Part shown: piece after piece, positions 1 to 64,000 of the stretch
Layout: each line of letters begins with the position of its first letter
Numbering within the stretch: position 1 is the first letter of the stretch
Origin: Butyricimonas faecihominis
GTDB lineage: Bacteria; Bacteroidota; Bacteroidia; Bacteroidales; Marinifilaceae
DNA length: 64,000 nucleotides
Assembly: GCF_033096445.1 (NCBI RefSeq)
Contig: NZ_AP028155.1
Coordinates: forward strand, 1,245,880-1,309,879
Direction: 5' to 3'
The notes under the pieces: model-generated
What the model was told of the DNA's origin: nothing
What the model saw: only the letters and a program-made list of their open reading frames with translations
The model's database searches: none
Program-made: the position numbers and the translations under genes

Positions 1-24
1 AAAAAATTAATCAACAACAACTTC

Positions 25-91
25 ACTTCTAGTTTTACTAGGATAACTAGAAGTAATTGTTCAACAATAATAATCTATATCATTGTTGAAC
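25..91 (-). terminator. Two consecutive hairpins at the end of the ABC permease gene
   Basis: Two perfect 10-base inverted repeats follow the gene that ends at 80: arms 59-68 and 82-91 (overlapping the stop codon), then arms 25-34 and 45-54. The position fits a 3' end or terminator. The T-tract is weak, so factor-dependent termination or mRNA protection is equally possible. Confidence 0.5.
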
Positions 92-3000
92 TTTAACCCA
101 CTTCATGGCATCAGCAATGATTACTTGTGGGGAATCATGTTTATCAATGGAATCATGTTTTTGATCCTTGTCACTCAAAGTCACCCTTCCCCTCCCCTGA
201 AAATCAAAAACCCCTAAAGATATCCATCCTCCATCATTTTTGTCCATCAAAAGTATAACCTCATGCTCTTTTTTTCCGTCAAACACGGAATAATAATACT
301 CCCTTTGGACATCACCACCTCTATTTTTTCTAGAAGGTTGATAGCAAAACACCTCGTATGCTCCCTCAGGTAAATCGGTTTCCCATTGTACTTTCTGATT
401 TCCCTTACCGGCTCGTTTAAAATACGCTCCTTTTACGGGGAAACCATAACCTCCATTCCTATCGACCGTAAAACCCCAATGATTGTAAGGAGGATACTCA
501 TAATACTTGGCACGAGTCTCAACTATTCCAAATAGCGAAGCTATATTAAATTTTCTAGTTTCCAGAATAGTGAATCCCGAATCGACATTATCTACAATAA
601 ACTCATTCTCATTCTTAATTGAAAAAAAAGTTGAATCGAGAGGTAAAAACCACTTAGTCGTGTCCATATCAATATCAGCCTCCCCACGCTCGCTTGATAA
701 TTCAATATCTTTCGGAACATTTAAAGACATATATGTAGAAACATTGGAATTAAGAGCTGGCCCATACGTTCTGATTGCTCGTCCCTCTCCCGGGGGAATG
801 ATCCATCCCGGATGCTTACCATTCGTATTAATATTGATAATACCCGGGACTTTCCCCCAGTTAAATACTCTGAAATCGTATACTCGATCACTCTTACCTT
901 TTATAAAGACGGTGTGCCCGTCTATCTCGAAAACGGGTAATTGATTCATTCGAAACCAATTCATAACGATAGAGTCTAACCTAACATTAAAATTGGCGAA
1001 AATTTCTTGCGAAAAATCCTCAAAGGTAGTTTCTTCAAAAAGATGTCGCTTGAGGAAATCATGATAAGCATCGTGAAATTCTTGTTCTCCAATCTTAATC
1101 TCTAATAACGTTTTTAACTCTGCGCATTTCATACGGAATATCCAATCAAACAGTTCCGGGGAAAGTAAGGTATCACTCAACGCCTCTTCTAAACTATGAT
1201 TTTTCATATAATCAACAACAAAATATTGGATATTCTCCTTATTTACCCAAGTTAAATAGGGATAAAAAGCTAAAAACAAAGCATCATTAATCAAGGGACA
1301 CTCGTCCGAGTAAATGAAACTCGTGTTACCCTTACCAGTTGATTTTAGATCACAACTCCCCCCTTTCCTAAACTGGTCAAATTCTCTCTTCAATCGAAAT
1401 TCAATTTCCAATTCTTTGTCATTATAAGAGGCTACAGACACGTCCTCCGAGAATTTCTTTTCCGGGAGAAACACCATTCCTTCTTGTACTCGCTCACCCT
1501 CTTGTAAGGTTCTCCTCGGGAACACGTAAAAATCACACGGCACCTCCACAACCGTGATCCAACTATAAGGATACTGTAGCGTGGGATCAAACGCAACTTC
1601 ATTCATTATACGTTTCAGGAAATAATCACCATTATCACCATAAAATTTGATTGAAGATTTGGCGTCCTCGATGATACTTGACCACTTTTCCTTGGGAATT
1701 TCATCGTAAAAATCAAGCATAAATTCATGCTCTGGCAAGTAAAAAAGCGCTACTTTCGTCGGATAATCATCCTTTACAATATCCGGCATCTCCTTCTTCA
1801 AATTTTGGATCATCGTTAATGCGTCACTACCAACTACGATCTCCCGTTTTCTATAATTACCAATACAAAGAGTGATACCTTTCATGCCATGCTTGAGCGT
1901 GAACGTCGTCTTCCCGACCGTGTCCCGACTCGCTTCTCCTTGGGATATTGCCATAAGTTTCGGGTCATGTTCTACCTCTAACCTGTAGCGAGTGAACATG
2001 GATCGTCTAAAACCAAATGTATCGTAAGGAGGCACACTGACCGGGTACCAAACACATTCTGGGGTAAGTAATTTATACTCTTTCTGGCAAAACGCAGGGG
2101 TATAACCGAAACGATAAATATCTATAGTATTTACCATCGGAGAAATATACTTCTCTTTTGAGACGTCAAGAAAGCAAAAACTATTGTCGATTTTCCCTTC
2201 GTAATTCACTACGACTTCTGTTATCTCGCCAGAAGCCAACTCCTTGTCCACAAGAACCACTTGCAAATCACGCTGAAAGGTAACGGTTTTCCCATCCATG
2301 ATGATCGAGGAAATCACAAGCCTGGGATTCAGATAAAAAAACAATGGAAGAGCCTCATTTTCTCGGTTTTCAACACGCATTCGACTTGTCACGGAGATTC
2401 CCCCGTTTTCCGTTTCTTTCAAATAGAGTTGGTTATCGACTATTTTTAATACCTTTCTCTGGGCAAACTTGGAATAAACCGCCCTAAATGCTTCCCGTTC
2501 ATCAGATATGGATTGGAATCCGCAAGAGTAAATAATCGCAAAACCTCCGGCAAACAACAAAGGGAATAAGGCCACACAAGCTAAGCGAAACTTTGCCCGT
2601 TCGTTATTGTGAATTCTAGGGTAAGGAATAACTGCAAGAATTGCCAAACCAATCCCGAAGAACAAGATAAATATCCGTTGTAGTATATAACTCCCGAAAT
2701 TCACGTGTCCCGTGAAATCAGAAAACATATTGGGTATCCTCGCCGCGAGAGGGTCAAGTACCCCGTTTAACCAAATCGAACAGGGGATTGTTAACACCCC
2801 AAGAATCACCGCCAAAAGGATCACGTTTAAGCCTTGGTTTCTCGTCAATCTTGTCACAAGGGTCGATATACCCAAGCAAAAGACAAGAACGGGAAGGTTC
2901 AGCGTAAACCAATAAAAAAGATAATATCCGATATTAAATACCTTGGGATAGAAAAGAAGATTCAACAAACCACAAAAAGCGAAGATCAATATATTAGCCA

Positions 3001-3388
3001 TCGAGAAGGCAAGGAATTTTCCAAAAATGTTTCCTACCGAAATATCTGAATTTCCTTGCGGATGAACGTTCAACGCCATCATGGCATCCAAGTGGAATAA
3101 TCTCGTATCGTTGATGGCGAGCACCGTCACGAAGAAAAGTTGCAAAATATTGTACAAATAAGCACATGTGAAGGGTATAGACGAAGGCAACGCTTGGGAA
3201 ATCCATCCCATTGAAGGTTGCTTTAAAAGCTGGTTGATACTTTTAACGTAAGGTAAAGCAGACAGCGGCGTAAACACGTAAAGAGCAATCCCCACAATCC
3301 CTAAAACAATGAATATACGAAAGATGACATTCCGTCCGACACATTTGAATCCATATAAAGTTTCAATAAAAATATGGTCACCGCTCAT
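80..3388 (-). CDS. ABC-2 type permease fused to degenerate M1-peptidase-like and golvesin-like domains
   Basis: Protein of 1102 aa. About seven hydrophobic segments lie in residues 20-292, typical of ABC-2 permeases. A long extracytoplasmic region (about 310-880) resembles the M1-aminopeptidase half of ABC/M1 fusion proteins: the stretch around VVEVPCDFYVFPRR corresponds to the segment just before the zinc site. No HExxH motif is present anywhere, so I infer the peptidase part is catalytically dead. Residues about 960-1102 look like a golvesin/xanthan-lyase CBD-like domain (GAYEVFCYQPS near its start, IIADAMKWVKV at the end). No ATPase subunit is visible; it may lie beyond the left edge. Start ATG at 3388. 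It follows the Ig-domain gene on the same strand after 151 bases. Its substrate is unknown. Confidence 0.75.
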   Translation of the reverse strand: MSGDHIFIETLYGFKCVGRNVIFRIFIVLGIVGIALYVFTPLSALPYVKSINQLLKQPSMGWISQALPSSIPFTCAYLYNILQLFFVTVLAINDTRLFHLDAMMALNVHPQGNSDISVGNIFGKFLAFSMANILIFAFCGLLNLLFYPKVFNIGYYLFYWFTLNLPVLVFCLGISTLVTRLTRNQGLNVILLAVILGVLTIPCSIWLNGVLDPLAARIPNMFSDFTGHVNFGSYILQRIFILFFGIGLAILAVIPYPRIHNNERAKFRLACVALFPLLFAGGFAIIYSCGFQSISDEREAFRAVYSKFAQRKVLKIVDNQLYLKETENGGISVTSRMRVENRENEALPLFFYLNPRLVISSIIMDGKTVTFQRDLQVVLVDKELASGEITEVVVNYEGKIDNSFCFLDVSKEKYISPMVNTIDIYRFGYTPAFCQKEYKLLTPECVWYPVSVPPYDTFGFRRSMFTRYRLEVEHDPKLMAISQGEASRDTVGKTTFTLKHGMKGITLCIGNYRKREIVVGSDALTMIQNLKKEMPDIVKDDYPTKVALFYLPEHEFMLDFYDEIPKEKWSSIIEDAKSSIKFYGDNGDYFLKRIMNEVAFDPTLQYPYSWITVVEVPCDFYVFPRRTLQEGERVQEGMVFLPEKKFSEDVSVASYNDKELEIEFRLKREFDQFRKGGSCDLKSTGKGNTSFIYSDECPLINDALFLAFYPYLTWVNKENIQYFVVDYMKNHSLEEALSDTLLSPELFDWIFRMKCAELKTLLEIKIGEQEFHDAYHDFLKRHLFEETTFEDFSQEIFANFNVRLDSIVMNWFRMNQLPVFEIDGHTVFIKGKSDRVYDFRVFNWGKVPGIININTNGKHPGWIIPPGEGRAIRTYGPALNSNVSTYMSLNVPKDIELSSERGEADIDMDTTKWFLPLDSTFFSIKNENEFIVDNVDSGFTILETRKFNIASLFGIVETRAKYYEYPPYNHWGFTVDRNGGYGFPVKGAYFKRAGKGNQKVQWETDLPEGAYEVFCYQPSRKNRGGDVQREYYYSVFDGKKEHEVILLMDKNDGGWISLGVFDFQGRGRVTLSDKDQKHDSIDKHDSPQVIIADAMKWVKVQQ

Positions 3389-3465
3389 AACGCTCGATTT
3401 GAATTATAACACCTAATCAAAAGTATCAATTATTTTTGGATAAAAAACAAAGTCGGTAATTTTTC

Positions 3466-3511
3466 AAGAATTAGTTTAAAAGATTTTAGAAATATCCTTA
3501 AACTAATTCTT
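3466..3511 (-). terminator. 14-bp perfect inverted repeat downstream of the Ig-domain gene
   Basis: Arms 3466-3479 and 3498-3511 are exact complements around an 18-base spacer. The hairpin lies between two minus-strand genes and could end the transcript of the upstream small gene. It is AT-rich and lacks a clean T-run, so terminator is a tentative reading. Confidence 0.45.
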
Positions 3512-3539
3512 AATAATCAACGGAATAAAATTAAATATT

Positions 3540-3950
3540 TTACTTCTTCAAAAGTTTCACAGACAATAGCGCTGATGATGAATCTGAGCCATCGTCGTTT
3601 TTAACTTCTAGTTCATATATTCCAGTATCATCTTTCGTCAAATTCTTTATCGTCAATTTTACAACCTCGTCCTCATGAAAAAATTCATATTTTTCTCCTG
3701 CTTCCAGAAGTTCTCCATTTTTGCTCCAAACGGCAATACAATCAGATGGCGCAACATGGGCGATGAAGACAGCGTTTTGACCTTCAGTTTTTATAATATC
3801 ACAAAGTCCTTGCACAATACGGGCAGGAATACCTTCAGCCAAAATTTTCTCTTGAAGATTTACATTGTTTTGCTCAACAATTCGATCTTCTCCATTAGAT
3901 CCTGTCAGCACCAATAATAATACAAAAATAAAAATTACTCTCTGTTTCAT
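3540..3950 (-). CDS. Secreted small protein with one I-set immunoglobulin-like domain
   Basis: Protein of 136 aa. Residues 1-20 form a signal peptide (basic start, FVLLLVLTG core) without a lipobox cysteine. Residues about 45-134 follow the I-set pattern seen in titin-like proteins: a proline-led first strand, EGQNAVF, the core Trp in AVWSKNGELL, LTIKNLTKDDTGIYELEVKN (the D-x-G-x-Y signature) and a closing SALLSV strand. The disulfide cysteines of animal Ig folds are not at their usual places. Known I-set domains act in adhesion and protein binding; the partner here is unknown. Start ATG at 3950, preceded by an 18-bp palindrome. The gene stands alone upstream of the ABC permease. Confidence 0.7.
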   Translation of the reverse strand: MKQRVIFIFVLLLVLTGSNGEDRIVEQNNVNLQEKILAEGIPARIVQGLCDIIKTEGQNAVFIAHVAPSDCIAVWSKNGELLEAGEKYEFFHEDEVVKLTIKNLTKDDTGIYELEVKNDDGSDSSSALLSVKLLKK

Positions 3951-3973
3951 GGTGTTTATATTTTAATTAATAT

Positions 3974-3991
3974 TTATTATTGCAATAATAA
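3974..3991. promoter_or_regulatory. 18-bp perfect palindrome upstream of the Ig-domain gene
   Basis: The site (TTATTATTG plus its complement) sits 24-41 bases upstream of the ATG at 3950, where a repressor would cover the promoter. No regulator is identified. Because it is all A/T except the centre, chance cannot be excluded. Confidence 0.3.
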
Positions 3992-4260
3992 TCAAATAGA
4001 TTCACATATCAAACATTATTTACTTTAATTTTTCAAATCTTTTCTTCAGCAAAATAGCATATTTACATACTTATATTACTTTCAAAAATACACAAAAATC
4101 AACTTTACATTTATGAATACAATATACAGGACAACTTGCCAAATTTTGACTAACATGAAAAACACCTACGATTGATCGCAGCATCTACTTTTATTACCTA
4201 ACTTAAAATACCAATGTCAAAAATTTCTATTAAAGACAACGTAGTTTTATTCAACGATTC

Positions 4261-4291
4261 TTTGTTGTTTCAAAAACAATTGCTACTTTTG
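4261..4291 (+). promoter_or_regulatory. Bacteroidetes promoter of rplU-rpmA
   Basis: TTTG at 4261-4264, 19 bases, then TACTTTTG at 4284-4291, which matches the TAnnTTTG -7 box exactly. The transcript would start near 4298, giving a leader of about 75 bases before rplU. Confidence 0.75.
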
Positions 4292-4372
4292 CCGAGCGAA
4301 AATTTAACCTCAGGGGTACAACAAGTGGAAGAATCCCACCCCACGGTATTAACTTAATAATGAAATAGAACA

Positions 4373-4684
4373 ATGTACGCAATTGTAGAAATCGCAGGAC
4401 AACAATTCAAAGTTGAAATAGACCGTAAAGTCTATGTTCACAGACTGACTGCAGAAGAAGGCGCTCAAGTTGAATTCGACAAAGTGCTTTTAGTAGACAA
4501 CGAAGGTGACATCAAAATCGGAACTCCGGTTGTAGAAGGAGCTAAAGTTACGGCAAAGGTATTATCTCACGTGAAAGCTGATAAAGTAATAGTTTTCAAG
4601 AAAAAGAGAAGAAAAGGATATTGTAAGAAAAACGGTCATCGTCAATGTATGACCCAGATTCAAATCGAAGCTATCAACGCTTAA
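4373..4684 (+). CDS. rplU: 50S ribosomal protein L21
   Basis: Protein of 103 aa, the normal L21 length. It opens with [14 protein letters not shown] and ends with the basic [16 protein letters not shown] segment that contacts 23S rRNA. It is a structural protein of the large subunit. It is followed after 32 bases by rpmA, the conserved rplU-rpmA order, and both are read from the promoter at 4261-4291. Start ATG at 4373. Confidence 0.97.
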
Positions 4685-4716
4685 TTTATTTTGTAACTTC
4701 TAAAATTTAAAACGAT

Positions 4717-4977
4717 ATGGCACACAAGAAAGGAGTCGGTAGCTCTAAGAACGGTCGTGAATCAGAAAGTAAACGATTAGGAGTAAAGGTATTCGGCGGA
4801 CAATTTGCTAAAGCAGGTAATATCATCGTTCGTCAAAGAGGAACAGTACATAACCCGGGATTAAACGTGGGTATCGGTAGAGATCATACCTTATTCGCAT
4901 TGATCGACGGAAAAGTTGTTTTCAGAAAAAAACAAGACAACAAATCTTACGTTTCTATTGAGGCTATCGCTGAATAA
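4717..4977 (+). CDS. rpmA: 50S ribosomal protein L27
   Basis: Protein of 86 aa with the classic N-terminus [20 protein letters not shown], which reaches the peptidyl-transferase centre. It begins directly with MAHKK, so there is no cleavable N-terminal extension of the Firmicutes kind. It is the second gene of the rplU-rpmA unit and is followed by a strong intrinsic terminator at 5001-5033. Confidence 0.97.
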
Positions 4978-5000
4978 GTAGAAAAATGAACATATTTAAG

Positions 5001-5033
5001 CTCCTGTCCTTACAAAGTACAGGAGTTTTTTTT
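5001..5033 (+). terminator. Intrinsic terminator of rplU-rpmA
   Basis: Stem CTCCTGT (5001-5007) pairs with ACAGGAG (5019-5025), followed by eight T. It lies 24 bases after the rpmA stop. Confidence 0.88.
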
Positions 5034-5079
5034 ATTTTTACGCCTCGAAACAAGAACATCCGTGTTCCCGTTTCGATGA

Positions 5080-5112
5080 TTTAAAATTAAAATCTAAAAT
5101 TTAAAATTACCA
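5080..5112. repeat. AT-rich TCTAAAAT-type intergenic repeat before serS
   Basis: Consists of overlapping units of the kind AAATCTAAAATTTAAAAT, ending 3 bases before the serS ATG. The same family recurs in many gaps of this window. Confidence 0.6.
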
Positions 5113-5115
5113 GAG

Positions 5116-6390
5116 ATGCTAAACCTTAAATTTATTCAGGAAAACAAAGACACGGTCATTCGGAAATTAGCCGTGAAAAACTTTGATGCCAAGGAATTAG
5201 TTGAGAAGATTATCGCTCTCGACAACGAGAGAAAGAATTTACAAAAAGAATCGGATAACAAGCAATCCGAAATGAATAGCATCTCCAAGCAAATCGGTTC
5301 CTTGATGAAAGAAGGGAAAAAAGAGGAAGCCGAGCAAGCAAGGGCTAATACAACCCGTCTGAAAGAAGAGATTGCAGCCTTGACTGCCCAACATAATAGC
5401 ACCCAGAACGAGTTGAACTCACTCATCGTTCGTTTACCGAATTTACCACATGACTCCGTACCTCCCGGAAAGAGTGATGCGGACAACGTGATTGTAAAAA
5501 TCAGTGATAACGTGCCTGCCCATGAAGAAGGACAACTTCCCCACTGGGACCTGGCGAAAAAGTATCAGTTGATCGATTTCGAGGTAGGTGTGAAGATCAC
5601 GGGTGCCGGATTCCCCGTCTACAAAGGGTTGGGAGCCCGCCTACAAAGAGCCTTAATCTACTTCTTTTTGGAAGAAAACACCAAAGCAGGCTATCAAGAA
5701 GTGCAGCCCCCGCTTGTCGTTAATGAAGATTCAGGCTTCGGTACCGGTCAGTTGCCCGATAAAGACGGACAGATGTATTACGTGAACGAGGACAAACTAT
5801 ATCTTATCCCCACGGCAGAAGTGCCTGTAACCAACCTTTACCGGGATATGATCGTGGATGCAGACCAGTTACCGATCAAAAACACGGCTTACTCCGCTTG
5901 TTTCCGCCGGGAAGCCGGATCATACGGAAAAGACGTGCGCGGATTGAACCGCCTGCACCAGTTCGATAAAGTAGAGATCGTGCAGATCACCCGTCCGGAA
6001 ATGTCTTACGAGGCTCTCGACGGCATGGTAAAACACGTGGAAGGACTGTTAATCAAGTTAGGATTACCTTACCGTATCGTACGTCTATGCGGTGGTGATT
6101 TGAGTTTCACCTCTGCCCTAACCTTCGATTTTGAAGTGTATTCAAAAGCACAGAATCGTTGGCTGGAAGTCAGCTCTGTTTCCAATTTTGAAGAGTATCA
6201 AGCAAACCGTCTGAAACTACGTTTCCGGGATAAAGGAGACAAGAAAACGACCATGGTACACACGCTGAACGGTAGCGCCCTAGCATTACCGAGAATCGTG
6301 GCCTCCTTGCTGGAGAACAACCAGACTCCGGAAGGTATCCGGGTTCCAGATGTACTCCGTGGGTTTATGGGTACCGACTATATAAGATAA
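5116..6390 (+). CDS. serS: Serine--tRNA ligase
   Basis: Class II seryl-tRNA synthetase of 424 aa, charging tRNA-Ser in the cytoplasm. The N-terminal long helical hairpin (about residues 27-100, rich in Glu, Lys and Gln) is the tRNA-binding coiled coil. The catalytic core has motif 2 (FRREAGSYGKDVRGLNR, about 262-278) and motif 3 (NGSALALPRIVASLLENNQ). Length matches the bacterial family. Start ATG at 5116, directly after an AT-rich repeat. A type-B repeat follows the stop. Confidence 0.97.
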   Translation: MLNLKFIQENKDTVIRKLAVKNFDAKELVEKIIALDNERKNLQKESDNKQSEMNSISKQIGSLMKEGKKEEAEQARANTTRLKEEIAALTAQHNSTQNELNSLIVRLPNLPHDSVPPGKSDADNVIVKISDNVPAHEEGQLPHWDLAKKYQLIDFEVGVKITGAGFPVYKGLGARLQRALIYFFLEENTKAGYQEVQPPLVVNEDSGFGTGQLPDKDGQMYYVNEDKLYLIPTAEVPVTNLYRDMIVDADQLPIKNTAYSACFRREAGSYGKDVRGLNRLHQFDKVEIVQITRPEMSYEALDGMVKHVEGLLIKLGLPYRIVRLCGGDLSFTSALTFDFEVYSKAQNRWLEVSSVSNFEEYQANRLKLRFRDKGDKKTTMVHTLNGSALALPRIVASLLENNQTPEGIRVPDVLRGFMGTDYIR

Positions 6391-6491
6391 AAACTGAAAA
6401 CTAAAAGATAAAAGTTAATCCTTCACGGATATTTTATCTTTTAGTTTTTAACTTTATCTTTTATCTTTTAGTTTTTATCTTTTAGCTTAAT
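6391..6491. repeat. Inverted AT-rich repeat (AACTAAAAGATAAAAG type) between serS and DUF4286 gene
   Basis: The first part reads AACTAAAAGATAAAAGTTAA; after a short spacer the complementary TTATCTTTTAGTTTTTAAC follows, then more copies run up to the next ATG. It can fold into an AT hairpin and may end the serS transcript. The same unit recurs at 11774-11881, 19563-19582, 39086-39112 and 63314-63347. Confidence 0.65.
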
Positions 6492-6797
6492 ATGCGCTTT
6501 ATATACAACACGACATTCAGTATTGACGAAAACATTGCAGAGGAATTCATTCAGGTTATCCGGGGTGGTTACATCGCTTATCTCAAGGGCAAAAACCTTT
6601 GTAATGACATACTATTTACCCGTGTCATGATTCGTGAAGGAGAAGGCCTGTCCCTATCCCTACAACTCATATTCCCTTCTGCCGAAGAATACAGCATCTT
6701 TATAGAAAACTACAAAGACAGATTATTACATATGCTGGTAGATGTGTTCGGTGAGGATCTTTTATATTTCAGTACCACTCTCGAAGAGATTGAATAA
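6492..6797 (+). CDS. Small DUF4286-like protein
   Basis: Protein of 101 aa with no signal peptide or membrane segment. The opening MRFIYNTTFSIDENIAEEF and the middle part resemble the DUF4286 family of small alpha/beta proteins common in Bacteroidetes; I name it from memory of the pattern. Function is unknown. It lies 49 bases upstream of ruvC on the same strand, but ruvC has its own promoter, so a functional link is not implied. Confidence 0.6.
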   Translation: MRFIYNTTFSIDENIAEEFIQVIRGGYIAYLKGKNLCNDILFTRVMIREGEGLSLSLQLIFPSAEEYSIFIENYKDRLLHMLVDVFGEDLLYFSTTLEEIE

Positions 6798-6821
6798 ATC
6801 GAAATTCTGACAGATTTTCGC

Positions 6822-6829
6822 TATATTTG
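6822..6829 (+). promoter_or_regulatory. -7 box of ruvC
   Basis: TATATTTG matches TAnnTTTG and lies 17 bases upstream of the ruvC ATG. No clear -33 TTTG is seen. Confidence 0.6.
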
Positions 6830-6846
6830 TAATCTAAAACTGATAG

Positions 6847-7401
6847 ATGGAAAAACTAATCATGGGGATAGACCCCGGTACAAACTTCATGGGATATGCA
6901 ATTCTTAGGACAACCGGAAAGAATTGCAAACCGGAACTTGTCGTGTCGGGAGTCGTTGACATGAAAAAAATGACCGATCCGTATCTCAAACTGCAAAGAG
7001 TATTTCAACGCACACTGCAAGTCATTGATTCTTACCATCCGGACGAATTGGCCATCGAATCACAATTCTACGGTAAGAACATCCAGTCTATGCTGAAACT
7101 CGGACGGGCACAAGGTGTAGCCATCGCAGCCGCTCTACAACGGAATATTCCCATTTTCGAATATGCCCCGAAGAAAATTAAAATGAGCATCACGGGAACA
7201 GGAGAGGCCTCCAAAGAGCAGATTGCCCTTTTGCTAGGCAAATTCATGACTATACCGACCACCATTTCCACCTTGGATGAAACAGATGCCATCGCCATCG
7301 CCTATTGCCACCACCTACAAGGCAACTTACCCACCACGGGAAACTCCAAATGCAAGGACTGGGGAGACTTCATCAAACAGAATCCAGACAAGGTTCTGTA
7401 A
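6847..7401 (+). CDS. ruvC: Crossover junction endodeoxyribonuclease RuvC
   Basis: Protein of 184 aa. RuvC cuts Holliday junctions symmetrically during recombination repair, with RuvAB. The RNase H-like fold shows its acidic residues: Asp8 in GIDPGTNFMGYA, Glu in LAIESQFYG (about residue 67), and the Asp pair in DETDAIAIAYCHH near 141-144. The C-terminus is slightly longer than in E. coli. ruvA and ruvB are not in the window. It ends at a convergent terminator shared with the next gene. Confidence 0.95.
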   Translation: MEKLIMGIDPGTNFMGYAILRTTGKNCKPELVVSGVVDMKKMTDPYLKLQRVFQRTLQVIDSYHPDELAIESQFYGKNIQSMLKLGRAQGVAIAAALQRNIPIFEYAPKKIKMSITGTGEASKEQIALLLGKFMTIPTTISTLDETDAIAIAYCHHLQGNLPTTGNSKCKDWGDFIKQNPDKVL

Positions 7402-7412
7402 AACAATAAATT

Positions 7413-7485
7413 GTTTCACAAAGTTACAAGTTAACAGGTTACAGGTTCGCCATAACTTGTAACTTGCAAACTTGTAACTTGTAAC
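7413..7485. repeat. GTTACAAGTTA-type short repeat cluster after ruvC
   Basis: Copies of ACAAGTTAACAGGTTAC and, inverted, AACTTGTAACTTG alternate over about 70 bases just upstream of the terminator. A single copy-like piece is also seen near 13240. This is a separate family from the TTTAGATT repeats. Confidence 0.5.
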
Positions 7486-7519
7486 AAATCGGGCCATAGC
7501 TCTCGCTACGGCCCGATTT
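7486..7519. terminator. Bidirectional terminator between ruvC and the OmpA/TPR lipoprotein
   Basis: Stem AAATCGGGCC (7486-7495) pairs with GGCCCGATTT (7510-7519), with further TAG/CTA pairs inside. The genes on each side converge on it. Confidence 0.8.
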
Positions 7520-7540
7520 AAAATGCAAAGTCAAACAATT

Positions 7541-9229
7541 TTAATCAACAATATCCAAATAAATACTTTCTTGAGCGTAAGGATAAAATTCTTTATCAGT
7601 ACTTGCCCTCTCTTTCAATTGCGGGTCAAGTTGTATAGCTTTCTGTAAAGCAACAGCCATTGCCTGTACATCTTTTACTCTTGCAGCAGCCACGGCCATC
7701 ATGTAATACTCGTACCCTTCTGTCAGGTTCAACTTCTTCAAAGTCTCCAAGGCAGCACGATTATCATTAGCCATCAACTGAGCGTAAGCCAGATTCACAT
7801 TCGGCATCGCTTTCAAATAAGGAATAGCCTTATTATACTCTTTATCTTTCAATAACAACATCCCCAAGTTATACTTCGCCTCATTCTTTATAGAAGCTTT
7901 CGTATACATATCTTTAGCCTGAGTATTATTCCCTTCATTTTGATAAACAATCCCAAGATTATTCAGCACTTCCGGTTTTTGATTAATTACAGCTGCCGAT
8001 TCCAGTAACTTTTTAGCTTTTCTGTAATCCTTGTTACGGATAGCGATGACAGCCAAATCATTCAACAAATTTACATCCGTACGAGCTGACAAAACTGAAG
8101 TCTCTTGTAATTGAGGTACGTAATAAGTTGTCACCTGATCCTCCACCTGCATCACTTCGGGCACGGCATAGAAAACGTAGAAATCGGCCCGCCGCAATGT
8201 CGGAAGAATCACATCTTTCAATTCCGGTACAGTCTTAATATATGATTCCAAAACAGCCTCCCGTTTCTGTAAATTCGGGGCATTCTGCAAATCCTTCACG
8301 ATTTGTGCCTTATTCTTTAAGTTGGAATCATTCAACAACATATACAGACCTTCCCAATTCTCGCTCACCGTGTTGGAAACGATAAATTTAGTATCTTTTG
8401 CCATCGGCGTGTTAGCCAATCCCAAATCTTTCATGAAATAAGCCTTGGCCGTATTGAAACGATTCGTGGTCAAATTCTTGTTTAATCTTTCCGGTCCTTC
8501 CGGAGAGCTGGAAACGTACATTAACATATTGGTAATCTTGGCATTCTTGTCTGCCAGAATTTTCTTCATCTCTTGGGCTGCCTGTGCCATGACAGACGAT
8601 TTTTTCTGCGCATCTGTAATCACGGATTTAGATAACGGGAATAACACGTACCCACTAATGATTCCCACACCTGTTGCCGGAACATCTTTCACAAAAGTTT
8701 CAGTAAACAAAGGAATTGCATCCGGATTGTTCGGTAGAGAATACATGTATGTTTTCCATTCCTTCACCCCATTCGTGTTTAATATAGCCGGAGTAAACGC
8801 AACAGTTTTATTTCCCATGATCGCCTCTATATCAGCGATTAGTACCCCTTTTTGCATGCCGTCACGATAAGGGAATGATAAATTATAAGTTCCCAGCGTG
8901 TTTCCTTTATATTCCACCACCGGATAATTAGTTCCTTTCACCTTCTCACCTTGGAAATAAAGCGGTTCCATCGCTTCTTCCCCACCGGGATATTGCATTT
9001 TAGGAGTCACTTTCAAAATTAACTTTTTATAAAACTGCTTGGGAGCAAAAGCAATATTATAATTAAAATTCACAACCCCATCCACCGCAGTCAACTGCTG
9101 AGGAGAAACTTTCCCCACAATTGCCGTTTCGATGGCCTCTCTCTCCAACTTCTTCATGGTATTACACCCCACCATCAAGAAAGAGAGCATCAAAATAACT
9201 CCACTCGTTATCAAAGATAATTTTCTCAT
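7541..9229 (-). CDS. Lipoprotein with OmpA-like region and TPR repeats
   Basis: Protein of 562 aa. An N-terminal lipoprotein signal ends in FLMVGC (Cys about 22), so the protein should be anchored in the envelope. Residues about 195-275 resemble an OmpA C-terminal-type region (ITDAQKKSSVMAQAAQEMKK, then SSSPEGPERLNKNLTTNRF). The last 170 residues carry at least four tetratricopeptide-like helical pairs (RKAKKLLESAAVINQKPEVL, then NNLGIVYQNEGNN). I infer a structural or scaffolding role at the periplasmic face of the outer membrane. No better assignment is possible. It is a single gene, converging with ruvC and divergent from glsA. Confidence 0.7.
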   Translation of the reverse strand: MRKLSLITSGVILMLSFLMVGCNTMKKLEREAIETAIVGKVSPQQLTAVDGVVNFNYNIAFAPKQFYKKLILKVTPKMQYPGGEEAMEPLYFQGEKVKGTNYPVVEYKGNTLGTYNLSFPYRDGMQKGVLIADIEAIMGNKTVAFTPAILNTNGVKEWKTYMYSLPNNPDAIPLFTETFVKDVPATGVGIISGYVLFPLSKSVITDAQKKSSVMAQAAQEMKKILADKNAKITNMLMYVSSSPEGPERLNKNLTTNRFNTAKAYFMKDLGLANTPMAKDTKFIVSNTVSENWEGLYMLLNDSNLKNKAQIVKDLQNAPNLQKREAVLESYIKTVPELKDVILPTLRRADFYVFYAVPEVMQVEDQVTTYYVPQLQETSVLSARTDVNLLNDLAVIAIRNKDYRKAKKLLESAAVINQKPEVLNNLGIVYQNEGNNTQAKDMYTKASIKNEAKYNLGMLLLKDKEYNKAIPYLKAMPNVNLAYAQLMANDNRAALETLKKLNLTEGYEYYMMAVAAARVKDVQAMAVALQKAIQLDPQLKERASTDKEFYPYAQESIYLDIVD

Positions 9230-9327
9230 AGTTCTCTTTTTTTGCGTTTAACTTATTCTATCCATTAAAAATGTTCATATTTTTCAATTCATATCCTCTC
9301 TAACGAATTTTATTGAATAAGGTTTTT

Positions 9328-9335
9328 TATCTTTG
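9328..9335 (+). promoter_or_regulatory. -7 box of glsA-glsB
   Basis: TATCTTTG fits TAnnTTTG, 40 bases before the glsA start. A purine-rich AAGGAG lies further down in the leader, 18 bases before the ATG, too far for a normal Shine-Dalgarno. Confidence 0.6.
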
Positions 9336-9375
9336 TCAAAAGTTTTGAAACAAGGAGATTCAATTCACATTTATT

Positions 9376-10191
9376 ATGGAAGAAACGGTTAAACCGATAT
9401 ATATTGAACAGCTTTTTAAAAGTAAGAATCCGAAGTTAGCCCGCTGGATTCCGAAATTCGTCTATTCATTTTTAAAACGTGTGATCTGCCAAGACCAGAT
9501 TAACGACTTCATCTCTAAATATGGGGATCAAAAAGGTTTGGATTTTGCCGAAGGTATCTTAGAATATCTTGATATTTCTTACATTATCGAAGGTAAAGAG
9601 AATTTACCCGATCCCAACGGACGCTACATTTTCGCCGCTAACCATGCACTGGGAGGGCCGGATGGTATCATTCTGATCTCTTTCTTAGGGAAAATATATA
9701 AAAAACTTAAATTCCCGGTAAACGATTTGTTGATGAACCTCAAGAATCTGAATAATATCTTTTTACCGGTTAACAAGCATGGAGCCTTGGCCAAAGAAGC
9801 TGCCGTGGATTTGGAAAACGCATTTGCCTCCGATGCCCAGATCATCACCTTCCCTGCCGGAATGGTAAGCCGCAAAGTTAAAGGTGTGATTCAAGACTTA
9901 GAATGGCAAAAAAGTTTCGTGGTTAAAGCAGTCAAATACCAACGAGACATTATTCCGATACGGGTAAAAGCGGAAAATTCAAAATTCTTTTATAATTTAG
10001 CAAACTTTCGTACCAAAATAGGGCTAAAGGTTAATCTGGAAATGATGTATCTTCCCAAGGAAACATTCAACAAGAAAGGTTCAACTTTTACCCTTGTCAT
10101 CGGGAAACCCATTAAATGGGAAACGCTGGACAAGAGCAAAACCCCGAAAGAGTGGGCGGAAGAGATAAAGAATATTGTCTATCAATTATAG
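9376..10191 (+). CDS. glsA: Lysophospholipid-type O-acyltransferase of glycine lipid synthesis
   Basis: Protein of 271 aa of the PlsC/LPLAT superfamily in its hemolysin-like branch. The catalytic His-Asp pair is in AANHALGGPDG (about residues 87-97), and a second acceptor-binding block is FPAGMVSRK. In Bacteroides thetaiotaomicron the homologous pair glsB-glsA makes N-acyl and then O-acyl glycine lipids. The gene is followed after 12 bases by the N-acyltransferase, which supports this role over a glycerophosphate acyltransferase. It probably works at the cytoplasmic face of the inner membrane. Start ATG at 9376. Confidence 0.82.
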   Translation: MEETVKPIYIEQLFKSKNPKLARWIPKFVYSFLKRVICQDQINDFISKYGDQKGLDFAEGILEYLDISYIIEGKENLPDPNGRYIFAANHALGGPDGIILISFLGKIYKKLKFPVNDLLMNLKNLNNIFLPVNKHGALAKEAAVDLENAFASDAQIITFPAGMVSRKVKGVIQDLEWQKSFVVKAVKYQRDIIPIRVKAENSKFFYNLANFRTKIGLKVNLEMMYLPKETFNKKGSTFTLVIGKPIKWETLDKSKTPKEWAEEIKNIVYQL

Positions 10192-10203
10192 TCTACATAA
10201 ACT

Positions 10204-11157
10204 ATGCAACCAGTCATCTATCCTGTAAACAAAGCGAAATTATTAGCAGAACTGACAGAAGAAAGATTCATTCGTAAAACCAACAAAGGGGGAAACGAGA
10301 TCTATTCGTTCAATGCTTTCAACAGCCCTAACTTGATGAAAGAGGTGGGAAGATTACGGGAATTAACTTTCAGGACTGCCGGGGGGGGTACTGGAAAAGA
10401 GGTAGACATTGATCCGTTTGATGTTGACGAACAGGTTCCCTACCAGCAATTAATCGTATGGGACCCGAAAGAGCAGGAAATCCTAGGCGGGTACCGGTAT
10501 ATTTTATGTGACAACCTTCCTTTAAATCAAGAGGGAGAACCCAACTTGGCCACGACTGAATTATTCCGTTTCTCCGAGGCTTTCAAAAAGCAATATCTCA
10601 CTAAAATGATCGAGTTGGGGCGTTCTTTCGTACAACCTTTGTACCAGTCTACAAAAATGGGACGCAAATCCCTGTTCGCCTTGGATAACTTGTGGGACGG
10701 TCTGGGCGCTCTTACCGTGGAGAATCCGGGTATGGAATACTTCTTCGGGAAAGTAACCATGTACACCAGTTTCAACATAGAGGCCCGTGACATGATCCTG
10801 TATTTCATGCGAAAGTATTTCAAAGACACGGAACGACTTGTCGAGCCGATTACTCCGTTGGAAATTCATATTGATGACAATAAACTCGGGAAAATACTCT
10901 GCGGAAATAATTATGACGAGGATTATCGAATCCTTTCTCGTTACGTCCGGGAACACGGGGAAAATATCCCCCCGCTTGTAAATGCCTACATGAGCCTGTC
11001 ACCTTCCATGAAATCCTTTGGGACAGCCATAAACCCGGGCTTTGGTGGTGTGGAAGAAACAGCAATTTTGATCAAGATTGCAGATGTATACGAAACCAAG
11101 AAAGCCCGCCACATCTCGACCTATATACCTCGAATACTTCGATTAAGAAAATTCTGA
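10204..11157 (+). CDS. glsB: GNAT-type N-acyltransferase of glycine lipid synthesis
   Basis: Protein of 317 aa similar to OlsB/hemolysin-type acyltransferases (Acetyltransf_5 fold). Visible blocks are REL-TFRTAGGGTGKEVDIDPFD near 60-80, YQQLIVWDPKEQEILGGYRY and the ELGRSFVQP acyl-CoA/ACP loop. In known systems it attaches a 3-hydroxy fatty acid to the amino group of glycine; GlsA then adds the second acyl chain. It is translationally close to glsA. Its stop codon (TGA, 11155-11157) abuts the stop of the convergent exporter gene with no base between them. Confidence 0.82.
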   Translation: MQPVIYPVNKAKLLAELTEERFIRKTNKGGNEIYSFNAFNSPNLMKEVGRLRELTFRTAGGGTGKEVDIDPFDVDEQVPYQQLIVWDPKEQEILGGYRYILCDNLPLNQEGEPNLATTELFRFSEAFKKQYLTKMIELGRSFVQPLYQSTKMGRKSLFALDNLWDGLGALTVENPGMEYFFGKVTMYTSFNIEARDMILYFMRKYFKDTERLVEPITPLEIHIDDNKLGKILCGNNYDEDYRILSRYVREHGENIPPLVNAYMSLSPSMKSFGTAINPGFGGVEETAILIKIADVYETKKARHISTYIPRILRLRKF

Positions 11158-11772
11158 TCAAACAGTCACGAAAATCAGACTGATTCCGATGGCAAAATAG
11201 ACCAACGATTCGATGATATGCATGATCAACGAGAATCGAGCATTTTGCATCAACCGACGTGATAATCGGTCTGCCAGCAAGGCTATCAACGAGAATATAA
11301 CAATGGCCTGCGCCATAAAAAGCAATCCCAGCACCAGTAACTCTCCTGCCGGATTCTCCGTGGCAGGACTTACAAACTGGGGAAAGAATGCAATAAAGAA
11401 CAACAGCACCTTCGGATTTAGTATATTCATCAGAATTCCCTTCCGGTACAGTTTATATTCTACCCCGGCAGCAGTCGGCAAAGCTAACGAATTTTCCTTC
11501 CGGTGGATATATGATTTCACGCCCAAATAAATCAAGTAAGCCGCCCCCATGTATTTCAGTACGCTGAATGCCACCGGAGAATTATATAAAATCAAAGAAA
11601 GTCCCAGACTCACAGCCGCCGTGTGAGCAATTAACCCCGTACACAACCCGCAAGCAAAAATAATTCCCGCTTTCTTTCCCCGGGTAATACTTTGCGTGAT
11701 CACGAATAAAATATCCGGCCCCGGCATCAAAGTCAATAAAATGGCCGCACTTAAAAAACCCAGTATATTCAC
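11158..11772 (-). CDS. LysE/RhtB family amino-acid exporter
   Basis: Protein of 204 aa with six hydrophobic segments. The N-terminus has the family pattern LTLMPGPDILFV, where the PGPD turn is conserved, followed by a GRKAG-like loop (RGKKAGIIFACGL). These transporters export amino acids or related small molecules across the inner membrane; the substrate cannot be told from sequence. The start at 11772 is GTG. It is the last gene of a minus-strand run, 110 bases after phoH across an AT-rich inverted repeat. Confidence 0.88.
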   Translation of the reverse strand: MNILGFLSAAILLTLMPGPDILFVITQSITRGKKAGIIFACGLCTGLIAHTAAVSLGLSLILYNSPVAFSVLKYMGAAYLIYLGVKSYIHRKENSLALPTAAGVEYKLYRKGILMNILNPKVLLFFIAFFPQFVSPATENPAGELLVLGLLFMAQAIVIFSLIALLADRLSRRLMQNARFSLIMHIIESLVYFAIGISLIFVTV

Positions 11773-11773
11773 T

Positions 11774-11881
11774 TGAAAAAACTAAAAGTTGAAAACTAAA
11801 AGATAAAAGTTTAACCCAAAAGATAAAAGCTAACAATCCTAAATCATTGAACTTTTAGCTTTTATCTTTTAGTTTTTATCT
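11774..11881. repeat. Inverted AT-rich repeat between phoH and the LysE exporter
   Basis: Left part AACTAAAAGATAAAAG, right part CTTTTATCTTTTAGTTTTT, separated by about 40 bases. It is the same unit as at 6391-6491 and can fold into a long AT hairpin. It fills the whole gap between the two genes. Confidence 0.65.
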
Positions 11882-13222
11882 TTACAGCAAGTTACTTGCC
11901 ACTTCTGCTAGGTAACTTCTCTCTCCCTTCTCCAGATGCACGTGGGCAAAAATATCCTGTCCCTGCATACGGTCAAACAAATGCGATAAACCATTCGATT
12001 GTCGATCCAAGTAAGGAGAGTCTATCTGGTCAATATCTCCCGTGAATACCATCTTCACGCCCTCTCCCGCACGGGTGATAATCGTCTTTACTTCATGTGG
12101 CGTAAGATTTTGCGCTTCATCCACGATGAAAAAGACATTTGACAAACTCCGCCCCCTGATATAGGCCAGCGCCGAAATCACCAGACGTTCATCTTTCAAC
12201 ATATCCTCAATCAACCGGTTCTCCTGACTATGCATATTATAACGATGCTTGATCACGGCCAGATTATCAAACAAAGGCTGCATGTACGGGCTAACTTTCT
12301 CGTTTACATCCCCCGGCAAATACCCCAAATCCTTGTTTGACAAGGCCACGATCGGACGTGCAAGGTAAATTTGCTCGAATGCTTTGTTTTGTTGCAAAGC
12401 TGCCGCCAAAGCCAATAACGTCTTTCCCGTACCGGCCTTACCGCTCAATGCTACCAACGAGATATTCGGATTCATCAAGGCATCCAGAGCAAACGCCTGC
12501 TCCGAGTTCTTCGGGTAAATACCGAAAGTATTTAGTTTCTCCACTTTTCGCACCACTTTCCGGACGGGATCATAACAAGCCAATACCGAATTACTACCAT
12601 TCTTCAATATATAGTAATTATTTCCTTTAATTTCTTCCTTCGGAAAAAACGTCTCTACCGGAACTCCTGCCTCCCCGCTTTCGTAAAGCTTTGCGATCAA
12701 CTCTTGAGAGAAATCCTCTTTTGTTTCTATACACTTGTTTAACGACATTTCCAAGTCCTTCACCTGATCGGTCTTGTAGTCCTCTGCCAAAATTCCCAGA
12801 GACCTCGCTTTCATCCTCAAATTCATATCTTTCGACACCAAAACGACCTTTTCTCCTTCTCTCTTCTCTGTTACATATTCGGCAATTGCCAATATCCGAT
12901 GATCGGGTATATCCTCGCTAAAAGAATCATTCATTTTGGGAGAGAAAGGCACTCCCGTCTGGATAAACAAACGCCCTCTCCCCTTACCTAACGGCGCTCC
13001 TTTTTGAAAAAAATCTGATCCGGAAATCTGATCCAGTTCCCGGACAAACTCACGGGCATGGTAATTAATCTGGTCATTCCCGCGTTTAAACTTATCTAAT
13101 TCCTCCAATACCGTGATTGGAATAACAATATCATTATCCTCGAAATTGTAGATGGATCTGTAATCGTGTAAAATCACATTCGTATCTAATACAAATGTTT
13201 TCTTATTTTTAGTTTTAGCCAT
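11882..13222 (-). CDS. PIN domain-PhoH ATPase fusion protein
   Basis: Protein of 446 aa (PhoH2/YlaK type). Residues 1-150 are a PIN nuclease domain starting FVLDTNVILHDY, with acidic residues further on (LEELDKF, VSKDMNLRMKA). Residues about 235-446 are a PhoH ATPase: Walker A ALSGKAGTGKTLLALA, Walker B VFFIVDEAQN, then TGDIDQIDSPY. Members unwind and cut RNA in an ATP-dependent way. Full length, ATG start at 13222. It is followed upstream by lepB on the same strand, with a terminator between, so it probably has its own promoter. Confidence 0.93.
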   Translation of the reverse strand: MAKTKNKKTFVLDTNVILHDYRSIYNFEDNDIVIPITVLEELDKFKRGNDQINYHAREFVRELDQISGSDFFQKGAPLGKGRGRLFIQTGVPFSPKMNDSFSEDIPDHRILAIAEYVTEKREGEKVVLVSKDMNLRMKARSLGILAEDYKTDQVKDLEMSLNKCIETKEDFSQELIAKLYESGEAGVPVETFFPKEEIKGNNYYILKNGSNSVLACYDPVRKVVRKVEKLNTFGIYPKNSEQAFALDALMNPNISLVALSGKAGTGKTLLALAAALQQNKAFEQIYLARPIVALSNKDLGYLPGDVNEKVSPYMQPLFDNLAVIKHRYNMHSQENRLIEDMLKDERLVISALAYIRGRSLSNVFFIVDEAQNLTPHEVKTIITRAGEGVKMVFTGDIDQIDSPYLDRQSNGLSHLFDRMQGQDIFAHVHLEKGERSYLAEVASNLL

Positions 13223-13266
13223 AATGTAATTTTTTAAAACAATGACAAGTTACAAAATATAATAAC

Positions 13267-13294
13267 AAAAAAAGCGGCACATGCCGCTTTTTTT
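13267..13294 (-). terminator. Intrinsic terminator of lepB
   Basis: Stem AAAGCGGCA/TGCCGCTTT with A- and T-runs on either side. It overlaps the lepB stop codon (13293-13295), so the end of the coding region is part of the stem-tail. Confidence 0.85.
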
Positions 13295-14672
13295 AATGTA
13301 TGAACCGGAATATCCTGTTCCAACGTATCTTACCCAAGAAAGATTTATCTTTATCCAGAGAAAGCCAGATAAAATAAGCTTTCCCGACAATATGATCTTC
13401 AGGAACAAATCCCCAGTAACGGGAGTCAGCCGAATTGTGACGGTTATCCCCCATCATCCAGTAATAATCCATCTTGAAAGTATATTTATCTGCCGGGGCG
13501 CCGTTAATATATATAACGGAATCCTTGACCTCCAGTTTATTCTCCTCGTATGCCCCGATAATACGGTCATAAAGCGGTAAATTCTCCAACGTCAGGTCAA
13601 TAGTTTCCCCTTTCTTCGGGATCGGTAACGGTCCAAAATTATCACGGGTCCACGGGTAATTCGGGCTATACGGGAATATTTGTCCATCATCCTCTTGATG
13701 ATTCACGGATAAAACATTCGGCATTTTCTTGATCTTCTCTACCATTTCAACCGTCAGAGGCAACACGTAATGATTATTCCCCATATACCCCCCATTAATA
13801 TCTTCCATGGAAATCCCCATCTCTTGCAACTTTACCTTATTAAAGGGAGAATTCACGATAATATCATAATTATATTGCATCTTATCTTTATCCTCCAACT
13901 TCTTCCCGTTCACGTAAAGTACAGCATCCTTCATTTCCAGAACATCCCCCGGAATCCCGACACACCGCTTGATGTAATTCTCCCGCTTATCTACCGGGCG
14001 AGCAATAATCTCGTTCTCCCGCCAAATCTGTTTACGAGCGATAGACCAAGCCTCCTCCGGGGTTACACTCAACCCCTTCTCTTGTGCCACGTACCGAATA
14101 GCAGCCTCCTGTCCCCTGATTTGCGAATAGTAATCCGGGTTTTCCCTTCCGACTACTACCGTATCCCCCGCCGGAAAGTTAAACACGACAATATCTTCAC
14201 GTTTAATCTCTCCCAACCCGGCAATCCGTTTGTAAGGCCATTGAATCAAGTCTGAATAAGCTTTCGTTGACTGGGTGAAAGGCAAGGTATGATGAGTAAA
14301 TGGTACTGACAACGGGGTATTAGGTAATTTCGGTCCGTAAGCCACCTTACTCACGAAAAGATAATCCCCGACCAGCATAGACTTCTCCATGGAGGAAGTC
14401 GGGATCGTGTACGCCTCGAAAAAAAACATACGAATCAACGTAGCCGCGATAATAGCGAAGATCAAAGCATCGATCCACTCCACCGTCTTGGTCTGTTTTT
14501 CCACTCCTTTCTTCTTCCAGAAAGCCCAATGCACCTTCTTCGTGATATAAATATCAAACAGAACAGGCACACCTAATAACAACCACCAGCTCCCGATCCA
14601 TAATGTCCACAGCAGGTACACGAAAAGAACGCACCCTAATTTAAACCATTTATTTGTCAATATCCTACTCAT
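13293..14672 (-). CDS. lepB: Signal peptidase I
   Basis: Protein of 459 aa, longer than the 324 aa of E. coli because of inserts in the periplasmic part. N-terminal hydrophobic segments (about 11-38 and 68-84) anchor it in the inner membrane. The catalytic Ser94 is in IPTSSMEKSML and the general base Lys235 in NYIKRCVGIPGD. The end carries box E, GDNRHNSADSRYWGFVPEDH. It removes signal peptides from exported proteins. It is transcribed with dapB upstream, as is common in Bacteroidetes, although a repeat-rich 220-base gap separates them here. Confidence 0.95.
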   Translation of the reverse strand: MSRILTNKWFKLGCVLFVYLLWTLWIGSWWLLLGVPVLFDIYITKKVHWAFWKKKGVEKQTKTVEWIDALIFAIIAATLIRMFFFEAYTIPTSSMEKSMLVGDYLFVSKVAYGPKLPNTPLSVPFTHHTLPFTQSTKAYSDLIQWPYKRIAGLGEIKREDIVVFNFPAGDTVVVGRENPDYYSQIRGQEAAIRYVAQEKGLSVTPEEAWSIARKQIWRENEIIARPVDKRENYIKRCVGIPGDVLEMKDAVLYVNGKKLEDKDKMQYNYDIIVNSPFNKVKLQEMGISMEDINGGYMGNNHYVLPLTVEMVEKIKKMPNVLSVNHQEDDGQIFPYSPNYPWTRDNFGPLPIPKKGETIDLTLENLPLYDRIIGAYEENKLEVKDSVIYINGAPADKYTFKMDYYWMMGDNRHNSADSRYWGFVPEDHIVGKAYFIWLSLDKDKSFLGKIRWNRIFRFIH

Positions 14673-14682
14673 ATATTTTTTG

Positions 14683-14906
14683 ATTTATGATTTTAGATTT
14701 TAGATTTAAACCGCACAAGACCAACGTTTTAACTACCCCCTCTAACTCCCCCTTACACAGGGGGAGGATACCGCCACACTGTTACATCGTAGTGCCTTCT
14801 TGCGTCCGTCTCTCCCCTTGTGTAAGGGGGAGCCGGAGGGGGTAGTCCTTTCATTCTAAATTCTAAATTTTAAATTCTAAACTACTTTAAACTCTAAATT
14901 TTCAAC
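14683..14906. repeat. Repeat-rich gap between dapB and lepB
   Basis: It contains TTTAGATT-type repeats at both ends (14683-14709 and 14855-14906) around a paired-hairpin inverted-repeat element (listed separately). A module CCGCACAAGACC follows the first repeat, resembling CCGCACAAGGCC near 39047. Confidence 0.65.
14732..14846. repeat. 115-bp paired-hairpin inverted-repeat element
   Basis: Two 35-base arms (14732-14766 and 14812-14846) are near-complements, differing at about four positions. Each arm contains its own small palindrome of the form CTCCCC..GGGGAG. The spacer is 45 bases. It contains no ORF. The architecture matches a second element at 60891-61021. Confidence 0.75.
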
Positions 14907-15613
14907 AAGTCTTCCATTCCAAAAACACCTTTTTTCCCCATCAGGAATTCAGCTGCCATCACGGCTCCCTGGGCAAAGCCATCCCGGGAATAAGCGGAAT
15001 GGTATATCTGAATTTCGTCCACGTTCGATTTATAAGTTACCGTATGGATTCCCGGAACTTCTCCTTCTCTTTTGGCTTTTATGGGCAACTCTCCCGCACC
15101 AACCGCCCCTTCATCCAGTACCCAAGACGAGTATTCCGGATGCTCTTTCAAAATATCTTTTACCAAAGTAATAGCTGTTCCACTGGGAGCATCCAGCTTG
15201 TGAATGTGATGGGTTTCCTCGATAGAAACTTTATAATCGGAAAATCGAGCCATGGTCTGAGCCAACCAGCGATTCAAATGAAAAAATATATTCACCCCGA
15301 TACTATAATTGGACGCGTAAAAGAATGCTCCCCCCAATTGCTCGCGTGACATCATCACTTCGCTCCATCTTTCCAGCCATCCCGTCGTACCGGATACCAC
15401 CGGAACATGATTACGGAAACACCAATTGTAATTATCGACTGCCACGATCGGGGTTGTAAATTCAATCGCAACATCAGCCTGTTTCAATTGATCATCCGTA
15501 CACGCTGCCCGGTTATTCTCATCCACGATCAACACGACTTCATGCCCGCGATTACGAGCCACACGCTCTATCGTTTTCCCCATTTTCCCGTATCCAAGTA
15601 ATGCAATCTTCAT
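14894..15613 (-). CDS. dapB: 4-hydroxy-tetrahydrodipicolinate reductase
   Basis: Protein of 239 aa, the short form usual in Bacteroidetes. It reduces the DapA product to tetrahydrodipicolinate for lysine and diaminopimelate synthesis. The N-terminal nucleotide-binding loop is LLGYGKMGKT, and the catalytic and substrate-binding block is ETHHIHKLDAPSGTA. Start ATG at 15613. The last codons and the TAG stop (LLKI-stop) lie in an AT-rich repeat that continues into the gap. Confidence 0.95.
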   Translation of the reverse strand: MKIALLGYGKMGKTIERVARNRGHEVVLIVDENNRAACTDDQLKQADVAIEFTTPIVAVDNYNWCFRNHVPVVSGTTGWLERWSEVMMSREQLGGAFFYASNYSIGVNIFFHLNRWLAQTMARFSDYKVSIEETHHIHKLDAPSGTAITLVKDILKEHPEYSSWVLDEGAVGAGELPIKAKREGEVPGIHTVTYKSNVDEIQIYHSAYSRDGFAQGAVMAAEFLMGKKGVFGMEDLLKI

Positions 15614-15670
15614 TATATTGAATTAAAAATAATGTACCACTATTTTACAAAGGTAATATTTAAAAATAAA

Positions 15671-15696
15671 AAAAGGCCACCCGCGGGCAGCCTTTT
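15671..15696 (-). terminator. Intrinsic terminator after rplT
   Basis: On the minus strand AAAAGGC pairs with GCCTTTT, with a CCCGCGGG palindrome in the loop, followed by a run of T. It ends the thrS-infC-rpmI-rplT group and separates it from dapB. Confidence 0.82.
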
Positions 15697-15713
15697 CTGA
15701 TATTTTATAATTA

Positions 15714-16067
15714 CTAAGCTAACTCTTTCACTTTCGCAACGATTGCTTTGAAAGCTTCCGGTTGATTCATAGCCAGATCAGCCAGAACTTTACGGTTCAT
15801 GTTTACCTCGGCTTTATGAACTAAGCCCATAAACTTAGAGTAAGACAAACCTTCCATTCTAACTGCGGCGTTAATTCTCTGAATCCACAACGCTCTAAAT
15901 TCTGATTTTTTCTTCTTTCTGTCACGGTACGCGTACGTTAAGCCTTTTTCATACGTGTTTTTGGCAACCGTCCAGACATTTTTTCTTGCACCAAAGTTAC
16001 CTCTGGTTTGACTTAAAACCTTTTTTCTACGTGCTCTTGAAGCAACGGCATTTTTAGCTCTTGGCAT
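15714..16067 (-). CDS. rplT: 50S ribosomal protein L20
   Basis: Protein of 117 aa, standard length, starting [18 protein letters not shown]. It is a large-subunit assembly protein and, in many bacteria, the translational regulator of its own operon. The order infC-rpmI-rplT is conserved, here on the minus strand, with 83 bases between rpmI and rplT. Confidence 0.97.
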
Positions 16068-16150
16068 AATCTTTTGTTTTTTGAATGTTAGCGTCCCTCA
16101 AGGAACTTAACTAGCGTAACATCCTGGTTAATTACTGTTTTTTTAATTTC

Positions 16151-16345
16151 TTAGATACAAAGCATTTTTCTCACTGTTGCGTCGTTAGCCACGTCAACGA
16201 TAGCTGTATGAGTCAAATTTCTTTTTCTCTTGGTTGCTTTTTTGGTCAAAATATGACTTTTAAAAGCATGTTTTCTCTTGATCTTCCCGGTCGCAGTCAA
16301 AGTAAATCTTTTCTTTGCACTGCTCACACTCTTCATCTTTGGCAT
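16151..16345 (-). CDS. rpmI: 50S ribosomal protein L35
   Basis: Protein of 64 aa beginning [20 protein letters not shown], the L35 signature, and rich in Lys/Arg. It lies between infC and rplT in the conserved order. The 167-base gap to infC is filled by AT-rich repeats, so an internal promoter or terminator may exist there. Confidence 0.96.
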
Positions 16346-16389
16346 TTGTTCTAATTTTAATTTGTTTCAGAATATATGTAATTATAAAA

Positions 16390-16509
16390 TATCCAGTATC
16401 AATTTTAGATTTAATGATTTCAGATTTCAGATTGAAAAATCCAATGATGGAATGATTTTAGATTCACAGATCTATTCATTCTAAATTCTAAACTTTAAAT
16501 TCTAAACTT
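16390..16509. repeat. TTTAGATT-type repeats between infC and rpmI
   Basis: Direct and inverted copies (TTTTAGATTTAATGATTTCAG; ATTCTAAATTCTAAAC) fill most of the gap and stop 3 bases from the infC stop codon. Confidence 0.6.
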
Positions 16510-16512
16510 CCA

Positions 16513-17046
16513 CTATTTCTTAGGAGCAATCACCACGATCATTTTCTTTCCCTCAAGCATGGGAGCGGATTCCAGTTTCCCGTAATCTTCCAACGCATTG
16601 ACAAAGCGTTCCAACAAGTCAGCCCCTTGGTCTTTAAACAGAATCGAACGCCCTTTGAAGAACACGTAGGCTCTCACCTTCGCCCCCTCTTGCAGGAACC
16701 CGATCGCGTGTTTCAACTTGAAATTGAAATCATGATCATCTGTTTGAGGCCCAAAACGGATCTCCTTTACAACGACCTTCACGCTCTTGGCTTTAATCTC
16801 TTTCTGCTTTTTCTTCAACTGATACAGGAACTTGCTGTAATCAATGATCCTGCATACAGGTGGATCGGCATTGGGGGATATCTCTACCAGATCAGCTCCG
16901 GCAGCTTCAGCCATGGCTAAAGCCTCTTTTAAAGGATAAACACCCGCTTCTACATTTTCACCAACGACTCTCACAGAAGCAGCCCGAATTTGCTCGTTCA
17001 CTCTGTGCTGTGGCTTGTCATTTTGACCTCTGCCCCTAATTTCCAT
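16513..17046 (-). CDS. infC: Translation initiation factor IF-3
   Basis: Protein of 177 aa from the ATG at 17046. The N-domain ([20 protein letters not shown]) and C-domain ([22 protein letters not shown]) are both typical. IF-3 binds the 30S subunit and rejects non-AUG starts. Upstream lies a strong Shine-Dalgarno (AAAAGGAGG), too far from the ATG (19 bases) but 4 and 7 bases before in-frame ATT (17059-17061) and ATA (17056-17058) codons. Known infC genes start with AUU and use it for feedback control, so the real start may be there, adding 4 to 5 residues. The gene follows thrS after 32 bases. Confidence 0.95.
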
Positions 17047-17064
17047 TGTTCTTGCTATAATTAA

Positions 17065-17074
17065 TCCTCCTTTT
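17065..17074 (-). promoter_or_regulatory. Strong Shine-Dalgarno in front of infC
   Basis: Reads AAAAGGAGGA on the minus strand, just after the thrS stop at 17079. Most genes in this window have no such site. Its spacing decides the infC start in favour of a non-AUG codon. Confidence 0.7.
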
Positions 17075-17078
17075 ATTA

Positions 17079-19031
17079 TTATTCATTGTAGATAGAGTTC
17101 AACTGAGCTTCTACCTCTTTATTTATCATTTCCGCAAATTCTTCCGTTGTCATGGATCCTTTGTCTCCCTCTCCTTGACGACGAACAGAAACTTTATTTT
17201 CGTTCATTTCCTGCTCTCCGACAATCAACATATAAGGAATCTTTTTCAACTCGTTATCACGTATCTTACGACCAATCTTTTCGTTACGATCGTCTAAAAC
17301 GGTGCGAATGTCGGAATTATTTAAGAAATTTACAACTTTTTGAGCATAATCGTTGTATTTTTCACTGATCGGGAGTACCACGACCTGATCCGGAGTCAAC
17401 CACAAAGGGAATTTTCCACCCGTATGTTCGATCAACACGGCCACGAAACGCTCCATACTTCCGAACGGTGCCCGGTGAATCATTACCGGACGATGTTTCT
17501 GGTTATCAGCACCCGTGTATTCCAACTCGAAACGTTCCGGCAAGTTATAATCCACTTGGATCGTTCCTAACTGCCACTTCCGCCCGATGGCATCCTTCAC
17601 CATGAAATCCAGTTTCGGACCGTAGAAAGCGGCCTCACCCAACTCTACCGTTGTTTTCAAACCTTTCTCGGCTGCCGCCTCGATAATGGCACTCTCGGCT
17701 TTCTCCCAGTTTTCATCGGTTCCGATGTATTTCTCCTTGTTATTCGGATCTCTCAAGGACACCTGCGCGGTGAAATTCTCGAAACTCAACGCTTTGAATA
17801 TCGTGAAAATAATGTCGATTACTTTCTTGAATTCCTCTTTCAACTGATCGGGCGTACAGAATAAGTGGGCATCATCCTGCGTAAACCCGCGAACCCTTGT
17901 CAACCCGTGCAATTCCCCGCTCTGCTCGTAGCGATATACCGTACCGAATTCTGCAAAACGAACCGGAAGATCTTTATAAGACCGCGGTTTGAATTTGTAC
18001 ATCTCGCAGTGGTGCGGGCAGTTCATCGGTTTCAACATGAATTCCTCCCCTTCTTGCGGGGTCGTGATGACCTGAAAACTATCCTTACCGTACTTCTGGA
18101 AGTGTCCCGAAGTCTTGTACAAATTCACGTTACCGATATGCGGGGTGATCACCTGCTCGTAACCGTACTTCTTCTGTACCTTGCGCAAGAAGGCTTCCAG
18201 ACGATCTCTCAACATGGCTCCCTTCGGCAACCACATCGGAAGTCCCGAACCAACTGCTTGCGAGAACATGAACAACTCCATCTCCTTACCAATCTTACGG
18301 TGATCGCGTTGTTTTGCCTCCTCCATCAATACCAGCCATTCGTCCAGCATTTTTTGTTTCGGGAAAGTGATACCGTATATACGGGTTAACATCTTGTTAT
18401 GTTCGTTCCCTCTCCAGTATGCCCCGGCAACAGAAGTCAACTTGATAGCCTTGATATAGGATGTATTGGGCAAGTGCGGTCCGCGGCACAAGTCCGTGAA
18501 GTCACCTTGACGGTAATACGTGATTGTTCCGTCTTCCAAATCGTTGATTAACTCTACTTTATATGTTTCATTGAGCGATGAAAAATGATTCAACGCCTCT
18601 TGCTTACTAACGTCTATCCTGCAATACTCCTCGTTTTTTCTTGCCAATTCCAACATTTTCTTCTCGATCTCCACCAAATCTTTCTCTTGGATAGCAACAC
18701 CTTCTCCCGGATCCACGTCATAGTAGAAACCATTTTCAATTGCCGGACCGATACCGAACTTGATATTCGGGTAAATAGCCTGCAAAGCTTCTGCCATAAG
18801 GTGTGCAGATGAGTGCCAGAAAGCATGGCGTCCCTCTTCATCGTCCCATGTATATAGCTTAATCTCGGAGTCTGTTGTTATACCGCGCATCAAATCCCAC
18901 GTGACGCCATTTACGGATATAGACAACACTTCCTTAGCCAGCTTATGGCTAATCGACTTAGCTATGTCCATGCCGGTTACCCCGGACTCGAACTCTTTTA
19001 CATTCCCATCGGGAAATTTAATCTTTACCAT
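17079..19031 (-). CDS. thrS: Threonine--tRNA ligase
   Basis: Protein of 650 aa, full length. Residues 1-61 are the TGS domain, followed by the editing domain with [12 protein letters not shown]. The catalytic core binds zinc through Cys in [11 protein letters not shown] and His in the class II motif 3 block ([11 protein letters not shown]). The anticodon-binding domain fills the last 110 residues ([11 protein letters not shown] onward). It charges tRNA-Thr and edits Ser-tRNA-Thr. It is the first gene of the thrS-infC-rpmI-rplT group; the 589-base upstream region contains candidate control structures. Confidence 0.97.
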
Positions 19032-19620
19032 TCTGCTTTCTTTTAGTTATTACTTTTTGTAATTTACGAACCGCAAAATTATAAAAAAACATCGGAATAT
19101 CAAAGAAAAAGCCCGGCTTAAACACGTCTCTTGTCTTGAAAAAGAAACAGACACGAGGCATGTTCGAGAACGACCCCGGATGTTATTTAATAAATGTAAA
19201 TATTCGCTATTATTTATCTACTTTATTGCATTCACATTGTGACCCGCTCCCATTCCACTCCCATCCCTCCCCTATTCCCCTCCTATTAATATTGAAAATA
19301 TATTAAATTATAATATAATATACAAACGAGCTGGTTAATGTATGACAACAAGTAAATACATAAAATATAAATAATTGATTTACAATATATTGCCTAACAA
19401 TATTTGTATTTTTCTAAAAAAAGGTAACGTGTAGATGTTAGCTCGGGAAAAAATGAGAGACGAACTCAAAAGTCATGCTCAAAGCGGCAACCTTCCCTAA
19501 TCCCTCCTTACTCGGAAGAGGGAACCGCTTGGTAATCAACCCTTCCCCTGTGTAAGAGGAAATTAAAAACTAAAAGATAAAAGGTGTCGGCTCGCACACT
19601 GGAATCTAAAATTGACAAAG
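19032..19620. other. 589-base gap between rex and thrS
   Basis: No gene is visible. It holds an imperfect 15-bp hairpin (19121-19135 with 19150-19164) about 90-130 bases before thrS, a C-rich tract at 19243-19280 that is a G-quadruplex candidate on the thrS sense strand, an AT-rich block at 19290-19420, remnants of a paired-hairpin element at about 19491-19561 (CCCTCCTTACTCGG, then CTGTGTAAGAGG) and a copy of the AACTAAAAGATAAAAG repeat at 19563-19582. Confidence 0.6.
19243..19280 (-). other. G-quadruplex candidate upstream of thrS
   Basis: On the minus strand six G-runs of three or four bases occur within 38 bases, with the core pattern GGGG-aata-GGGG-a-GGG-at-GGG, which satisfies the G3+N1-7 rule. 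It lies 212-249 bases before the thrS start on its sense strand, surrounded by AT-rich DNA. Confidence 0.5.
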
Positions 19621-20256
19621 CTATTCCTGCCCATGTAATTTATTAAATAAAATGGCCAAGTTCGTGTATATCGTCGTGTTCTGCACGGCAATATGGGCAG
19701 GCACTTTAATCCGGGCCGGGGTAAAATTCCAAATAGCCTTAATCCCCCAAGCAACCATTAAATCGGCCACGTTCTGGGCACATTCGGCCGGAACGGTAAT
19801 GATACCTATCGCCACGTTACATTCTCCCGGCATTCCCCGGAACTGGTCCACGTGAAAAATCTCGACATCATTAATCTTGGTCCCGATTTTAGACTTGTCC
19901 ACGTCGAAAGCCTTCTGTATATTCAACCCAAAATTTCTCAATCCCTTATCCTGCAACAAGGCACATCCTAACGAACCTGCCCCAACCAGAAAAGCGTTAT
20001 TAATCTTGTTGAAACCAAGAAAGTCATCCAGTATCTCCACGAAATTATCCACCTCGTAACCCACACGAGTTTTACCGGAGATACCGGTATGCGACAAATC
20101 TTTCGTCACTTGCGTGGCGTCTATTTCCATGTATTCGGCAATCCTTGTCGATGAGACGTATTTCTCTCCCTGCTTTTGCAATGTCTTCACGAAAGAAAGA
20201 TACGCGGGCATCCGTCTCAAGACCGGAACTGGAACAACTTTACTATCATTAGCCAT
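19621..20256 (-). CDS. rex: Redox-sensing transcriptional repressor Rex
   Basis: Protein of 211 aa from ATG at 20256 (MANDSKVVPVPVLRRMPAYL). An upstream-extended reading would run into bactofilin and has no homology. The N-terminal winged helix (about 1-80) binds DNA; the Rossmann domain has VGAGSLGCALL for NAD(H). The C-terminal helix (TIYTNLAILFNKLHG) makes the domain-swapped dimer. Rex senses the NADH/NAD+ ratio and represses fermentation and respiration genes when NAD+ is high. The nqr operon nearby is a plausible target, but I found no clear Rex box in its leader. Confidence 0.95.
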   Translation of the reverse strand: MANDSKVVPVPVLRRMPAYLSFVKTLQKQGEKYVSSTRIAEYMEIDATQVTKDLSHTGISGKTRVGYEVDNFVEILDDFLGFNKINNAFLVGAGSLGCALLQDKGLRNFGLNIQKAFDVDKSKIGTKINDVEIFHVDQFRGMPGECNVAIGIITVPAECAQNVADLMVAWGIKAIWNFTPARIKVPAHIAVQNTTIYTNLAILFNKLHGQE

Positions 20257-20320
20257 ATAACGTTCTATAATTTCTGCAAAGTTATATCTTTTCGGCGAAA
20301 TCCGACACAAAGAATTTGCA

Positions 20321-20695
20321 TTATTTCTTTTCTGCCGTTTCCGGGCGACCAATACCTTTGGCAGACACAACCATACTACACTCCCCGTTAAACACCGCCC
20401 CGACTTCAACAACCATGGTTGCCGCAGAGATCGTTCCCTTCACGTTTGATTTTGCCCTTAACACGACAATACCGGTTGAAACGATATCCCCCTCCACGTT
20501 CCCGAACACGTCAATATTCGGAGAATTAACTTTTCCCGAAACACGAGAAGAAGGCCCGAGCACCAAACGCCCATCAGTACGAACTGTCCCGACAAGCGTG
20601 CCGTCAATCCGTATATCCCTTGGCGTTTGAATATCTCCCTCCACGACGACACCTTCATTCAAAAGATTCAAGATTGCCTGTACTTCCTTTCCCAT
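20321..20695 (-). CDS. Bactofilin (polymer-forming cytoskeletal protein)
   Basis: Protein of 124 aa. The core (about 15-110) repeats a short beta-helix unit with G and V at regular spacing: GDIQTPRDIRIDGTLVGTV, then SGKVNSPNIDVFGNVEGDI. This is the bactofilin domain that assembles into filaments without nucleotide. Both ends are short and unstructured. It lies 64 bases upstream of rex on the same strand. The role (cell shape, chromosome or envelope scaffolding) cannot be told from sequence. Confidence 0.9.
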   Translation of the reverse strand: MGKEVQAILNLLNEGVVVEGDIQTPRDIRIDGTLVGTVRTDGRLVLGPSSRVSGKVNSPNIDVFGNVEGDIVSTGIVVLRAKSNVKGTISAATMVVEVGAVFNGECSMVVSAKGIGRPETAEKK

Positions 20696-21098
20696 ATTTT
20701 TATTTCATTTTATTTCCCAAATGCGACACATACGTTACTTCGATAATTAGCACGTTTTCTTATCATGACATACTAATTCCGGGTTTAAAGTTAGTGAAAT
20801 TTCGTCAAATACATACACCATCTCTTCCGACACACACTCACTCTTCACCTCACGCCCCACGCTCGTCAGATGAAATAGACGAAAAGAATACACCACACAG
20901 CCTACATTTCTCAAATTTATTCCACATTTGCACGCAATCAAAAACCCATGCTTCTTATATATTATTAACATTTTCATCCTCAAACACACGCCTTTTTCCA
21001 CTGAAAAGAAATATCAAAGCCTGAACTCACACCCACCGTATATTTTTACTATTTTTGCCCGCTCAATAGAATGAACCAGTTTATTTAAAAGAATATAC
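20696..21098. other. Gap between divergent bactofilin and folC
   Basis: 403 bases without a gene. It contains the folC -7 box (21050-21057) and a five-codon ORF (MNQFI, from 21071) just before folC. I see no inverted repeat, operator or RNA structure that stands out. Confidence 0.6.
21050..21057 (+). promoter_or_regulatory. -7 box of folC
   Basis: TATTTTTG fits TAnnTTTG; the folC start is 41 bases downstream. No convincing -33 element is visible. Confidence 0.55.
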
Positions 21099-22373
21099 AT
21101 GAACTACAAGGAAACATTAGAATGGTTGTTTGCCCAACTTCCCATGTATCAAAGAGAAGGTAAGGCCGCGTACAAAGCCAATCTGGACAACACGTTAAAA
21201 CTGGATGAACACTTCGGTTCTCCGCACAAACAATTCAAGACCATCCACGTGGGGGGTACAAACGGTAAGGGTTCGGTGTCTCACATGCTAGCCTCCATAT
21301 TACAGGAAGCCGGGTATAAAACCGGACTATACACGTCACCGCACTTGAAAGATTTCCGCGAACGTATCAAAATAAACGGGGAGATGATCACGGAACAATA
21401 CGTGATCAATTTCGTGGAAGAGAATAAATCCCTTTTCGCCGGGATCAAACCGTCCTTCTTCGAGATGACAGTGGCCATGGCCTTTCAATATTTCGCAGAC
21501 CAGCAAGTTGATATTGCTGTTATCGAAGTCGGACTTGGCGGACGACTGGACTCCACGAATATCATTACCCCTCTGGCCTCGGTGATCACGAATATTTCAT
21601 TCGATCACATGGCCCTTCTCGGTGACACGCTTGAAAAAATCGCACACGAAAAAGCGGGGATTATCAAACCCGGTGTTCCCGCGATCATCGGAACGAAAGA
21701 CCCTGCCAGTGATTTTGTCTTCATTGAAAAAGCAAAAGAGTGTGAAACCACCCTTGAATTTGCATCCGAAAACTGGCAAGTAACACGGGATAATGAAAAC
21801 GCCTACCGGCTGGAAAACAAAAACGGGATCGTGTTTGTCCCCGTGCAAGCAGACTTGAAAGGACTTTATCAACGAAAAAACATTCCGGCCGTTCTGGAAA
21901 CGGTTCTAAGCTTAAGAAACAATGGTTTACATATCTCCGATCAAAACATATATAACGGCATAGCCAACACGATTCGCAACACGGGATTACTTGGACGTTG
22001 GCAAGAATTATCACAAACGCCCTATACGGTATGCGACACCGGACACAACATCGATGGACTGACCGAGATTGTCGCCCAATTAAAAACCTGCACGTATGAA
22101 AAACTCCATTTCGTGATCGGTATGGTAAACGACAAGGACGTGGACAGCGTGTTGCACATCCTGCCAAAAGACGCTATTTATTATTTCTGCAAAGCATCCA
22201 TACCCAGAGCCATGGATGAGAAAACTTTAGCCGAGAAAGCCCGGGCAAATCATCTCCACGGGGAAACCTTCCCGACAGTTGCAGCTGCTTATCAAGCCGC
22301 TCGTGAAGCCGCCAGCAACCGGGATATGATATACATCGGGGGAAGCACTTTTGTCGTCGCGGAAGTGGTTTAA
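21099..22373 (+). CDS. folC: Bifunctional folylpolyglutamate/dihydrofolate synthase
   Basis: Protein of 424 aa of the Mur ligase family. The P-loop is GTNGKGSVSHML (about residues 52-63), followed by the folate-site segment TSPHLKDFRERIKING and the metal-binding VIEVGLGGRLDSTN. The C-terminal domain starts near 290 and has DTGHNIDGL. It adds glutamate to dihydropteroate and to reduced folates. This is relevant to the metH/metF/glyA folate cycle encoded elsewhere in the window. It is a single gene with its own promoter and terminator. Confidence 0.95.
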   Translation: MNYKETLEWLFAQLPMYQREGKAAYKANLDNTLKLDEHFGSPHKQFKTIHVGGTNGKGSVSHMLASILQEAGYKTGLYTSPHLKDFRERIKINGEMITEQYVINFVEENKSLFAGIKPSFFEMTVAMAFQYFADQQVDIAVIEVGLGGRLDSTNIITPLASVITNISFDHMALLGDTLEKIAHEKAGIIKPGVPAIIGTKDPASDFVFIEKAKECETTLEFASENWQVTRDNENAYRLENKNGIVFVPVQADLKGLYQRKNIPAVLETVLSLRNNGLHISDQNIYNGIANTIRNTGLLGRWQELSQTPYTVCDTGHNIDGLTEIVAQLKTCTYEKLHFVIGMVNDKDVDSVLHILPKDAIYYFCKASIPRAMDEKTLAEKARANHLHGETFPTVAAAYQAAREAASNRDMIYIGGSTFVVAEVV

Positions 22374-22390
22374 AAAAACTTATAAACTAA

Positions 22391-22423
22391 AGAGTGTCAA
22401 AACAAATTTTGACACTCTTTTTA
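22391..22423. terminator. Bidirectional terminator between folC and META lipoprotein
   Basis: AGAGTGTCAAAA (22391-22402) pairs with TTTTGACACTCT (22407-22418) around a 4-base loop, followed by five T. The flanking genes converge. Confidence 0.85.
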
Positions 22424-22454
22424 CTACACGAAAAATCAAACTATAAACTTTGTC

Positions 22455-22880
22455 TTATTCCTTTTTAGGAGTTTCTTTTTGCGCTTTAAATACCGCAATC
22501 ACGTTATTACTATCTTTCAACGTCAACTTATCATTCTTTATGATAAAACTCTTCGTATCTTCCAGAACCTTGAAAAAACTTGTTTCAATATCCATATCAG
22601 GGCAAGCCATCTTGGTTGCTCCCATACCGCTAAAAGTTAATTGCGACTCGTTTTGTTCGTAAACTCCAAAAAAGCGATTACATCCCGCCCTTCCAAATAC
22701 TTTCTTATCACTGCTTTCAAGCGTGATGAACACCTCGCTCCCACCTTCCTTGAACTTAATCTCTTTCCCGTTCAAACTCTCCGCAACCCATTTCACCCCG
22801 GTCAGAGAAACGCTCTCCTTTGCCGACTTGCACGAAGTCATCCATATTGCTAATACACAATAAAAAAATATTCCTTTCAT
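22455..22880 (-). CDS. META-domain lipoprotein (HslJ-like)
   Basis: Protein of 141 aa. A lipoprotein signal ends at Cys17 (WMTSC). The rest is one META domain: VKWVAESLNGKEI at the start, then GRAGCNRFFGVYEQ and FSGMGATKMACPDMDIE. E. coli HslJ of this family is an outer-membrane protein linked to novobiocin tolerance; the molecular function is unknown. It converges with folC. Confidence 0.88.
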   Translation of the reverse strand: MKGIFFYCVLAIWMTSCKSAKESVSLTGVKWVAESLNGKEIKFKEGGSEVFITLESSDKKVFGRAGCNRFFGVYEQNESQLTFSGMGATKMACPDMDIETSFFKVLEDTKSFIIKNDKLTLKDSNNVIAVFKAQKETPKKE

Positions 22881-23078
22881 AATTCAATCACCATTTTGGA
22901 TAATTAGTACTCATTAGTTTTCTCATTCTTTTCTACAAATACCATGCCAAAAGGGAATTTCATCAATAAACCTCACCTCATTCAAACATTCATTTATTTG
23001 AAAAATCAAGCAGTAAAAAAAAACATCTAAAGGGATGAATTAACTTTTGAATTACTGAATAAATTCAATAATTGATTA

Positions 23079-23086
23079 TATATTTG
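23079..23086 (+). promoter_or_regulatory. -7 box of the nqr operon
   Basis: TATATTTG fits TAnnTTTG, with about 75 bases of AT-rich leader before nqrA. No -33 TTTG is seen at the usual distance. Confidence 0.6.
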
Positions 23087-23160
23087 CACGTGTTTTTAAA
23101 ATAAACAATTACAGGGTGAATTAGAAATAATTATCTACATATCAAAAACATAATAGAACA

Positions 23161-24516
23161 ATGTCCAAGGTTATAAAACTGAAAAAAGGCCTTGATATCA
23201 AGTTAAAAGGAGAAGCCGAAAATCTGGTGAAAAACATCGAGAGATGTGATTCTTATGCGGTAAAACCGACAGATTTCCGTCTACTTACTCCCAAACTTGC
23301 AGTAAAGGCAGGCGATCAAGTGAAAGCGGGTGACGTGTTGTTTATCGACAAGTACAGACCTGAAGTCAAATTCACATCACCTGTTAGCGGTACAGTCGAA
23401 ACCGTAAACAGAGGAGAAAGAAGGAAATTGCTGGAGGTCGTGGTTAAAGCGGATGCCCAAATCCAATACAAGGATTTCGGGGCAGCAGACGTGAACAAAC
23501 TTTCCAGAGACGAAATCATCGAAAAATTACTTGACAGCGGTGTTTGGCCCATGATCAAACAACGTCCGTACGACATCATCGCTACCCCGGCTGATATGCC
23601 GAAGGCGATATTCGTGTCCGGTTTTGATTCCGCTCCTCTCGCTCCGGATTTCGACATTACTCTTGCAGACGAGCTAACCGCACTCCAATCCGGAATCGAT
23701 TGCTTAAAAAAATTATGCGGTAAAAACGTGAATTTGAACTTGAAAGAAGGGACGCCTTCAACATCCGTGTTCGCCAAGTTGAAAAACGTGGATGTGAATT
23801 ATTTTGCGGGACCACACCCGGCAGGAAATGCAGGAATCCAGATTCACCATCTGAACCCGATCAACAAAGGGGAAATCGTTTGGGTGGTAAACGCAATGGA
23901 TCTTGCCATTATCGGACGATTATTCACTTCCGGAAAATTCGACGCTCGCAAGACGATCGCTCTCGCGGGTTCGGAAGTTGAAAAGCCTGCTTACTACAAA
24001 ACCATTCTGGGGGCAAAAATCGGTTGTATCGTGAACGGGAAACTGAAGAATCTAGTTCATCAACGCATTATTTCCGGTAACGTACTCACGGGCTACAAGG
24101 TAACTGAAGAAGACTATCTCGGATATTATAATAATATGGTAACCGTTATTCCTGAGGGTGATAATTACGAATTTTTGGGTTGGGCAACTCCCGGTTTCAA
24201 CAAATTCTCCATATCAAAAACTTTCCCCTCTTTCTTATGCCCGAACAAGAAGTACACTCTTGATGCCAACTATCACGGGGAAGAAAGAGCCTTCGTGGTG
24301 ACCGGACAATACGAGAAAGTTCTTCCCATGGACATCCTTCCCGTTTACCTGCTAAAAGCGGTACTGGCTGAGGACCTGGACAAGATGGAACAACTCGGTA
24401 TGTACGAGGTTGCCCCGGAAGATATGGCTTTATGCGAGTTCGTTTGTACCTCTAAAACTCCGGTACAGGAAATACTGGACAAAGGTATAGAGTTAATGAT
24501 AAAAGAACTAAGCTAA
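23161..24516 (+). CDS. nqrA: Na+-translocating NADH:quinone reductase subunit A
   Basis: Protein of 451 aa, cytoplasmic/peripheral subunit without membrane helices. It begins IKLKKGLDIKLKGEAE, followed by the Rnf/Nqr barrel-sandwich domain (VKAGDVLFIDKYRPEVKFTSPVSGTV). The complex oxidises NADH, reduces the quinone pool and pumps Na+. It is the first gene of nqrABCDEF, in the usual order, after a 280-base gap with a TAnnTTTG box. Confidence 0.96.
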   Translation: MSKVIKLKKGLDIKLKGEAENLVKNIERCDSYAVKPTDFRLLTPKLAVKAGDQVKAGDVLFIDKYRPEVKFTSPVSGTVETVNRGERRKLLEVVVKADAQIQYKDFGAADVNKLSRDEIIEKLLDSGVWPMIKQRPYDIIATPADMPKAIFVSGFDSAPLAPDFDITLADELTALQSGIDCLKKLCGKNVNLNLKEGTPSTSVFAKLKNVDVNYFAGPHPAGNAGIQIHHLNPINKGEIVWVVNAMDLAIIGRLFTSGKFDARKTIALAGSEVEKPAYYKTILGAKIGCIVNGKLKNLVHQRIISGNVLTGYKVTEEDYLGYYNNMVTVIPEGDNYEFLGWATPGFNKFSISKTFPSFLCPNKKYTLDANYHGEERAFVVTGQYEKVLPMDILPVYLLKAVLAEDLDKMEQLGMYEVAPEDMALCEFVCTSKTPVQEILDKGIELMIKELS

Positions 24517-24519
24517 TTT

Positions 24520-24604
24520 TAAATTGCAAATTTTAAATTGTCAATTCCTTGATGGGACACGATTCAAAATTTAAAATCTAAAATCAAAAATTTAAAATTA
24601 TAAA
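24520..24604. repeat. TTTAAATT/TCTAAAAT repeats between nqrA and nqrB
   Basis: Inverted copies (TTTTAAATTGCAAATTTTAAA and AAAATTTAAAATCTAAAATC) surround about 25 unique bases and fill the intergenic gap inside the operon. They reappear between nqrB-nqrC and nqrE-nqrF. Confidence 0.6.
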
Positions 24605-24605
24605 G

Positions 24606-25760
24606 ATGAATTTTTTACGCAACTATCTAGATAAGCAAAAGCCAAAATTTGAAAAGGGAGGCAAACTATACAAGTTGCATTCCGTTTTCACGGGTTTTGA
24701 GTCTTTTCTTTTCGTGCCTAACCGCACGACATCTTCAGGCTGTAATATCCGGGACGCGATTGATCTGAAAAGAACCATGATCATTGTCGTGATGGCCTTG
24801 ATTCCGGCCCTCTTATTCGGTATTTATAATGTGGGGTACCAGCATTTCAATGCTATGGGTACTCTGGCCGATACCGGCTTCTTCGAGTTATTCTTCTATG
24901 GACTATGGAGAGTGTTACCCATGATCGTCGTTTCCTACGTGGTCGGATTGGGTATTGAATTTGCCGCAGCACAAATCAGGGGACACGAGATCAACGAGGG
25001 ATTCCTCGTATCCGGTTTATTGATCCCGATGATTATGCCGATTAATGCACCCCTTTGGATGGTGGGAGTTTCTACCGCCTTCGCCGTGATTATCGGTAAA
25101 GAAATCTTCGGTGGTACCGGAATGAACATCTGGAACCCGGCCTTATTAGCCCGTGCGTTCTTCTTCTTCTCCTACCCTTCCATGATTTCGGGGGATAAAG
25201 TATGGATCGCCGGAATGCCCGACGGGTTCTCGCAAGCGACCCCGCTTGCCGAGGCTGCCCAAGGCCTGCCCACGACATACGATATGTCTTCCATGTTCTG
25301 GGGATTGATCCCGGGATCCGTGGGTGAGACATCAACCTTCTGTATATTGCTCGGAGCCATCTTGTTAATTGCCACCGGAATCGGGAGCTGGAAAATCATG
25401 CTTTCCACCTTCATCGGAGGTTACTGCATGGCTTTATTACTGAACTACACGTTACCCGCAACCAACCCGTACGCGGCAATCACCCCGATTACTCATTTAA
25501 TCATGGGAGGTTTTGCTTTCGGAGCCGTATTCATGGCAACAGACCCTGTAACATCGGCACAAACGGAAAGAGGGAAATGGATATACGGTTTCATTTTAGG
25601 AGTCATGGCCATCCTCATTCGTACGCTTAACCCCGGTTACCCGGAAGGTATGATGCTAGCCATCCTGTTAATGAACACCTTTGCTCCGCTTATTGACTGG
25701 TTTGTCGTTCAAGGTAACATCAAGCGCAGACTGAAAAGAGCTAAACAATTTCAGATTTAA
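24606..25760 (+). CDS. nqrB: Na+-translocating NADH:quinone reductase subunit B
   Basis: Protein of 384 aa with about ten membrane helices. The segment IPGSVGETSTF is where NqrB proteins carry covalently bound FMN on Thr. It is the core Na+-pathway subunit and also binds riboflavin. The C-terminus (KQFQI) and TAA stop lie in an AT-rich repeat (TTTCAGATTTAAGATTT) that runs on into the gap before nqrC. Confidence 0.96.
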   Translation: MNFLRNYLDKQKPKFEKGGKLYKLHSVFTGFESFLFVPNRTTSSGCNIRDAIDLKRTMIIVVMALIPALLFGIYNVGYQHFNAMGTLADTGFFELFFYGLWRVLPMIVVSYVVGLGIEFAAAQIRGHEINEGFLVSGLLIPMIMPINAPLWMVGVSTAFAVIIGKEIFGGTGMNIWNPALLARAFFFFSYPSMISGDKVWIAGMPDGFSQATPLAEAAQGLPTTYDMSSMFWGLIPGSVGETSTFCILLGAILLIATGIGSWKIMLSTFIGGYCMALLLNYTLPATNPYAAITPITHLIMGGFAFGAVFMATDPVTSAQTERGKWIYGFILGVMAILIRTLNPGYPEGMMLAILLMNTFAPLIDWFVVQGNIKRRLKRAKQFQI

Positions 25761-25826
25761 GATTTCATGATTTCAGATTACCTAAAAACAATCGTAAATC
25801 ATAAATCGTAAATCACTAAATCTTTA
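25752..25826. repeat. TTTCAGATT/AATCATAAATCG repeats between nqrB and nqrC
   Basis: Degenerate units GATTTAAGATTTCATGATTT and, inverted, AATCATAAATCGTAAATCAC. The first unit overlaps the nqrB stop codon. Confidence 0.55.
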
Positions 25827-25831
25827 ATGAG

Positions 25832-26605
25832 ATGAACAAACAAGGAAATACATATACCTTTATCTATTCCATCGTTTTGGTTGTCGTAGTTGCAGCCATT
25901 CTGGCGATAGTGTCTCTTTCACTAAAGCCATACCAAGATGAGAATATTGAGAACGAGAAGAGACAAAACATTCTGAGTTCTGTAAATGTTAGTTCTACCC
26001 CGGAAACTTCGGCTGAATTGTTCAACAAAATCATCACAAAACAATTCATTCTGAACTACAAGGGTGAGGCTATTGAAGGAAACGCTTTCGCCGTGGACAT
26101 CCCGACCGAAGGTAAGAAACTTCAGAAAGCAATGAAAAACCCCGAACTTCAAAAAGCGTTGAAGGACGGAAAATTGCTTTCAGAAACAATCAAAGATGAC
26201 AAAGCATTAGCGGACATTAAATTCCCTGTATTCGTGGCCGACATTGACGGAGCCACCAAATACATCCTGCCGACATACGGGGTTGGACTTTGGGGGCCGG
26301 TATGGGGTTATATTTCTTTAAATGAGGACAAAAATACCGTTTACGGGGTTCTGTTCGACCACAAAGGAGAAACTCCCGGACTTGGAGCCGAGATCACCCA
26401 ACCGTTTTTCCAGAAGCAATTCAGCGGAAAGACCGTTTTTGAAAACTCCTCTTTAAAAGCCATCACGGTGAAGAAAGGCGGTAACGCAACCGGAGTACAC
26501 GAAGTTGACGGAATCTCCGGGGGTACCATCACGTCAAAAGCAGTTGAGACGATGATCGCCGACTACTTAAAATGTTACGAACAATTCTTAAAACAAATAC
26601 AATAA
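25832..26605 (+). CDS. nqrC: Na+-translocating NADH:quinone reductase subunit C
   Basis: Protein of 257 aa with one N-terminal membrane helix (about 10-32) and a periplasmic FMN-binding domain. The flavinylation site is [10 protein letters not shown] near residue 230, where the second Thr in the conserved S-G-x-T receives FMN from ApbE. The stop TAA overlaps the nqrD ATG by one base, showing translational coupling. Confidence 0.95.
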
Positions 26606-27249
26606 TGAGCGATAAAGAAACATTATTTTCAGCTAAGAACCGAGAGTTGTTGCTCGGTCCCTTGAGCAAAAATAACCCCGTTCTGGTACAGATTCTGGGT
26701 ATATGTTCTGCTCTCGCCGTAACCGCGAAAATGGAACCGGCCATCGTGATGGCTCTTTCGGTTACAGCCGTAACGGCATTCTCTAACGTGATTCTTTCGC
26801 TACTGAGGAATACAATCCCGACACGTATACGTATCATCGTGCAGTTGGTCGTGGTTGCTGCATTGGTAATCATCGTCGATCAGGTACTGAAAGCATTCGC
26901 CTACGAGGTAAGTAAACAGTTATCCGTGTTCGTCGGGTTGATCATCACGAACTGTATCATCATGGGACGTATCGAGGCTTTCGCCTTGGGTAACAAACCG
27001 TGGCCTTCATTACTGGACGGTATCGGTAACGGTCTCGGATACGGGTTAGTCCTCGTGATCGTAGCTTTCTTCCGTGAATTACTGGGGTCCGGAACTTTGT
27101 TCGGGGTAAAAGTAATCCCACAAATATTCTACGATTGGGGTTATCAAAACAACGGTTTAATGATTCTTCCCCCGATGGCATTGATGCTGGTGGGGCTGAT
27201 CATTTGGGTTCACCGTTCCAAGAACAAGGATTTAATAGAACAGAAATAG
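26605..27249 (+). CDS. nqrD: Na+-translocating NADH:quinone reductase subunit D
   Basis: Protein of 214 aa with six membrane helices. The start at ATG 26605 ([15 protein letters not shown]) overlaps the last base of the nqrC stop; a reading from 26572 would overlap nqrC by 34 bases and adds non-homologous residues. NqrD and NqrE are homologous, inversely oriented subunits that hold an Fe-S centre between them; the conserved Cys is in ITNCIIMGR. Confidence 0.95.
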
Positions 27250-27272
27250 TCAACTAAAAGTGAAATAACGAT

Positions 27273-27893
27273 ATGGAAAATCTATTAAATATATTTGTAC
27301 GGTCCGTATTCATTGACAACATGATCTTTGCTTACTTCTTGGGTATGTGTTCATACCTTGCTGTATCAAAGACCGTGAAAACATCATTCGGATTAGGTAT
27401 TGCCGTCGTGTTCGTGTTATTAATCACCGTCCCGGTAAACTACTTGCTGGATAACTTCGTGCTAAAAGCTGGAGCTTTAAGCTGGTTACTGGGTGAAAGT
27501 GCGGCAAACATCGATTTAAGTTTCTTGAGTTTCATCATGTTCATCGCAGTTATCGCCGCTATCGTGCAACTCGTGGAAATGGTCGTTGAGAAATTTGCCC
27601 CCGCACTTTACAACCAGTTAGGAATCTTTCTTCCGTTGATCGCGGTAAACTGCGCCATCATGGGAGCATCCCTGTTCATGCAAGAAAGAGGATATGCTAA
27701 CATTGGAGAGGCAACGGCTTTCGGTTTGGGTTCAGGTATCGGTTGGATGCTCGCCATCGTGGGTATTGCCGCTATTCGTGAGAAACTGAAATATTCAAAT
27801 ATCCCCGCCCCGCTTAGAGGTATCGGTATTACCTTTATCGTGACCGGATTGATGGCTATTTCATTCATGAGTTTCTTGGGAATTAACCTGTAA
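27273..27893 (+). CDS. nqrE: Na+-translocating NADH:quinone reductase subunit E
   Basis: Protein of 206 aa with six membrane helices, homologous to NqrD. Cys residues are in [10 protein letters not shown] and [12 protein letters not shown], positions used for the intramembrane iron centre. It follows nqrD after 23 bases. Confidence 0.95.
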
Positions 27894-27896
27894 AAT

Positions 27897-27980
27897 AATT
27901 TTAAATTGTAAATTTTAGATTGTAAATTTCTCTGGAGTCCTCAATTTAAAATTTAAAATCATAAAATCTAAAATTAAAAA
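27897..27980. repeat. TTTAAATT/AAATCTAAAAT repeats between nqrE and nqrF
   Basis: Inverted copies on either side of about 20 unique bases (CTCTGGAGTCC), ending directly at the nqrF ATG. Third example inside the nqr operon. Confidence 0.6.
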
Positions 27981-29249
27981 ATGATGTTATTAGCAATAAA
28001 TACAACAATTGTCATGTCAGGGGTCATCGTGTTCCTCATCGTAACACTGATTCTCGTGGGCATGCTTTTGTTCGCCAAGGCCAAACTGACTCCCAAAGGA
28101 GAGGTGAAAGTTGACATTAATCATGGCGAAAAGGAATTGGTAACCGAACCGGGGTCCACGCTGTTGGCCACCCTTGGAAACAACAAAATCTTCCTCCCCT
28201 CGGCTTGTGGAGGTAAAGGTTCATGCGGTATGTGTCGTTGTCAGGTTGAATCCGGAGCAGGGTCTATCCTACCAACAGAAACGGGATTCTTCTCCTACAA
28301 ACAACAACACGACAACTGGCGCTTGGCTTGTCAGGTAAAAGTGAAAGAGAATATCGAGATGCACATTCCGGAAGAAGTTCTCGGAATCAAGAAATGGGAG
28401 TGCGAAGTGGTTTCCAACAGAAATATCTCTACTTTCTTGAAAGAATTCGTGGTAAAATTACCAGAAGGCGAAAACCTGAAATTCAAATCCGGAGGATATA
28501 TCCAGATTGACGTGCCTGCAATCGACGTTGACTTCAAGACGTTCGATATTGACGAGAAGTACAAGGCTGACTGGGAACGCATGAAAATGTTCGATCTTAA
28601 AATGCACAACCCGGAAGCAACCTACCGTGCTTACTCCATGGCCAACTCCCCGGCAGAAGGTAACATTATCATGTTGAACATTCGTATCGCGACTCCCCCG
28701 TTTGACAAAGCTATCGGTGGTTTTGCCAACGTGAATCCCGGTATCTGTTCTTCTTACATCTTCTCTCGCAAGCCGGGAGATAAGGTAAGTATTTCCGGAC
28801 CTTACGGAGAGTTCTTCTTGAGAGACACGAACAACGAGATGATGTTCATCGGTGGTGGTGCCGGTATGGCCCCCATGCGTTCACACATCTTTAACCTCTT
28901 CCACACGATGCATACCAATCGTAAAGTTACCTTCTGGTACGGTGCGCGTGCTTTGCAAGAGGCTCCTTACGTGGACGAGTTCAACAAGATTCAAGAAGAG
29001 AACCCGAACTTCCACTGGACGCTGGCTCTCGACAGACCGGATCCCGTGGCTGACGCGGCCGGAGTGGCTTACAAACCGGGTTTCGTTCATCAGGTAATCT
29101 TCGAGAATTATTTGAAGAATCATGAAAACCCGGAAGATATTGAATACTACCTCTGCGGTCCTCCCATGATGATCTCGGCAGTAACCAAAATGCTGTACGA
29201 CCTTGGAGTTCCGGATGAAAACGTAATGTACGATAACTTCGGAGGATAA
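27981..29249 (+). CDS. nqrF: Na+-translocating NADH:quinone reductase subunit F
   Basis: Protein of 422 aa and the NADH-oxidising entry subunit. It has an N-terminal helix (about 10-30), a [2Fe-2S] ferredoxin domain with SACGGKGSCGMCRCQ and a fourth Cys in RLACQV, an FAD domain with YRAYSMANSP, and an NADH domain with GGGAGMAPMRSH and the C-terminal YLCGPPMM. It is the last gene of the operon, followed by a strong terminator. Confidence 0.96.
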   Translation: MMLLAINTTIVMSGVIVFLIVTLILVGMLLFAKAKLTPKGEVKVDINHGEKELVTEPGSTLLATLGNNKIFLPSACGGKGSCGMCRCQVESGAGSILPTETGFFSYKQQHDNWRLACQVKVKENIEMHIPEEVLGIKKWECEVVSNRNISTFLKEFVVKLPEGENLKFKSGGYIQIDVPAIDVDFKTFDIDEKYKADWERMKMFDLKMHNPEATYRAYSMANSPAEGNIIMLNIRIATPPFDKAIGGFANVNPGICSSYIFSRKPGDKVSISGPYGEFFLRDTNNEMMFIGGGAGMAPMRSHIFNLFHTMHTNRKVTFWYGARALQEAPYVDEFNKIQEENPNFHWTLALDRPDPVADAAGVAYKPGFVHQVIFENYLKNHENPEDIEYYLCGPPMMISAVTKMLYDLGVPDENVMYDNFGG

Positions 29250-29257
29250 TCAAAATA

Positions 29258-29288
29258 AAAAAAGCTGCTTTTACAAGCAGCTTTTTTT
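29258..29288 (+). terminator. Intrinsic terminator of the nqr operon
   Basis: AAAGCTGCTT (29261-29270) pairs with AAGCAGCTTT (29275-29284), with an A-run before and a T-run after, so it can also serve the convergent gene. Confidence 0.88.
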
Positions 29289-29303
29289 ATTTCAAATGAC
29301 AAA

Positions 29304-31181
29304 TTACTTTTTCAAAAACATATTCTTAAATTCAATCGCTTCAAGCAGTAATCCCGAATTTACTTGATTCCGGGGAAGACGATTCAACAGAGAATCCGTC
29401 ATCTGGATGTTCCCGGCCACCTTCTTCTCGTAGATCACGTTATCCATGATAAAAGCATAATTCTGCGGATCCCCGGCCAGATGAAAAGGCGGGCGTTCAG
29501 GATCAAACAAATCCCTTCCCATGGAATAATCTTCCGCCGGATTCTTCACTCCCAGCACCCGTTTCATTAAAGTCGGTGTCACGTCATAATGAGATGTCCT
29601 GTGCGAGTACACACCGGGAGTATTTCCCGGATAGTACAGGATAAACGGAACATGCACCTGTGCGTTCGAGAAATCACTTCCATGCCCCCAGAAATTCTTT
29701 TTATTCTCGTTAAACTCTTGCCCGTGGTCCCCGGTAATGACAATCACGGAATTATCCAACAACCCGTTCGCCTCCAGTTTATTCACCACCTTTCCCACAA
29801 GCGAATCGACATAATAGGCACAATTTCGATACAGGTTAAAGAATGGTTCCGGATCCAGATTATTATTTAAAGCCAAATAATTGGCATAATCCCACGAAGG
29901 CTGAAATTTCTTACGATAGGGAGCCGGAATATCTATCGCGTGCAACAAATCGTAGAACACGAACGAAAAGAAAGGTTGATCCACTTCTTTTCGTTCATCC
30001 AGATAATTCAGAAAATCTTCCGTGATCCTGTTATCCCGGTCAAACGGAGTTGCCCCCGGTGTTTCCTTGCGAATATCTTTCACGTTCCCGAAGACGATGC
30101 GATAAAAAGGAGGATTAACAAGCGTCGCACTGGCGAACGTCTCTATATCATACCCATTTTCCAGTAAGTTCTCGATAAATAAAGGTTGTACTCCCGTACG
30201 TTCAAAATCTTGCCAGTACGTCGCGGAAATACCGAAAAACAAACCGAATATCCCACCCCGCGTACCATTACTGGAACTCAGGTGACGATTGAACACCGCG
30301 GAACGATCGCCAAAAGCCCGGATGTTAGGACAACACTCCCGTGTAAAAGTCCTAAAATTCCACGAATCCAAAATAAGATAAATGATATTCAACGGTTTCA
30401 CGCTATCCGTTTTTTCCAGCGGATGCAGAGGATACACGAAACCATGCCCTTTCCCCTTATCCGGGTTATTCACATACAAATCTTCCTTTTTGACCACTCC
30501 CAACTTCAACATCAAACGGTTGGCCGTCAAAGGGTAATATTGCGGTAAACAAGCCGATACTTCCGTGATCGAATTCACGTTAGCTGCCGCTGCATAAGCA
30601 TGGGTTAACTGGGGTGCGATACAGGAAAACAGAAACAGATAAATCCCGATTTTCACCTGTTTCGAAGTAACATACCGGGCATATCGATAAGCAATAAAAA
30701 TAACCACCAAAGTAAACAATAAAATAAGTAACCCGATAAAAACCCCGTGCAGGACCAAGGTATCATTAAACACGAATACTTGGTTTCCTCCCTCGCCAAA
30801 AGCCAGATCTAGCACGAACCCGTTAATATGGAATTTATACAACTGGAAAACAATCCCGTTCAGATAGGCCAACACGTTCAATAAAAATATAGCACAAGTA
30901 AACAGCATGGTACCGACCTTCCGCATCTGCCGCCACCACGCGAAGGGAAGATATAAAACAACCCAAGGAATCAAATTGAAAAGAAAAGCTTGTCCCAGTG
31001 CCGCTATCAAATAATAAAAACCCCCGACGAAATTCAAGGATTCCCAGTAATTACTATTCACGAGATAAATCACAAATTGAACGAGTAACAGGCAAGAGGC
31101 ACACATATATAACAGAAAACCCCTCTTCAAATAATTCACTTTCCCAGCGTAAACCATTGATTTAGAATCATTAAATGTCAT
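29304..31181 (-). CDS. YejM/PbgA-like membrane-anchored alkaline-phosphatase-superfamily protein
   Basis: Protein of 625 aa from ATG 31181 (a longer reading needs TTG at 31247). Five membrane helices lie in the first 210 residues and a sulfatase/phosphoglycerol-transferase fold follows. Order and short blocks (NYLKRGFLL, YPLTANRLMLKLGV, SSSNGTRGGIFGLFFGIS, PAEDYSMGRDLF) match E. coli YejM/PbgA, the regulator of LPS synthesis through LapB/FtsH. Unlike YejM, which has lost them, this protein keeps metal-site residues: Asp in ILDSW, Thr in SNGTRGG and ITGDHGQEF. It may therefore be an active hydrolase or transferase. It converges with nqrF. Confidence 0.8.
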   Translation of the reverse strand: MTFNDSKSMVYAGKVNYLKRGFLLYMCASCLLLVQFVIYLVNSNYWESLNFVGGFYYLIAALGQAFLFNLIPWVVLYLPFAWWRQMRKVGTMLFTCAIFLLNVLAYLNGIVFQLYKFHINGFVLDLAFGEGGNQVFVFNDTLVLHGVFIGLLILLFTLVVIFIAYRYARYVTSKQVKIGIYLFLFSCIAPQLTHAYAAAANVNSITEVSACLPQYYPLTANRLMLKLGVVKKEDLYVNNPDKGKGHGFVYPLHPLEKTDSVKPLNIIYLILDSWNFRTFTRECCPNIRAFGDRSAVFNRHLSSSNGTRGGIFGLFFGISATYWQDFERTGVQPLFIENLLENGYDIETFASATLVNPPFYRIVFGNVKDIRKETPGATPFDRDNRITEDFLNYLDERKEVDQPFFSFVFYDLLHAIDIPAPYRKKFQPSWDYANYLALNNNLDPEPFFNLYRNCAYYVDSLVGKVVNKLEANGLLDNSVIVITGDHGQEFNENKKNFWGHGSDFSNAQVHVPFILYYPGNTPGVYSHRTSHYDVTPTLMKRVLGVKNPAEDYSMGRDLFDPERPPFHLAGDPQNYAFIMDNVIYEKKVAGNIQMTDSLLNRLPRNQVNSGLLLEAIEFKNMFLKK

Positions 31182-31312
31182 AAACGATTGTATTAAGAAA
31201 TGATCATATAATAGTTGCAAATAAAAAGCATTAAATCGACTTTTCAATCATTTTCTTAAAAATTCATTCTCAATTATTTAATTCTTTTTCCCACCTCCTT
31301 GTGAGCAAATAA

Positions 31313-31350
31313 AATGGATGTCAATAAACGATCGTTTATTGACATCCATT
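31313..31350. repeat. 38-bp perfect palindrome
   Basis: Two exact 19-base half-sites beginning AATGGATGTCAATAAACGA, with no spacer. It lies between two minus-strand genes, 45 bases past the stop of the upstream one (31396) and 132 bases before the start of the downstream one (31181). On the minus strand the hairpin is followed by TTATTTG, a poor T-tail. It could be a terminator, an operator or a protein-binding palindrome. Confidence 0.6.
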
Positions 31351-31395
31351 ACATCAGACAAAAACCCCTATTGATAGGAGTTTTACTTCAAAATA

Positions 31396-31890
31396 TTAAT
31401 ATTTTAACTTACTATAATTCAGTCCATATAGAATAATAAACAAGAGAGCAAAGAACCCGGACATTGCCATGGAAACTATCACGGCACTGTTCCAACCGGA
31501 GTAAATCGGCATGATAAATAATTGCCCGATCTGCGCAACCGCGTACAAATAGAAACCATTCCTTTTTAGCTTGTACATCATGAAAGCTCCTATCAAACTG
31601 ATCACGGCACACAAGGCTGCCAACGAGTAGATTGCTTTCCCGTGCATGATGGTAGTTTGTAACACCTCCAAGGATGAACTCAGCATGGAAGAAACCCAAG
31701 AAGGTTGCGTTTCGGTCCCGGCCATCGTCGTTATCTGTTGAATTTGAGCAACCAATCGTTCCGGTGTAAACATCGCTAATTGGAATAAATTGTTAATTAA
31801 ACCCCAACCACTACCAATAAATGTCAAGATGCAAAGTACAGTTAGAAAAGTCGGTCTGACCGGTTTCTCTACGTTAAAAGGATTTTCCAT
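31396..31890 (-). CDS. Four-helix integral membrane protein of unknown function
   Basis: Protein of 164 aa from ATG 31890 (MENPFNVEKPVRPTFLTVLC). Hydrophobic segments at about 14-38, 85-107, 112-133 and 135-158. The opening PxRPTFLTVLCILTFIGSG is a pattern I have seen in uncharacterised Bacteroidetes membrane proteins, but I cannot attach a function. It is divergent from glyA. Confidence 0.7.
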   Translation of the reverse strand: MENPFNVEKPVRPTFLTVLCILTFIGSGWGLINNLFQLAMFTPERLVAQIQQITTMAGTETQPSWVSSMLSSSLEVLQTTIMHGKAIYSLAALCAVISLIGAFMMYKLKRNGFYLYAVAQIGQLFIMPIYSGWNSAVIVSMAMSGFFALLFIILYGLNYSKLKY

Positions 31891-31974
31891 AATCAAGTTA
31901 ATTTTATACACAACAAACGTACACAAATATTCGAAAATTAAAAAACAAGAGATGAAAAAAAGTTGACAAATACT

Positions 31975-32004
31975 TTGTTTACATGCACGATTAGTATAAT
32001 TTTG
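31975..32004 (+). promoter_or_regulatory. Promoter of glyA
   Basis: TTTG at 31975-31978, 18 bases, then TAATTTTG at 31997-32004. Both boxes match the Bacteroidetes consensus. Confidence 0.75.
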
Positions 32005-32045
32005 GCCTAGATTTATAAACGTCTATAGTATTAAAAATCTAAATA

Positions 32046-33326
32046 ATGAAAAGAGACACTCAAATTTTCGACCTGATTGACAAAGAATGTCATCGTCAAA
32101 AAGAAGGACTTGAATTAATCGCATCTGAAAACTTCGTGAGCGAGCAAGTAATGCAGGCTATGGGATCTTGCCTGACCAATAAATATGCAGAGGGATACCC
32201 CGGGGCCCGTTATTACGGTGGTTGCCAAATCGTTGACCAGACGGAACAACTGGCTATCGACCGGGCTTGCCAGCTATTCGGTGCCGAATTTGCTAACGTG
32301 CAACCGCATTCCGGCGCACAAGCTAACGCTGCCGTGTTCTTTGCTTGCATGAAACCCGGCGACACGTTCTTAGGTCTTGACTTGGCTCATGGCGGTCACC
32401 TTTCACACGGATCACCCGTGAACCTTTCCGGTATTAACTATCACCCGGTAGCTTACCACGTGAAAGAAGAAACCGGGATGGTTGACTATGACGAGATGGA
32501 ACAACTGGCTTTGGAACACAAACCGAAATTAATCGTGTCTGGAGCATCCGCTTATTCTCGCGATTGGGATTACAAACGTATGCGCGAAATCGCTGATAAA
32601 GTAGGTGCTTTGCTAATGTGCGATATGTCTCACCCTGCCGGATTGATTGCCAAAGGTTTGTTGAACAACCCGATGGAATATTGCCACATCGTGACAACCA
32701 CCACTCACAAAACCCTTCGCGGACCTCGTGGGGGTATGATCCTTCTTCCGAAAGATTTCCCGAATCCTTGGGGATTGAAAACTCCGAAGGGAGAGATCAA
32801 GATGATGTCACAAGTGATCAACTTTGCCGTGTTCCCGGGCCAACAAGGTGGACCGCTTGAACACGTGATTGCCGCTAAAGCTGTTGCTTTCGGCGAGGCA
32901 TTGTCTGACGAGTACACGGAATATGCAAAACAAATGTTAGCAAACGCCAGAGCGATGGCCAAAGCATTCGTGGACAAAGGTTATAAAGTGGTTTCCGGCG
33001 GTACCGACAACCATTCCATGTTGATTGACCTGAGAACCAAATTCCCGGAATTAACTGGTAAGAAAGCTGAAAACACGCTTGTTAAAGCTGACATCACAAT
33101 CAACAAGAACATGGTTCCATTTGATACCCGCACCCCGTTCTCTACTTCAGGTCTTCGTGTAGGAACTCCGGCAATCACCACTCGTGGTTTGAAAGAGGAG
33201 CATATGCCTATCATCGTGGACATGATCGACAGAGTATTGAGCGCCCCGGACGATGAAGCCGTGATCGCACAAGTAAAGAAAGAAGTAAACGCCATGATGA
33301 GTGACAGACCTATGTTCGCTTGGTAA
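32046..33326 (+). CDS. glyA: Serine hydroxymethyltransferase
   Basis: Protein of 426 aa, standard length. It converts serine and tetrahydrofolate to glycine and 5,10-methylene-THF, the substrate of MetF. The PLP lysine is in [14 protein letters not shown] (about residue 226), with the folate/serine-binding blocks [11 protein letters not shown] and YPGARYYGG. It is a single gene with its own promoter and terminator. Confidence 0.97.
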
Positions 33327-33349
33327 TAAGACTTTCTAAATATACAAAG

Positions 33350-33379
33350 AGACCGCAACATGGATTGCGGTCTTTTTTT
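33350..33379 (+). terminator. Intrinsic terminator of glyA
   Basis: AGACCGCAA (33350-33358) pairs with TTGCGGTCT (33365-33373), followed by six T. Confidence 0.9.
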
Positions 33380-33489
33380 ATTTGTTAATTAGTATTTAGT
33401 CTATCACGAGATTTCACGGTAATCTTGCATTTGGATCTCACTATATCTCAAGGTAAATACACCGGTATCCCACCTATGTCTCGCTAAGA

Positions 33490-33533
33490 GGTTAACGATA
33501 GGTTAACGATAGATTAACGATAGGTCAACGATA
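33490..33533. repeat. Tandem array of four 11-bp units
   Basis: Consecutive units GGTTAACGATA, GGTTAACGATA, GATTAACGATA and GGTCAACGATA without spacers. One helical turn per unit places every copy on the same face of DNA. Each contains TTAAC or TCAAC. Confidence 0.8.
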
Positions 33534-33628
33534 CGGGGAATTAATTTGTTCCTGACATCATGTTCTCATACAATCATCATATTAACGAGACTACGGCAAG
33601 ACACGGGCGAAATAGACTGTCAATACCA

Positions 33629-34249
33629 CTACTTCCCACCTCGTTCTTTTTTTACCTTCCGGGAATTCTTTTTTATATCCTTCAGCCCTTTTTTCATCGC
33701 ATTATATAATAATGTACCAGCCGAACGAGCAAACACAACTTGCTCGTCTCCCGCATCCAGTGTCACGGATGCTATTATTCGCTGGAAATAAATCCGGGCT
33801 CCCAGAGAAACATCATACACGGCAATACAGACTTCCGACTCGCTCTTCTGGTAAGAAAGTGGTCCCCCGGGATAAATCAGATCGCTGACCTCATTACGTA
33901 CTTTTCGAGCCGTGGCAGTCACCACATACTTGTAATCCGTCGTTTTCTTCAACGTCTCCATCACTTCGAGAGACAACTCAAAAGTGAGTTTGTCATGAGA
34001 CAGGTATTTCAAGGATATATCATTCAAAAAATAAATAGAATCCCCTCCCATCTTTTTCAATTCCTTTAATAGATCACGTGTCAACCCTTCCTTGTACATG
34101 AGAGGTAACTGAGTTTCCACGTTCGTCACCAACCATTTACCCGTCGTGAAATCCAGACTTTTCGGGGACTCGTATAAATGCATATAACTGGGAGTAGCAC
34201 ACGAAACAACCATCACCACTAAAATCAATAAAACGCCATGCTTCATCAT
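33629..34249 (-). CDS. Lipoprotein of unknown function
   Basis: Protein of 206 aa. The signal peptide ends with the lipobox VVSC (Cys17). The mature part is mixed alpha/beta with no motif I recognise, and the C-terminus is strongly basic (KKNSRKVKKERGGK). It has two adjacent Met codons at the start; the first (34249) is used here. It is immediately downstream of the epimerase gene (10 bases), so it is probably co-transcribed with it and with the acetyltransferase upstream. Confidence 0.65.
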   Translation of the reverse strand: MMKHGVLLILVVMVVSCATPSYMHLYESPKSLDFTTGKWLVTNVETQLPLMYKEGLTRDLLKELKKMGGDSIYFLNDISLKYLSHDKLTFELSLEVMETLKKTTDYKYVVTATARKVRNEVSDLIYPGGPLSYQKSESEVCIAVYDVSLGARIYFQRIIASVTLDAGDEQVVFARSAGTLLYNAMKKGLKDIKKNSRKVKKERGGK

Positions 34250-34259
34250 GATTCTTATT

Positions 34260-35213
34260 TTATAGTGTTTCCAATCCTTCTCTAAAATTCTTGTATTTTA
34301 AACAAGGTAATAGCTCCTTCCTCATCCGGGAAGTATCCCCGTAATACGACACTCGCCCGATCCGAATAAAATCGATGGTTAACGGGCTTCTAACCCCGAA
34401 CAGTCGGGAAACCAACTCGAACACTCGTGCCGCCGTATTAATCATCCATAAAGGCATTCGCCAAGGCCTACACGTGTGCCAGTATTTTGTAGCCTCGTCC
34501 AAGAATTCTTGCAAGGTCTGAATACCCTCATCCCCAACATGATAAATTCCACGTACCCCTTCATTCATGATTGCCGCCCTCGTCGCCTCCAAAAAGTCAT
34601 CCGTGGAGATCAAATGAATACAAGTAGGCTTTCTCCAAACTCCCAGCAGGGCATGACGAGAAAACCAACGGGCCGCATCAATCATCAAGATCCCTTTCCC
34701 GTAAACCATCCCGACTCTTAAAGCGACAGGTTCAAAACCGCTTCGCTCCCCATACTCGAATAGTAACCTTTCCTCTTCCAAGCGAGTCCGGGCATGCATC
34801 GAAATAGGATTTCCGTCCAATCTTCCCCTAGCGGGATGATTCGGGGTTGTCTCACCCTCCACGTGCGGGAAACTAATTAAAATAACCCGCTTTACCCCTT
34901 TTTGAACGGCCACATCCAATAAATTTTTAAAATATAGGGTATTTGTCGTCTTTAAAAACTTTTCCGGATTATGCTTGAAAAGCACCCCGGCAAAATGAAC
35001 GATAGTATCGACCCCATTCAAAGCATCCCTCAAACTCTCCCGCACAGCAAGATCCGCCCGGAACACGTTCACATTATCTTTCGTCTTTAATTCCTGACTT
35101 ACATCTTTACAATGAACGAGAAGATGCAACAACATCTCGTCTTTCAACAAATGACGGGCGAGCAATCCTCCCAAATTTCCCGCGGCGCCGGTGATCAACA
35201 CTCGCTTTTTCAT
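34260..35213 (-). CDS. NAD(P)-dependent epimerase/dehydratase family protein
   Basis: Protein of 317 aa, extended SDR fold. The cofactor loop is LITGAAGNLGG (residues 6-16), followed by DTIVHFAG. The usual catalytic YxxxK is not clearly present (the segment ARTRLEEERLLFEYG stands there), so an oxidoreductase reaction is uncertain. The substrate is unknown. Start ATG overlaps the stop of the upstream acetyltransferase by four bases (ATGA), showing coupling. Confidence 0.78.
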   Translation of the reverse strand: MKKRVLITGAAGNLGGLLARHLLKDEMLLHLLVHCKDVSQELKTKDNVNVFRADLAVRESLRDALNGVDTIVHFAGVLFKHNPEKFLKTTNTLYFKNLLDVAVQKGVKRVILISFPHVEGETTPNHPARGRLDGNPISMHARTRLEEERLLFEYGERSGFEPVALRVGMVYGKGILMIDAARWFSRHALLGVWRKPTCIHLISTDDFLEATRAAIMNEGVRGIYHVGDEGIQTLQEFLDEATKYWHTCRPWRMPLWMINTAARVFELVSRLFGVRSPLTIDFIRIGRVSYYGDTSRMRKELLPCLKYKNFREGLETL

Positions 35214-35737
35214 ACCTCACGCTTTACTAAATCATAATAATACATATCTATCACCCGTCCGTTTTTAATCGCTGCATCACGCAAAATAGCCTGTCTGGTA
35301 AAACCAACTTTTTCCAACACTTTCATCGAGGCAGGATTATACTCGTAAACAGAGGCAAACAAACGAATAATTCCGGTTTCCCGAAACACGTAATCAACCA
35401 GCAACGCAACAGCCTCGCCCATTATTCCCCGCCCCCAATAGTCCTCACCCAGCCAATAACCGACCTCCGCACTAAGACGCTCCACATCAGTCAAGGGTAC
35501 GATCCCTACCCCACCCACGGCCTCTCCCGCTACCTCTATGGCAAAATTTTGGACATAAGGCTGGGCTTGTACCATCCGGATATACTTATCGGCATCCAAC
35601 ATTGTATACGGGTATGGAAGTCCATCCCGCACGTTATTCCATATTTTCACGTTATTAATATGTTTCGCTAACGAGTCTATATCCGTCAACTTCCACTCCC
35701 GTAACCTAAAATTTTCCTGTTTACTTCTTATTTCCAT
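35210..35737 (-). CDS. GNAT acetyltransferase, RimJ/RimL type
   Basis: Protein of 175 aa from ATG 35737 (MEIRSKQENFRLREWKLTD); a longer reading would use TTG at 35770. It has the acceptor block GGVGIVPLTD, the acetyl-CoA loop YWLGEDYWGRGIMGEA and the closing ASVYEYNPASMKVLEKVGF. It is close to ribosomal-protein or small-molecule N-acetyltransferases of the Acetyltransf_3 family. The substrate is unknown. It heads the group with the epimerase and lipoprotein. Confidence 0.85.
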   Translation of the reverse strand: MEIRSKQENFRLREWKLTDIDSLAKHINNVKIWNNVRDGLPYPYTMLDADKYIRMVQAQPYVQNFAIEVAGEAVGGVGIVPLTDVERLSAEVGYWLGEDYWGRGIMGEAVALLVDYVFRETGIIRLFASVYEYNPASMKVLEKVGFTRQAILRDAAIKNGRVIDMYYYDLVKREV

Positions 35738-35965
35738 TAAGTTCGCTTTATAATGCAATCCAAATTTCAAAATTATTTATTATTCTATATCTTTTTTCAA
35801 CGTCTATCGTAAAAAAGATTATAAATGAGTAATAAATCCACATAAATTGTAGAATAATGGGGTATATAAAATGTTAATTTGTAACCTTTTCGAAACAAAA
35901 AAACAATTTCCGGTAGTAAAAATACTTATTTTTATATAGATCGATAGAAAAAAAGAAGAAAAACA

Positions 35966-35996
35966 TTGCAAATGCAATTTATATTCTTTAAATTTG
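35966..35996 (+). promoter_or_regulatory. Promoter of the small secreted protein at 36012
   Basis: TTG at 35966-35968, 20 bases, then TAAATTTG at 35989-35996. The start codon lies 15 bases downstream, so the transcript would be nearly leaderless. Confidence 0.6.
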
Positions 35997-36011
35997 AAAC
36001 AAACACTAAGT

Positions 36012-36386
36012 ATGATAAGATTCATATTGCATAGTATTCTTATTCTTGTGGTAACACAACTCAGTAATGTTGCCATGGGACTGATCATGACTGAATCTCA
36101 ACATACGGCAGAGACCTACCAACTAGCACAATTACATGACTCCATAAACAAGGGACAAAGCCTTGATTTTCAGAGTCAATATCCCAGCCCGTTAATTCGG
36201 ACTTCACTTGTCAGCATGACAAGATCAGAGTTACCCTGCCGGGTTCGAGTGATGCTGGACGGAGTCTACAAACAGGCAAATGAAAGTCTTACCATTAATA
36301 AGGAAACAGATCACACGGGAATACACGAAGTATTCATATCGCACCCCAAGCGATATTTCCATGAACTCTGTTTGTTAATTATTTAA
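36012..36386 (+). CDS. Small protein with N-terminal hydrophobic segment, function unknown
   Basis: Protein of 124 aa from ATG 36012. The first 25 residues (FILHSILILVVTQLSNVAMG) form a signal peptide or anchor. The rest is polar with two Cys (in LPCRVRV and HELCLLII) and no motif I recognise. A good promoter sits directly upstream, which supports it being real. No neighbour suggests a function. Confidence 0.5.
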   Translation: MIRFILHSILILVVTQLSNVAMGLIMTESQHTAETYQLAQLHDSINKGQSLDFQSQYPSPLIRTSLVSMTRSELPCRVRVMLDGVYKQANESLTINKETDHTGIHEVFISHPKRYFHELCLLII

Positions 36387-36410
36387 AACTTCTCGAAAAT
36401 ATGGCACGTA

Positions 36411-36430
36411 TCTTGTACTAATACAAGATG
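36411..36430. repeat. 8-bp inverted repeat with 4-base loop
   Basis: ATCTTGTA pairs with TACAAGAT around CTAA, 25 bases after the stop of the preceding small gene. It could be a weak terminator or an operator for the gene at 36521. Confidence 0.4.
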
Positions 36431-36488
36431 TTTACACGATTAAGTGTTATCCTTTGATATAAAAAACAGAGCAACGCTGGGAACGTTG

Positions 36489-36510
36489 TATATATATATA
36501 CACACACACA
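36489..36510. repeat. Microsatellite (TA)6(CA)5
   Basis: Twelve bases of alternating TA followed by ten bases of CA, ending 10 bases before the ATG of the 36521 gene. Arrays of this sort change length by slippage. Confidence 0.85.
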
Positions 36511-36520
36511 ACACAAGAAG

Positions 36521-36829
36521 ATGAAAACAACTTTATTCAGTAAGAACCGGGACGAGAAAAATTACGAGTTATTTTTCGAATCAGATGAATTGCACCGGGT
36601 GCAATATCTATTAGAAACCAAACAATTCGGGGAACTCTCCGAATTACAAAGTTCAGAAGACGAGGACACGGGTATTAAATTGAAACTCTCATTAGCTGAA
36701 CGCGGAAAACTGGTGACGGCACAACTCTTCGAGTACATCATGTCAGCTTACGAGGCTGTATCACCGATCATGACTTTCCGTAATAAAGAGGCTGTGGCTC
36801 TTTCAGGAGCCGTAACGCTCGACGAATAG
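36521..36829 (+). CDS. Small acidic cytoplasmic protein, function unknown
   Basis: Protein of 102 aa without signal or membrane segment. The middle is acidic (ELQSSEDEDTG). No family recognised. It follows a TA/CA microsatellite within its leader and ends at a convergent terminator. Normal codon use and a well-placed terminator support a real gene. Confidence 0.6.
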   Translation: MKTTLFSKNRDEKNYELFFESDELHRVQYLLETKQFGELSELQSSEDEDTGIKLKLSLAERGKLVTAQLFEYIMSAYEAVSPIMTFRNKEAVALSGAVTLDE

Positions 36830-36833
36830 ACAT

Positions 36834-36876
36834 TTTTTTAATAAACGGGTTCCCGAAAATCGAGAACCCGTTTATT
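36834..36876. terminator. Bidirectional terminator between 36521 gene and peptide deformylase
   Basis: AATAAACGGGTTC (36840-36852) pairs with GAACCCGTTTATT (36864-36876). A T-run precedes it at 36834-36839, which serves the minus-strand gene. Confidence 0.85.
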
Positions 36877-36893
36877 ATTTATATCCTTAAAAC

Positions 36894-37493
36894 TTACAGA
36901 AGATAATCTGTGTACAGGATTCCATTCAAATGATCGATCTCATGTTGAAAAATACGGGCTGTAAATTCTCTCACCGTATCTTGTCTCCACTCGAAAGAAA
37001 GTTCATCCCGATAGCGCACGATAATCTCTTTAGACCGATATACCGCCCCCGTCCGATCCGGGATCGACAAGCAACCTTCCTCTCCTAAAACTGAATCTTG
37101 AGAAAAATAAACGATTTCCGGGTTCACGTAAAATTCAAAAGGCTCTCCCACTTTATCCAAACGCTGCACGGCAACTAATTGACGTGATATACCGACTTGA
37201 GGAGCCGCAATACCCACTCCCTCGTTCAAAGAATCCCTCACGGTAGCAAGCATACGTGACCTTAAAACACGAAAAGTTTCCGTCTCGATATCTTCTTTCC
37301 CGAATTCCTTTGCCTGTAAACGCAAAAACAATGAATCGGCCCGGTCTGTGACAAGAAACAGGGGCATGATTCCCGCCTCTTCCGAATGCCCGATACGTTC
37401 CCGTTCCTCCCCGGTAAAAAAATCCGATTTTTTGTCACACGCCCCAAAACATAACCCTACCCACACGCCAAGTAATAATTTAACTATTTTCAT
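36894..37493 (-). CDS. Lipoprotein-anchored peptide deformylase homologue
   Basis: Protein of 199 aa with all three peptide deformylase motifs: GVGIAAPQVG (about 98-107), EGCLSIPD with the metal Cys, and the metal His pair in QHEIDHLNG. Unlike normal Def, it starts with a lipoprotein signal peptide ending LCFGAC (Cys19), so it should sit in the envelope. Known Def removes the formyl group from nascent chains in the cytoplasm; an exported copy might act on secreted formylated peptides or have a new substrate. Its ATG overlaps the stop of the MATE exporter gene (ATGA at 37490-37493), so the two are translated together. Confidence 0.85.
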   Translation of the reverse strand: MKIVKLLLGVWVGLCFGACDKKSDFFTGEERERIGHSEEAGIMPLFLVTDRADSLFLRLQAKEFGKEDIETETFRVLRSRMLATVRDSLNEGVGIAAPQVGISRQLVAVQRLDKVGEPFEFYVNPEIVYFSQDSVLGEEGCLSIPDRTGAVYRSKEIIVRYRDELSFEWRQDTVREFTARIFQHEIDHLNGILYTDYLL

Positions 37494-38857
37494 TCCACTA
37501 TTTTATTGGTTTTAAACAAAAGCCCTTTTCTGACAAAATACATGAACGTACCTATCGTGGTCATGAAAGAAATAAAATCTGCCATAGGCATACTACTCCA
37601 CACGCCTGTAATTCCCCAGAAACGAGGCAATATTAACAAAAACGGTATCAAAAATAGTAATTGTCGGGAAAGAGACAAAAATATGGAGACTTTAGCTTTC
37701 CCGATAGATTGAAAAAAGTTCGTGATAATAATCTGGCACCCCGCAAGAGGAAACATCAGGCAAGTCACTCGTAAGCCGAATTTAGATAATTCCATCAACT
37801 CGTGATTATCCGTGAACATCCCCACGATAGCCGAAGGGAATAGCTGACTTAATAAAAAACCGAATGTCATGATCGAAAACCCGGCAATCAAAGCGTAACG
37901 TAAAGTCTTACGCACCCGGTCAAAAAGAAGTGCCCCGTAATTAAACCCAATTACCGGCTGCATCCCCTGTGTCACCCCGATCTCAATCATGATAAACAAG
38001 GTCAGTACCCGGTTTACTATTCCGTAGGCTCCGATAGCCAAGTCACCGCCATAGCGCATAAAACTGTTATTCAATATAATGACCACCGAACTGGCACACA
38101 CGTTCATCAAGAAAGGTGACATCCCGATGGAAAAAATGCTCATGATTATTCGACCTCGCAATTTAAATATCCCCGGCTTAAAACGTATCGTCGTGTTCTT
38201 GTTCAGGTAGTGACTCACGATCCAGATTAAACCGATCGACTGGGAGATTACCGTGGCCAATGCCGCTCCCCGGATTCCCCAATCCAAATGAAAAATAAAT
38301 ATCGGAGCCAAAATAATATTGGCAAACACGGTCAGTAAAGAACTTAACATCGCCTTCTTTGGGTACCCCGTGGCTCGCATCACGTTATTCAGACCGATAA
38401 AAGTAAAAGCTATCGGATTCCCCATCAAGATAACCTGCATAAAATCCCGGGCATAAGGTAAAGTCGCCGGACTAGCCCCGAAGAAATGCAAGATCGGATC
38501 TAGGAATATCAAGGTCAATCCCCCGAAACAAAATCCATTAATCATGCATAACAACAACACGTTCCCCAAGACAGAATTTGTTTTCTCCGTGTCTTTCTGC
38601 CCAAGATAAATCGAACTGATTGTCGCACCCCCGATGCCCACCAAAGTCGAAAAAGCAATAATCAGGTTCATCAAGGGAAAAGTGATCGCTAAACCCGATA
38701 TAGCTAACGGCCCCACGCCATGCCCGATAAAAACGCTATCAATAATATTATACAATGACGTTACCGTCATCCCGATGATTGCAGGGATTGAATACTGTAA
38801 CAATAACTTGCCGACTGGCTTTGTCTCCAAAACCTGCGATGCATTAATACTCGACAT
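37490..38857 (-). CDS. MATE family efflux transporter
   Basis: Protein of 455 aa with twelve membrane helices in two halves (first half ends near 225), typical of the NorM/DinF group. The opening PVGKLLLQYSIPAIIGMTVTS and the segment VGIGGATISSIYLGQKD are family-typical. These antiporters export cationic drugs or metabolites using Na+ or H+. It overlaps by four bases with the exported deformylase, so a joint function is possible. Confidence 0.92.
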   Translation of the reverse strand: MSSINASQVLETKPVGKLLLQYSIPAIIGMTVTSLYNIIDSVFIGHGVGPLAISGLAITFPLMNLIIAFSTLVGIGGATISSIYLGQKDTEKTNSVLGNVLLLCMINGFCFGGLTLIFLDPILHFFGASPATLPYARDFMQVILMGNPIAFTFIGLNNVMRATGYPKKAMLSSLLTVFANIILAPIFIFHLDWGIRGAALATVISQSIGLIWIVSHYLNKNTTIRFKPGIFKLRGRIIMSIFSIGMSPFLMNVCASSVVIILNNSFMRYGGDLAIGAYGIVNRVLTLFIMIEIGVTQGMQPVIGFNYGALLFDRVRKTLRYALIAGFSIMTFGFLLSQLFPSAIVGMFTDNHELMELSKFGLRVTCLMFPLAGCQIIITNFFQSIGKAKVSIFLSLSRQLLFLIPFLLILPRFWGITGVWSSMPMADFISFMTTIGTFMYFVRKGLLFKTNKIVE

Positions 38858-38973
38858 AACTCTTTATCCTCCTTCTATTAAAATAAAACACCTCTTGATG
38901 GAATGGCCGTGATTGACCCACTATTTTCAGAAATATAACCCGAATAGAGGACACAAAGATAATAAAACTCGTC

Positions 38974-39112
38974 GTTTATTTTAGATTTTAGATTCTAAAT
39001 TTTAGATTCCAACCACACAAGGCCTTATTAATTTTAGATTCCAACCGCACAAGGCCGACGCTTCTTAATTTCCTACTTTCAACTTTTAGTTTTTATCTTT
39101 TAACTTTTATCG
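38974..39112. repeat. Repeat cluster: TTTAGATT units, CCGCACAAGGCC module and TTATCTTTTAACTTTT units
   Basis: Two copies of TTTTAGATTCCAACC(A/G)CAC followed by AAGGCC lie 40 bases apart, then family B units run up to the stop of the next gene. The TTCCAACC-CACAAG module also appears inverted near 48045. Confidence 0.65.
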
Positions 39113-39457
39113 TTTGGGGCGTTTTTTAAACAAATTACCAACTCGCCCCAATCCCCAACGCAAAAGGATTGGCAAAGCGGCCTCCCACAACAAGGGCGAA
39201 ATATTTTTAAACATCATTCCCAACATCGGGATTTGTCCTTCCGCCTCTTCTCCCCCGTCATTCTTCCCGTTTTCTCTTCGTTTAGAAAAAAACAAAGAAG
39301 AAATCCCGGCAAACAAAATCCGCCCGGAATGATCATGTATGAACTTAAAATCCTCGTTTATTTTCTGTTCCTGCACCCGGCAACTCTCACGCACCCGGCG
39401 CTGTTCCGCCATCAACATGTCCAGCGGGGTCGGTTGTCTCCTCATTATCCTTTTCAT
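39107..39457 (-). CDS. Small protein, third member of the YtxH/holin-like cluster
   Basis: Protein of 116 aa. The N-terminus is basic (MKRIMRRQPTPLDMLMAEQRR), with a short hydrophobic segment near 48-56 and another near 91-101, and a very basic end (LFKKRPKR). No family recognised. Position after YtxH and a YqjE-like protein recalls the E. coli yqjD-yqjE-yqjK cluster. Its start overlaps the upstream gene by 71 bases in another frame. The overlap is long, but the Met start and the continuous frame make it credible. Confidence 0.6.
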   Translation of the reverse strand: MKRIMRRQPTPLDMLMAEQRRVRESCRVQEQKINEDFKFIHDHSGRILFAGISSLFFSKRRENGKNDGGEEAEGQIPMLGMMFKNISPLLWEAALPILLRWGLGRVGNLFKKRPKR

Positions 39458-39800
39458 CCTTACTCATCATTGCTGTTATAATCTCGTTCATCACCTTGGA
39501 CGTGATCTTTCTCTTGAAAAACATCGTTATACCGAACAACAACAGGTACATCCCAACCACCAACACGAATCCCAAAGCCATGCTACCCAATAATTCTCCC
39601 AAGAAAAAACCTAACGCCAAGAACAAAAATAAAATGGCAAAAAAAGCCAATAAAACCAAAACAATACCATACGAAAAGACTGCCATTGTCTTAGCAACCC
39701 TTTCGTATGTATTCAATTTTAATAGCTCTAGCCTCAATTCCACGTAAGTTGAAATATCCTCTTTCAACTCAGCGAACGTCTTCTCGGCAATATTCTCCAT
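39387..39800 (-). CDS. Phage-holin-like membrane protein (YqjE/Holin-X type)
   Basis: Protein of 137 aa. An N-terminal amphipathic helix (ENIAEKTFAELKEDISTYVELRLELLKL) precedes two membrane helices (about 40-65 and 72-94). This is the arrangement of YqjE and actinobacterial Holin-X proteins, which sit in the inner membrane and are stress induced rather than lytic. It follows the YtxH gene by 6 bases. Confidence 0.78.
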   Translation of the reverse strand: MENIAEKTFAELKEDISTYVELRLELLKLNTYERVAKTMAVFSYGIVLVLLAFFAILFLFLALGFFLGELLGSMALGFVLVVGMYLLLFGITMFFKRKITSKVMNEIITAMMSKDEKDNEETTDPAGHVDGGTAPGA

Positions 39801-39806
39801 AAGCTA

Positions 39807-40070
39807 TTACTTCGTTTCCGTAGCAGTCTTCCCCGCAACCTTTTCAGCTACATGATTGACATCCTCGGTCACGTGTTCTTTCACGTTCTCGGCCTTGTTT
39901 TTTGCTTTTGAATAAACCTCCTTCACCTCTTCTTTCACTTTAGACACGGCATGATCGAATTCTTCCGCTAATTTTTTACGATTATCAGCTACCATTAAAT
40001 AACCGACAGCAACTCCTACAACAGCGCCAATACCTAGCCCTATCAGTAGATTTGAAGTTTCATGTTTCAT
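39807..40070 (-). CDS. YtxH domain-containing protein
   Basis: Protein of 87 aa. One glycine-rich membrane helix (LLIGLGIGAVVGVAVGYLM, about 8-26) is followed by a long charged helix (VSKVKEEVKEVYSKAKNKAE). This is the YtxH/YqjD layout, linked to general stress. It is the first gene of a three-gene unit. Confidence 0.85.
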   Translation of the reverse strand: MKHETSNLLIGLGIGAVVGVAVGYLMVADNRKKLAEEFDHAVSKVKEEVKEVYSKAKNKAENVKEHVTEDVNHVAEKVAGKTATETK

Positions 40071-40184
40071 ATTCTTTAATTTTTATGTTCGTACCTAATT
40101 TAACGAACTGAAACATGAAAAGGTTCTCTTTTTAGTGATTTTTTTACGAATATTTTTAACGAGTGATAAAATGTCTTCTTGCGC

Positions 40185-40472
40185 TTATGGAAGCATATCC
40201 GTAAATTTCTGGCTACACATTTCCGTCGCCAGCTCCCGCACTTGCGGAATAATCCTCACGAAATGGTCGCTTTCTTTATGAATAGCCAACAAAGCTTCAT
40301 TTTCCCACGTCTCCACGATCATCAACACGTTATTCAAACGACTATTTTCAAATATCTCGTACCCGATACACCCCGTTTCTTGTCTTGACAATTCAGACAT
40401 CTCATGCAAAAGTTCCACGACATGAGCGCGAACCTCACTCTTCACCTCAATTGTAACATTTATCCTGATCAT
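40185..40472 (-). CDS. Antibiotic biosynthesis monooxygenase (ABM) domain protein
   Basis: Protein of 95 aa from ATG 40472 (MIRINVTIEVKSEVRAHVV). A longer reading to 40568 has no ATG in a sensible place. It has the ABM pattern: SRQETGCIGYEIFEN and VETWENEALLAIHKESDHF. These small dimeric proteins include quinol and heme-related oxygenases (YgiN/LsrG type). The substrate is unknown. It is divergent from the superoxide dismutase gene. Confidence 0.85.
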   Translation of the reverse strand: MIRINVTIEVKSEVRAHVVELLHEMSELSRQETGCIGYEIFENSRLNNVLMIVETWENEALLAIHKESDHFVRIIPQVRELATEMCSQKFTDMLP

Positions 40473-40617
40473 ATACTCAAATTTTGAAATTGCACATTTG
40501 TTCCCCCACCGCTCTCTTTCATAAAAATAGTCAAAATTATAAAAGTTAGAGGACTTTTTAATAACCAAAATGTACTTTTATTCGTAAATGACATAAACTT
40601 TAAAAGAAAAATAGAAG

Positions 40618-41289
40618 ATGAAAACAAAACAAGCATTCAAAAAGATATGGATAGTTGCCCTTCTCGTCACGACAAGCGGGGCATTGTGGGCTCAACAACA
40701 AACAACAAAAGAGAAATTTTCCCTCCCGCCTTTACCTTACGAAACAAATGCCCTCGCACCTGTTATCAGTGAAACCACCATAAAACTACATCATGGTAAA
40801 CATCTGAAAACCTACATTGATAACCTGAATAAATTGATCATGGGGACACCATTCGAGAATTGTGATCTTGAAACCATCGTCAAGAACTCCACCGGAGCGA
40901 TATTTAACAACGCAGCACAAGCGCTGAACCATATTATCTATTTCAATTCGTTCTCTCCGAAAGCAGAACATACCCCATCAGGAGCGCTACTTGCTGCCAT
41001 AGAAAAAGAATGGGGTTCATTCGATAATTTCAAAAAGGAGTTCTCGGCTGCCGCCACCTCGTTATTCGGGTCCGGATGGGTATGGCTCGCAAAGGACAAA
41101 AAAGGGAAACTATACATTTTCTCCGAGAGCAACGCCGGGAACCCAATTACCAAAGGTTACACTCCGATAGTAGGGATCGACGTTTGGGAACACGCTTATT
41201 ACCTTGATTACCAGAATCGCCGTCCGGAACACATCGAAAAATTATGGACAATTATAGACTGGAGAACCGTCGGGGTCCGTTACAAATAA
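40618..41289 (+). CDS. Exported Fe/Mn superoxide dismutase
   Basis: Protein of 223 aa. Residues 1-25 form a signal peptide (WIVALLVTTSGALWA-Q), which is unusual for this normally cytoplasmic enzyme. The metal ligands are present: His in IKLHHGKHLKTY, His in QALNHIIYF, and Asp and His in GIDVWEHAYYLDYQNRR. It converts superoxide to peroxide and oxygen, here in the periplasm. Fe versus Mn cannot be told. It is a single gene. Confidence 0.9.
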   Translation: MKTKQAFKKIWIVALLVTTSGALWAQQQTTKEKFSLPPLPYETNALAPVISETTIKLHHGKHLKTYIDNLNKLIMGTPFENCDLETIVKNSTGAIFNNAAQALNHIIYFNSFSPKAEHTPSGALLAAIEKEWGSFDNFKKEFSAAATSLFGSGWVWLAKDKKGKLYIFSESNAGNPITKGYTPIVGIDVWEHAYYLDYQNRRPEHIEKLWTIIDWRTVGVRYK

Positions 41290-41339
41290 CCCGGAATATT
41301 TATAATAAACCAGTCATGACATTTTCACGAGCAAACATC

Positions 41340-41347
41340 TATATTTG
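41340..41347 (+). promoter_or_regulatory. -7 box of the HD-domain gene
   Basis: TATATTTG fits TAnnTTTG, with the ATG 25 bases downstream. Confidence 0.55.
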
Positions 41348-41371
41348 CAAGTTTAAAAAAAAGAACAAATA

Positions 41372-41911
41372 ATGATAAACCCATTAGATATTATTCGTAA
41401 ATATTACACGTTGGATTCCCTCGCCGGGCAATCCCTCCTCATACATAGCCAACTTGTTCGAGATAAAGCACAATCACTGGCTATCCGACATCCCGAAATG
41501 GATCTGGACATTCCCTTCATTCAAGAGGCTGCCATGCTCCACGACATCGGGATTTTTCTCACGAAGGCCCCGGACATCGGTTGTTTCGGAGAACATCCCT
41601 ACATCTGCCACGGTTATCTGGGAGCCGATCTACTCCGCGAGGAAGGCCTTCCCCGCCATGCTCTAGTATGTGAACGACACACGGGAGCCGGCATATCACT
41701 TGAAATGATCAAGGAGAATCATTTACCTTTACCCCAACGAGATATGCTCCCCGTTACGCTTGAAGAAAAACTAATCGCTTTTGCCGATAAATTTTATTCG
41801 AAAACCAATTTAACCCGGGAAAAGAAACTAGGCAAAATCCGAGCAGAAATGGCCTTTTACGGCGAAGAAACAGCCGCCCGTTTCGAGGAATGGTGTGAAC
41901 TTTTTCTTTAA
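41372..41911 (+). CDS. HD-domain phosphohydrolase, substrate unknown
   Basis: Protein of 179 aa. Metal ligands of the HD superfamily are visible: His26 in LLIHSQLV, the HD pair in AAMLHDIGIF (about 57-58), His in CFGEHPYICHGY, and Asp in LIAFADKFYSK. It resembles small HDIG-type uncharacterised phosphohydrolases. It has its own promoter and is followed after 28 bases by the AgcS symporter. Confidence 0.85.
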   Translation: MINPLDIIRKYYTLDSLAGQSLLIHSQLVRDKAQSLAIRHPEMDLDIPFIQEAAMLHDIGIFLTKAPDIGCFGEHPYICHGYLGADLLREEGLPRHALVCERHTGAGISLEMIKENHLPLPQRDMLPVTLEEKLIAFADKFYSKTNLTREKKLGKIRAEMAFYGEETAARFEEWCELFL

Positions 41912-41939
41912 ACTCGTAATTTAAATACGTAATGCGGTT

Positions 41940-43340
41940 ATGGAAAATTTAAACAACTGGATTATAGTAACCAATGATTTTATCTGGACCTATATATTAA
42001 TAGCCCTGCTCATCTGTATCGGGATCTACTTTACCTTCAAGAGTAGATTCGTACAATTCCGGAATATCCGGGAAATGTTCCGGCTGCTCGGTGACGGAAT
42101 AGCAAGCGGGAACCACAAGAACTCGGTTTCTTCTTTTCAAGCATTTTGCATTGCAACCGCTTCGCGAGTTGGTACAGGTAACCTAGCGGGTGTGGCTACA
42201 GCTCTAGCCTTGGGAGGACCGGGAGCTATATTTTGGATGTGGCTTATAGCGCTTATCGGTTCTGCCTCTGCCTTCATCGAATCCACATTAGCCCAAATAT
42301 ATAAAGTTAAAGGAGACCGCTCGTTCATCGGGGGACCCGCCTTTTACATGGAAAAAGGTTTGAAAAAACGATGGTTAGGTATTCTTTTTGCAGTCATCAT
42401 TACCATCACCTTCGGACTTGTATTCAACTCGGTACAGGCAAATACCGTTACCTTGGCATTTCATGAAGTCTTCGGTACAAGCCGTGTCTGGCTGGGAATC
42501 ATTCTAACCCTGTTCACCCTACTGGTCATATTCGGTGGAATTCACCGGATCGCCGTTATATCCGGGATTATCGTCCCCCTCATGGCTATCGCATACATTC
42601 TACTTGCCGCTTTCATCCTGTTCACGCATCTCGGAACATTACCTCATGTCATTGGTTCTATTTTTACGAACGCATTCGGATTCGAACAATTCGCAAGCGG
42701 GGGTTTAGGAGCCGTCATCATGCAAGGTGTCCGGCGAGGACTTTTCTCAAATGAAGCGGGTATGGGGTCTGCCCCAAATGCTGCCGCAACGGCAACCGTC
42801 TCTCACCCGGTGAAACAAGGATTAATCCAAGCACTCAGTGTTTTCACCGACACGCTGATCATTTGTAGCTGCACAGCACTCATTATCCTACTTTCGGACG
42901 TTCCGCTAGACGGCTCGGTGAAAGGAATCCAGCTGACACAAATGGCCCTGTCTCACCAGATCGGAAGCGTGGGAGGACAATTTATCGCTATTTGTATACT
43001 TCTGTTTGCTTTCAGTTCCATCGTGGGTAACTATTCATACTGTGAAACAAACTTATTTTTCATATCCAAGAATAAAACCTATTTACAACTTTACCGAATT
43101 ATCGTGGGGGGAATGGTCATGTTCGGATCAATCGCCGCCCTAGATCTCGTGTGGAATATTGCCGATCTATTCATGGCAATCATGGCTATAACCAACTTGA
43201 TCGCAATCGTATTACTGGGTAAAATCGCCTTGAAAGCATTACAGGACTACAACCGTCAACGCCGTATCAGGAAGAAAAATATCATATTCAAGTCCTCGTT
43301 CATCCCGGAATTAAAAGATTCCACGAGTGAATGGGAATAA
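41940..43340 (+). CDS. Alanine/glycine:cation symporter (AgcS family)
   Basis: Protein of 466 aa with about eleven membrane helices. Family blocks: CIATASRVGTGNLAGVATAL (about 70-89), GGPGAIFWMW, FIGGPAFYMEKGL and RRGLFSNEAGMGSAPNAAATA. It imports alanine or glycine with Na+ or H+. It follows the HD gene closely and may share its transcript. Confidence 0.93.
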   Translation: MENLNNWIIVTNDFIWTYILIALLICIGIYFTFKSRFVQFRNIREMFRLLGDGIASGNHKNSVSSFQAFCIATASRVGTGNLAGVATALALGGPGAIFWMWLIALIGSASAFIESTLAQIYKVKGDRSFIGGPAFYMEKGLKKRWLGILFAVIITITFGLVFNSVQANTVTLAFHEVFGTSRVWLGIILTLFTLLVIFGGIHRIAVISGIIVPLMAIAYILLAAFILFTHLGTLPHVIGSIFTNAFGFEQFASGGLGAVIMQGVRRGLFSNEAGMGSAPNAAATATVSHPVKQGLIQALSVFTDTLIICSCTALIILLSDVPLDGSVKGIQLTQMALSHQIGSVGGQFIAICILLFAFSSIVGNYSYCETNLFFISKNKTYLQLYRIIVGGMVMFGSIAALDLVWNIADLFMAIMAITNLIAIVLLGKIALKALQDYNRQRRIRKKNIIFKSSFIPELKDSTSEWE

Positions 43341-43351
43341 AATATTTTTTT

Positions 43352-43359
43352 TAACTTTG
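43352..43359 (+). promoter_or_regulatory. -7 box of the DEAD-box helicase gene
   Basis: TAACTTTG fits TAnnTTTG and follows an A/T-rich run. It leaves a leader of about 110 bases. Confidence 0.6.
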
Positions 43360-43475
43360 CAACAAACAGAAGGGATTGACACGATGATAGATTTATGTGT
43401 AATTTTCTCCTGCCGCTGTACTTTAAAACAGGAAAAAGGCAGCATTAAAAATAAAGAATAGTAGAGATATAAAAG

Positions 43476-44732
43476 ATGAGATTTGACGAGCTGGAACTAG
43501 AGGATTCATTGTTGCAAGGATTAGATGCCATGAATTTTCAGGAAACAACCCCTATACAAGAATTAACGATCCCTGTTATCTTAGAGGGAAAAGATTTAAT
43601 CGCCTGCGCACAGACAGGCACTGGAAAAACAGCCGCTTACACCCTTCCGATTTTAAATCGATTAATCAAAGAAGAGAACCGATCGGATACGGTAAAAGCT
43701 GTGATCATGGCTCCCACCCGGGAATTAGCCCAACAAATAGATGTACAATTCGAGGGATTTTCTTATTTTCTCCCTGTTTCGACAGTAGTCGTCTATGGGG
43801 GTGGTGACGGAAGTTTATGGGATCAACAGAAAAAAGCATTGCGTCTGGGTGCGGATGTTGCCATCGCAACACCGGGACGGTTGATCGCGCATCTGCAACA
43901 TAGCGATGTGGACCTTTCGCAAGTAAAATACTTTATCCTTGACGAGGCCGACCGGATGCTGGATATGGGATTTTTTGACGACATCATGCAAATCGTGAAC
44001 AAACTGCCCAAAGACCGACAAACCATACTCTTCTCGGCCACGATGCCCCCGAAGATACGGCAGTTAGCCCAAAACGTACTTCGAGACCCGGTAGAAATCA
44101 ACGTGGCGGTATCCAAACCCAACGAAGCCATCATGCAAGCCGCCTACATCTGCCACGAAAGCCAGAAAATGGGTATCATTGAAGAGCTTTTCAGCAAACC
44201 GGTCTTACACAAAACGCTAATCTTCGCCTCTTCCAAACAAAAAGTAAAAGACCTCGCCTTCACCTTAAAACGTAAAAAATTCAATGTAGCAGCCATGCAC
44301 TCCGACTTGGAGCAGTCAGAACGGGAATCTGTTATGATGGATTTTAAAAATAATAAAATAGATATACTCGTTGCCACCGACATCGTATCCCGTGGTATAG
44401 ATATTGATGAGATTGGATTGGTAATCAACTTTGACGTTCCCCATGATCCGGAAGATTATATTCACCGTATCGGACGAACAGCGAGAGCCAGCGCAGAAGG
44501 TGTTGCCTTGACCTTTGTCTCCGGGGCGGAACAAGGAAAGTTTCATCGCATAGAGCAATTTATTGAAGAAACGATTTACAAGATACCGCTCCCCGCCTAC
44601 TTGGGACCGGCACCGGAATACAATCCGAAAGCATTCGAACATGGCTCGTCAAAAGGCAGAGGACGAAAACCTAGTGGCCGTTCTTTCGTAAAAAAGAAAA
44701 ACCACGCCAAGCGAGAAGGAGGCTCAAACTAG
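43476..44732 (+). CDS. DEAD-box ATP-dependent RNA helicase
   Basis: Protein of 418 aa with all motifs in order: Q motif (TTPIQELTIPVILEGKD), AQTGTGKTAAY, PTRELAQQ, TPGRLIAHL, LDEADRMLDMGF, SAT, RGIDI and HRIGRTAR. The basic C-terminal tail (KGRGRKPSGRSFVKKKNHAK) should bind RNA. It is of RhlE type and remodels RNA in ribosome assembly or decay, often in the cold. A leader of about 110 bases is compatible with cold-shock control, which is not shown. Confidence 0.94.
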   Translation: MRFDELELEDSLLQGLDAMNFQETTPIQELTIPVILEGKDLIACAQTGTGKTAAYTLPILNRLIKEENRSDTVKAVIMAPTRELAQQIDVQFEGFSYFLPVSTVVVYGGGDGSLWDQQKKALRLGADVAIATPGRLIAHLQHSDVDLSQVKYFILDEADRMLDMGFFDDIMQIVNKLPKDRQTILFSATMPPKIRQLAQNVLRDPVEINVAVSKPNEAIMQAAYICHESQKMGIIEELFSKPVLHKTLIFASSKQKVKDLAFTLKRKKFNVAAMHSDLEQSERESVMMDFKNNKIDILVATDIVSRGIDIDEIGLVINFDVPHDPEDYIHRIGRTARASAEGVALTFVSGAEQGKFHRIEQFIEETIYKIPLPAYLGPAPEYNPKAFEHGSSKGRGRKPSGRSFVKKKNHAKREGGSN

Positions 44733-44760
44733 ATAAATAACCCTTTAAAATTAAACACTT

Positions 44761-46260
44761 ATGATTCTAAATGCCGGAAATATATTACTTATTGGATCTA
44801 TCCTATTATTTATTAGTATCGTTGTCGGAAAAGCAGGTTTCCGTTTCGGAGTACCCGCTTTACTTCTCTTTTTGGGAGTAGGAATGCTTTTCGGAACCGA
44901 CGGTTTAGGGATCGAGTTTAACAACCCGCAAACCGCTCAATTTATCGGAGTGATTGCATTAAGTATTATATTGTTTTCCGGTGGTATGGATACAAGTGCG
45001 GCAGAAATCAAACCCGTTCTGGGACAAGGCATTGTTCTCGCCACGGCCGGAGTCATGTTTACGGCCTTTCTCACGGGTTATTTTATCTATTATATCACGA
45101 ATCTCGAAAATAGTTTCGTCACCCTAAATTTCACAGAATCATTGTTACTCGCCTCCGTCATGTCATCTACCGATTCCGCATCCGTGTTCTCGATCCTCCG
45201 TTCCAAACGACAAGGACTAAAAGAGAATTTACGCCCCATGCTAGAGCTGGAAAGTGGTAGTAATGACCCGATGGCCTATATGTTAACGATATTACTTATC
45301 GGAATTATCCAATCCGGAGAAAGCAGTTTAAGTAACACGATACTGCAATTCATCATGCAGATGAGCATTGGTGCCGTATCCGGTTACTTGTTAGGAAGAT
45401 TGGCAGTATACTGCATCAATAAACTAAACATCAACCAATCATTATATCCCGTTCTTTTATTAGCCTTCGTGTTTTTCATTTTCTCGTTCACAGATCTGGT
45501 AAAAGGTAACGGTTATCTGGCAGTTTATTTAGCCGGCTTAGTAGTTGGAAATCACAAAGTGGTACACAAGAAGAGTCTTACCACCTTTTTCGACGGTATC
45601 ACATGGTTATTCCAAATCGTGATGTTCCTCACATTAGGCCTTTTAGTAAACCCGGCTGAATTATTCCCGGTTGCGGTGTTAAGCATTCTTATCGGGGTAT
45701 TCATGATTATACTGGCTCGTCCGATAAGTGTATTTTTGTGCCTTCTCCCCTTCCGGAAAATGACCACAAAAGCACGGGCATACGTTTCATGGGTCGGTTT
45801 GCGCGGAGCAGTCCCCATCATTTTTGCCACGTACCCGCTAATCGCAAACATCCAGCACGCATCATTAATATTTAACGTGGTATTCTTCATTACCATTCTT
45901 TCTTTGGTCGTACAAGGGACAACTGTCAGTTTCATGGCAAAATTACTCGGTTTGTCAACCCCTGAAGAACGTAAAAACGTCTTTAACGTCGAACTACCCG
46001 AAGAAATTAAAACCGCCATGTCCGAAATTGAAGTCATTCCTTCCATGCTGGCAAAAGGCGACAAATTAATGGATTTGGTATTACCGGATAACACGTTGGT
46101 AGCCTTGATCAAAAAGAACGATTCCTATTGCGTTCCCAAGGGAAAAACCAAACTACATACCGGAGATAAGTTACTCGTGATCACGGATGATGATGAAGCT
46201 CTCATGAAGACTTATGAAAGTCTGGGAATCACGGATTATTCAATTCAAAAAAATGCTTGA
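44761..46260 (+). CDS. K+/H+ antiporter, CvrA/NhaP2 type
   Basis: Protein of 499 aa. Residues 1-395 hold about twelve to thirteen helices of the CPA1 antiporter fold (SSTDSASVFSILRS, LELESGSNDPMAYM and WVGLRGAVPIIFATYP are the conserved stretches). Residues about 410-495 form an RCK-C (TrkA-C) regulatory domain. It exports K+ or Na+ for H+ and handles pH and osmotic balance. It follows the helicase after 28 bases and may be co-transcribed. Confidence 0.92.
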   Translation: MILNAGNILLIGSILLFISIVVGKAGFRFGVPALLLFLGVGMLFGTDGLGIEFNNPQTAQFIGVIALSIILFSGGMDTSAAEIKPVLGQGIVLATAGVMFTAFLTGYFIYYITNLENSFVTLNFTESLLLASVMSSTDSASVFSILRSKRQGLKENLRPMLELESGSNDPMAYMLTILLIGIIQSGESSLSNTILQFIMQMSIGAVSGYLLGRLAVYCINKLNINQSLYPVLLLAFVFFIFSFTDLVKGNGYLAVYLAGLVVGNHKVVHKKSLTTFFDGITWLFQIVMFLTLGLLVNPAELFPVAVLSILIGVFMIILARPISVFLCLLPFRKMTTKARAYVSWVGLRGAVPIIFATYPLIANIQHASLIFNVVFFITILSLVVQGTTVSFMAKLLGLSTPEERKNVFNVELPEEIKTAMSEIEVIPSMLAKGDKLMDLVLPDNTLVALIKKNDSYCVPKGKTKLHTGDKLLVITDDDEALMKTYESLGITDYSIQKNA

Positions 46261-46341
46261 TACTGGCCATACGGTAGTACATCAGAGATAGAAAAAATTA
46301 CACTTTATAGGCATTTTCTATCATCTGATAAAAACTAAATA

Positions 46342-46373
46342 TTTGTTTATCAAAACAAATTGTCGTATTATTG
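46342..46373 (+). promoter_or_regulatory. Promoter of rubrerythrin
   Basis: TTTG at 46342-46345, 20 bases, then TATTATTG at 46366-46373, one mismatch from TAnnTTTG. Confidence 0.55.
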
Positions 46374-46409
46374 TGCTATCAAAACACGACCACTAAAAAG
46401 ATTAAATTT

Positions 46410-46982
46410 ATGAGCATTAAAGGAACAAAAACAGAACAAAACTTATTGAAATCATTTGCCGGTGAATCACAGGCCAGAAGTCGTTATACTTTTTTCGCTA
46501 GTGTAGCTAAAAAAGAAGGATTCGAACAAATCGCCGGAGTATTCATGGAAACTGCCGAACAGGAAAAAGAACACGCCAAGAGATTCTTCAAATTCTTAGA
46601 AGGTGGAATGGTTGAAATCACCGCATCTTACCCCGCAGGTGTAATCGGAACAACAGCAGAGAATCTGAAAGCTGCCGCAGAAGGAGAAAATGAAGAATGG
46701 TCAGACCTCTACCCGGAATTTGCTAAAGTTGCCGAGGAAGAAGGATTTACCGCCATCGCTGCTGTATTCCGTAACATTGCGAAAGTAGAGGCAGAACACG
46801 AGGCTCGTTACAGAACGCTTTTAGCTCGCGTGGAAGCCGGTAAAGTATTCGAGAGAGACGAAGTGATCCTGTGGCAATGCCGTAACTGCGGTTTCGTTTA
46901 CGAAGGCAAAACAGCCCCGAAAGCGTGTCCCGCTTGCGCTCATCCTCAAGCATATTTCGAGGAAAAGAAAAACAATTACTAA
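46410..46982 (+). CDS. rbr: Rubrerythrin
   Basis: Protein of 190 aa from ATG 46410 ([20 protein letters not shown]). The ferritin-like domain supplies di-iron ligands in [18 protein letters not shown] and [10 protein letters not shown]. The C-terminal rubredoxin domain has [10 protein letters not shown] and [11 protein letters not shown]. It is a cytoplasmic NADH-linked peroxidase of anaerobes. It is a single gene with a strong terminator. Confidence 0.96.
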
Positions 46983-47002
46983 TCATACTTGTAATTGAGG
47001 AT

Positions 47003-47046
47003 AAAAAACTAAAGGTTGAGGCAGATGTCTCAACTTTTAGTTTTTT
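47003..47046 (+). terminator. Intrinsic terminator of rubrerythrin
   Basis: An 18-bp stem (47003-47020 with 47029-47046) with an 8-base loop, ending in TTTTTT. Confidence 0.88.
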
Positions 47047-47086
47047 ATTTTATCCCTCTTGAAGAAATCACAACTCGATTTTCGTT

Positions 47087-47094
47087 ATATTCGC
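47087..47094 (+). promoter_or_regulatory. -7 box of ridA
   Basis: TATATTCG differs from TAnnTTTG at one base; the ATG lies 48 bases downstream. Confidence 0.4.
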
Positions 47095-47141
47095 GACAAA
47101 GAAACAGAAATCTATTTTTTAATTGATAAAATAAAGTCATT

Positions 47142-47519
47142 ATGAAAAAAGTAATCAACTCACCAAAAGCACCGAAAGCCATCGGTCCTTACAGTCAAGC
47201 AATTGAAGCAAACGGAACGCTTTACATCAGTGGTCAACTTCCTATTGACGTGAACACCGGAAAATTCGTTGAAGGTGGAGTAAAAGAACAAACAGAACAA
47301 TGTTTGAAAAATATCGGTTACATCCTAGAAGAAGCCGGATATACTTTTGACAACGTGGTTAAATCAACTTGCCTGTTGGGAGATATGTCTTATTTCGCTG
47401 ATATGAACGAAATCTATGCCAAATATTACAAGACAGATTGTCCTGCCCGTGCAGCTTTTGCCGTAAAAGCCCTTCCAATGGGTGCCATGGTTGAAATTGA
47501 AACCATCGCTATAAAATAA
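47142..47519 (+). CDS. ridA: Reactive intermediate/imine deaminase RidA
   Basis: Protein of 125 aa, standard for the YjgF/YER057c/UK114 family. It has the opening KAIGPYSQAIEANGTLYISGQ and the catalytic Arg in CPARAAFAV near residue 105. It hydrolyses reactive enamines and imines made by PLP enzymes. It is a single gene with a strong terminator. Confidence 0.96.
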   Translation: MKKVINSPKAPKAIGPYSQAIEANGTLYISGQLPIDVNTGKFVEGGVKEQTEQCLKNIGYILEEAGYTFDNVVKSTCLLGDMSYFADMNEIYAKYYKTDCPARAAFAVKALPMGAMVEIETIAIK

Positions 47520-47524
47520 AGATA

Positions 47525-47549
47525 AAAACGGCTGGTTCAGCCGTTTTTT
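47525..47549 (+). terminator. Intrinsic terminator of ridA
   Basis: AAAACGGCT pairs with AGCCGTTTT, followed by a T-run and a second T-run at 47552-47560. Confidence 0.9.
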
Positions 47550-47599
47550 CATTTTTTTTTCTTACCTTAGAGGAAAGTAGTGCATAACTTAAATCAAAC

Positions 47600-47995
47600 A
47601 TGATGAGAATATTCGGTTTACTCCTTATGCTTGCCCTATTTTTCTCCTGTGCATCTCAAAAAGAGGTAGCCCAAAATAAAAAGGGGCGTTGCGCTATAAA
47701 AGATTCAGCGCAATATGAATTGATCGTTTTTGATTCGGGATTCGATTTTTGGTTGGCAAGTCACCAAAACGTGGCCAGTCAACACTCGGAAAGTTATTAC
47801 CAAAGTATGAATCACCAGTATGCCATCGAATGGAACAGAAGGTATGCTGCCGGAGATCCGAGAATCAACAGTTATATCGATTACAGCCTGAACAGGGACT
47901 ACGGGTTTGATTTCAATTACAAACTCTACATGTATTTCAGGTTCTTCGAAGACACGAACAGGATAAAACTAATCCCGGGAAACAGAAGCCTTTAA
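47600..47995 (+). CDS. Small lipoprotein, DUF6146-like
   Basis: Protein of 131 aa. The signal ends in the lipobox LFFSC (Cys17). The mature part (YELIVFDSGFDFWLASHQN, YYQSMNHQYAIEWNRRY) matches my memory of the DUF6146 family, found only in Bacteroidetes. Function unknown. Two ATG codons lie at 47600 and 47603; the first is used. It converges with the nucleotidyltransferase across a repeat. Confidence 0.65.
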   Translation: MMRIFGLLLMLALFFSCASQKEVAQNKKGRCAIKDSAQYELIVFDSGFDFWLASHQNVASQHSESYYQSMNHQYAIEWNRRYAAGDPRINSYIDYSLNRDYGFDFNYKLYMYFRFFEDTNRIKLIPGNRSL

Positions 47996-47997
47996 TG

Positions 47998-48095
47998 ATT
48001 TTAGATTTAATGATTTTAGATTGAGAGATTAAAAGAAGGGATAGCTTGTGTGGTTGGAATCTAAAATCTAAAATCATTAAATCTAAAATTACTCG
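47998..48095. repeat. Inverted TTTAGATT repeats between DUF6146 gene and nucleotidyltransferase
   Basis: Left arm TTTTAGATTTAATGATTTTA at about 47999-48020, right arm TAAAATCTAAAATCATTAAA at about 48062-48083, roughly 40 bases apart. The right arm lies inside the nucleotidyltransferase coding end. The spacer has TGTGTGGTTGGAATC, the inverse of the module near 39015. Confidence 0.7.
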
Positions 48096-48789
48096 CTTCT
48101 TTTATTGCCTCCGGGGTACCCAAGTCGAGACATCGGCCATCGTGCCGGAAAAGCTCGATAGGATGTTCTTTTGCCTGCGCCAGATGCTCGTCGATGATAG
48201 AGAATACTCCCTGATGAATGATATGCTTTAAATATTCCGAGCTAAGAATCTGAATCCCGCAGTAATTGAACTCCGTGGCCCCGTAAAAGCCTTCGTCCAC
48301 GATCTTTTGCTCCCCGGTTCGCTTGTTCTCCCACCCCTTCAAAATACCGTGATTAAACTTCAATACCCGATCTGCAACGGCCTGTTGCACGACCAGTGTG
48401 GCGTATGCCTCACGTGATTCATGTTGACAAACGAGAGCCTTCAAATCCAAGTCCGTTAAAATATCCACGTTATGAATAAGCACGGGTTCCCCCGGAATAA
48501 ATAATTCTCGGGCCTTCAAAACCCCTCCTCCCGTATCCAGTAACTCATCTCGTTCATCGGACAAAACGATGTCCATACCGAAATCTCCTTTCTCTTTCAG
48601 AAAGAGTTCTACCTGATCGGCGAAATGATGAATATTAATCACTAACCGCTCCACCTGCACTTCTCTCATTCTCTCGACCACCCGTTCCAACAGCGTCTTT
48701 CCTTTCAATTCTACCAGAGCTTTCGGGCGATCGTTTGTCAATGGCCGCAACCGGGTACCTAAACCGGCTGCAAAAATCATCCCATTCAT
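48061..48789 (-). CDS. Sugar nucleotidyltransferase (MurU/RmlA-like)
   Basis: Protein of 242 aa. The nucleotide-binding start is GMIFAAGLGTRLRPLTNDRPKALVEL, with the metal Asp in LIHNVDILTDLD near residue 107. It resembles MurNAc-1-phosphate uridylyltransferase (MurU) and mannose-1-phosphate guanylyltransferases. The AmgK-like sugar kinase that usually accompanies MurU is not next to it. The last residues (NFRFNDFRF) and the TAG stop come from an AT-rich repeat and are unlikely to be ancestral. It starts at the base adjacent to the stop codon of the response regulator. Confidence 0.82.
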   Translation of the reverse strand: MNGMIFAAGLGTRLRPLTNDRPKALVELKGKTLLERVVERMREVQVERLVINIHHFADQVELFLKEKGDFGMDIVLSDERDELLDTGGGVLKARELFIPGEPVLIHNVDILTDLDLKALVCQHESREAYATLVVQQAVADRVLKFNHGILKGWENKRTGEQKIVDEGFYGATEFNYCGIQILSSEYLKHIIHQGVFSIIDEHLAQAKEHPIELFRHDGRCLDLGTPEAIKEASNFRFNDFRF

Positions 48790-49440
48790 CTATATCTCTA
48801 TAATATTATTTTTAATCGCATACATCACCAATGCCGCCGTATTCCGACATCCAGTCTTACTGAGTAGATTTGCCCGGTGCTTGTCTACCGTACGTTTACT
48901 GATAAACAATTCGTCCGCAATCTCCTGATTTGACAATCCTTTGCACACGTGATACAAAATTTCCAGCTCCCGTTCCGAAATATCATTATCTACGGTTTCC
49001 GGTGTCTCGCTTTTGTTATCACGCATATTATTCAGAATATTCACCAGCAACTCTTCCGAGAAGAAACTTTCCCCTTCCGCCACCTTCCGAATAGCCGTTA
49101 CCACCTTATCAATTCCCGAGTTCTTCAACAAGAAACCCTTTGCTCCCGCATCAATCATCTTGTAATAATACTGCTCGTCCCCGTACATGGAAAGAACAAT
49201 AATCTTCAAATTGGGTTTCATTTTCATCGCCTCGATCGTGGCATCAATACCATTCATCTCCGGCATCTCTATATCCATCAGCACGACATCACAATCAACA
49301 AACGACAAATTCTCAATAAACTCCCTCCCGTTCGAAGCCTCGTAAATATGTCGAACAAAATCCTGAGTCGAAAGCAATAATTTCAACCCCTCCCTAAACA
49401 ATTTGTGATCATCAACCAGATATATTCTCAATTTATCCAT
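48790..49440 (-). CDS. NarL/FixJ-type response regulator
   Basis: Protein of 216 aa. The receiver domain has acidic residues in YLVDDHKLFREG, the phospho-acceptor Asp in VVLMDIEMPEMNG (about 57) and Lys in GFLLKNSG. The LuxR-type HTH (about 150-212) contains SERELEILYHVCKGLSNQEI and FISKRTVDKHRANLLSK. It is paired with the histidine kinase 10 bases upstream. Targets are unknown. Confidence 0.95.
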   Translation of the reverse strand: MDKLRIYLVDDHKLFREGLKLLLSTQDFVRHIYEASNGREFIENLSFVDCDVVLMDIEMPEMNGIDATIEAMKMKPNLKIIVLSMYGDEQYYYKMIDAGAKGFLLKNSGIDKVVTAIRKVAEGESFFSEELLVNILNNMRDNKSETPETVDNDISERELEILYHVCKGLSNQEIADELFISKRTVDKHRANLLSKTGCRNTAALVMYAIKNNIIEI

Positions 49441-49450
49441 AAAACAAGAT

Positions 49451-50395
49451 TTACTTACACGTTATAAAAGCCCTCGCAATCATTCCCCGGCCCGATTCGC
49501 TGGAAATCTTTATATCTCCATTTCCCGAATTCAACCGGTACTGCATGTTACTCAATCCCATCCCGCCATCACTTTCGGCCTGCTTCACGTCAAACCCCAT
49601 GCCATTATCCTCGTATTCCAAATACAAAACATCACCCTGCAACTGTAGGTCAATACTGATTTTACTGGCATTAGCATGTCGCAACGTGTTATTGATCAAC
49701 TCGCAAATTACCCGGTACATGATAACTTCCACGTTATATATAAAACGACGATTATCAATATTTGTTTTAAAATTAATACTAATACCTTCAGCCGGACGCA
49801 ACTTGCGAATAAATGACTCCGTGGCATCCTTTAAACCAAAATTATTTAATATATGAGGACTGATATTAGCTGAAATCTCCCGCACGCTCGTGATGGCCTC
49901 ATCCACGGCCTGTTTCAGGTTTCCCTTGATCTTGTCGTTTACCTCAGGCAAGTTCTTTTCCTCGAAACCGGAAAGCAACATTTTTATAACACTCAATAAA
50001 GGCCCTAGCCCGTCATGCAATTCCTTAGCAAAACGCTGCCGCTCCTGTTCTTCCGTGCGGATAACAGCCGACAGGACCCTTTTTTCCGTCTCACTTCGTA
50101 TACCATCCAGCCGACGTAAAAACTGAAATACTTTCCGTATATAAAATGCCCCGATAGCAAAGGCCAGCGAAATAACAAATGACAACCACACTTTCGTCTG
50201 GTACAACTCTTCCGACTCTCCCCGGTGCATCGAGGGAACCAATTCTATCGCCCGGTAAATCGCCATCAAAAAAAAGCCCGTTGAAATCAAAATCCAAGCG
50301 GCATTAAACTTCGTCCGCTTAAACAAACTGATAGCGAATCCCATCGCAACGATCTGTAACAACAAAGACAAGTATACAACTATTTGTGTAACCAC
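49451..50395 (-). CDS. Sensor histidine kinase, HisKA_3 type
   Basis: Protein of 314 aa starting with GTG at 50395. About three membrane helices lie in the first 90 residues with hardly any extracytoplasmic loop, so it may sense the membrane or an intracellular cue. The phospho-His is in RTEEQERQRFAKELHDGLGP (about 126-127). The ATPase domain has ICELINNTLRHANAS, YEDNGMGFD and GGMGLSNMQYRL. Partner of the NarL-type regulator downstream. Confidence 0.93.
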   Translation of the reverse strand: MVTQIVVYLSLLLQIVAMGFAISLFKRTKFNAAWILISTGFFLMAIYRAIELVPSMHRGESEELYQTKVWLSFVISLAFAIGAFYIRKVFQFLRRLDGIRSETEKRVLSAVIRTEEQERQRFAKELHDGLGPLLSVIKMLLSGFEEKNLPEVNDKIKGNLKQAVDEAITSVREISANISPHILNNFGLKDATESFIRKLRPAEGISINFKTNIDNRRFIYNVEVIMYRVICELINNTLRHANASKISIDLQLQGDVLYLEYEDNGMGFDVKQAESDGGMGLSNMQYRLNSGNGDIKISSESGRGMIARAFITCK

Positions 50396-50400
50396 AACTT

Positions 50401-50564
50401 CAATAATTTAAAATTTAGAATTTAGAGTTTAAAATGAATGCAAAAGTCATTCCCCCAAATATCGGTATAATTTACAAATTTATCAACGATTGACGCAATA
50501 AAGTCACGCCTCCAGATTCCACTCCCACAAGCCAATATCCTTTTTCATTCTAAATTCTAAATTA
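50401..50564. repeat. TTTAGAATTTAGAGTTT repeats between TamL and histidine kinase genes
   Basis: Family A units at 50404-50433 and, inverted, TCATTCTAAATTCTAAATT at 50547-50565, the latter ending at the tamL stop. The unique DNA between them (about 50440-50545) has no visible gene. Confidence 0.55.
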
Positions 50565-52889
50565 TTAGAACGGGTACCCGATCGCCACGTTGAATACTGA
50601 GCGTCGGAATCCTCCCCGTGAATCAAATAACACGAAACGATTTCCCTCGGGCATGGAAGGATCTTTTACCTTGATTCCCAAATCAAAACGTAACAAAAAG
50701 AAATTAGCGTTCAACCTCAATCCCGCCCCCGTACCGATAGCAATCTGGTTAAAGAAATTGTAATTCAGTTTTGCCCCGAAACGATTTTCTTTCGGGTTAA
50801 TATTCCACACGTTTCCGGCATCCACGAACAACGCTCCCTCCAACAACCAAATCAACTTGAAACGGTATTCAATATTTCCCGCCAATTTGAAATCCCCCAC
50901 GCTATTCGGGTATTTCTCCGTGGCCAGATAAGAACCGGGACCTAATGTCCTAGCCTGCCAAGCCCGGATGTCGTTTGCCCCACCCCCGTAATACGCCTCC
51001 TCAAAAGGCAATACCTTCATGTTTCCATACGGGTAACCACACCCCACGAAAAGACGTCCCACGAGTGAATTCGCCCGGTTGATATACCAGTTATAACGAT
51101 ATTCGGCATCTGCTTTCACAAATTGCGCGTACCTTACCCCGAAAATTTTGTAATACTTTTCATTTAACGTTCCACTCGCGGAACTTTTACTCCCGGCAAT
51201 TCCATCTATAACGGAAAGAAAATTCCCCGAAGTTTCCGTGTTCACCCGAAAATAACTATAATTTGCCGTTTTCACGTTCACCTGCTGATCCGTATAAGTG
51301 GCAGAGAAAACGGCAGAAAGGATCATATGATCCGTGTAGGCATTTTTGATATATTCATTTTTCAAACCGTCGATAAAATTCTGGTCTACATCCTTCATCA
51401 ACACGTAATTCAAATCAATCAAATCAAAATTATACCTCCACTTTTTATTTGCCTTCCGCCATAAATAACCGAAACGGGCATTAGCAATCGAACGGGTATA
51501 ATACGGGGTATATTCATAGCTATACGAAAAAGAAATCGAAGTCTTCGGGGCATAATTCCGCCGGAAATCTTTCATCTTGAAAAACGGCATCCAAAACTGC
51601 GGGGTCACGAGTTTCAATTCAGCTCCGATTTCCGAGGTATTAAATATTTTTCCCTCTCCATTGACCTGCTCTTTCCGCAAACTTCCCCAAATACTGGCCG
51701 AAATATTCTCCCCCGCACGGAACACGTTACGATGGTTATAAGTAAAATTACCTCCCACTCCCATATTGCCTGAATTATGCGTACCCTCCAAGAACACATT
51801 ATAGGATTGCCTCTTCACGGGTGACAACTGGATCACGCAGTCCAAAGCTTTCACGTCTCCATCCGACTCCACTTCTTTAAAATCGATATTCACCATCTTG
51901 AAAAGATTCAGCGCCTGCAATCGCACATAAGTATCAATCACCCGCCGGGCATCGTACAATTCCATCTGCTGCAACTGGATGGTTTCGATAATCATCTTGG
52001 GTTTTATTTTTAATTTCCCCTTGTACAGAATATTATAACCGTTATAATACAAAGTATTATACGTAGAATCCACCTGCTCTGCAGTCAGCATCGGGTCGTA
52101 ATCAAAATTCACACTGATGTTCCGCACGAAATAACGCCTGTAAGCGTTGCTATCCACCGCATTCTCAACCACTCGAACGAAGACTTTAGCCATATTTTCT
52201 TTAGCCGCGCTTGTTGTATCGGCAAAAAACTGGATAAAATTCTTTGAGAAATTAAAATATCCCTTTTCCCGGAGCATCTTCGTGATTCGTTCCCGTTCGT
52301 CATCCAAGACGTCAAGATCCAATGGAGCATCTTTCTCCAAAAGAGTATTCACCGTATCCCGTCGAAAATTGGCCATCAACCCGCTTTCCTCCGCGATCTG
52401 GTTTACCCGTCCCCCCTCCTTATCGTCAAATCGCACTTCCTGAATCCGGGTAACAGGTCCCACTTTCACGTGGTATTCCACAAACGCCTTCCTTTTCTTA
52501 TAAAAGATCGTATCTGACACTTCCGCACTATAAAACCCTTTATTATGGAGATACAATTCAATCTGGCTCGCACTTCGTTGCGTCATGAAAGGATCGTAAA
52601 TAACGGGAGCCTCCCCGATACGTCGTAACCATTGGTTAAATTTCTTTTTTTCATTTCTCCCGCTTAAATTATATAATCCCAGATGAAAACGGGCAACCCC
52701 CAAAATTCGGGTATTCGGTTTTTGTCGGATATTTCGTTTCAAATCAGACCGATTAAGCTTATAATCATCCACTTTCACCTTCACACGATCCAACAAATAC
52801 TCGTCTTTCCCGACATACTTCGTCGGTGAACACGAATAAAAAATGAAGAATATAAAAAAAATAAAACTTATCTTGTACGCTACCCGCAT
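50565..52889 (-). CDS. tamL: TamA-like outer-membrane lipoprotein (TamL)
   Basis: Protein of 774 aa from ATG 52889; upstream codons to 52940 start with TTG. The N-terminus (FIFFIFFIFYSC, Cys about 20) is a lipoprotein signal, which distinguishes Bacteroidetes TamL from TamA. POTRA-like domains fill about 30-380. A 16-strand Omp85 barrel follows and ends with the beta-signal VFNVAIGYPF. It inserts proteins or moves lipids at the outer membrane together with TamB. No tamB gene lies next to it here. Divergent from the rRNA methyltransferase gene with 59 bases between starts. Confidence 0.88.
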   Translation of the reverse strand: MRVAYKISFIFFIFFIFYSCSPTKYVGKDEYLLDRVKVKVDDYKLNRSDLKRNIRQKPNTRILGVARFHLGLYNLSGRNEKKKFNQWLRRIGEAPVIYDPFMTQRSASQIELYLHNKGFYSAEVSDTIFYKKRKAFVEYHVKVGPVTRIQEVRFDDKEGGRVNQIAEESGLMANFRRDTVNTLLEKDAPLDLDVLDDERERITKMLREKGYFNFSKNFIQFFADTTSAAKENMAKVFVRVVENAVDSNAYRRYFVRNISVNFDYDPMLTAEQVDSTYNTLYYNGYNILYKGKLKIKPKMIIETIQLQQMELYDARRVIDTYVRLQALNLFKMVNIDFKEVESDGDVKALDCVIQLSPVKRQSYNVFLEGTHNSGNMGVGGNFTYNHRNVFRAGENISASIWGSLRKEQVNGEGKIFNTSEIGAELKLVTPQFWMPFFKMKDFRRNYAPKTSISFSYSYEYTPYYTRSIANARFGYLWRKANKKWRYNFDLIDLNYVLMKDVDQNFIDGLKNEYIKNAYTDHMILSAVFSATYTDQQVNVKTANYSYFRVNTETSGNFLSVIDGIAGSKSSASGTLNEKYYKIFGVRYAQFVKADAEYRYNWYINRANSLVGRLFVGCGYPYGNMKVLPFEEAYYGGGANDIRAWQARTLGPGSYLATEKYPNSVGDFKLAGNIEYRFKLIWLLEGALFVDAGNVWNINPKENRFGAKLNYNFFNQIAIGTGAGLRLNANFFLLRFDLGIKVKDPSMPEGNRFVLFDSRGGFRRSVFNVAIGYPF

Positions 52890-52948
52890 GCTCAAAAATC
52901 TCAAAAAAATACTATGTTTGTGTTTTATTTTAACCAGCAAGCTTAAAA

Positions 52949-53719
52949 ATGATGCTTAGCAAACACCTAACAAATGTAATTCAAAACCTTGAAAAAAAGA
53001 AATTCAGGGAAAAATATAATTTATACAAGGTAGAAGGAGATAAACTCGTTCAGGAATTACTCCTCTCTGACATGAAAATAGATTCATTGATTGCCCGTCC
53101 CTCGTGGATCGAAAGTAATCAACAACACGTGAAAAAATGTAACACGATCGAGGTAAACGAGATCGAGATGGGACGTATTTCCAATTTCAAATCCTTACCG
53201 GAAGTCATCGCACTAGCCGAAATCCCCGTTAAAACATACAACCCGGAGGAGATAAAAGACTCGCTTTCAGTGATTCTCAACGGCATTCAAGACCCCGGCA
53301 ACATCGGCACGATACTCCGGGTTTGCGACTGGTTCGGTATCCGGAACATATTTTGCGATCACGATTGTGCAAACATTTTTAACCCGAAATCCGTTCAAGC
53401 AAGCATGGGTGCAATATTCCGGGTGAACGTTTTTTACTTGGATCTTGTCAGTTTTATCCCCCGGTTCACGAACCCGGACTTTCCCTGTTACGGGACATTT
53501 CTGGAAGGAGAAAACATCTACCGGATGAACCTCCAAACCAAGGGATTTATCGTCATGGGAAACGAGGGAAACGGAATTACCGCGGGTATCGAACAACTGG
53601 TAGACCACAAAATAACAATTCCCAGTTTTGCACACAGTCTTTATTCGACAGAATCCCTGAACGTGGGAGTTGCCACTGGCATCATCCTTTCGGAATTCAA
53701 ACGAATAGAATATAATTAA
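52949..53719 (+). CDS. SpoU/TrmH family RNA 2'-O-methyltransferase
   Basis: Protein of 256 aa. The N-terminal substrate domain covers about 1-95. The SPOUT knot shows motif 1 (GIQDPGNIGTILRVCDWFGI), motif 2 (FIVMGNEGNGI) and motif 3 (STESLNVGVATGI). It methylates ribose 2'-OH in rRNA or tRNA with SAM; RlmB or TrmH type cannot be separated by eye. Two ATGs overlap at the start (52949 and 52952). Confidence 0.92.
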   Translation: MMLSKHLTNVIQNLEKKKFREKYNLYKVEGDKLVQELLLSDMKIDSLIARPSWIESNQQHVKKCNTIEVNEIEMGRISNFKSLPEVIALAEIPVKTYNPEEIKDSLSVILNGIQDPGNIGTILRVCDWFGIRNIFCDHDCANIFNPKSVQASMGAIFRVNVFYLDLVSFIPRFTNPDFPCYGTFLEGENIYRMNLQTKGFIVMGNEGNGITAGIEQLVDHKITIPSFAHSLYSTESLNVGVATGIILSEFKRIEYN

Positions 53720-53755
53720 ATAGATAAATCAATTATTTAAAACAAAAAGAACAGT

Positions 53756-54304
53756 ATGAAGAAAATTGTAGTATTGGCATTATTCAGCCTTATCGGCCTT
53801 GCAACAATGGCCCAATCACTCCCAATTAATTTTGGTATACATGCGGGATGGAATGATACGAAAATCAGTGCAAAACACTTGAAAGTAGATTCCCACGGGG
53901 GATATATGATTGGAGCTTTCGCCCGTATCAATCTGGGAAGTATTTATCTTGAACCCGCCTTGAACTTTGCTCACAAAGAAAGTAAAATTAATGGCGAAAT
54001 CGGTTCCATCGGGAAATTCAAATACAGCTCCATCGACATTCCTGTTATGGTTGGATATAACATCCTTAAACTCCCCGTATTCAAATTGCGTGGATTTGCG
54101 GGTCCCGTTGCTTCCTTCGTGACCAAGGATTTAAAAAAGGACTTCAACACGGATAAAATGATGTGGAACGGGAAAATCGGAGCCGGAGTTGACGTTTGGA
54201 AAGTAACTTTCGACATTGACTACGAATTCGGATTAAAGAAATTCGGGGACGATATAAAAGCTCCCAAATCATGGAACTTAACCCTAGGATTCAAGATTAT
54301 CTAA
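53756..54304 (+). CDS. Small outer-membrane beta-barrel protein
   Basis: Protein of 182 aa. The signal peptide covers residues 1-20 (LFSLIGLATMAQ). The rest alternates polar and hydrophobic residues in eight or so strands, with NFGIHAGWNDTKISAKH at the start and SWNLTLGFKII at the end, as in the OMP_b-brl (PF13568) family. Its role is unknown; such barrels are passive or structural. It follows the methyltransferase by 36 bases. Confidence 0.8.
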   Translation: MKKIVVLALFSLIGLATMAQSLPINFGIHAGWNDTKISAKHLKVDSHGGYMIGAFARINLGSIYLEPALNFAHKESKINGEIGSIGKFKYSSIDIPVMVGYNILKLPVFKLRGFAGPVASFVTKDLKKDFNTDKMMWNGKIGAGVDVWKVTFDIDYEFGLKKFGDDIKAPKSWNLTLGFKII

Positions 54305-54322
54305 TCCTACCTTATTTCTAAT

Positions 54323-54363
54323 GTAGTTTTCTAAAATCGGTTTACTCGATTTTAGGAAACTAC
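54323..54363 (+). terminator. 17-bp hairpin after the porin gene
   Basis: Arms 54323-54339 and 54347-54363 pair with one G-T, around a 7-base loop. No T-run follows, so termination would need a factor; it may instead protect the mRNA end. Confidence 0.55.
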
Positions 54364-54407
54364 ACGGACGTAAATATTCGATCGGCTGAAAAAATCCCGC
54401 CAAATAC

Positions 54408-54438
54408 TTGCATTATTCATTTATTCTGTTTTTCTTTG
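54408..54438 (+). promoter_or_regulatory. Promoter candidate of the SAM-riboswitch transcript
   Basis: TTG at 54408-54410, 20 bases, then TTTCTTTG at 54431-54438, one mismatch from TAnnTTTG. The transcript would begin about 25 bases before riboswitch helix P1. Confidence 0.45.
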
Positions 54439-54470
54439 TCCCAATCAATTCAATCTGCGAGGATTGTTTG

Positions 54471-54574
54471 AATTATAAAGAGGAGTCGAGAGAACGGGCT
54501 CATGGAAACTCCGACAACCTGCAAGACCACTTGCAAGGTGCCAAAACCCGACCTGAGAACCAGGAGTTATAATT
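54471..54574 (+). promoter_or_regulatory. S-box (SAM-I clan) riboswitch
   Basis: P1 is AATTATAA (54471-54478) with TTATAATT (54567-54574). Inside are the purine-rich AGAG element, a P2 helix (CGGG at 54495-54498 with CCCG), the GACAACCTGC...GCAAGGTGCCAA block that forms P3 and the SAM-binding core, and a small P4 (CCTG/CAGG). The order is that of S-box leaders, which bind S-adenosylmethionine and switch off methionine genes. The Bacteroidetes sequence differs in detail from Bacillus (for example GGCTC in place of GGCCC). Seven genes downstream fit a methionine and sulfur regulon. Confidence 0.82.
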
Positions 54575-54588
54575 TAAGCTGAAAGAAA

Positions 54589-54696
54589 ATGAAAACAGAA
54601 ACAACAAAACAAAACAGCATTTATTGCACTACAAATTGTAGCATTCTTTTCATTCATTCTATCGCCATGTCTATGCGTATGCGCTGCATGCGCTAA
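54589..54696 (+). CDS. Met-rich leader peptide (35 aa) after the SAM riboswitch
   Basis: Starts MKTETTKQNSIYCTTNCS and ends with AMSMRMRCMR before TAA, so four of the last nine residues are Met. Three Cys also occur. It lies 14 bases after the riboswitch. The Met codons (54667, 54673, 54679, 54688) fall in or next to the terminator stem. This suggests an attenuator that senses charged tRNA-Met. No homologue is known to me; coding status is inferred only from codon content and position. Confidence 0.5.
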   Translation: MKTETTKQNSIYCTTNCSILFIHSIAMSMRMRCMR

Positions 54697-54704
54697 TATT
54701 TTTT
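54675..54704 (+). terminator. Terminator hairpin overlapping the leader ORF
   Basis: GCGTATGC (54675-54682) pairs with GCATGCGC (54686-54693) across a 3-base loop, with one T-G wobble. The leader stop codon follows directly, then TTTTTT (54699-54704). The stem carries the Met/Arg codons of the leader ORF. It is the only strong terminator between the riboswitch and the operon. Confidence 0.75.
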
Positions 54705-54927
54705 ATACCCCGGACTTTTTATTTTAGATTTTTTTAATTTCAGATTTTTGATTGGGAAATTACACGGTAATTTTCAGGATTTTATGAATCGGTTTCAAGG
54801 ATAAACCGTGTGAAAACGTGTCATTGCATACCATCAAATCATCCATAGAAATCAATTAGTTGCAAGGCAGCTAACAGATAAAAAATCACCAACAAACAAT
54901 TTATCCATTAAAAAATTGTACAAGATC

Positions 54928-56091
54928 ATGGCTAAAACATACGCAGAAATAAACGATAAAATCAAAAAAGGTACGGCTGTCGTGTTGACGGCCGAAGAGG
55001 TATCAGAACTGGCAAAAACGCTCTCCCCGAAAGAGATTGCGGAGAAAGTGGATGTCGTGACCACGGCCACTTTCGGGGCAATGTGTTCCTCCGGGGCATT
55101 CCTAAACTTCGGACACGCTAATCCCCCGATTCGCATGGAAAAAATCGAGTTGAACGGCATTCGTGTCAGTGGTGGACTAGCCGCCGTGGACACTTACGTG
55201 GGTGCCACTGATTGCAACCCGGAAAATCCCAGTTACGGGGGTGCCCATATCATAGAAGACCTGATTGTAGGTAAAGAAATCACGCTGGAGGCCTGGGGAA
55301 AAGGTACGGATTGTTATCCCCGGAAACATATCAAAACGGTGATCACCAAAGATACGATTAACGAGGCCATCCTGTACAACCCCAGAAATGCCTACCAGAA
55401 TTATAACGTGGCTACTAACTCCACGGATAAAATTAAATACACGTACATGGGAACCTTGTTGCCAAAATTGCGAAATGCCTCTTACAGCACGGCCGGAGAA
55501 TTATCTCCCCTGTTGAACGATCCGGAATGTCGTACGATCGGTTTAGGAACTCGTATTTTCCTCTGCGGGACAGAAGGATACGTCACTTGGAACGGAACAC
55601 AATTCCACTCCACGAAAGAAACGAACGAACACGGAATACCCACCAGCAATGCCCGCACGATTGCCGTAATCGGTGACTTAAAAAACATGAGTACGGAATT
55701 TTTAAGAGGAGTTTATTACGAAAAATACGGGGTAAGCATGTTTGTCGGCATCGGCATCCCCATCCCGATTCTGGATGAAGACCTTGCCCGCAGAGTATCT
55801 ATCCGAAATGAACAAATAGAAACCACGGTTGTCGATTACGGAGACGGGAATAAGATTTTAGGTAAAACAAATTACGCCGCCCTACAAAGTGGAGAGATCG
55901 AGGTCAATGGCCATAAAATCAAAACGGCTCCTGTTGCCAGCTTGTCAAAAGCCCGGCAAATTGCCGAGATTTTAAAGTCATGGATTCAGAAAGGAGACTT
56001 CCTGCTCACGGAACCCGTTCGCCCCATGCCAACAGGCACTTCTCTAAAAGGACTCCAAGAAATTGAAAATGGAGAATTGAAAAAAGATTAA
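54928..56091 (+). CDS. DUF39/COG1900 homocysteine biosynthesis protein
   Basis: Protein of 387 aa from ATG 54928 (MAKTYAEINDKIKKGTAVVL). It has the DUF39 blocks TATFGAMCSSGAFLNFGHANPP and GGAHIIEDLIVG. Cys53 and Cys129 (TDCYPRKH) match the two Cys essential in Methanosarcina MA1821, which with a ferredoxin partner converts aspartate semialdehyde and sulfide to homocysteine. The CBS domains at the end of MA1821 are missing. The C-terminal residues (ENGELKKD) lie in an AT-rich repeat. First gene of the SAM-riboswitch operon. Confidence 0.88.
   Translation: MAKTYAEINDKIKKGTAVVLTAEEVSELAKTLSPKEIAEKVDVVTTATFGAMCSSGAFLNFGHANPPIRMEKIELNGIRVSGGLAAVDTYVGATDCNPENPSYGGAHIIEDLIVGKEITLEAWGKGTDCYPRKHIKTVITKDTINEAILYNPRNAYQNYNVATNSTDKIKYTYMGTLLPKLRNASYSTAGELSPLLNDPECRTIGLGTRIFLCGTEGYVTWNGTQFHSTKETNEHGIPTSNARTIAVIGDLKNMSTEFLRGVYYEKYGVSMFVGIGIPIPILDEDLARRVSIRNEQIETTVVDYGDGNKILGKTNYAALQSGEIEVNGHKIKTAPVASLSKARQIAEILKSWIQKGDFLLTEPVRPMPTGTSLKGLQEIENGELKKD
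56062..56088. repeat. AATTGAAAATGGAGAATTGAAA unit inside the 3' end of the DUF39 gene
   Basis: The last coding codons read ATTGAAAATGGAGAATTGAA, a unit that recurs at 56611-56645 after the next gene. Here it is translated. Confidence 0.6.
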
Positions 56092-56185
56092 GTGCTTGCC
56101 GATTCAACGATTACGTGATTTTATAATCATCTAATCGGAAATCACAGAATCAAATAATTAGTAAAATCTAAAATTAATAGCGGCT

Positions 56186-56608
56186 ATGACTAAAAAAGTA
56201 ATATTAACCTTCCCGGTTGACGCAACAGATAGACCCTTGACATACGACTTAATTCGTATCTATGATGTAAAAGTAAATATCCTAAAGGCAGAGATACAAC
56301 CCGGAAAAACCGGATCACTCTTGATCGAAATGGATGCGGATCCCTTGAGAATAGAACAGGCTATCGCCTTCCTGAATGATAACGGGGTAACCGTAAGCCC
56401 TGTATCCAGCAAGATTTCTTACGACGAATCCCGCTGTATCAATTGCGGAAACTGTGCCTCGGCCTGTTTCTCCCACGCCTTGACGATCGAGGCTCCCGAC
56501 TGGAAACTACAATTCAATCCCGAAAAATGTATCGCCTGCAAACTATGTTTAAAAGCTTGCCCGTTGAAACTTTTCAAGATTGAATTCAGTAATCCGGAAA
56601 GCTGCTAG
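56186..56608 (+). CDS. NIL-domain 4Fe-4S ferredoxin, partner of DUF39
   Basis: Protein of 140 aa. The N-terminal 75 residues form an NIL domain, the substrate- or amino-acid-binding module of methionine-linked proteins (LTFPVDATDRPLTYDLIRIYD). Two clusters follow: CINCGNCASACFSHAL and CIACKLCLKACPLKLF. This is the architecture of MA1822, the reductive partner of MA1821. I infer that it supplies electrons or binds the sulfur carrier in homocysteine formation. It is 94 bases after the DUF39 gene. Confidence 0.88.
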   Translation: MTKKVILTFPVDATDRPLTYDLIRIYDVKVNILKAEIQPGKTGSLLIEMDADPLRIEQAIAFLNDNGVTVSPVSSKISYDESRCINCGNCASACFSHALTIEAPDWKLQFNPEKCIACKLCLKACPLKLFKIEFSNPESC

Positions 56609-56610
56609 AC

Positions 56611-56645
56611 AATTGAAAATGGAAAATGGAGAATTGAAAATTGAA
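56611..56645. repeat. AATTGAAAATGGAAAATGGAG-type repeat between ferredoxin and UPF0280 genes
   Basis: Three staggered copies of TTGAAAATGGA-like units. A sister copy is translated at the end of the DUF39 gene. Confidence 0.6.
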
Positions 56646-56664
56646 ATCATAAATTAATTCGGTT

Positions 56665-57426
56665 ATGATCGAGTACAAAAATCGCACATATCGGGAGCAT
56701 TTGCAGAAAGAGCGCTGGTATTCTTTCACGGTTGCTTACAAAGAGACAGACCTGTGGATCGGAATAGATCAAGCATCTTTCCAAGAAAGCATACCTACAT
56801 TCACGGAATCCCGAATCCGAACATTACGGGAATACATGGATGCTTACCTGCAAAATGATCCGGATTACGCCACGTCACTCGTTTCCTACGAGGCACAACC
56901 GGGAGCCCCAACCATTTTTCAAGAGATGTCTGAGGTGGCCAGAAAATCCGGAATCGGTCCGATGAGTGCGGTTGCCGGGGCTGTTGCCAGCCGAATTGGT
57001 CAAGAGATCAAAGAAAAGTACGGGGTGCGGGAAATCATCGTGGAAAATGGCGGAGACATCTACGCGGACATACAAGAAAACATAGATATTGCCGTGTTTG
57101 CCGGGCCCTCTCCCCTGTCGGAAAAAGTGGGTTTCACCCTCTGGGCTGACCACGCCCCCCTAGGAATTTGTACTTCATCCGGAACCGTGGGTCCCTCTTT
57201 AAGTTTCGGGAAAGCGGATGCCGTCATGATTATTTGTAAAAATTGTGCTTTAGCCGACACGTATGCCACGGCTTTTGCCAACGAAATCAAAACAACAGAC
57301 GACATCGCCCCTTGCATCGAAAAGATCGGGAAGACGAAAGACATCCTTGCCGCCATCTGTATCAAGGATGACAAAATCGGAATTCACGGCATTTTTGATT
57401 TAAAACTCTTTCATTCTAAACTTTAA
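56665..57426 (+). CDS. UPF0280/COG2122 (ApbE-like) protein
   Basis: Protein of 253 aa. It opens YKNRTYREHLQKERWYSFTVAYKETDLWI and has the blocks GPMSAVAGAVASRIGQEI, VENGGDIYADI and CTSSGTVGPSLSFGKADA, all COG2122. The Methanosarcina homologue MA1715 makes sulfide assimilation into cysteine and homocysteine efficient at low sulfide. Although the fold is related to ApbE, flavin transfer is not shown for this group. Its place between the ferredoxin and metH strongly supports a role in homocysteine synthesis. The final codons (HSKL) and stop lie in a TTTAGATT-family repeat. Confidence 0.88.
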   Translation: MIEYKNRTYREHLQKERWYSFTVAYKETDLWIGIDQASFQESIPTFTESRIRTLREYMDAYLQNDPDYATSLVSYEAQPGAPTIFQEMSEVARKSGIGPMSAVAGAVASRIGQEIKEKYGVREIIVENGGDIYADIQENIDIAVFAGPSPLSEKVGFTLWADHAPLGICTSSGTVGPSLSFGKADAVMIICKNCALADTYATAFANEIKTTDDIAPCIEKIGKTKDILAAICIKDDKIGIHGIFDLKLFHSKL

Positions 57427-57441
57427 ATTCTAAATTACAAA
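57406..57441. repeat. TCTAAACTTTAAATTCTAAATT repeat at the UPF0280/metH junction
   Basis: It starts in the last UPF0280 codons, includes its TAA stop, and ends at the metH start. Same family as 14855-14906 and 16470-16506. Confidence 0.6.
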
Positions 57442-57442
57442 A

Positions 57443-60400
57443 ATGAACCTACAAGATCGCATATACATACTGGATGGAGCCACCGGAACAGCTTTGCAGC
57501 AATTCCGGTTGACGGAAACCGATTTCCGAGGCAAGGAATTCGCACACCACCCGATCCCCCTAAAGGGAAACAACGATGTGCTGAATATTACCCGCCCGGA
57601 CGTGATTCGTCAGGTACATCAAAACTATATTGATGCGGGAGCCGATATTATCGAAACCAACACCTTCAATGCCAATGCTATTTCACAAACCGAATACGGT
57701 TGTACGGAATGGGTGGAACGCTTTAACTTGGAAGGCGCCCGTCTGGCAAAAGAAACCGCAGCCGCTTGTAAAGAACGGAAAGTTTACGTGGCAGGAAGTA
57801 TCGGACCAACCGATAAATCCCTGACCCTCACCCCTGATCCCGATCAACCGACTTACCGAATCGTGGATTTCGATACGCTGGCCAATGCATACGCCAGTCA
57901 GGTAACGGCATTAATAGAAGGCGGCGTAGATTTGTTGCTGGTTGAAACCATCTACGACGGGCTGAACGCAAAAGCCGCCCTTTACGCTATCGCAAAAGTA
58001 CAGGAAGAGAAAGGTACGCATCTTCCCGTGATGCTTTCCGCCACGGTAAACGACAAAAGCGGACGTACACTGACCGGACAATCACTGGAGGCCCTGTTCA
58101 CGAGTCTCTCCCACTACCCGATTCTCAGCTTTGGCCTGAACTGTTCATTCGGGGCGAAAGAGTTACACCATTTCCTACGGGAACTGGCTCCACGCATCCC
58201 GTGTTACATCAGTATATACCCGAACGCAGGACTACCGAATGAAATGGGAGAATACGACGAATCTCCGAAATTTACCGCTCTTTGTCTCCAGAACATGGCA
58301 AAAGAGGGATTGATCAATATTGCCGGAGGATGTTGCGGAACGACACCGGAACACATCCGGGCAATCGCAAACGCCTTGAAAGACATCCCCCCTAGAAAAG
58401 TCCCGACATCCAACCACCAACTAAAAGTGAGTGGTCTCGATACCGTCGTGGTGGATAAGGAATTAAACAATTTTATCAATATCGGCGAACGTACAAACGT
58501 GGCAGGCTCCGCTAAATTTGCCCGTCTTATCCGGGAAAAGAATTACACGGAGGCTGCCACGATCGCCCGGAAACAGATCGAGGCAGGAGCGTCTATCATC
58601 GACATCAACATGGATGATGCCATGTTGGACGGCACGGCCGAGATGGAACGTTTCGTGCGAATCATCAGCAACGAACCGGATATTGCCAAAGCGGCTTTCA
58701 TGATAGATTCTTCCAAGTGGGAAACCATCCTTGCCGGGTTAAAAAACACGCAAGGAAAATGTATTGTAAACTCGATCAGCTTGAAAGAAGGGGAAAAAGA
58801 CTTCCTTTACAAAGCCAAAGAAATTCAACGTCTGGGGGCAGCCGTGGTCGTGATGGCATTTGACGAAGAAGGCCAAGCCACGACATACCAACGTAAAATA
58901 GACATTTGCCAAAGAGCTTACGACTTGTTGACCACGCAAGCTGGATTTACTCCTGAAAACATTATCTTCGATGTGAACATACTAGCCATCGGAACCGGAA
59001 TCGAGGAACACAACAACTATGCCGTGGACTATATCGAAGCGGTACGCTGGATTAAACAAAACTTGAAAGGATGCCGCACATCCGGTGGTGTCTCCAACCT
59101 GTCATTCTCGTTCCGGGGAAACAACACGGTGCGGGAAGCCATGCACTCCGTTTTCTTGTACCATGCCATTCGTGCAGGGTTGGACATGGCGATCGTGAAT
59201 CCTGCCATATTACAGGTATATGACGAGATCGACCCGATATTGCTGAAAGCCGTGGAAGACGTCGTACTAAACCGTACACCTGAAGCAACGGAAACCCTAA
59301 TCTCTCTTGCCGAAAAATACAAGGAAACGAAAGGAGAAGTAAAAACAGTGCAACAGGAAGAATGGCGGAACCGTCCCCTGGAAGAACGTCTCGGACACGC
59401 TCTAATCAAGGGAATCACGGATTATCTGACGGAAGACCTTCAAGAGGCACTCGCGCATTATGCCAGCCCGGTCGAGATCATAGAAGAACCTTTAATGAAA
59501 GGAATGGAACGGGTCGGACAATTCTTCGGGGAAGGAAAAATGTTCTTGCCACAGGTCGTGAAATCAGCCAAGGTTATGAAAGAAGCCGTACACATCCTGC
59601 AACCGGAAATCGAACGTCACAACGCATCGGGCAAAAACGTAACCCGCCGCCCCCGTGTCGTGATTGCCACGGTGAAAGGAGACGTACACGACATCGGTAA
59701 AAATATCGTGAATATTGTTCTGACCTGTAATAATCTGGATGTAATCGACCTTGGTGTCATGGTTGACAATCAGAGTATTGTTAAGGCTGCCAAAGAACAC
59801 GAGGCAGATATTATCGGAGTCAGCGGTTTGATCACGCCCTCTCTGGGGGAAATGGAAAACCTGTGCGAACTGTTGCAAAAAGAACAATTACAAGTTCCCC
59901 TACTTGTTGGCGGGGCTACGACCTCAACCGTGCATACGGCCGTTAAACTGGCACCTAAATACGATTATTGCGTCGTGTCAGGCGGTGACGCATCCCGGAC
60001 CGTGGGAATCATCAAGCGTTTACTGAATGACCGGAAAAATTATATTCGTGAAATAAAAGTTGAACAAGAAAACATTCGAATTTTGTACAATCAACATCAA
60101 CAAAAACAAATATCACTCGAAGAGGCTCGCCGGAGAGCCCCTCGATACGATTGGGATCACGTGGAGCCCACAACTTTCGGAGAACACAATCTACTGGTAA
60201 AACGCTTGAATCTCGAAGATTTAGTGGAAAGAATCGACTGGACACCATTTTTCCATTTCTGGGGATTCAAAGGGATATACCCTGAAATCATTTACACGAA
60301 CGACGAGGCGGACCATACTTACCAGGCAGCACTGGATATGCTGGGTAAAGTGATCGCCGGAAATGAATTTGACGTTTCCATCATTGTCCGTTTCTTTGAT

Positions 60401-60865
60401 GCCTATTCGGAGTATGAAGACATCGTTCTGGATGGTCAATATCGATTCACGATGCCCCGGCAACAAGCGGACTTGGAAGAGTGTCTTTCACTGGCTGATT
60501 TTGTCATCCCGAAAGAAAAAGGAATCGGCAGCGTGGGACTATTCTGCTTGAAAGTACAGGATGATCACCAATGCAACGATTGCCGTAATTTTGAACATTT
60601 GTTACGAGGAAGTCTCTGTGCCCGGTTGGCAGAAGCCTGCGCGGAATGGATGCAGGAACAAGTCAATGAAGGAACTCACATCATCCGTCCCGCTTTCGGT
60701 TACCCGACTTGCCCGGATCATGCGATGAAGAAATTGGCCTTTGACATCTTGGATGCTCCTGCCCAGATCGGGGTACGCCTCACCGAGGGGTATTCCATCT
60801 ATCCCTCGACAAGCCTGTGTGGTATGCTGATTTCTCATCCTAAAGCAAAATATTTTAGCGTATAA
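57443..60865 (+). CDS. metH: Cobalamin-dependent methionine synthase
   Basis: Protein of 1140 aa with all four modules. Residues 1-320 are the homocysteine-zinc domain (Cys in LNCSFG and GGCCGTTPEH). About 340-620 binds methyl-THF (NIGERTNVAGSAKFARLI). About 640-880 binds cobalamin (DVHDIGKNIV, with the axial His). About 900-1140 is the SAM-dependent activation domain (WTPFFHFWGFKG). It is slightly shorter than the 1227 aa E. coli enzyme. It transfers methyl from MetF-made methyl-THF to homocysteine from the upstream module. It is 16 bases after the UPF0280 stop. Confidence 0.97.
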   Translation: MNLQDRIYILDGATGTALQQFRLTETDFRGKEFAHHPIPLKGNNDVLNITRPDVIRQVHQNYIDAGADIIETNTFNANAISQTEYGCTEWVERFNLEGARLAKETAAACKERKVYVAGSIGPTDKSLTLTPDPDQPTYRIVDFDTLANAYASQVTALIEGGVDLLLVETIYDGLNAKAALYAIAKVQEEKGTHLPVMLSATVNDKSGRTLTGQSLEALFTSLSHYPILSFGLNCSFGAKELHHFLRELAPRIPCYISIYPNAGLPNEMGEYDESPKFTALCLQNMAKEGLINIAGGCCGTTPEHIRAIANALKDIPPRKVPTSNHQLKVSGLDTVVVDKELNNFINIGERTNVAGSAKFARLIREKNYTEAATIARKQIEAGASIIDINMDDAMLDGTAEMERFVRIISNEPDIAKAAFMIDSSKWETILAGLKNTQGKCIVNSISLKEGEKDFLYKAKEIQRLGAAVVVMAFDEEGQATTYQRKIDICQRAYDLLTTQAGFTPENIIFDVNILAIGTGIEEHNNYAVDYIEAVRWIKQNLKGCRTSGGVSNLSFSFRGNNTVREAMHSVFLYHAIRAGLDMAIVNPAILQVYDEIDPILLKAVEDVVLNRTPEATETLISLAEKYKETKGEVKTVQQEEWRNRPLEERLGHALIKGITDYLTEDLQEALAHYASPVEIIEEPLMKGMERVGQFFGEGKMFLPQVVKSAKVMKEAVHILQPEIERHNASGKNVTRRPRVVIATVKGDVHDIGKNIVNIVLTCNNLDVIDLGVMVDNQSIVKAAKEHEADIIGVSGLITPSLGEMENLCELLQKEQLQVPLLVGGATTSTVHTAVKLAPKYDYCVVSGGDASRTVGIIKRLLNDRKNYIREIKVEQENIRILYNQHQQKQISLEEARRRAPRYDWDHVEPTTFGEHNLLVKRLNLEDLVERIDWTPFFHFWGFKGIYPEIIYTNDEADHTYQAALDMLGKVIAGNEFDVSIIVRFFDAYSEYEDIVLDGQYRFTMPRQQADLEECLSLADFVIPKEKGIGSVGLFCLKVQDDHQCNDCRNFEHLLRGSLCARLAEACAEWMQEQVNEGTHIIRPAFGYPTCPDHAMKKLAFDILDAPAQIGVRLTEGYSIYPSTSLCGMLISHPKAKYFSV

Positions 60866-60890
60866 GACTCTAAAATAAGATAAAAGTAAC

Positions 60891-61021
60891 AAACTCCCTC
60901 CCCCCTTCGGGGTACTCCCTCTATAAACAGAGGGAGAGCTGGAATACTCCCTGTTTTCGGGAAGAGTCACCAACTCCTCCTCTGTTTATAGAGGAGGTGG
61001 CACGAAGTGACGGAGGAGTTT
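60891..61021. repeat. 131-bp paired-hairpin inverted-repeat element
   Basis: Arms 60891-60936 and 60976-61021 (46 bases each) are imperfect complements. Each contains its own palindrome (CTCCCTCTATAAACAGAGGG; CCTCTGTTTATAGAGG). Spacer 39 bases. Same design as 14732-14846 but different sequence. It lies between metH and metF within the operon. Confidence 0.75.
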
Positions 61022-61066
61022 GAACTCTAAAATAGATAAACTATTGGAATCTAAAAATCTAAAATT

Positions 61067-62020
61067 ATGAAAGTCATCGACATACTCAACAATACAGACA
61101 AAGCGGTATTCTCTTTCGAGCTGGTACCGCCACTAAAAGGCGGAGACATCAATAAAATATACGAGGCCATCGAACCCTTGATTGCCCTTGCTCCCCCATT
61201 CATTAACATTACCTTTCACCGGGATGAAGTGGTATATCGTGAATACCCGGACGGAACGATCAAAAAAGTTACCGTGACAAAACGCCCCGGTTCCGTGGCA
61301 CTGGCCGCAGCCATCATGAGACGGTACAACGTGGACATGGTTCCTCATATCGTGTGCGGGGGAGCCACCCGCCATAAGATCGAAAACGAACTCATAGACT
61401 TGAATTTCCTTGACATTGAAAACGTGATGGCACTCCGGGGTGATCCCATACCGGGAGAACGTTTCTTTACTCCCGAAGAAGGCGGACACCAATATAGTTG
61501 TGAACTGGTAGAACAAATCACTCGCATGAACCACGGCCAATACTTGGATGACACGCTGACAGATGCCGTTCCCACGAACTTCTGCATCGGGGTTGCCGGA
61601 TACCCGGAAAAACATTACGAGGCACCCAACCAAGCCTGTGACATCGAGAACCTGAAAAAGAAAGTCGATGCGGGAGCGAATTATATCGTCACCCAGATGT
61701 TTTTCGATAACTCCAAATTTTTCCAGTTTGTCGATAAATGCCGGGCGCAAGGAATTACCGTACCTATCGTACCGGGATTAAAACCCATATCAACATTCAA
61801 ACATCTGGAAATGCTCCCACGTACATTCAGTATAGACATCCCACACGAACTGGTTAAAGAGATTCGTTCATGCAAAAATAACAAGGAGATCAACCAAGTC
61901 GGTATAGAATGGTGCGTGGCACAGAGTAAAGAACTCATCGCACACGGGGTTCCCGCCGTTCATTACTACACGATGGGGAAATCGGAAAATATTCAGGAAA
62001 TTGTAAAACAAGTTTTCTAA
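61067..62020 (+). CDS. metF: 5,10-methylenetetrahydrofolate reductase
   Basis: Protein of 317 aa, TIM barrel. FVFSFELVPPLKGG-like start (AVFSFELVPPLK), the FAD- and folate-site blocks VMALRGDPI and AGYPEKHYEA, and the C-terminal GVPAVHYYTMG are all family marks. It reduces methylene-THF to methyl-THF, the methyl donor of MetH. Separated from metH by the 131-bp repeat element. Confidence 0.96.
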   Translation: MKVIDILNNTDKAVFSFELVPPLKGGDINKIYEAIEPLIALAPPFINITFHRDEVVYREYPDGTIKKVTVTKRPGSVALAAAIMRRYNVDMVPHIVCGGATRHKIENELIDLNFLDIENVMALRGDPIPGERFFTPEEGGHQYSCELVEQITRMNHGQYLDDTLTDAVPTNFCIGVAGYPEKHYEAPNQACDIENLKKKVDAGANYIVTQMFFDNSKFFQFVDKCRAQGITVPIVPGLKPISTFKHLEMLPRTFSIDIPHELVKEIRSCKNNKEINQVGIEWCVAQSKELIAHGVPAVHYYTMGKSENIQEIVKQVF

Positions 62021-62023
62021 GCT

Positions 62024-63313
62024 ATGCAACAAGAAACTAAACCAAACTTTTGGGCACTAACTCCCTTGATCATATTTTTAAGTATCTACCTGATCGCCTC
62101 TATCATCATGGGAGATTTTTACAAAATGCCGATCACCGTGGCATTTCTCGTCTCTTCCGTTGTGGCCGTGGCCATCTCTTCCGGGGGAAAACTCCACAAA
62201 CGGATAGACCTATTCTGTAAAGGAGCCGCCAACAGCAATATCATGCTCATGGTGTGGATTTTTATCCTTGCCGGGGCATTTGCCCAAACGGCAAAAGCCG
62301 TGGGGGCGGTAGATGCGACTGTTAATCTCGCTTTATCCGTACTTCCGGACAGTCTCTTACTCGCAGGGATGTTTATTGCCGCCTGTTTCATTTCACTTTC
62401 CATGGGAACTTCTGTCGGTACGATCGTGGCACTTACCCCCGTCGCCGTCGGTATTGCCGCACAAACAGGCATAAACACGCCTTTCATGGTAGCCATCGTG
62501 GTCGGAGGAGCCATGTTCGGGGATAACCTATCCTTTATCTCCGACACGACCATTGTTGCCACCCGCACGCAAGGCTGTAACATGAAAGATAAATTTAAAG
62601 TCAATAGCTTAATTGTCATCCCGGTTGCTATACTCGTAACTATCGTTTACCTGTTCCAAGGCAGCGAAATAACAACAACACCCAGCGCCACCCCGATCGA
62701 GTGGTTAAAAGTAATTCCTTACATTTTGGTACTAATCACCGCCTTGGCTGGCGTGAATGTCATGATCGTACTTCTACTCGGTATTCTCTGTTCCGGTATA
62801 GTCGGGATAATTACCGGAAGCATTCAATTCTGGGAATGGTTTGCCGCCATGGGTTCGGGGATCTCCGATATGGGAGAACTGATCATTATCACGTTGCTGG
62901 CAGGCGGAATGCTCGAAATGATTCGCTACAACGGGGGAATTGCCTACATCATTCAGAAATTGACAACTCATGTCAAATCAAAAAAAGGAGCCGAATTAAG
63001 TATTGCCGCCCTAGTCAGTTTCGCCGATTTATGCACGGCAAACAACACGATAGCCCTCATCATGTCCGGCCCCATAGCTAAAGACATTGCCAATCGTTTT
63101 GGTGTCGATCCCCGGAAATCAGCCAGCCTGCTAGACACATTCTCGTGTTTCGTGCAAGGTATCATTCCCTACGGAGCGCAATTACTCATGGCCGCCGGTC
63201 TAGCCTCCATTACCCCGCTAGCCATCATGCAGTACCTCTACTACCCGTACTTAATGGGTGTTGCAGCCCTTTTGGCTATATTCTTTCGCTATCCTCGGAA
63301 ATACTCACGGTAA
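62024..63313 (+). CDS. NhaC-family Na+/H+ antiporter or methionine transporter
   Basis: Protein of 429 aa with about eleven helices. The N-terminal pattern and GTSVGTIVALTPVAVG, GGAMFGDNLSFISDTTIVATRTQGC are NhaC marks. It starts 3 bases after the metF stop, inside a SAM-riboswitch operon. NhaC-superfamily members controlled by S-boxes have been proposed as methionine transporters (MetT). That reading fits the context, but sequence alone cannot separate it from a Na+/H+ antiporter. Confidence 0.85.
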   Translation: MQQETKPNFWALTPLIIFLSIYLIASIIMGDFYKMPITVAFLVSSVVAVAISSGGKLHKRIDLFCKGAANSNIMLMVWIFILAGAFAQTAKAVGAVDATVNLALSVLPDSLLLAGMFIAACFISLSMGTSVGTIVALTPVAVGIAAQTGINTPFMVAIVVGGAMFGDNLSFISDTTIVATRTQGCNMKDKFKVNSLIVIPVAILVTIVYLFQGSEITTTPSATPIEWLKVIPYILVLITALAGVNVMIVLLLGILCSGIVGIITGSIQFWEWFAAMGSGISDMGELIIITLLAGGMLEMIRYNGGIAYIIQKLTTHVKSKKGAELSIAALVSFADLCTANNTIALIMSGPIAKDIANRFGVDPRKSASLLDTFSCFVQGIIPYGAQLLMAAGLASITPLAIMQYLYYPYLMGVAALLAIFFRYPRKYSR

Positions 63314-63347
63314 ACTTTTAGCTTTTATCTTTTAGTTTTTAACTTTG
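63314..63347 (+). repeat. Family B repeat (TTTTAGCTTTTATCTTTTAG) ending in a TAnnTTTG box
   Basis: The unit CTTTTATCTTTTAGTTTTTA runs directly into TAACTTTG (63340-63347), which matches the Bacteroidetes -7 box, 5 bases before the next ATG. It may act as a promoter or be a chance fit. Confidence 0.5.
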
Positions 63348-63351
63348 CCCC

Positions 63352-64000
63352 ATGACAATAATCGAAATCATCGTCACCATACTCCTCGGTACCGCCGCAG
63401 GTTTTATCAACACGTTTGCCGGGGGCGGCTCCATGTTGGTAGTACCTTTCCTTATCTTCATCGGCTTACCGGCAAACGTGGCGAACGCAACCAACCGGAT
63501 TGCTATTTTATTGCAAAACGTGGTATCCGTCAGCGGCTTTAAACAAAAAAAAATACTTGATTTCAAAACCGATTCTAAACTGCTACTCCCCGTGGCCCTC
63601 GGAAGTATCGTGGGTGCATTTATTGCCGTGGACATCAACGAAGAGATATTCAAAAAAGTCATTGCCGGACTTTTAATCGTCATGTTTTTCATGCTACTCT
63701 TGAACCCGGATGCCTGGGTTAAAGCAAATGCGGACAAGGCAAAAATGAAAAGCCCGTGGCTACGAAACATTATCTTCTTTTTCCTAGGAATTTACGGCGG
63801 ATTCATCCAAATCGGTATCGGGTTCTTCCTGCTGGCGGGGTTGGTTCTCGGATGTGGTTACGATCTATTAAAAGCCAATGCCATAAAACTATTTATCGTG
63901 CTATTCTACACGATTATCGCTCTGGCAATCTTTATCTGGAACGATCTCGTGGATTTTAAAGTCGGACTCATCCTAGCCTGTGGAAATATGCTTGGGGCAT
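63352..64000 (+). CDS. TauE/SafE (TSUP) family permease, truncated by the window end
   Basis: First 216 codons of a membrane protein, open at the right edge. The opening IIVTILLGTAAGFINTFAGG and GGSMLVVPFLIFIGLPANVANATNR are the TSUP signature, followed by five or more helices. TSUP proteins move sulfite, sulfonates or other sulfur anions; here the sulfur-methionine context suggests a sulfur substrate, but this is inference. It starts at ATG 63352, 38 bases after the NhaC-like gene. Confidence 0.85.
   Translation, partial: MTIIEIIVTILLGTAAGFINTFAGGGSMLVVPFLIFIGLPANVANATNRIAILLQNVVSVSGFKQKKILDFKTDSKLLLPVALGSIVGAFIAVDINEEIFKKVIAGLLIVMFFMLLLNPDAWVKANADKAKMKSPWLRNIIFFFLGIYGGFIQIGIGFFLLAGLVLGCGYDLLKANAIKLFIVLFYTIIALAIFIWNDLVDFKVGLILACGNMLGA

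Follow-up and report, generated by a model that had tools for sequence, protein, structure and literature searches.

Introduction

In the pyrBI attenuator of Escherichia coli the leader open reading frame (ORF) runs through the terminator stem, as the ORF of the leader described here runs through a proposed one, and none of the pyrBI, trp, his and ilvB attenuators is known to have a riboswitch in front. All of these systems resemble our locus in placing regulatory codons in a short ORF with a terminator within reach of the ribosome (for the upstream ORF of Corynebacterium ilvB, see the accessible part of PMC11109978). Actinobacterial Cys leader peptides share with it a run of codons for a sulfur amino acid close to the stop codon, but these are Cys codons; the available text of PMC1262725 describes the Mycobacterium examples as lacking conserved terminator hairpins and mentions no SAM riboswitch in front. 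In Mycobacterium tuberculosis, translation of short leader ORFs at the metE and ppe2 riboswitches alters the downstream gene, in ppe2 mainly by termination-reinitiation, but the ligand is B12 rather than SAM and no amino-acid-specific codon tail is described in the accessible portion of PMC11260477. The metA leader of Sinorhizobium likewise has a SAM switch acting on translation and a terminator inside the leader, between two AUG codons, but the switch is of the SAM-II class and the accessible sections of PMC9373788 report no Met-codon ORF. Finally, in the met operon of Xanthomonas campestris the SAM-I switch responds to uncharged initiator tRNA as well, and thus one SAM-I leader integrates SAM and the Met-tRNA state for methionine synthesis; the main text of PMC7270179, in its accessible parts, mentions neither a leader peptide nor an ORF or Met codon. 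SAM-I riboswitches are already known in Bacteroidetes (excerpts of PMC2258182), leader-peptide attenuation has been suggested for Flavobacterium (PMC9723704), as have short ORFs in long 5' UTRs for Bacteroides thetaiotaomicron (PMC7366714), with no SAM riboswitch mentioned in the available parts of the latter two papers.

Here we analyse a leader of Butyricimonas faecihominis within a window of 64,000 nucleotides (contig NZ_AP028155.1, positions 1,245,880 to 1,309,879) in which a SAM-I riboswitch is followed by a short ORF with Met codons at its end. We propose, with a probability of about 0.55 and from comparison of sequences, that the riboswitch gates translation of this leader ORF and that the ORF is an attenuator reading Met-tRNA. 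In logic the Xanthomonas SAM-I/tRNA-fMet switch is the nearest described system, and in anatomy the riboswitch upstream ORFs of M. tuberculosis are, as far as the accessible parts of these papers go. The difference from Xanthomonas is that there the expression platform itself is bound by tRNA-fMet, which releases a Shine-Dalgarno sequence (PMC7270179, in part), whereas in our leader a translating ribosome would read the tRNA state. Our literature search, which covered a collection of open-access papers, found no description of a SAM-I riboswitch combined with a Met-codon leader ORF. The claim of the original prediction that no such case had been described is in line with this search as far as the layout goes, but needs a caveat for the sensing of both signals, since the Xanthomonas switch, according to the excerpts of PMC7270179, already senses SAM and tRNA-fMet.

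Leader and operon in the window

The features of the locus are as follows, numbered from the first position of the window.

54470..54575, + strand: SAM-I (S-box) riboswitch aptamer (RF00162, 63.9 bits against a gathering score of 44.4 bits, E 1.6e-12, model positions 1-108 of 108)
54576..54588, + strand: A-rich spacer of 13 nt from the aptamer to the leader start codon, seen in the sequence; proposed site where closed P1 would block 30S binding
54589..54696, + strand: leader ORF of 35 codons, its open frame and Met tail conserved in relatives
54675..54693, + strand: tail hairpin GCGTATGC-GCT-GCATGCGC, 8 pairs and a 3-nt loop; proposed terminator stem
54699..54704, + strand: T6 tract past the leader stop, seen in the sequence; proposed termination point
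54928..56091, + strand: HcyBio homocysteine biosynthesis enzyme, first gene behind the leader (Pfam PF01837, 498 bits)
56186..56608, + strand: NIL-domain ferredoxin (Pfam PF09383 and Fer4)
56665..57426, + strand: 253-aa protein without a Pfam match
57443..60865, + strand: MetH, B12-dependent methionine synthase (Pfam S-methyl_trans, Pterin_bind, B12-binding, Met_synt_B12)
61067..62020, + strand: MetF-like methylenetetrahydrofolate reductase, named by eye from its translation
62024-63313: NhaC-like transporter gene behind metF, named by eye

The Rfam search proposed with the original prediction recovered its S-box aptamer over the whole model. No Rfam model but RF00162, and hence no T-box model, reached its gathering score in the window, and the aptamer was the sole SAM-I match genome-wide (4.85 Mb). 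Its closing helix P1 is AU-rich and pairs 54470-54477 with 54568-54575 in the Rfam alignment. The other parts that had been described are present as well. The 35-codon ORF, translated as MKTETTKQNSIYCTTNCSILFIHSIAMSMRMRCMR, begins 13 nt downstream of the aptamer and has four Met codons among its last nine (codons 27, 29, 31 and 34, starting at 54667, 54673, 54679 and 54688). The 8-bp hairpin is built from the last seven codons, is bounded directly on its 3' side by the stop codon TAA (54694-54696) and is separated from the T6 tract by five bases, a gap that counts against the proposed mechanism; its pair probability is 0.98-0.99 in the predicted ensemble of the window leader. In the window the hairpin and T tract thus belong to the tail of the leader ORF as a putative terminator, a layout that is not general in other families.

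On its own the tail hairpin is unremarkable. Its fold z-score of -0.59 is not beyond chance, and folding energy alone was dropped as proof of the hairpin; one terminator-like site was found against 0.3 expected. The decision was therefore left to the comparison with relatives. A promoter scan gave one weak site on the opposite strand, and no second genomic copy of the tail pattern was found at up to three mismatches.

The S-box precedes sulfur amino acid genes (HcyBio, NIL-ferredoxin, MetH). The HcyBio protein of the window is 98% identical to its nearest named relative, as befits a Butyricimonas-type genome, and the genus belongs to Odoribacteraceae within Bacteroidales. The NIL-domain ferredoxin (56186..56608) is a known partner of HcyBio, and the 253-aa protein (56665..57426) resembles UPF0280/ApbE-like proteins. 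A NhaC-like gene, again recognized by eye, also stands behind a SAM-I riboswitch with a Met-tail ORF in two other genomes (L007 and L010), and the transporter-like gene at these loci and in the window may encode a methionine transporter. Between leader ORF and HcyBio the window has a second hairpin (54856-54874) with a C-AAG-G triloop and at least five pairs. Such a hairpin lies 50-57 nt upstream of the HcyBio start in 8 of 22 HcyBio leaders (L001, L005, L029, L119, L121, L122, L124 and L125), with stems that vary on both sides.

The Met-codon tail across Bacteroidales

SAM-I riboswitches were present in 42 of 56 genomes of the window's family, in 115 of 393 genomes sampled from the order, in 298 of 396 from the class and in 248 of 296 from the phylum. 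From the family and order searches 174 loci were read and two were dropped (L127, at 28 bits below the cut-off and without an S-box core, and L165, whose contig ends 41 nt past the aptamer), leaving 172; a below-cut-off match in genome G311 was left out of the locus set. A leader ORF was defined as a frame of 12-100 codons with its ATG within 30 nt of the aptamer, and the Met tail as the number of Met codons among its last 12. By this rule, 123 of the 172 loci have a near leader ORF and 49 do not. At least two tail Met codons occur in 95 of the 123 ORFs and at least three in 64, with fewer than two in the remaining 28.

Across the 123 ORFs, ATG makes up 356 of 1475 tail codons in frame versus 7/1352 and 8/1352 in the other two frames, and only 25 of 2505 codons in the rest of the ORFs. 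The loci are related by descent; with one random locus taken for each of the 31 family codes that have such an ORF, the window's family excluded, the counts were 53/372 in frame versus 2/341 and 3/341. For the 123 ORFs, dinucleotide shuffles gave an expectation of ~0.1 ORFs with at least three tail Met codons against the 64 observed, and of 38 frames of at least 20 codons against 114 observed. Outside the window's family, at least two tail Met codons were found at 53 of 126 loci and at least three at 22, and among the 45 sampled family codes with SAM-I, 24 have a locus with at least two and 10 a locus with at least three. Relatives that keep the riboswitch without the Met-tail ORF, which the original prediction had counted against itself, occur at four of the 46 loci of the window's family (L011, L013, L114 and L126); the other 42 keep at least three tail Met codons.

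Beyond the order the pattern fades. The set examined there, 117 loci from the class and phylum, was not random but comprised the 57 best-scoring loci and 60 picked across family codes among the best matches listed. Within this set a leader ORF was found at 31 loci and at least two tail Met codons at one (L343, with a Cys/Met tail), and tail ATG codons numbered 8/372 in frame versus 9/341 and 0/341. Cys- or Met-rich short frames were seen in the SAM-I leaders of L261, L272, L315, L322 and L343, three of them beginning 98-147 nt from the aptamer.

Across families the tails share little beyond their Met codons (MSMRMRCMR, MMRMQRMMRMI, MPLMPMCMR, MFMRCMRSMLS). Between the window and the Sanguibacteroides locus L019, 35 of 78 positions differ in the ORF body and 0 of 30 in the Met tail and stop codon; bodies that diverge while the tail is kept are the pattern expected from selection on codons and RNA rather than on the whole peptide. 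At two loci of one genome (G205), runs of Cys codons take the place of Met (L164, SLCCCCCCC; L197, SFCCCFCCC). As a side observation, L114 and L126 have SAM-I without a near ORF and, farther downstream, Cys-rich short frames (MMCCICCMCCCM) that precede a sulfite-reductase-like gene, recognized by eye.

When the genes behind the aptamers were classified by short sequence motifs rather than family searches, with 16 of 172 loci left unclassified and L019 tallied under 'other' though its gene is HcyBio, loci with at least two tail Met codons numbered 47/58 for MetY, 15/18 for aspartokinase, 18/21 for HcyBio, 7/45 for MetH, 0/10 for MetB-type, 0/4 for MetX and 8/16 for unclassified genes. In a separate set of 80 HcyBio loci, in which one locus with only 207 nt upstream (L093) was scored negative, at least three tail Met codons occurred at 17 of 36 loci with SAM-I versus 2 of 44 without (Fisher p 9e-6, a descriptive value given the common descent of the loci); the other 19 of the 36 loci with SAM-I have no ORF with three tail Met codons. 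The two exceptions, L039 and L078, have a Met-tail ORF and no SAM-I ahead of it even at E up to 1, and hence a Met-tail ORF can stand alone.

Taken together, the leader has what characterizes leader peptides, a short ORF with codons for the amino acid of the pathway near its end, conserved in frame. The sequence comparison supports the view that the Met-tail ORF is under selection, statistically tied to the S-box and widespread.

The riboswitch and the leader start codon

The position of the start codon links the two elements. From aptamer to leader ATG the median offset is 13, and 92 of the 95 ORFs with two or more tail Met codons fall between +8 and +17. At seven loci (L166, L155, L143, L185, L205, L138 and L206, from family codes f31, f51, f60 twice, f63 and f98 twice) the ATG of metH itself lies at +12 to +16. 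These seven S-boxes are apparently of a direct translational type, leaving no space for a further platform ahead of the gene. The simplest reading of these sequences is that the S-box blocks initiation at whichever start codon is there, that of a gene or that of a leader. Because the leader ATG occupies the same place as the directly following metH ATGs, the two sensors are probably nested rather than separate. Around the leader ATG the sequence is rich in A (53% over the 13 nt before it and 45% over codons 2-8), which is typical of starts without a Shine-Dalgarno sequence in this phylum, and Bacteroidales are described as seldom relying on such sequences.

The same spacing bears on whether the two sensors could be independent and act in series, the ORF being translated whatever the SAM level and the S-box acting through some unseen effect, for example on RNA stability or on polymerase pausing. 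Such independence would fit the Met-tail ORFs of L039 and L078, where no SAM-I is detectable, and the S-boxes that stand without a near ORF before 30 of 45 metH and 9 of 10 metB-type loci. We nevertheless regard it as unlikely, since the tight distance from aptamer to ATG fits an S-box acting on that ATG and matches the seven directly following metH starts.

The tail hairpin in relatives and the form of the output

The 8-bp stem of the window is kept at six of seven loci from the genus and Sanguibacteroides (L019) and is absent in L029, and Odoribacter-type relatives have a 4-bp core with a 5-nt loop. A GCGC-5nt-GCGC core is found at all 17 loci whose ORF ends in MRCMR. At these 17 loci the Arg codons of the hairpin are CGC in 34 of 34 cases, versus 0 of 26 for the other Arg codons of the same ORFs, and CGC makes up 13% of Arg codons in the long ORFs of the window. 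The 15 nt after the stop codon contain on average 8.2 T at the 17 loci versus 5.2 at the other 78 loci that have two or more tail Met codons. Among the 17 MRCMR-type leaders, 14 are predicted to form the tail hairpin with a pair probability of at least 0.8, and the prediction is weaker in L125 (0.48), L005 (0.56) and L002 (0.09). Three further loci (L046, L078 and L211) have lost the MRCMR ending and kept the Met codons, and by eye their GC-rich arms are still able to pair before a T-rich stretch. At the sequence level, an RNA hairpin thus seems to be kept in the window's lineage across the 17 loci.

Outside this lineage the picture differs. We scanned for T-tract hairpins of -5 kcal/mol or better at 66 loci with at least two tail Met codons, namely the 53 outside the window's family and 13 of the 42 inside; the counts were made without a shuffle control. 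Such a hairpin was found anywhere between aptamer and gene at 33 of the 66 loci, and overlapping the tail at 8 of the 13 family loci and 9 of the 53 others. An intrinsic terminator common to all Met-tail leaders was ruled out by this last count, and the 8-bp terminator stem, which the original prediction had made part of the layout, is not a general part but a lineage-specific one.

These counts also speak to nested sensors with another output, in which the leader ribosome would act on the access of Rho, on mRNA decay or on how the first gene is translated, rather than through intrinsic termination. Such an output would suit the 44 of 53 Met-tail loci outside the family in which no T-tract hairpin overlaps the tail, and Rho has been suggested for the actinobacterial Cys leader peptides (accessible text of PMC1262725). 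We consider such an output quite unlikely, given that at the 17 MRCMR loci the arms are kept at synonymous sites and are followed by a T-rich tract.

Alternative pairings of the leader

In the predicted ensemble of the window leader, no rival partner of the tail-hairpin arms exceeds 0.1, and the 3' strand of P1 does not pair downstream of 54579. With the arms and the P1 3' strand lacking alternative partners, a classical S-box antiterminator is not visible, and the usual, though not required, S-box platform that shares the P1 3' strand was not found in the window. The trp, his and ilvB attenuators use an antiterminator, whereas no antiterminator hairpin of the trp/his type was predicted for the stem arms of the window. 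An overlapping attenuator of the pyrBI type needs no antiterminator. P1 without ligand is hardly predicted (its best pair stays at or below 0.24 in 16 of the 17 leaders and reaches 0.99 in L002), and this weak modelled P1 speaks neither for nor against a P1 made by the ligand. As a separate observation, in the MetY leaders of the window's family (L012 and others) the Met tail can pair within itself and with CGCATTC just past the stop codon, which can also pair downstream; by eye, this resembles an exclusive 1:2, 2:3, 3:4 layout.

One pairing in the model could serve an S-box platform that needs no ribosome, in which at low SAM the free 5' strand of P1 would pair with the T tract and spare the transcript, the Met ORF being a separate layer. 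The minimum-energy fold of the window leader does join the P1 5' strand to the T tract (54474-54481 with 54700-54707), with a probability of ~0.3 when the leader is taken to 54760. With the leader ending 40 nt past the stop, the expected pairs fall to ~0.01 in the window, and among leaders of this length L117 and L003 reach 6.6 and 7.7 whereas 11 of the 17 have at most 0.25. Moreover, a terminator's U tract has not yet left the polymerase at the point of decision, so that such late pairing could hardly prevent termination, and we judge a platform of this kind highly improbable.

It is scarcely credible that the tail hairpin is an ordinary S-box terminator with an incidental ORF. A hairpin and T tract 3' of an S-box are indeed the usual layout, but the arms lack an antiterminator partner above 0.1, and the in-frame Met enrichment and the open frame are far beyond chance. 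A functional small peptide with the tail as its conserved motif, which the MRCMR ending common to 17 loci might suggest, was set aside on sequence divergence with a likelihood close to nil, as the ORF bodies diverge, Met codons recur in other families within different surroundings (MPLMPMCMR, MMRMQRMMRM, MFMRCMRSM) or give way to Cys runs, and L046, L078 and L211 lack MRCMR yet keep Met codons and, by eye, possible GC-rich arms.

A proposed nested sensor of SAM and Met-tRNA

The comparison with relatives demonstrates, as features of sequence, the aptamer, the ORF, its tail codons, their association and the constraint on the hairpin. From their geometry we infer how the preferred reading, a riboswitch gating a codon-reading leader ORF, could work. 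First, SAM would close P1 and thereby block ribosome loading at the leader AUG, which follows the P1 3' strand after 13 nt. Second, with the leader untranslated, the last-codon hairpin would form behind RNA polymerase and, together with the T6 tract (both present in the sequence), would end transcription ahead of the homocysteine/methionine operon. Third, at low SAM P1 would stay open, and a ribosome trailing the polymerase through the ORF would mask the hairpin. Fourth, when charged Met-tRNA is scarce, the ribosome would wait at Met codon 27, 29, 31 or 34, and this stalling would raise read-through. Since a ribosome footprint reaches approximately 15 nt beyond the P site on the 3' side, ~5 of the 8 bases of the hairpin 5' arm would be covered from Met codon 27 and the whole arm from codon 29, while a ribosome at codon 31 or 34 would cover most of both arms. 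Low SAM would act as the licence and low Met-tRNA as the amplifier, and at high SAM the leader would carry no ribosome at all.

For Bacteroidales outside the window's lineage we propose the first and fourth steps, with a final step that may be intrinsic, Rho-dependent or translational. That the riboswitch licenses a codon-reading leader ORF across Bacteroidales, with the ribosome reporting the charging of Met-tRNA, or of Cys-tRNA at some loci, as a nested AND gate, is a generalization to which we give even odds. The reading of the locus as a possible double attenuator, as first proposed, survives in part and in altered form: the Met-tail ORF appears to be selected and tied to the S-box, and no competing pairing of the hairpin arms is seen in the predicted ensemble, but the sensors are probably nested and the 8-bp stem is specific to the lineage.

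Implications

The finding is real and larger than first noted, and it combines two known kinds of element, a SAM-I riboswitch and a leader attenuator. The Cys-codon variants provide a built-in test of specificity for the nested model. If the model is true, a riboswitch and a ribosome-dependent attenuator would be joined in one hierarchical sensor of SAM, the product, and of Met-tRNA, the precursor supply. This would be a general regulatory design in which the riboswitch directly controls neither the gene nor the terminator, and it would suggest how S-boxes can act in bacteria that may lack a Shine-Dalgarno sequence for them to mask.
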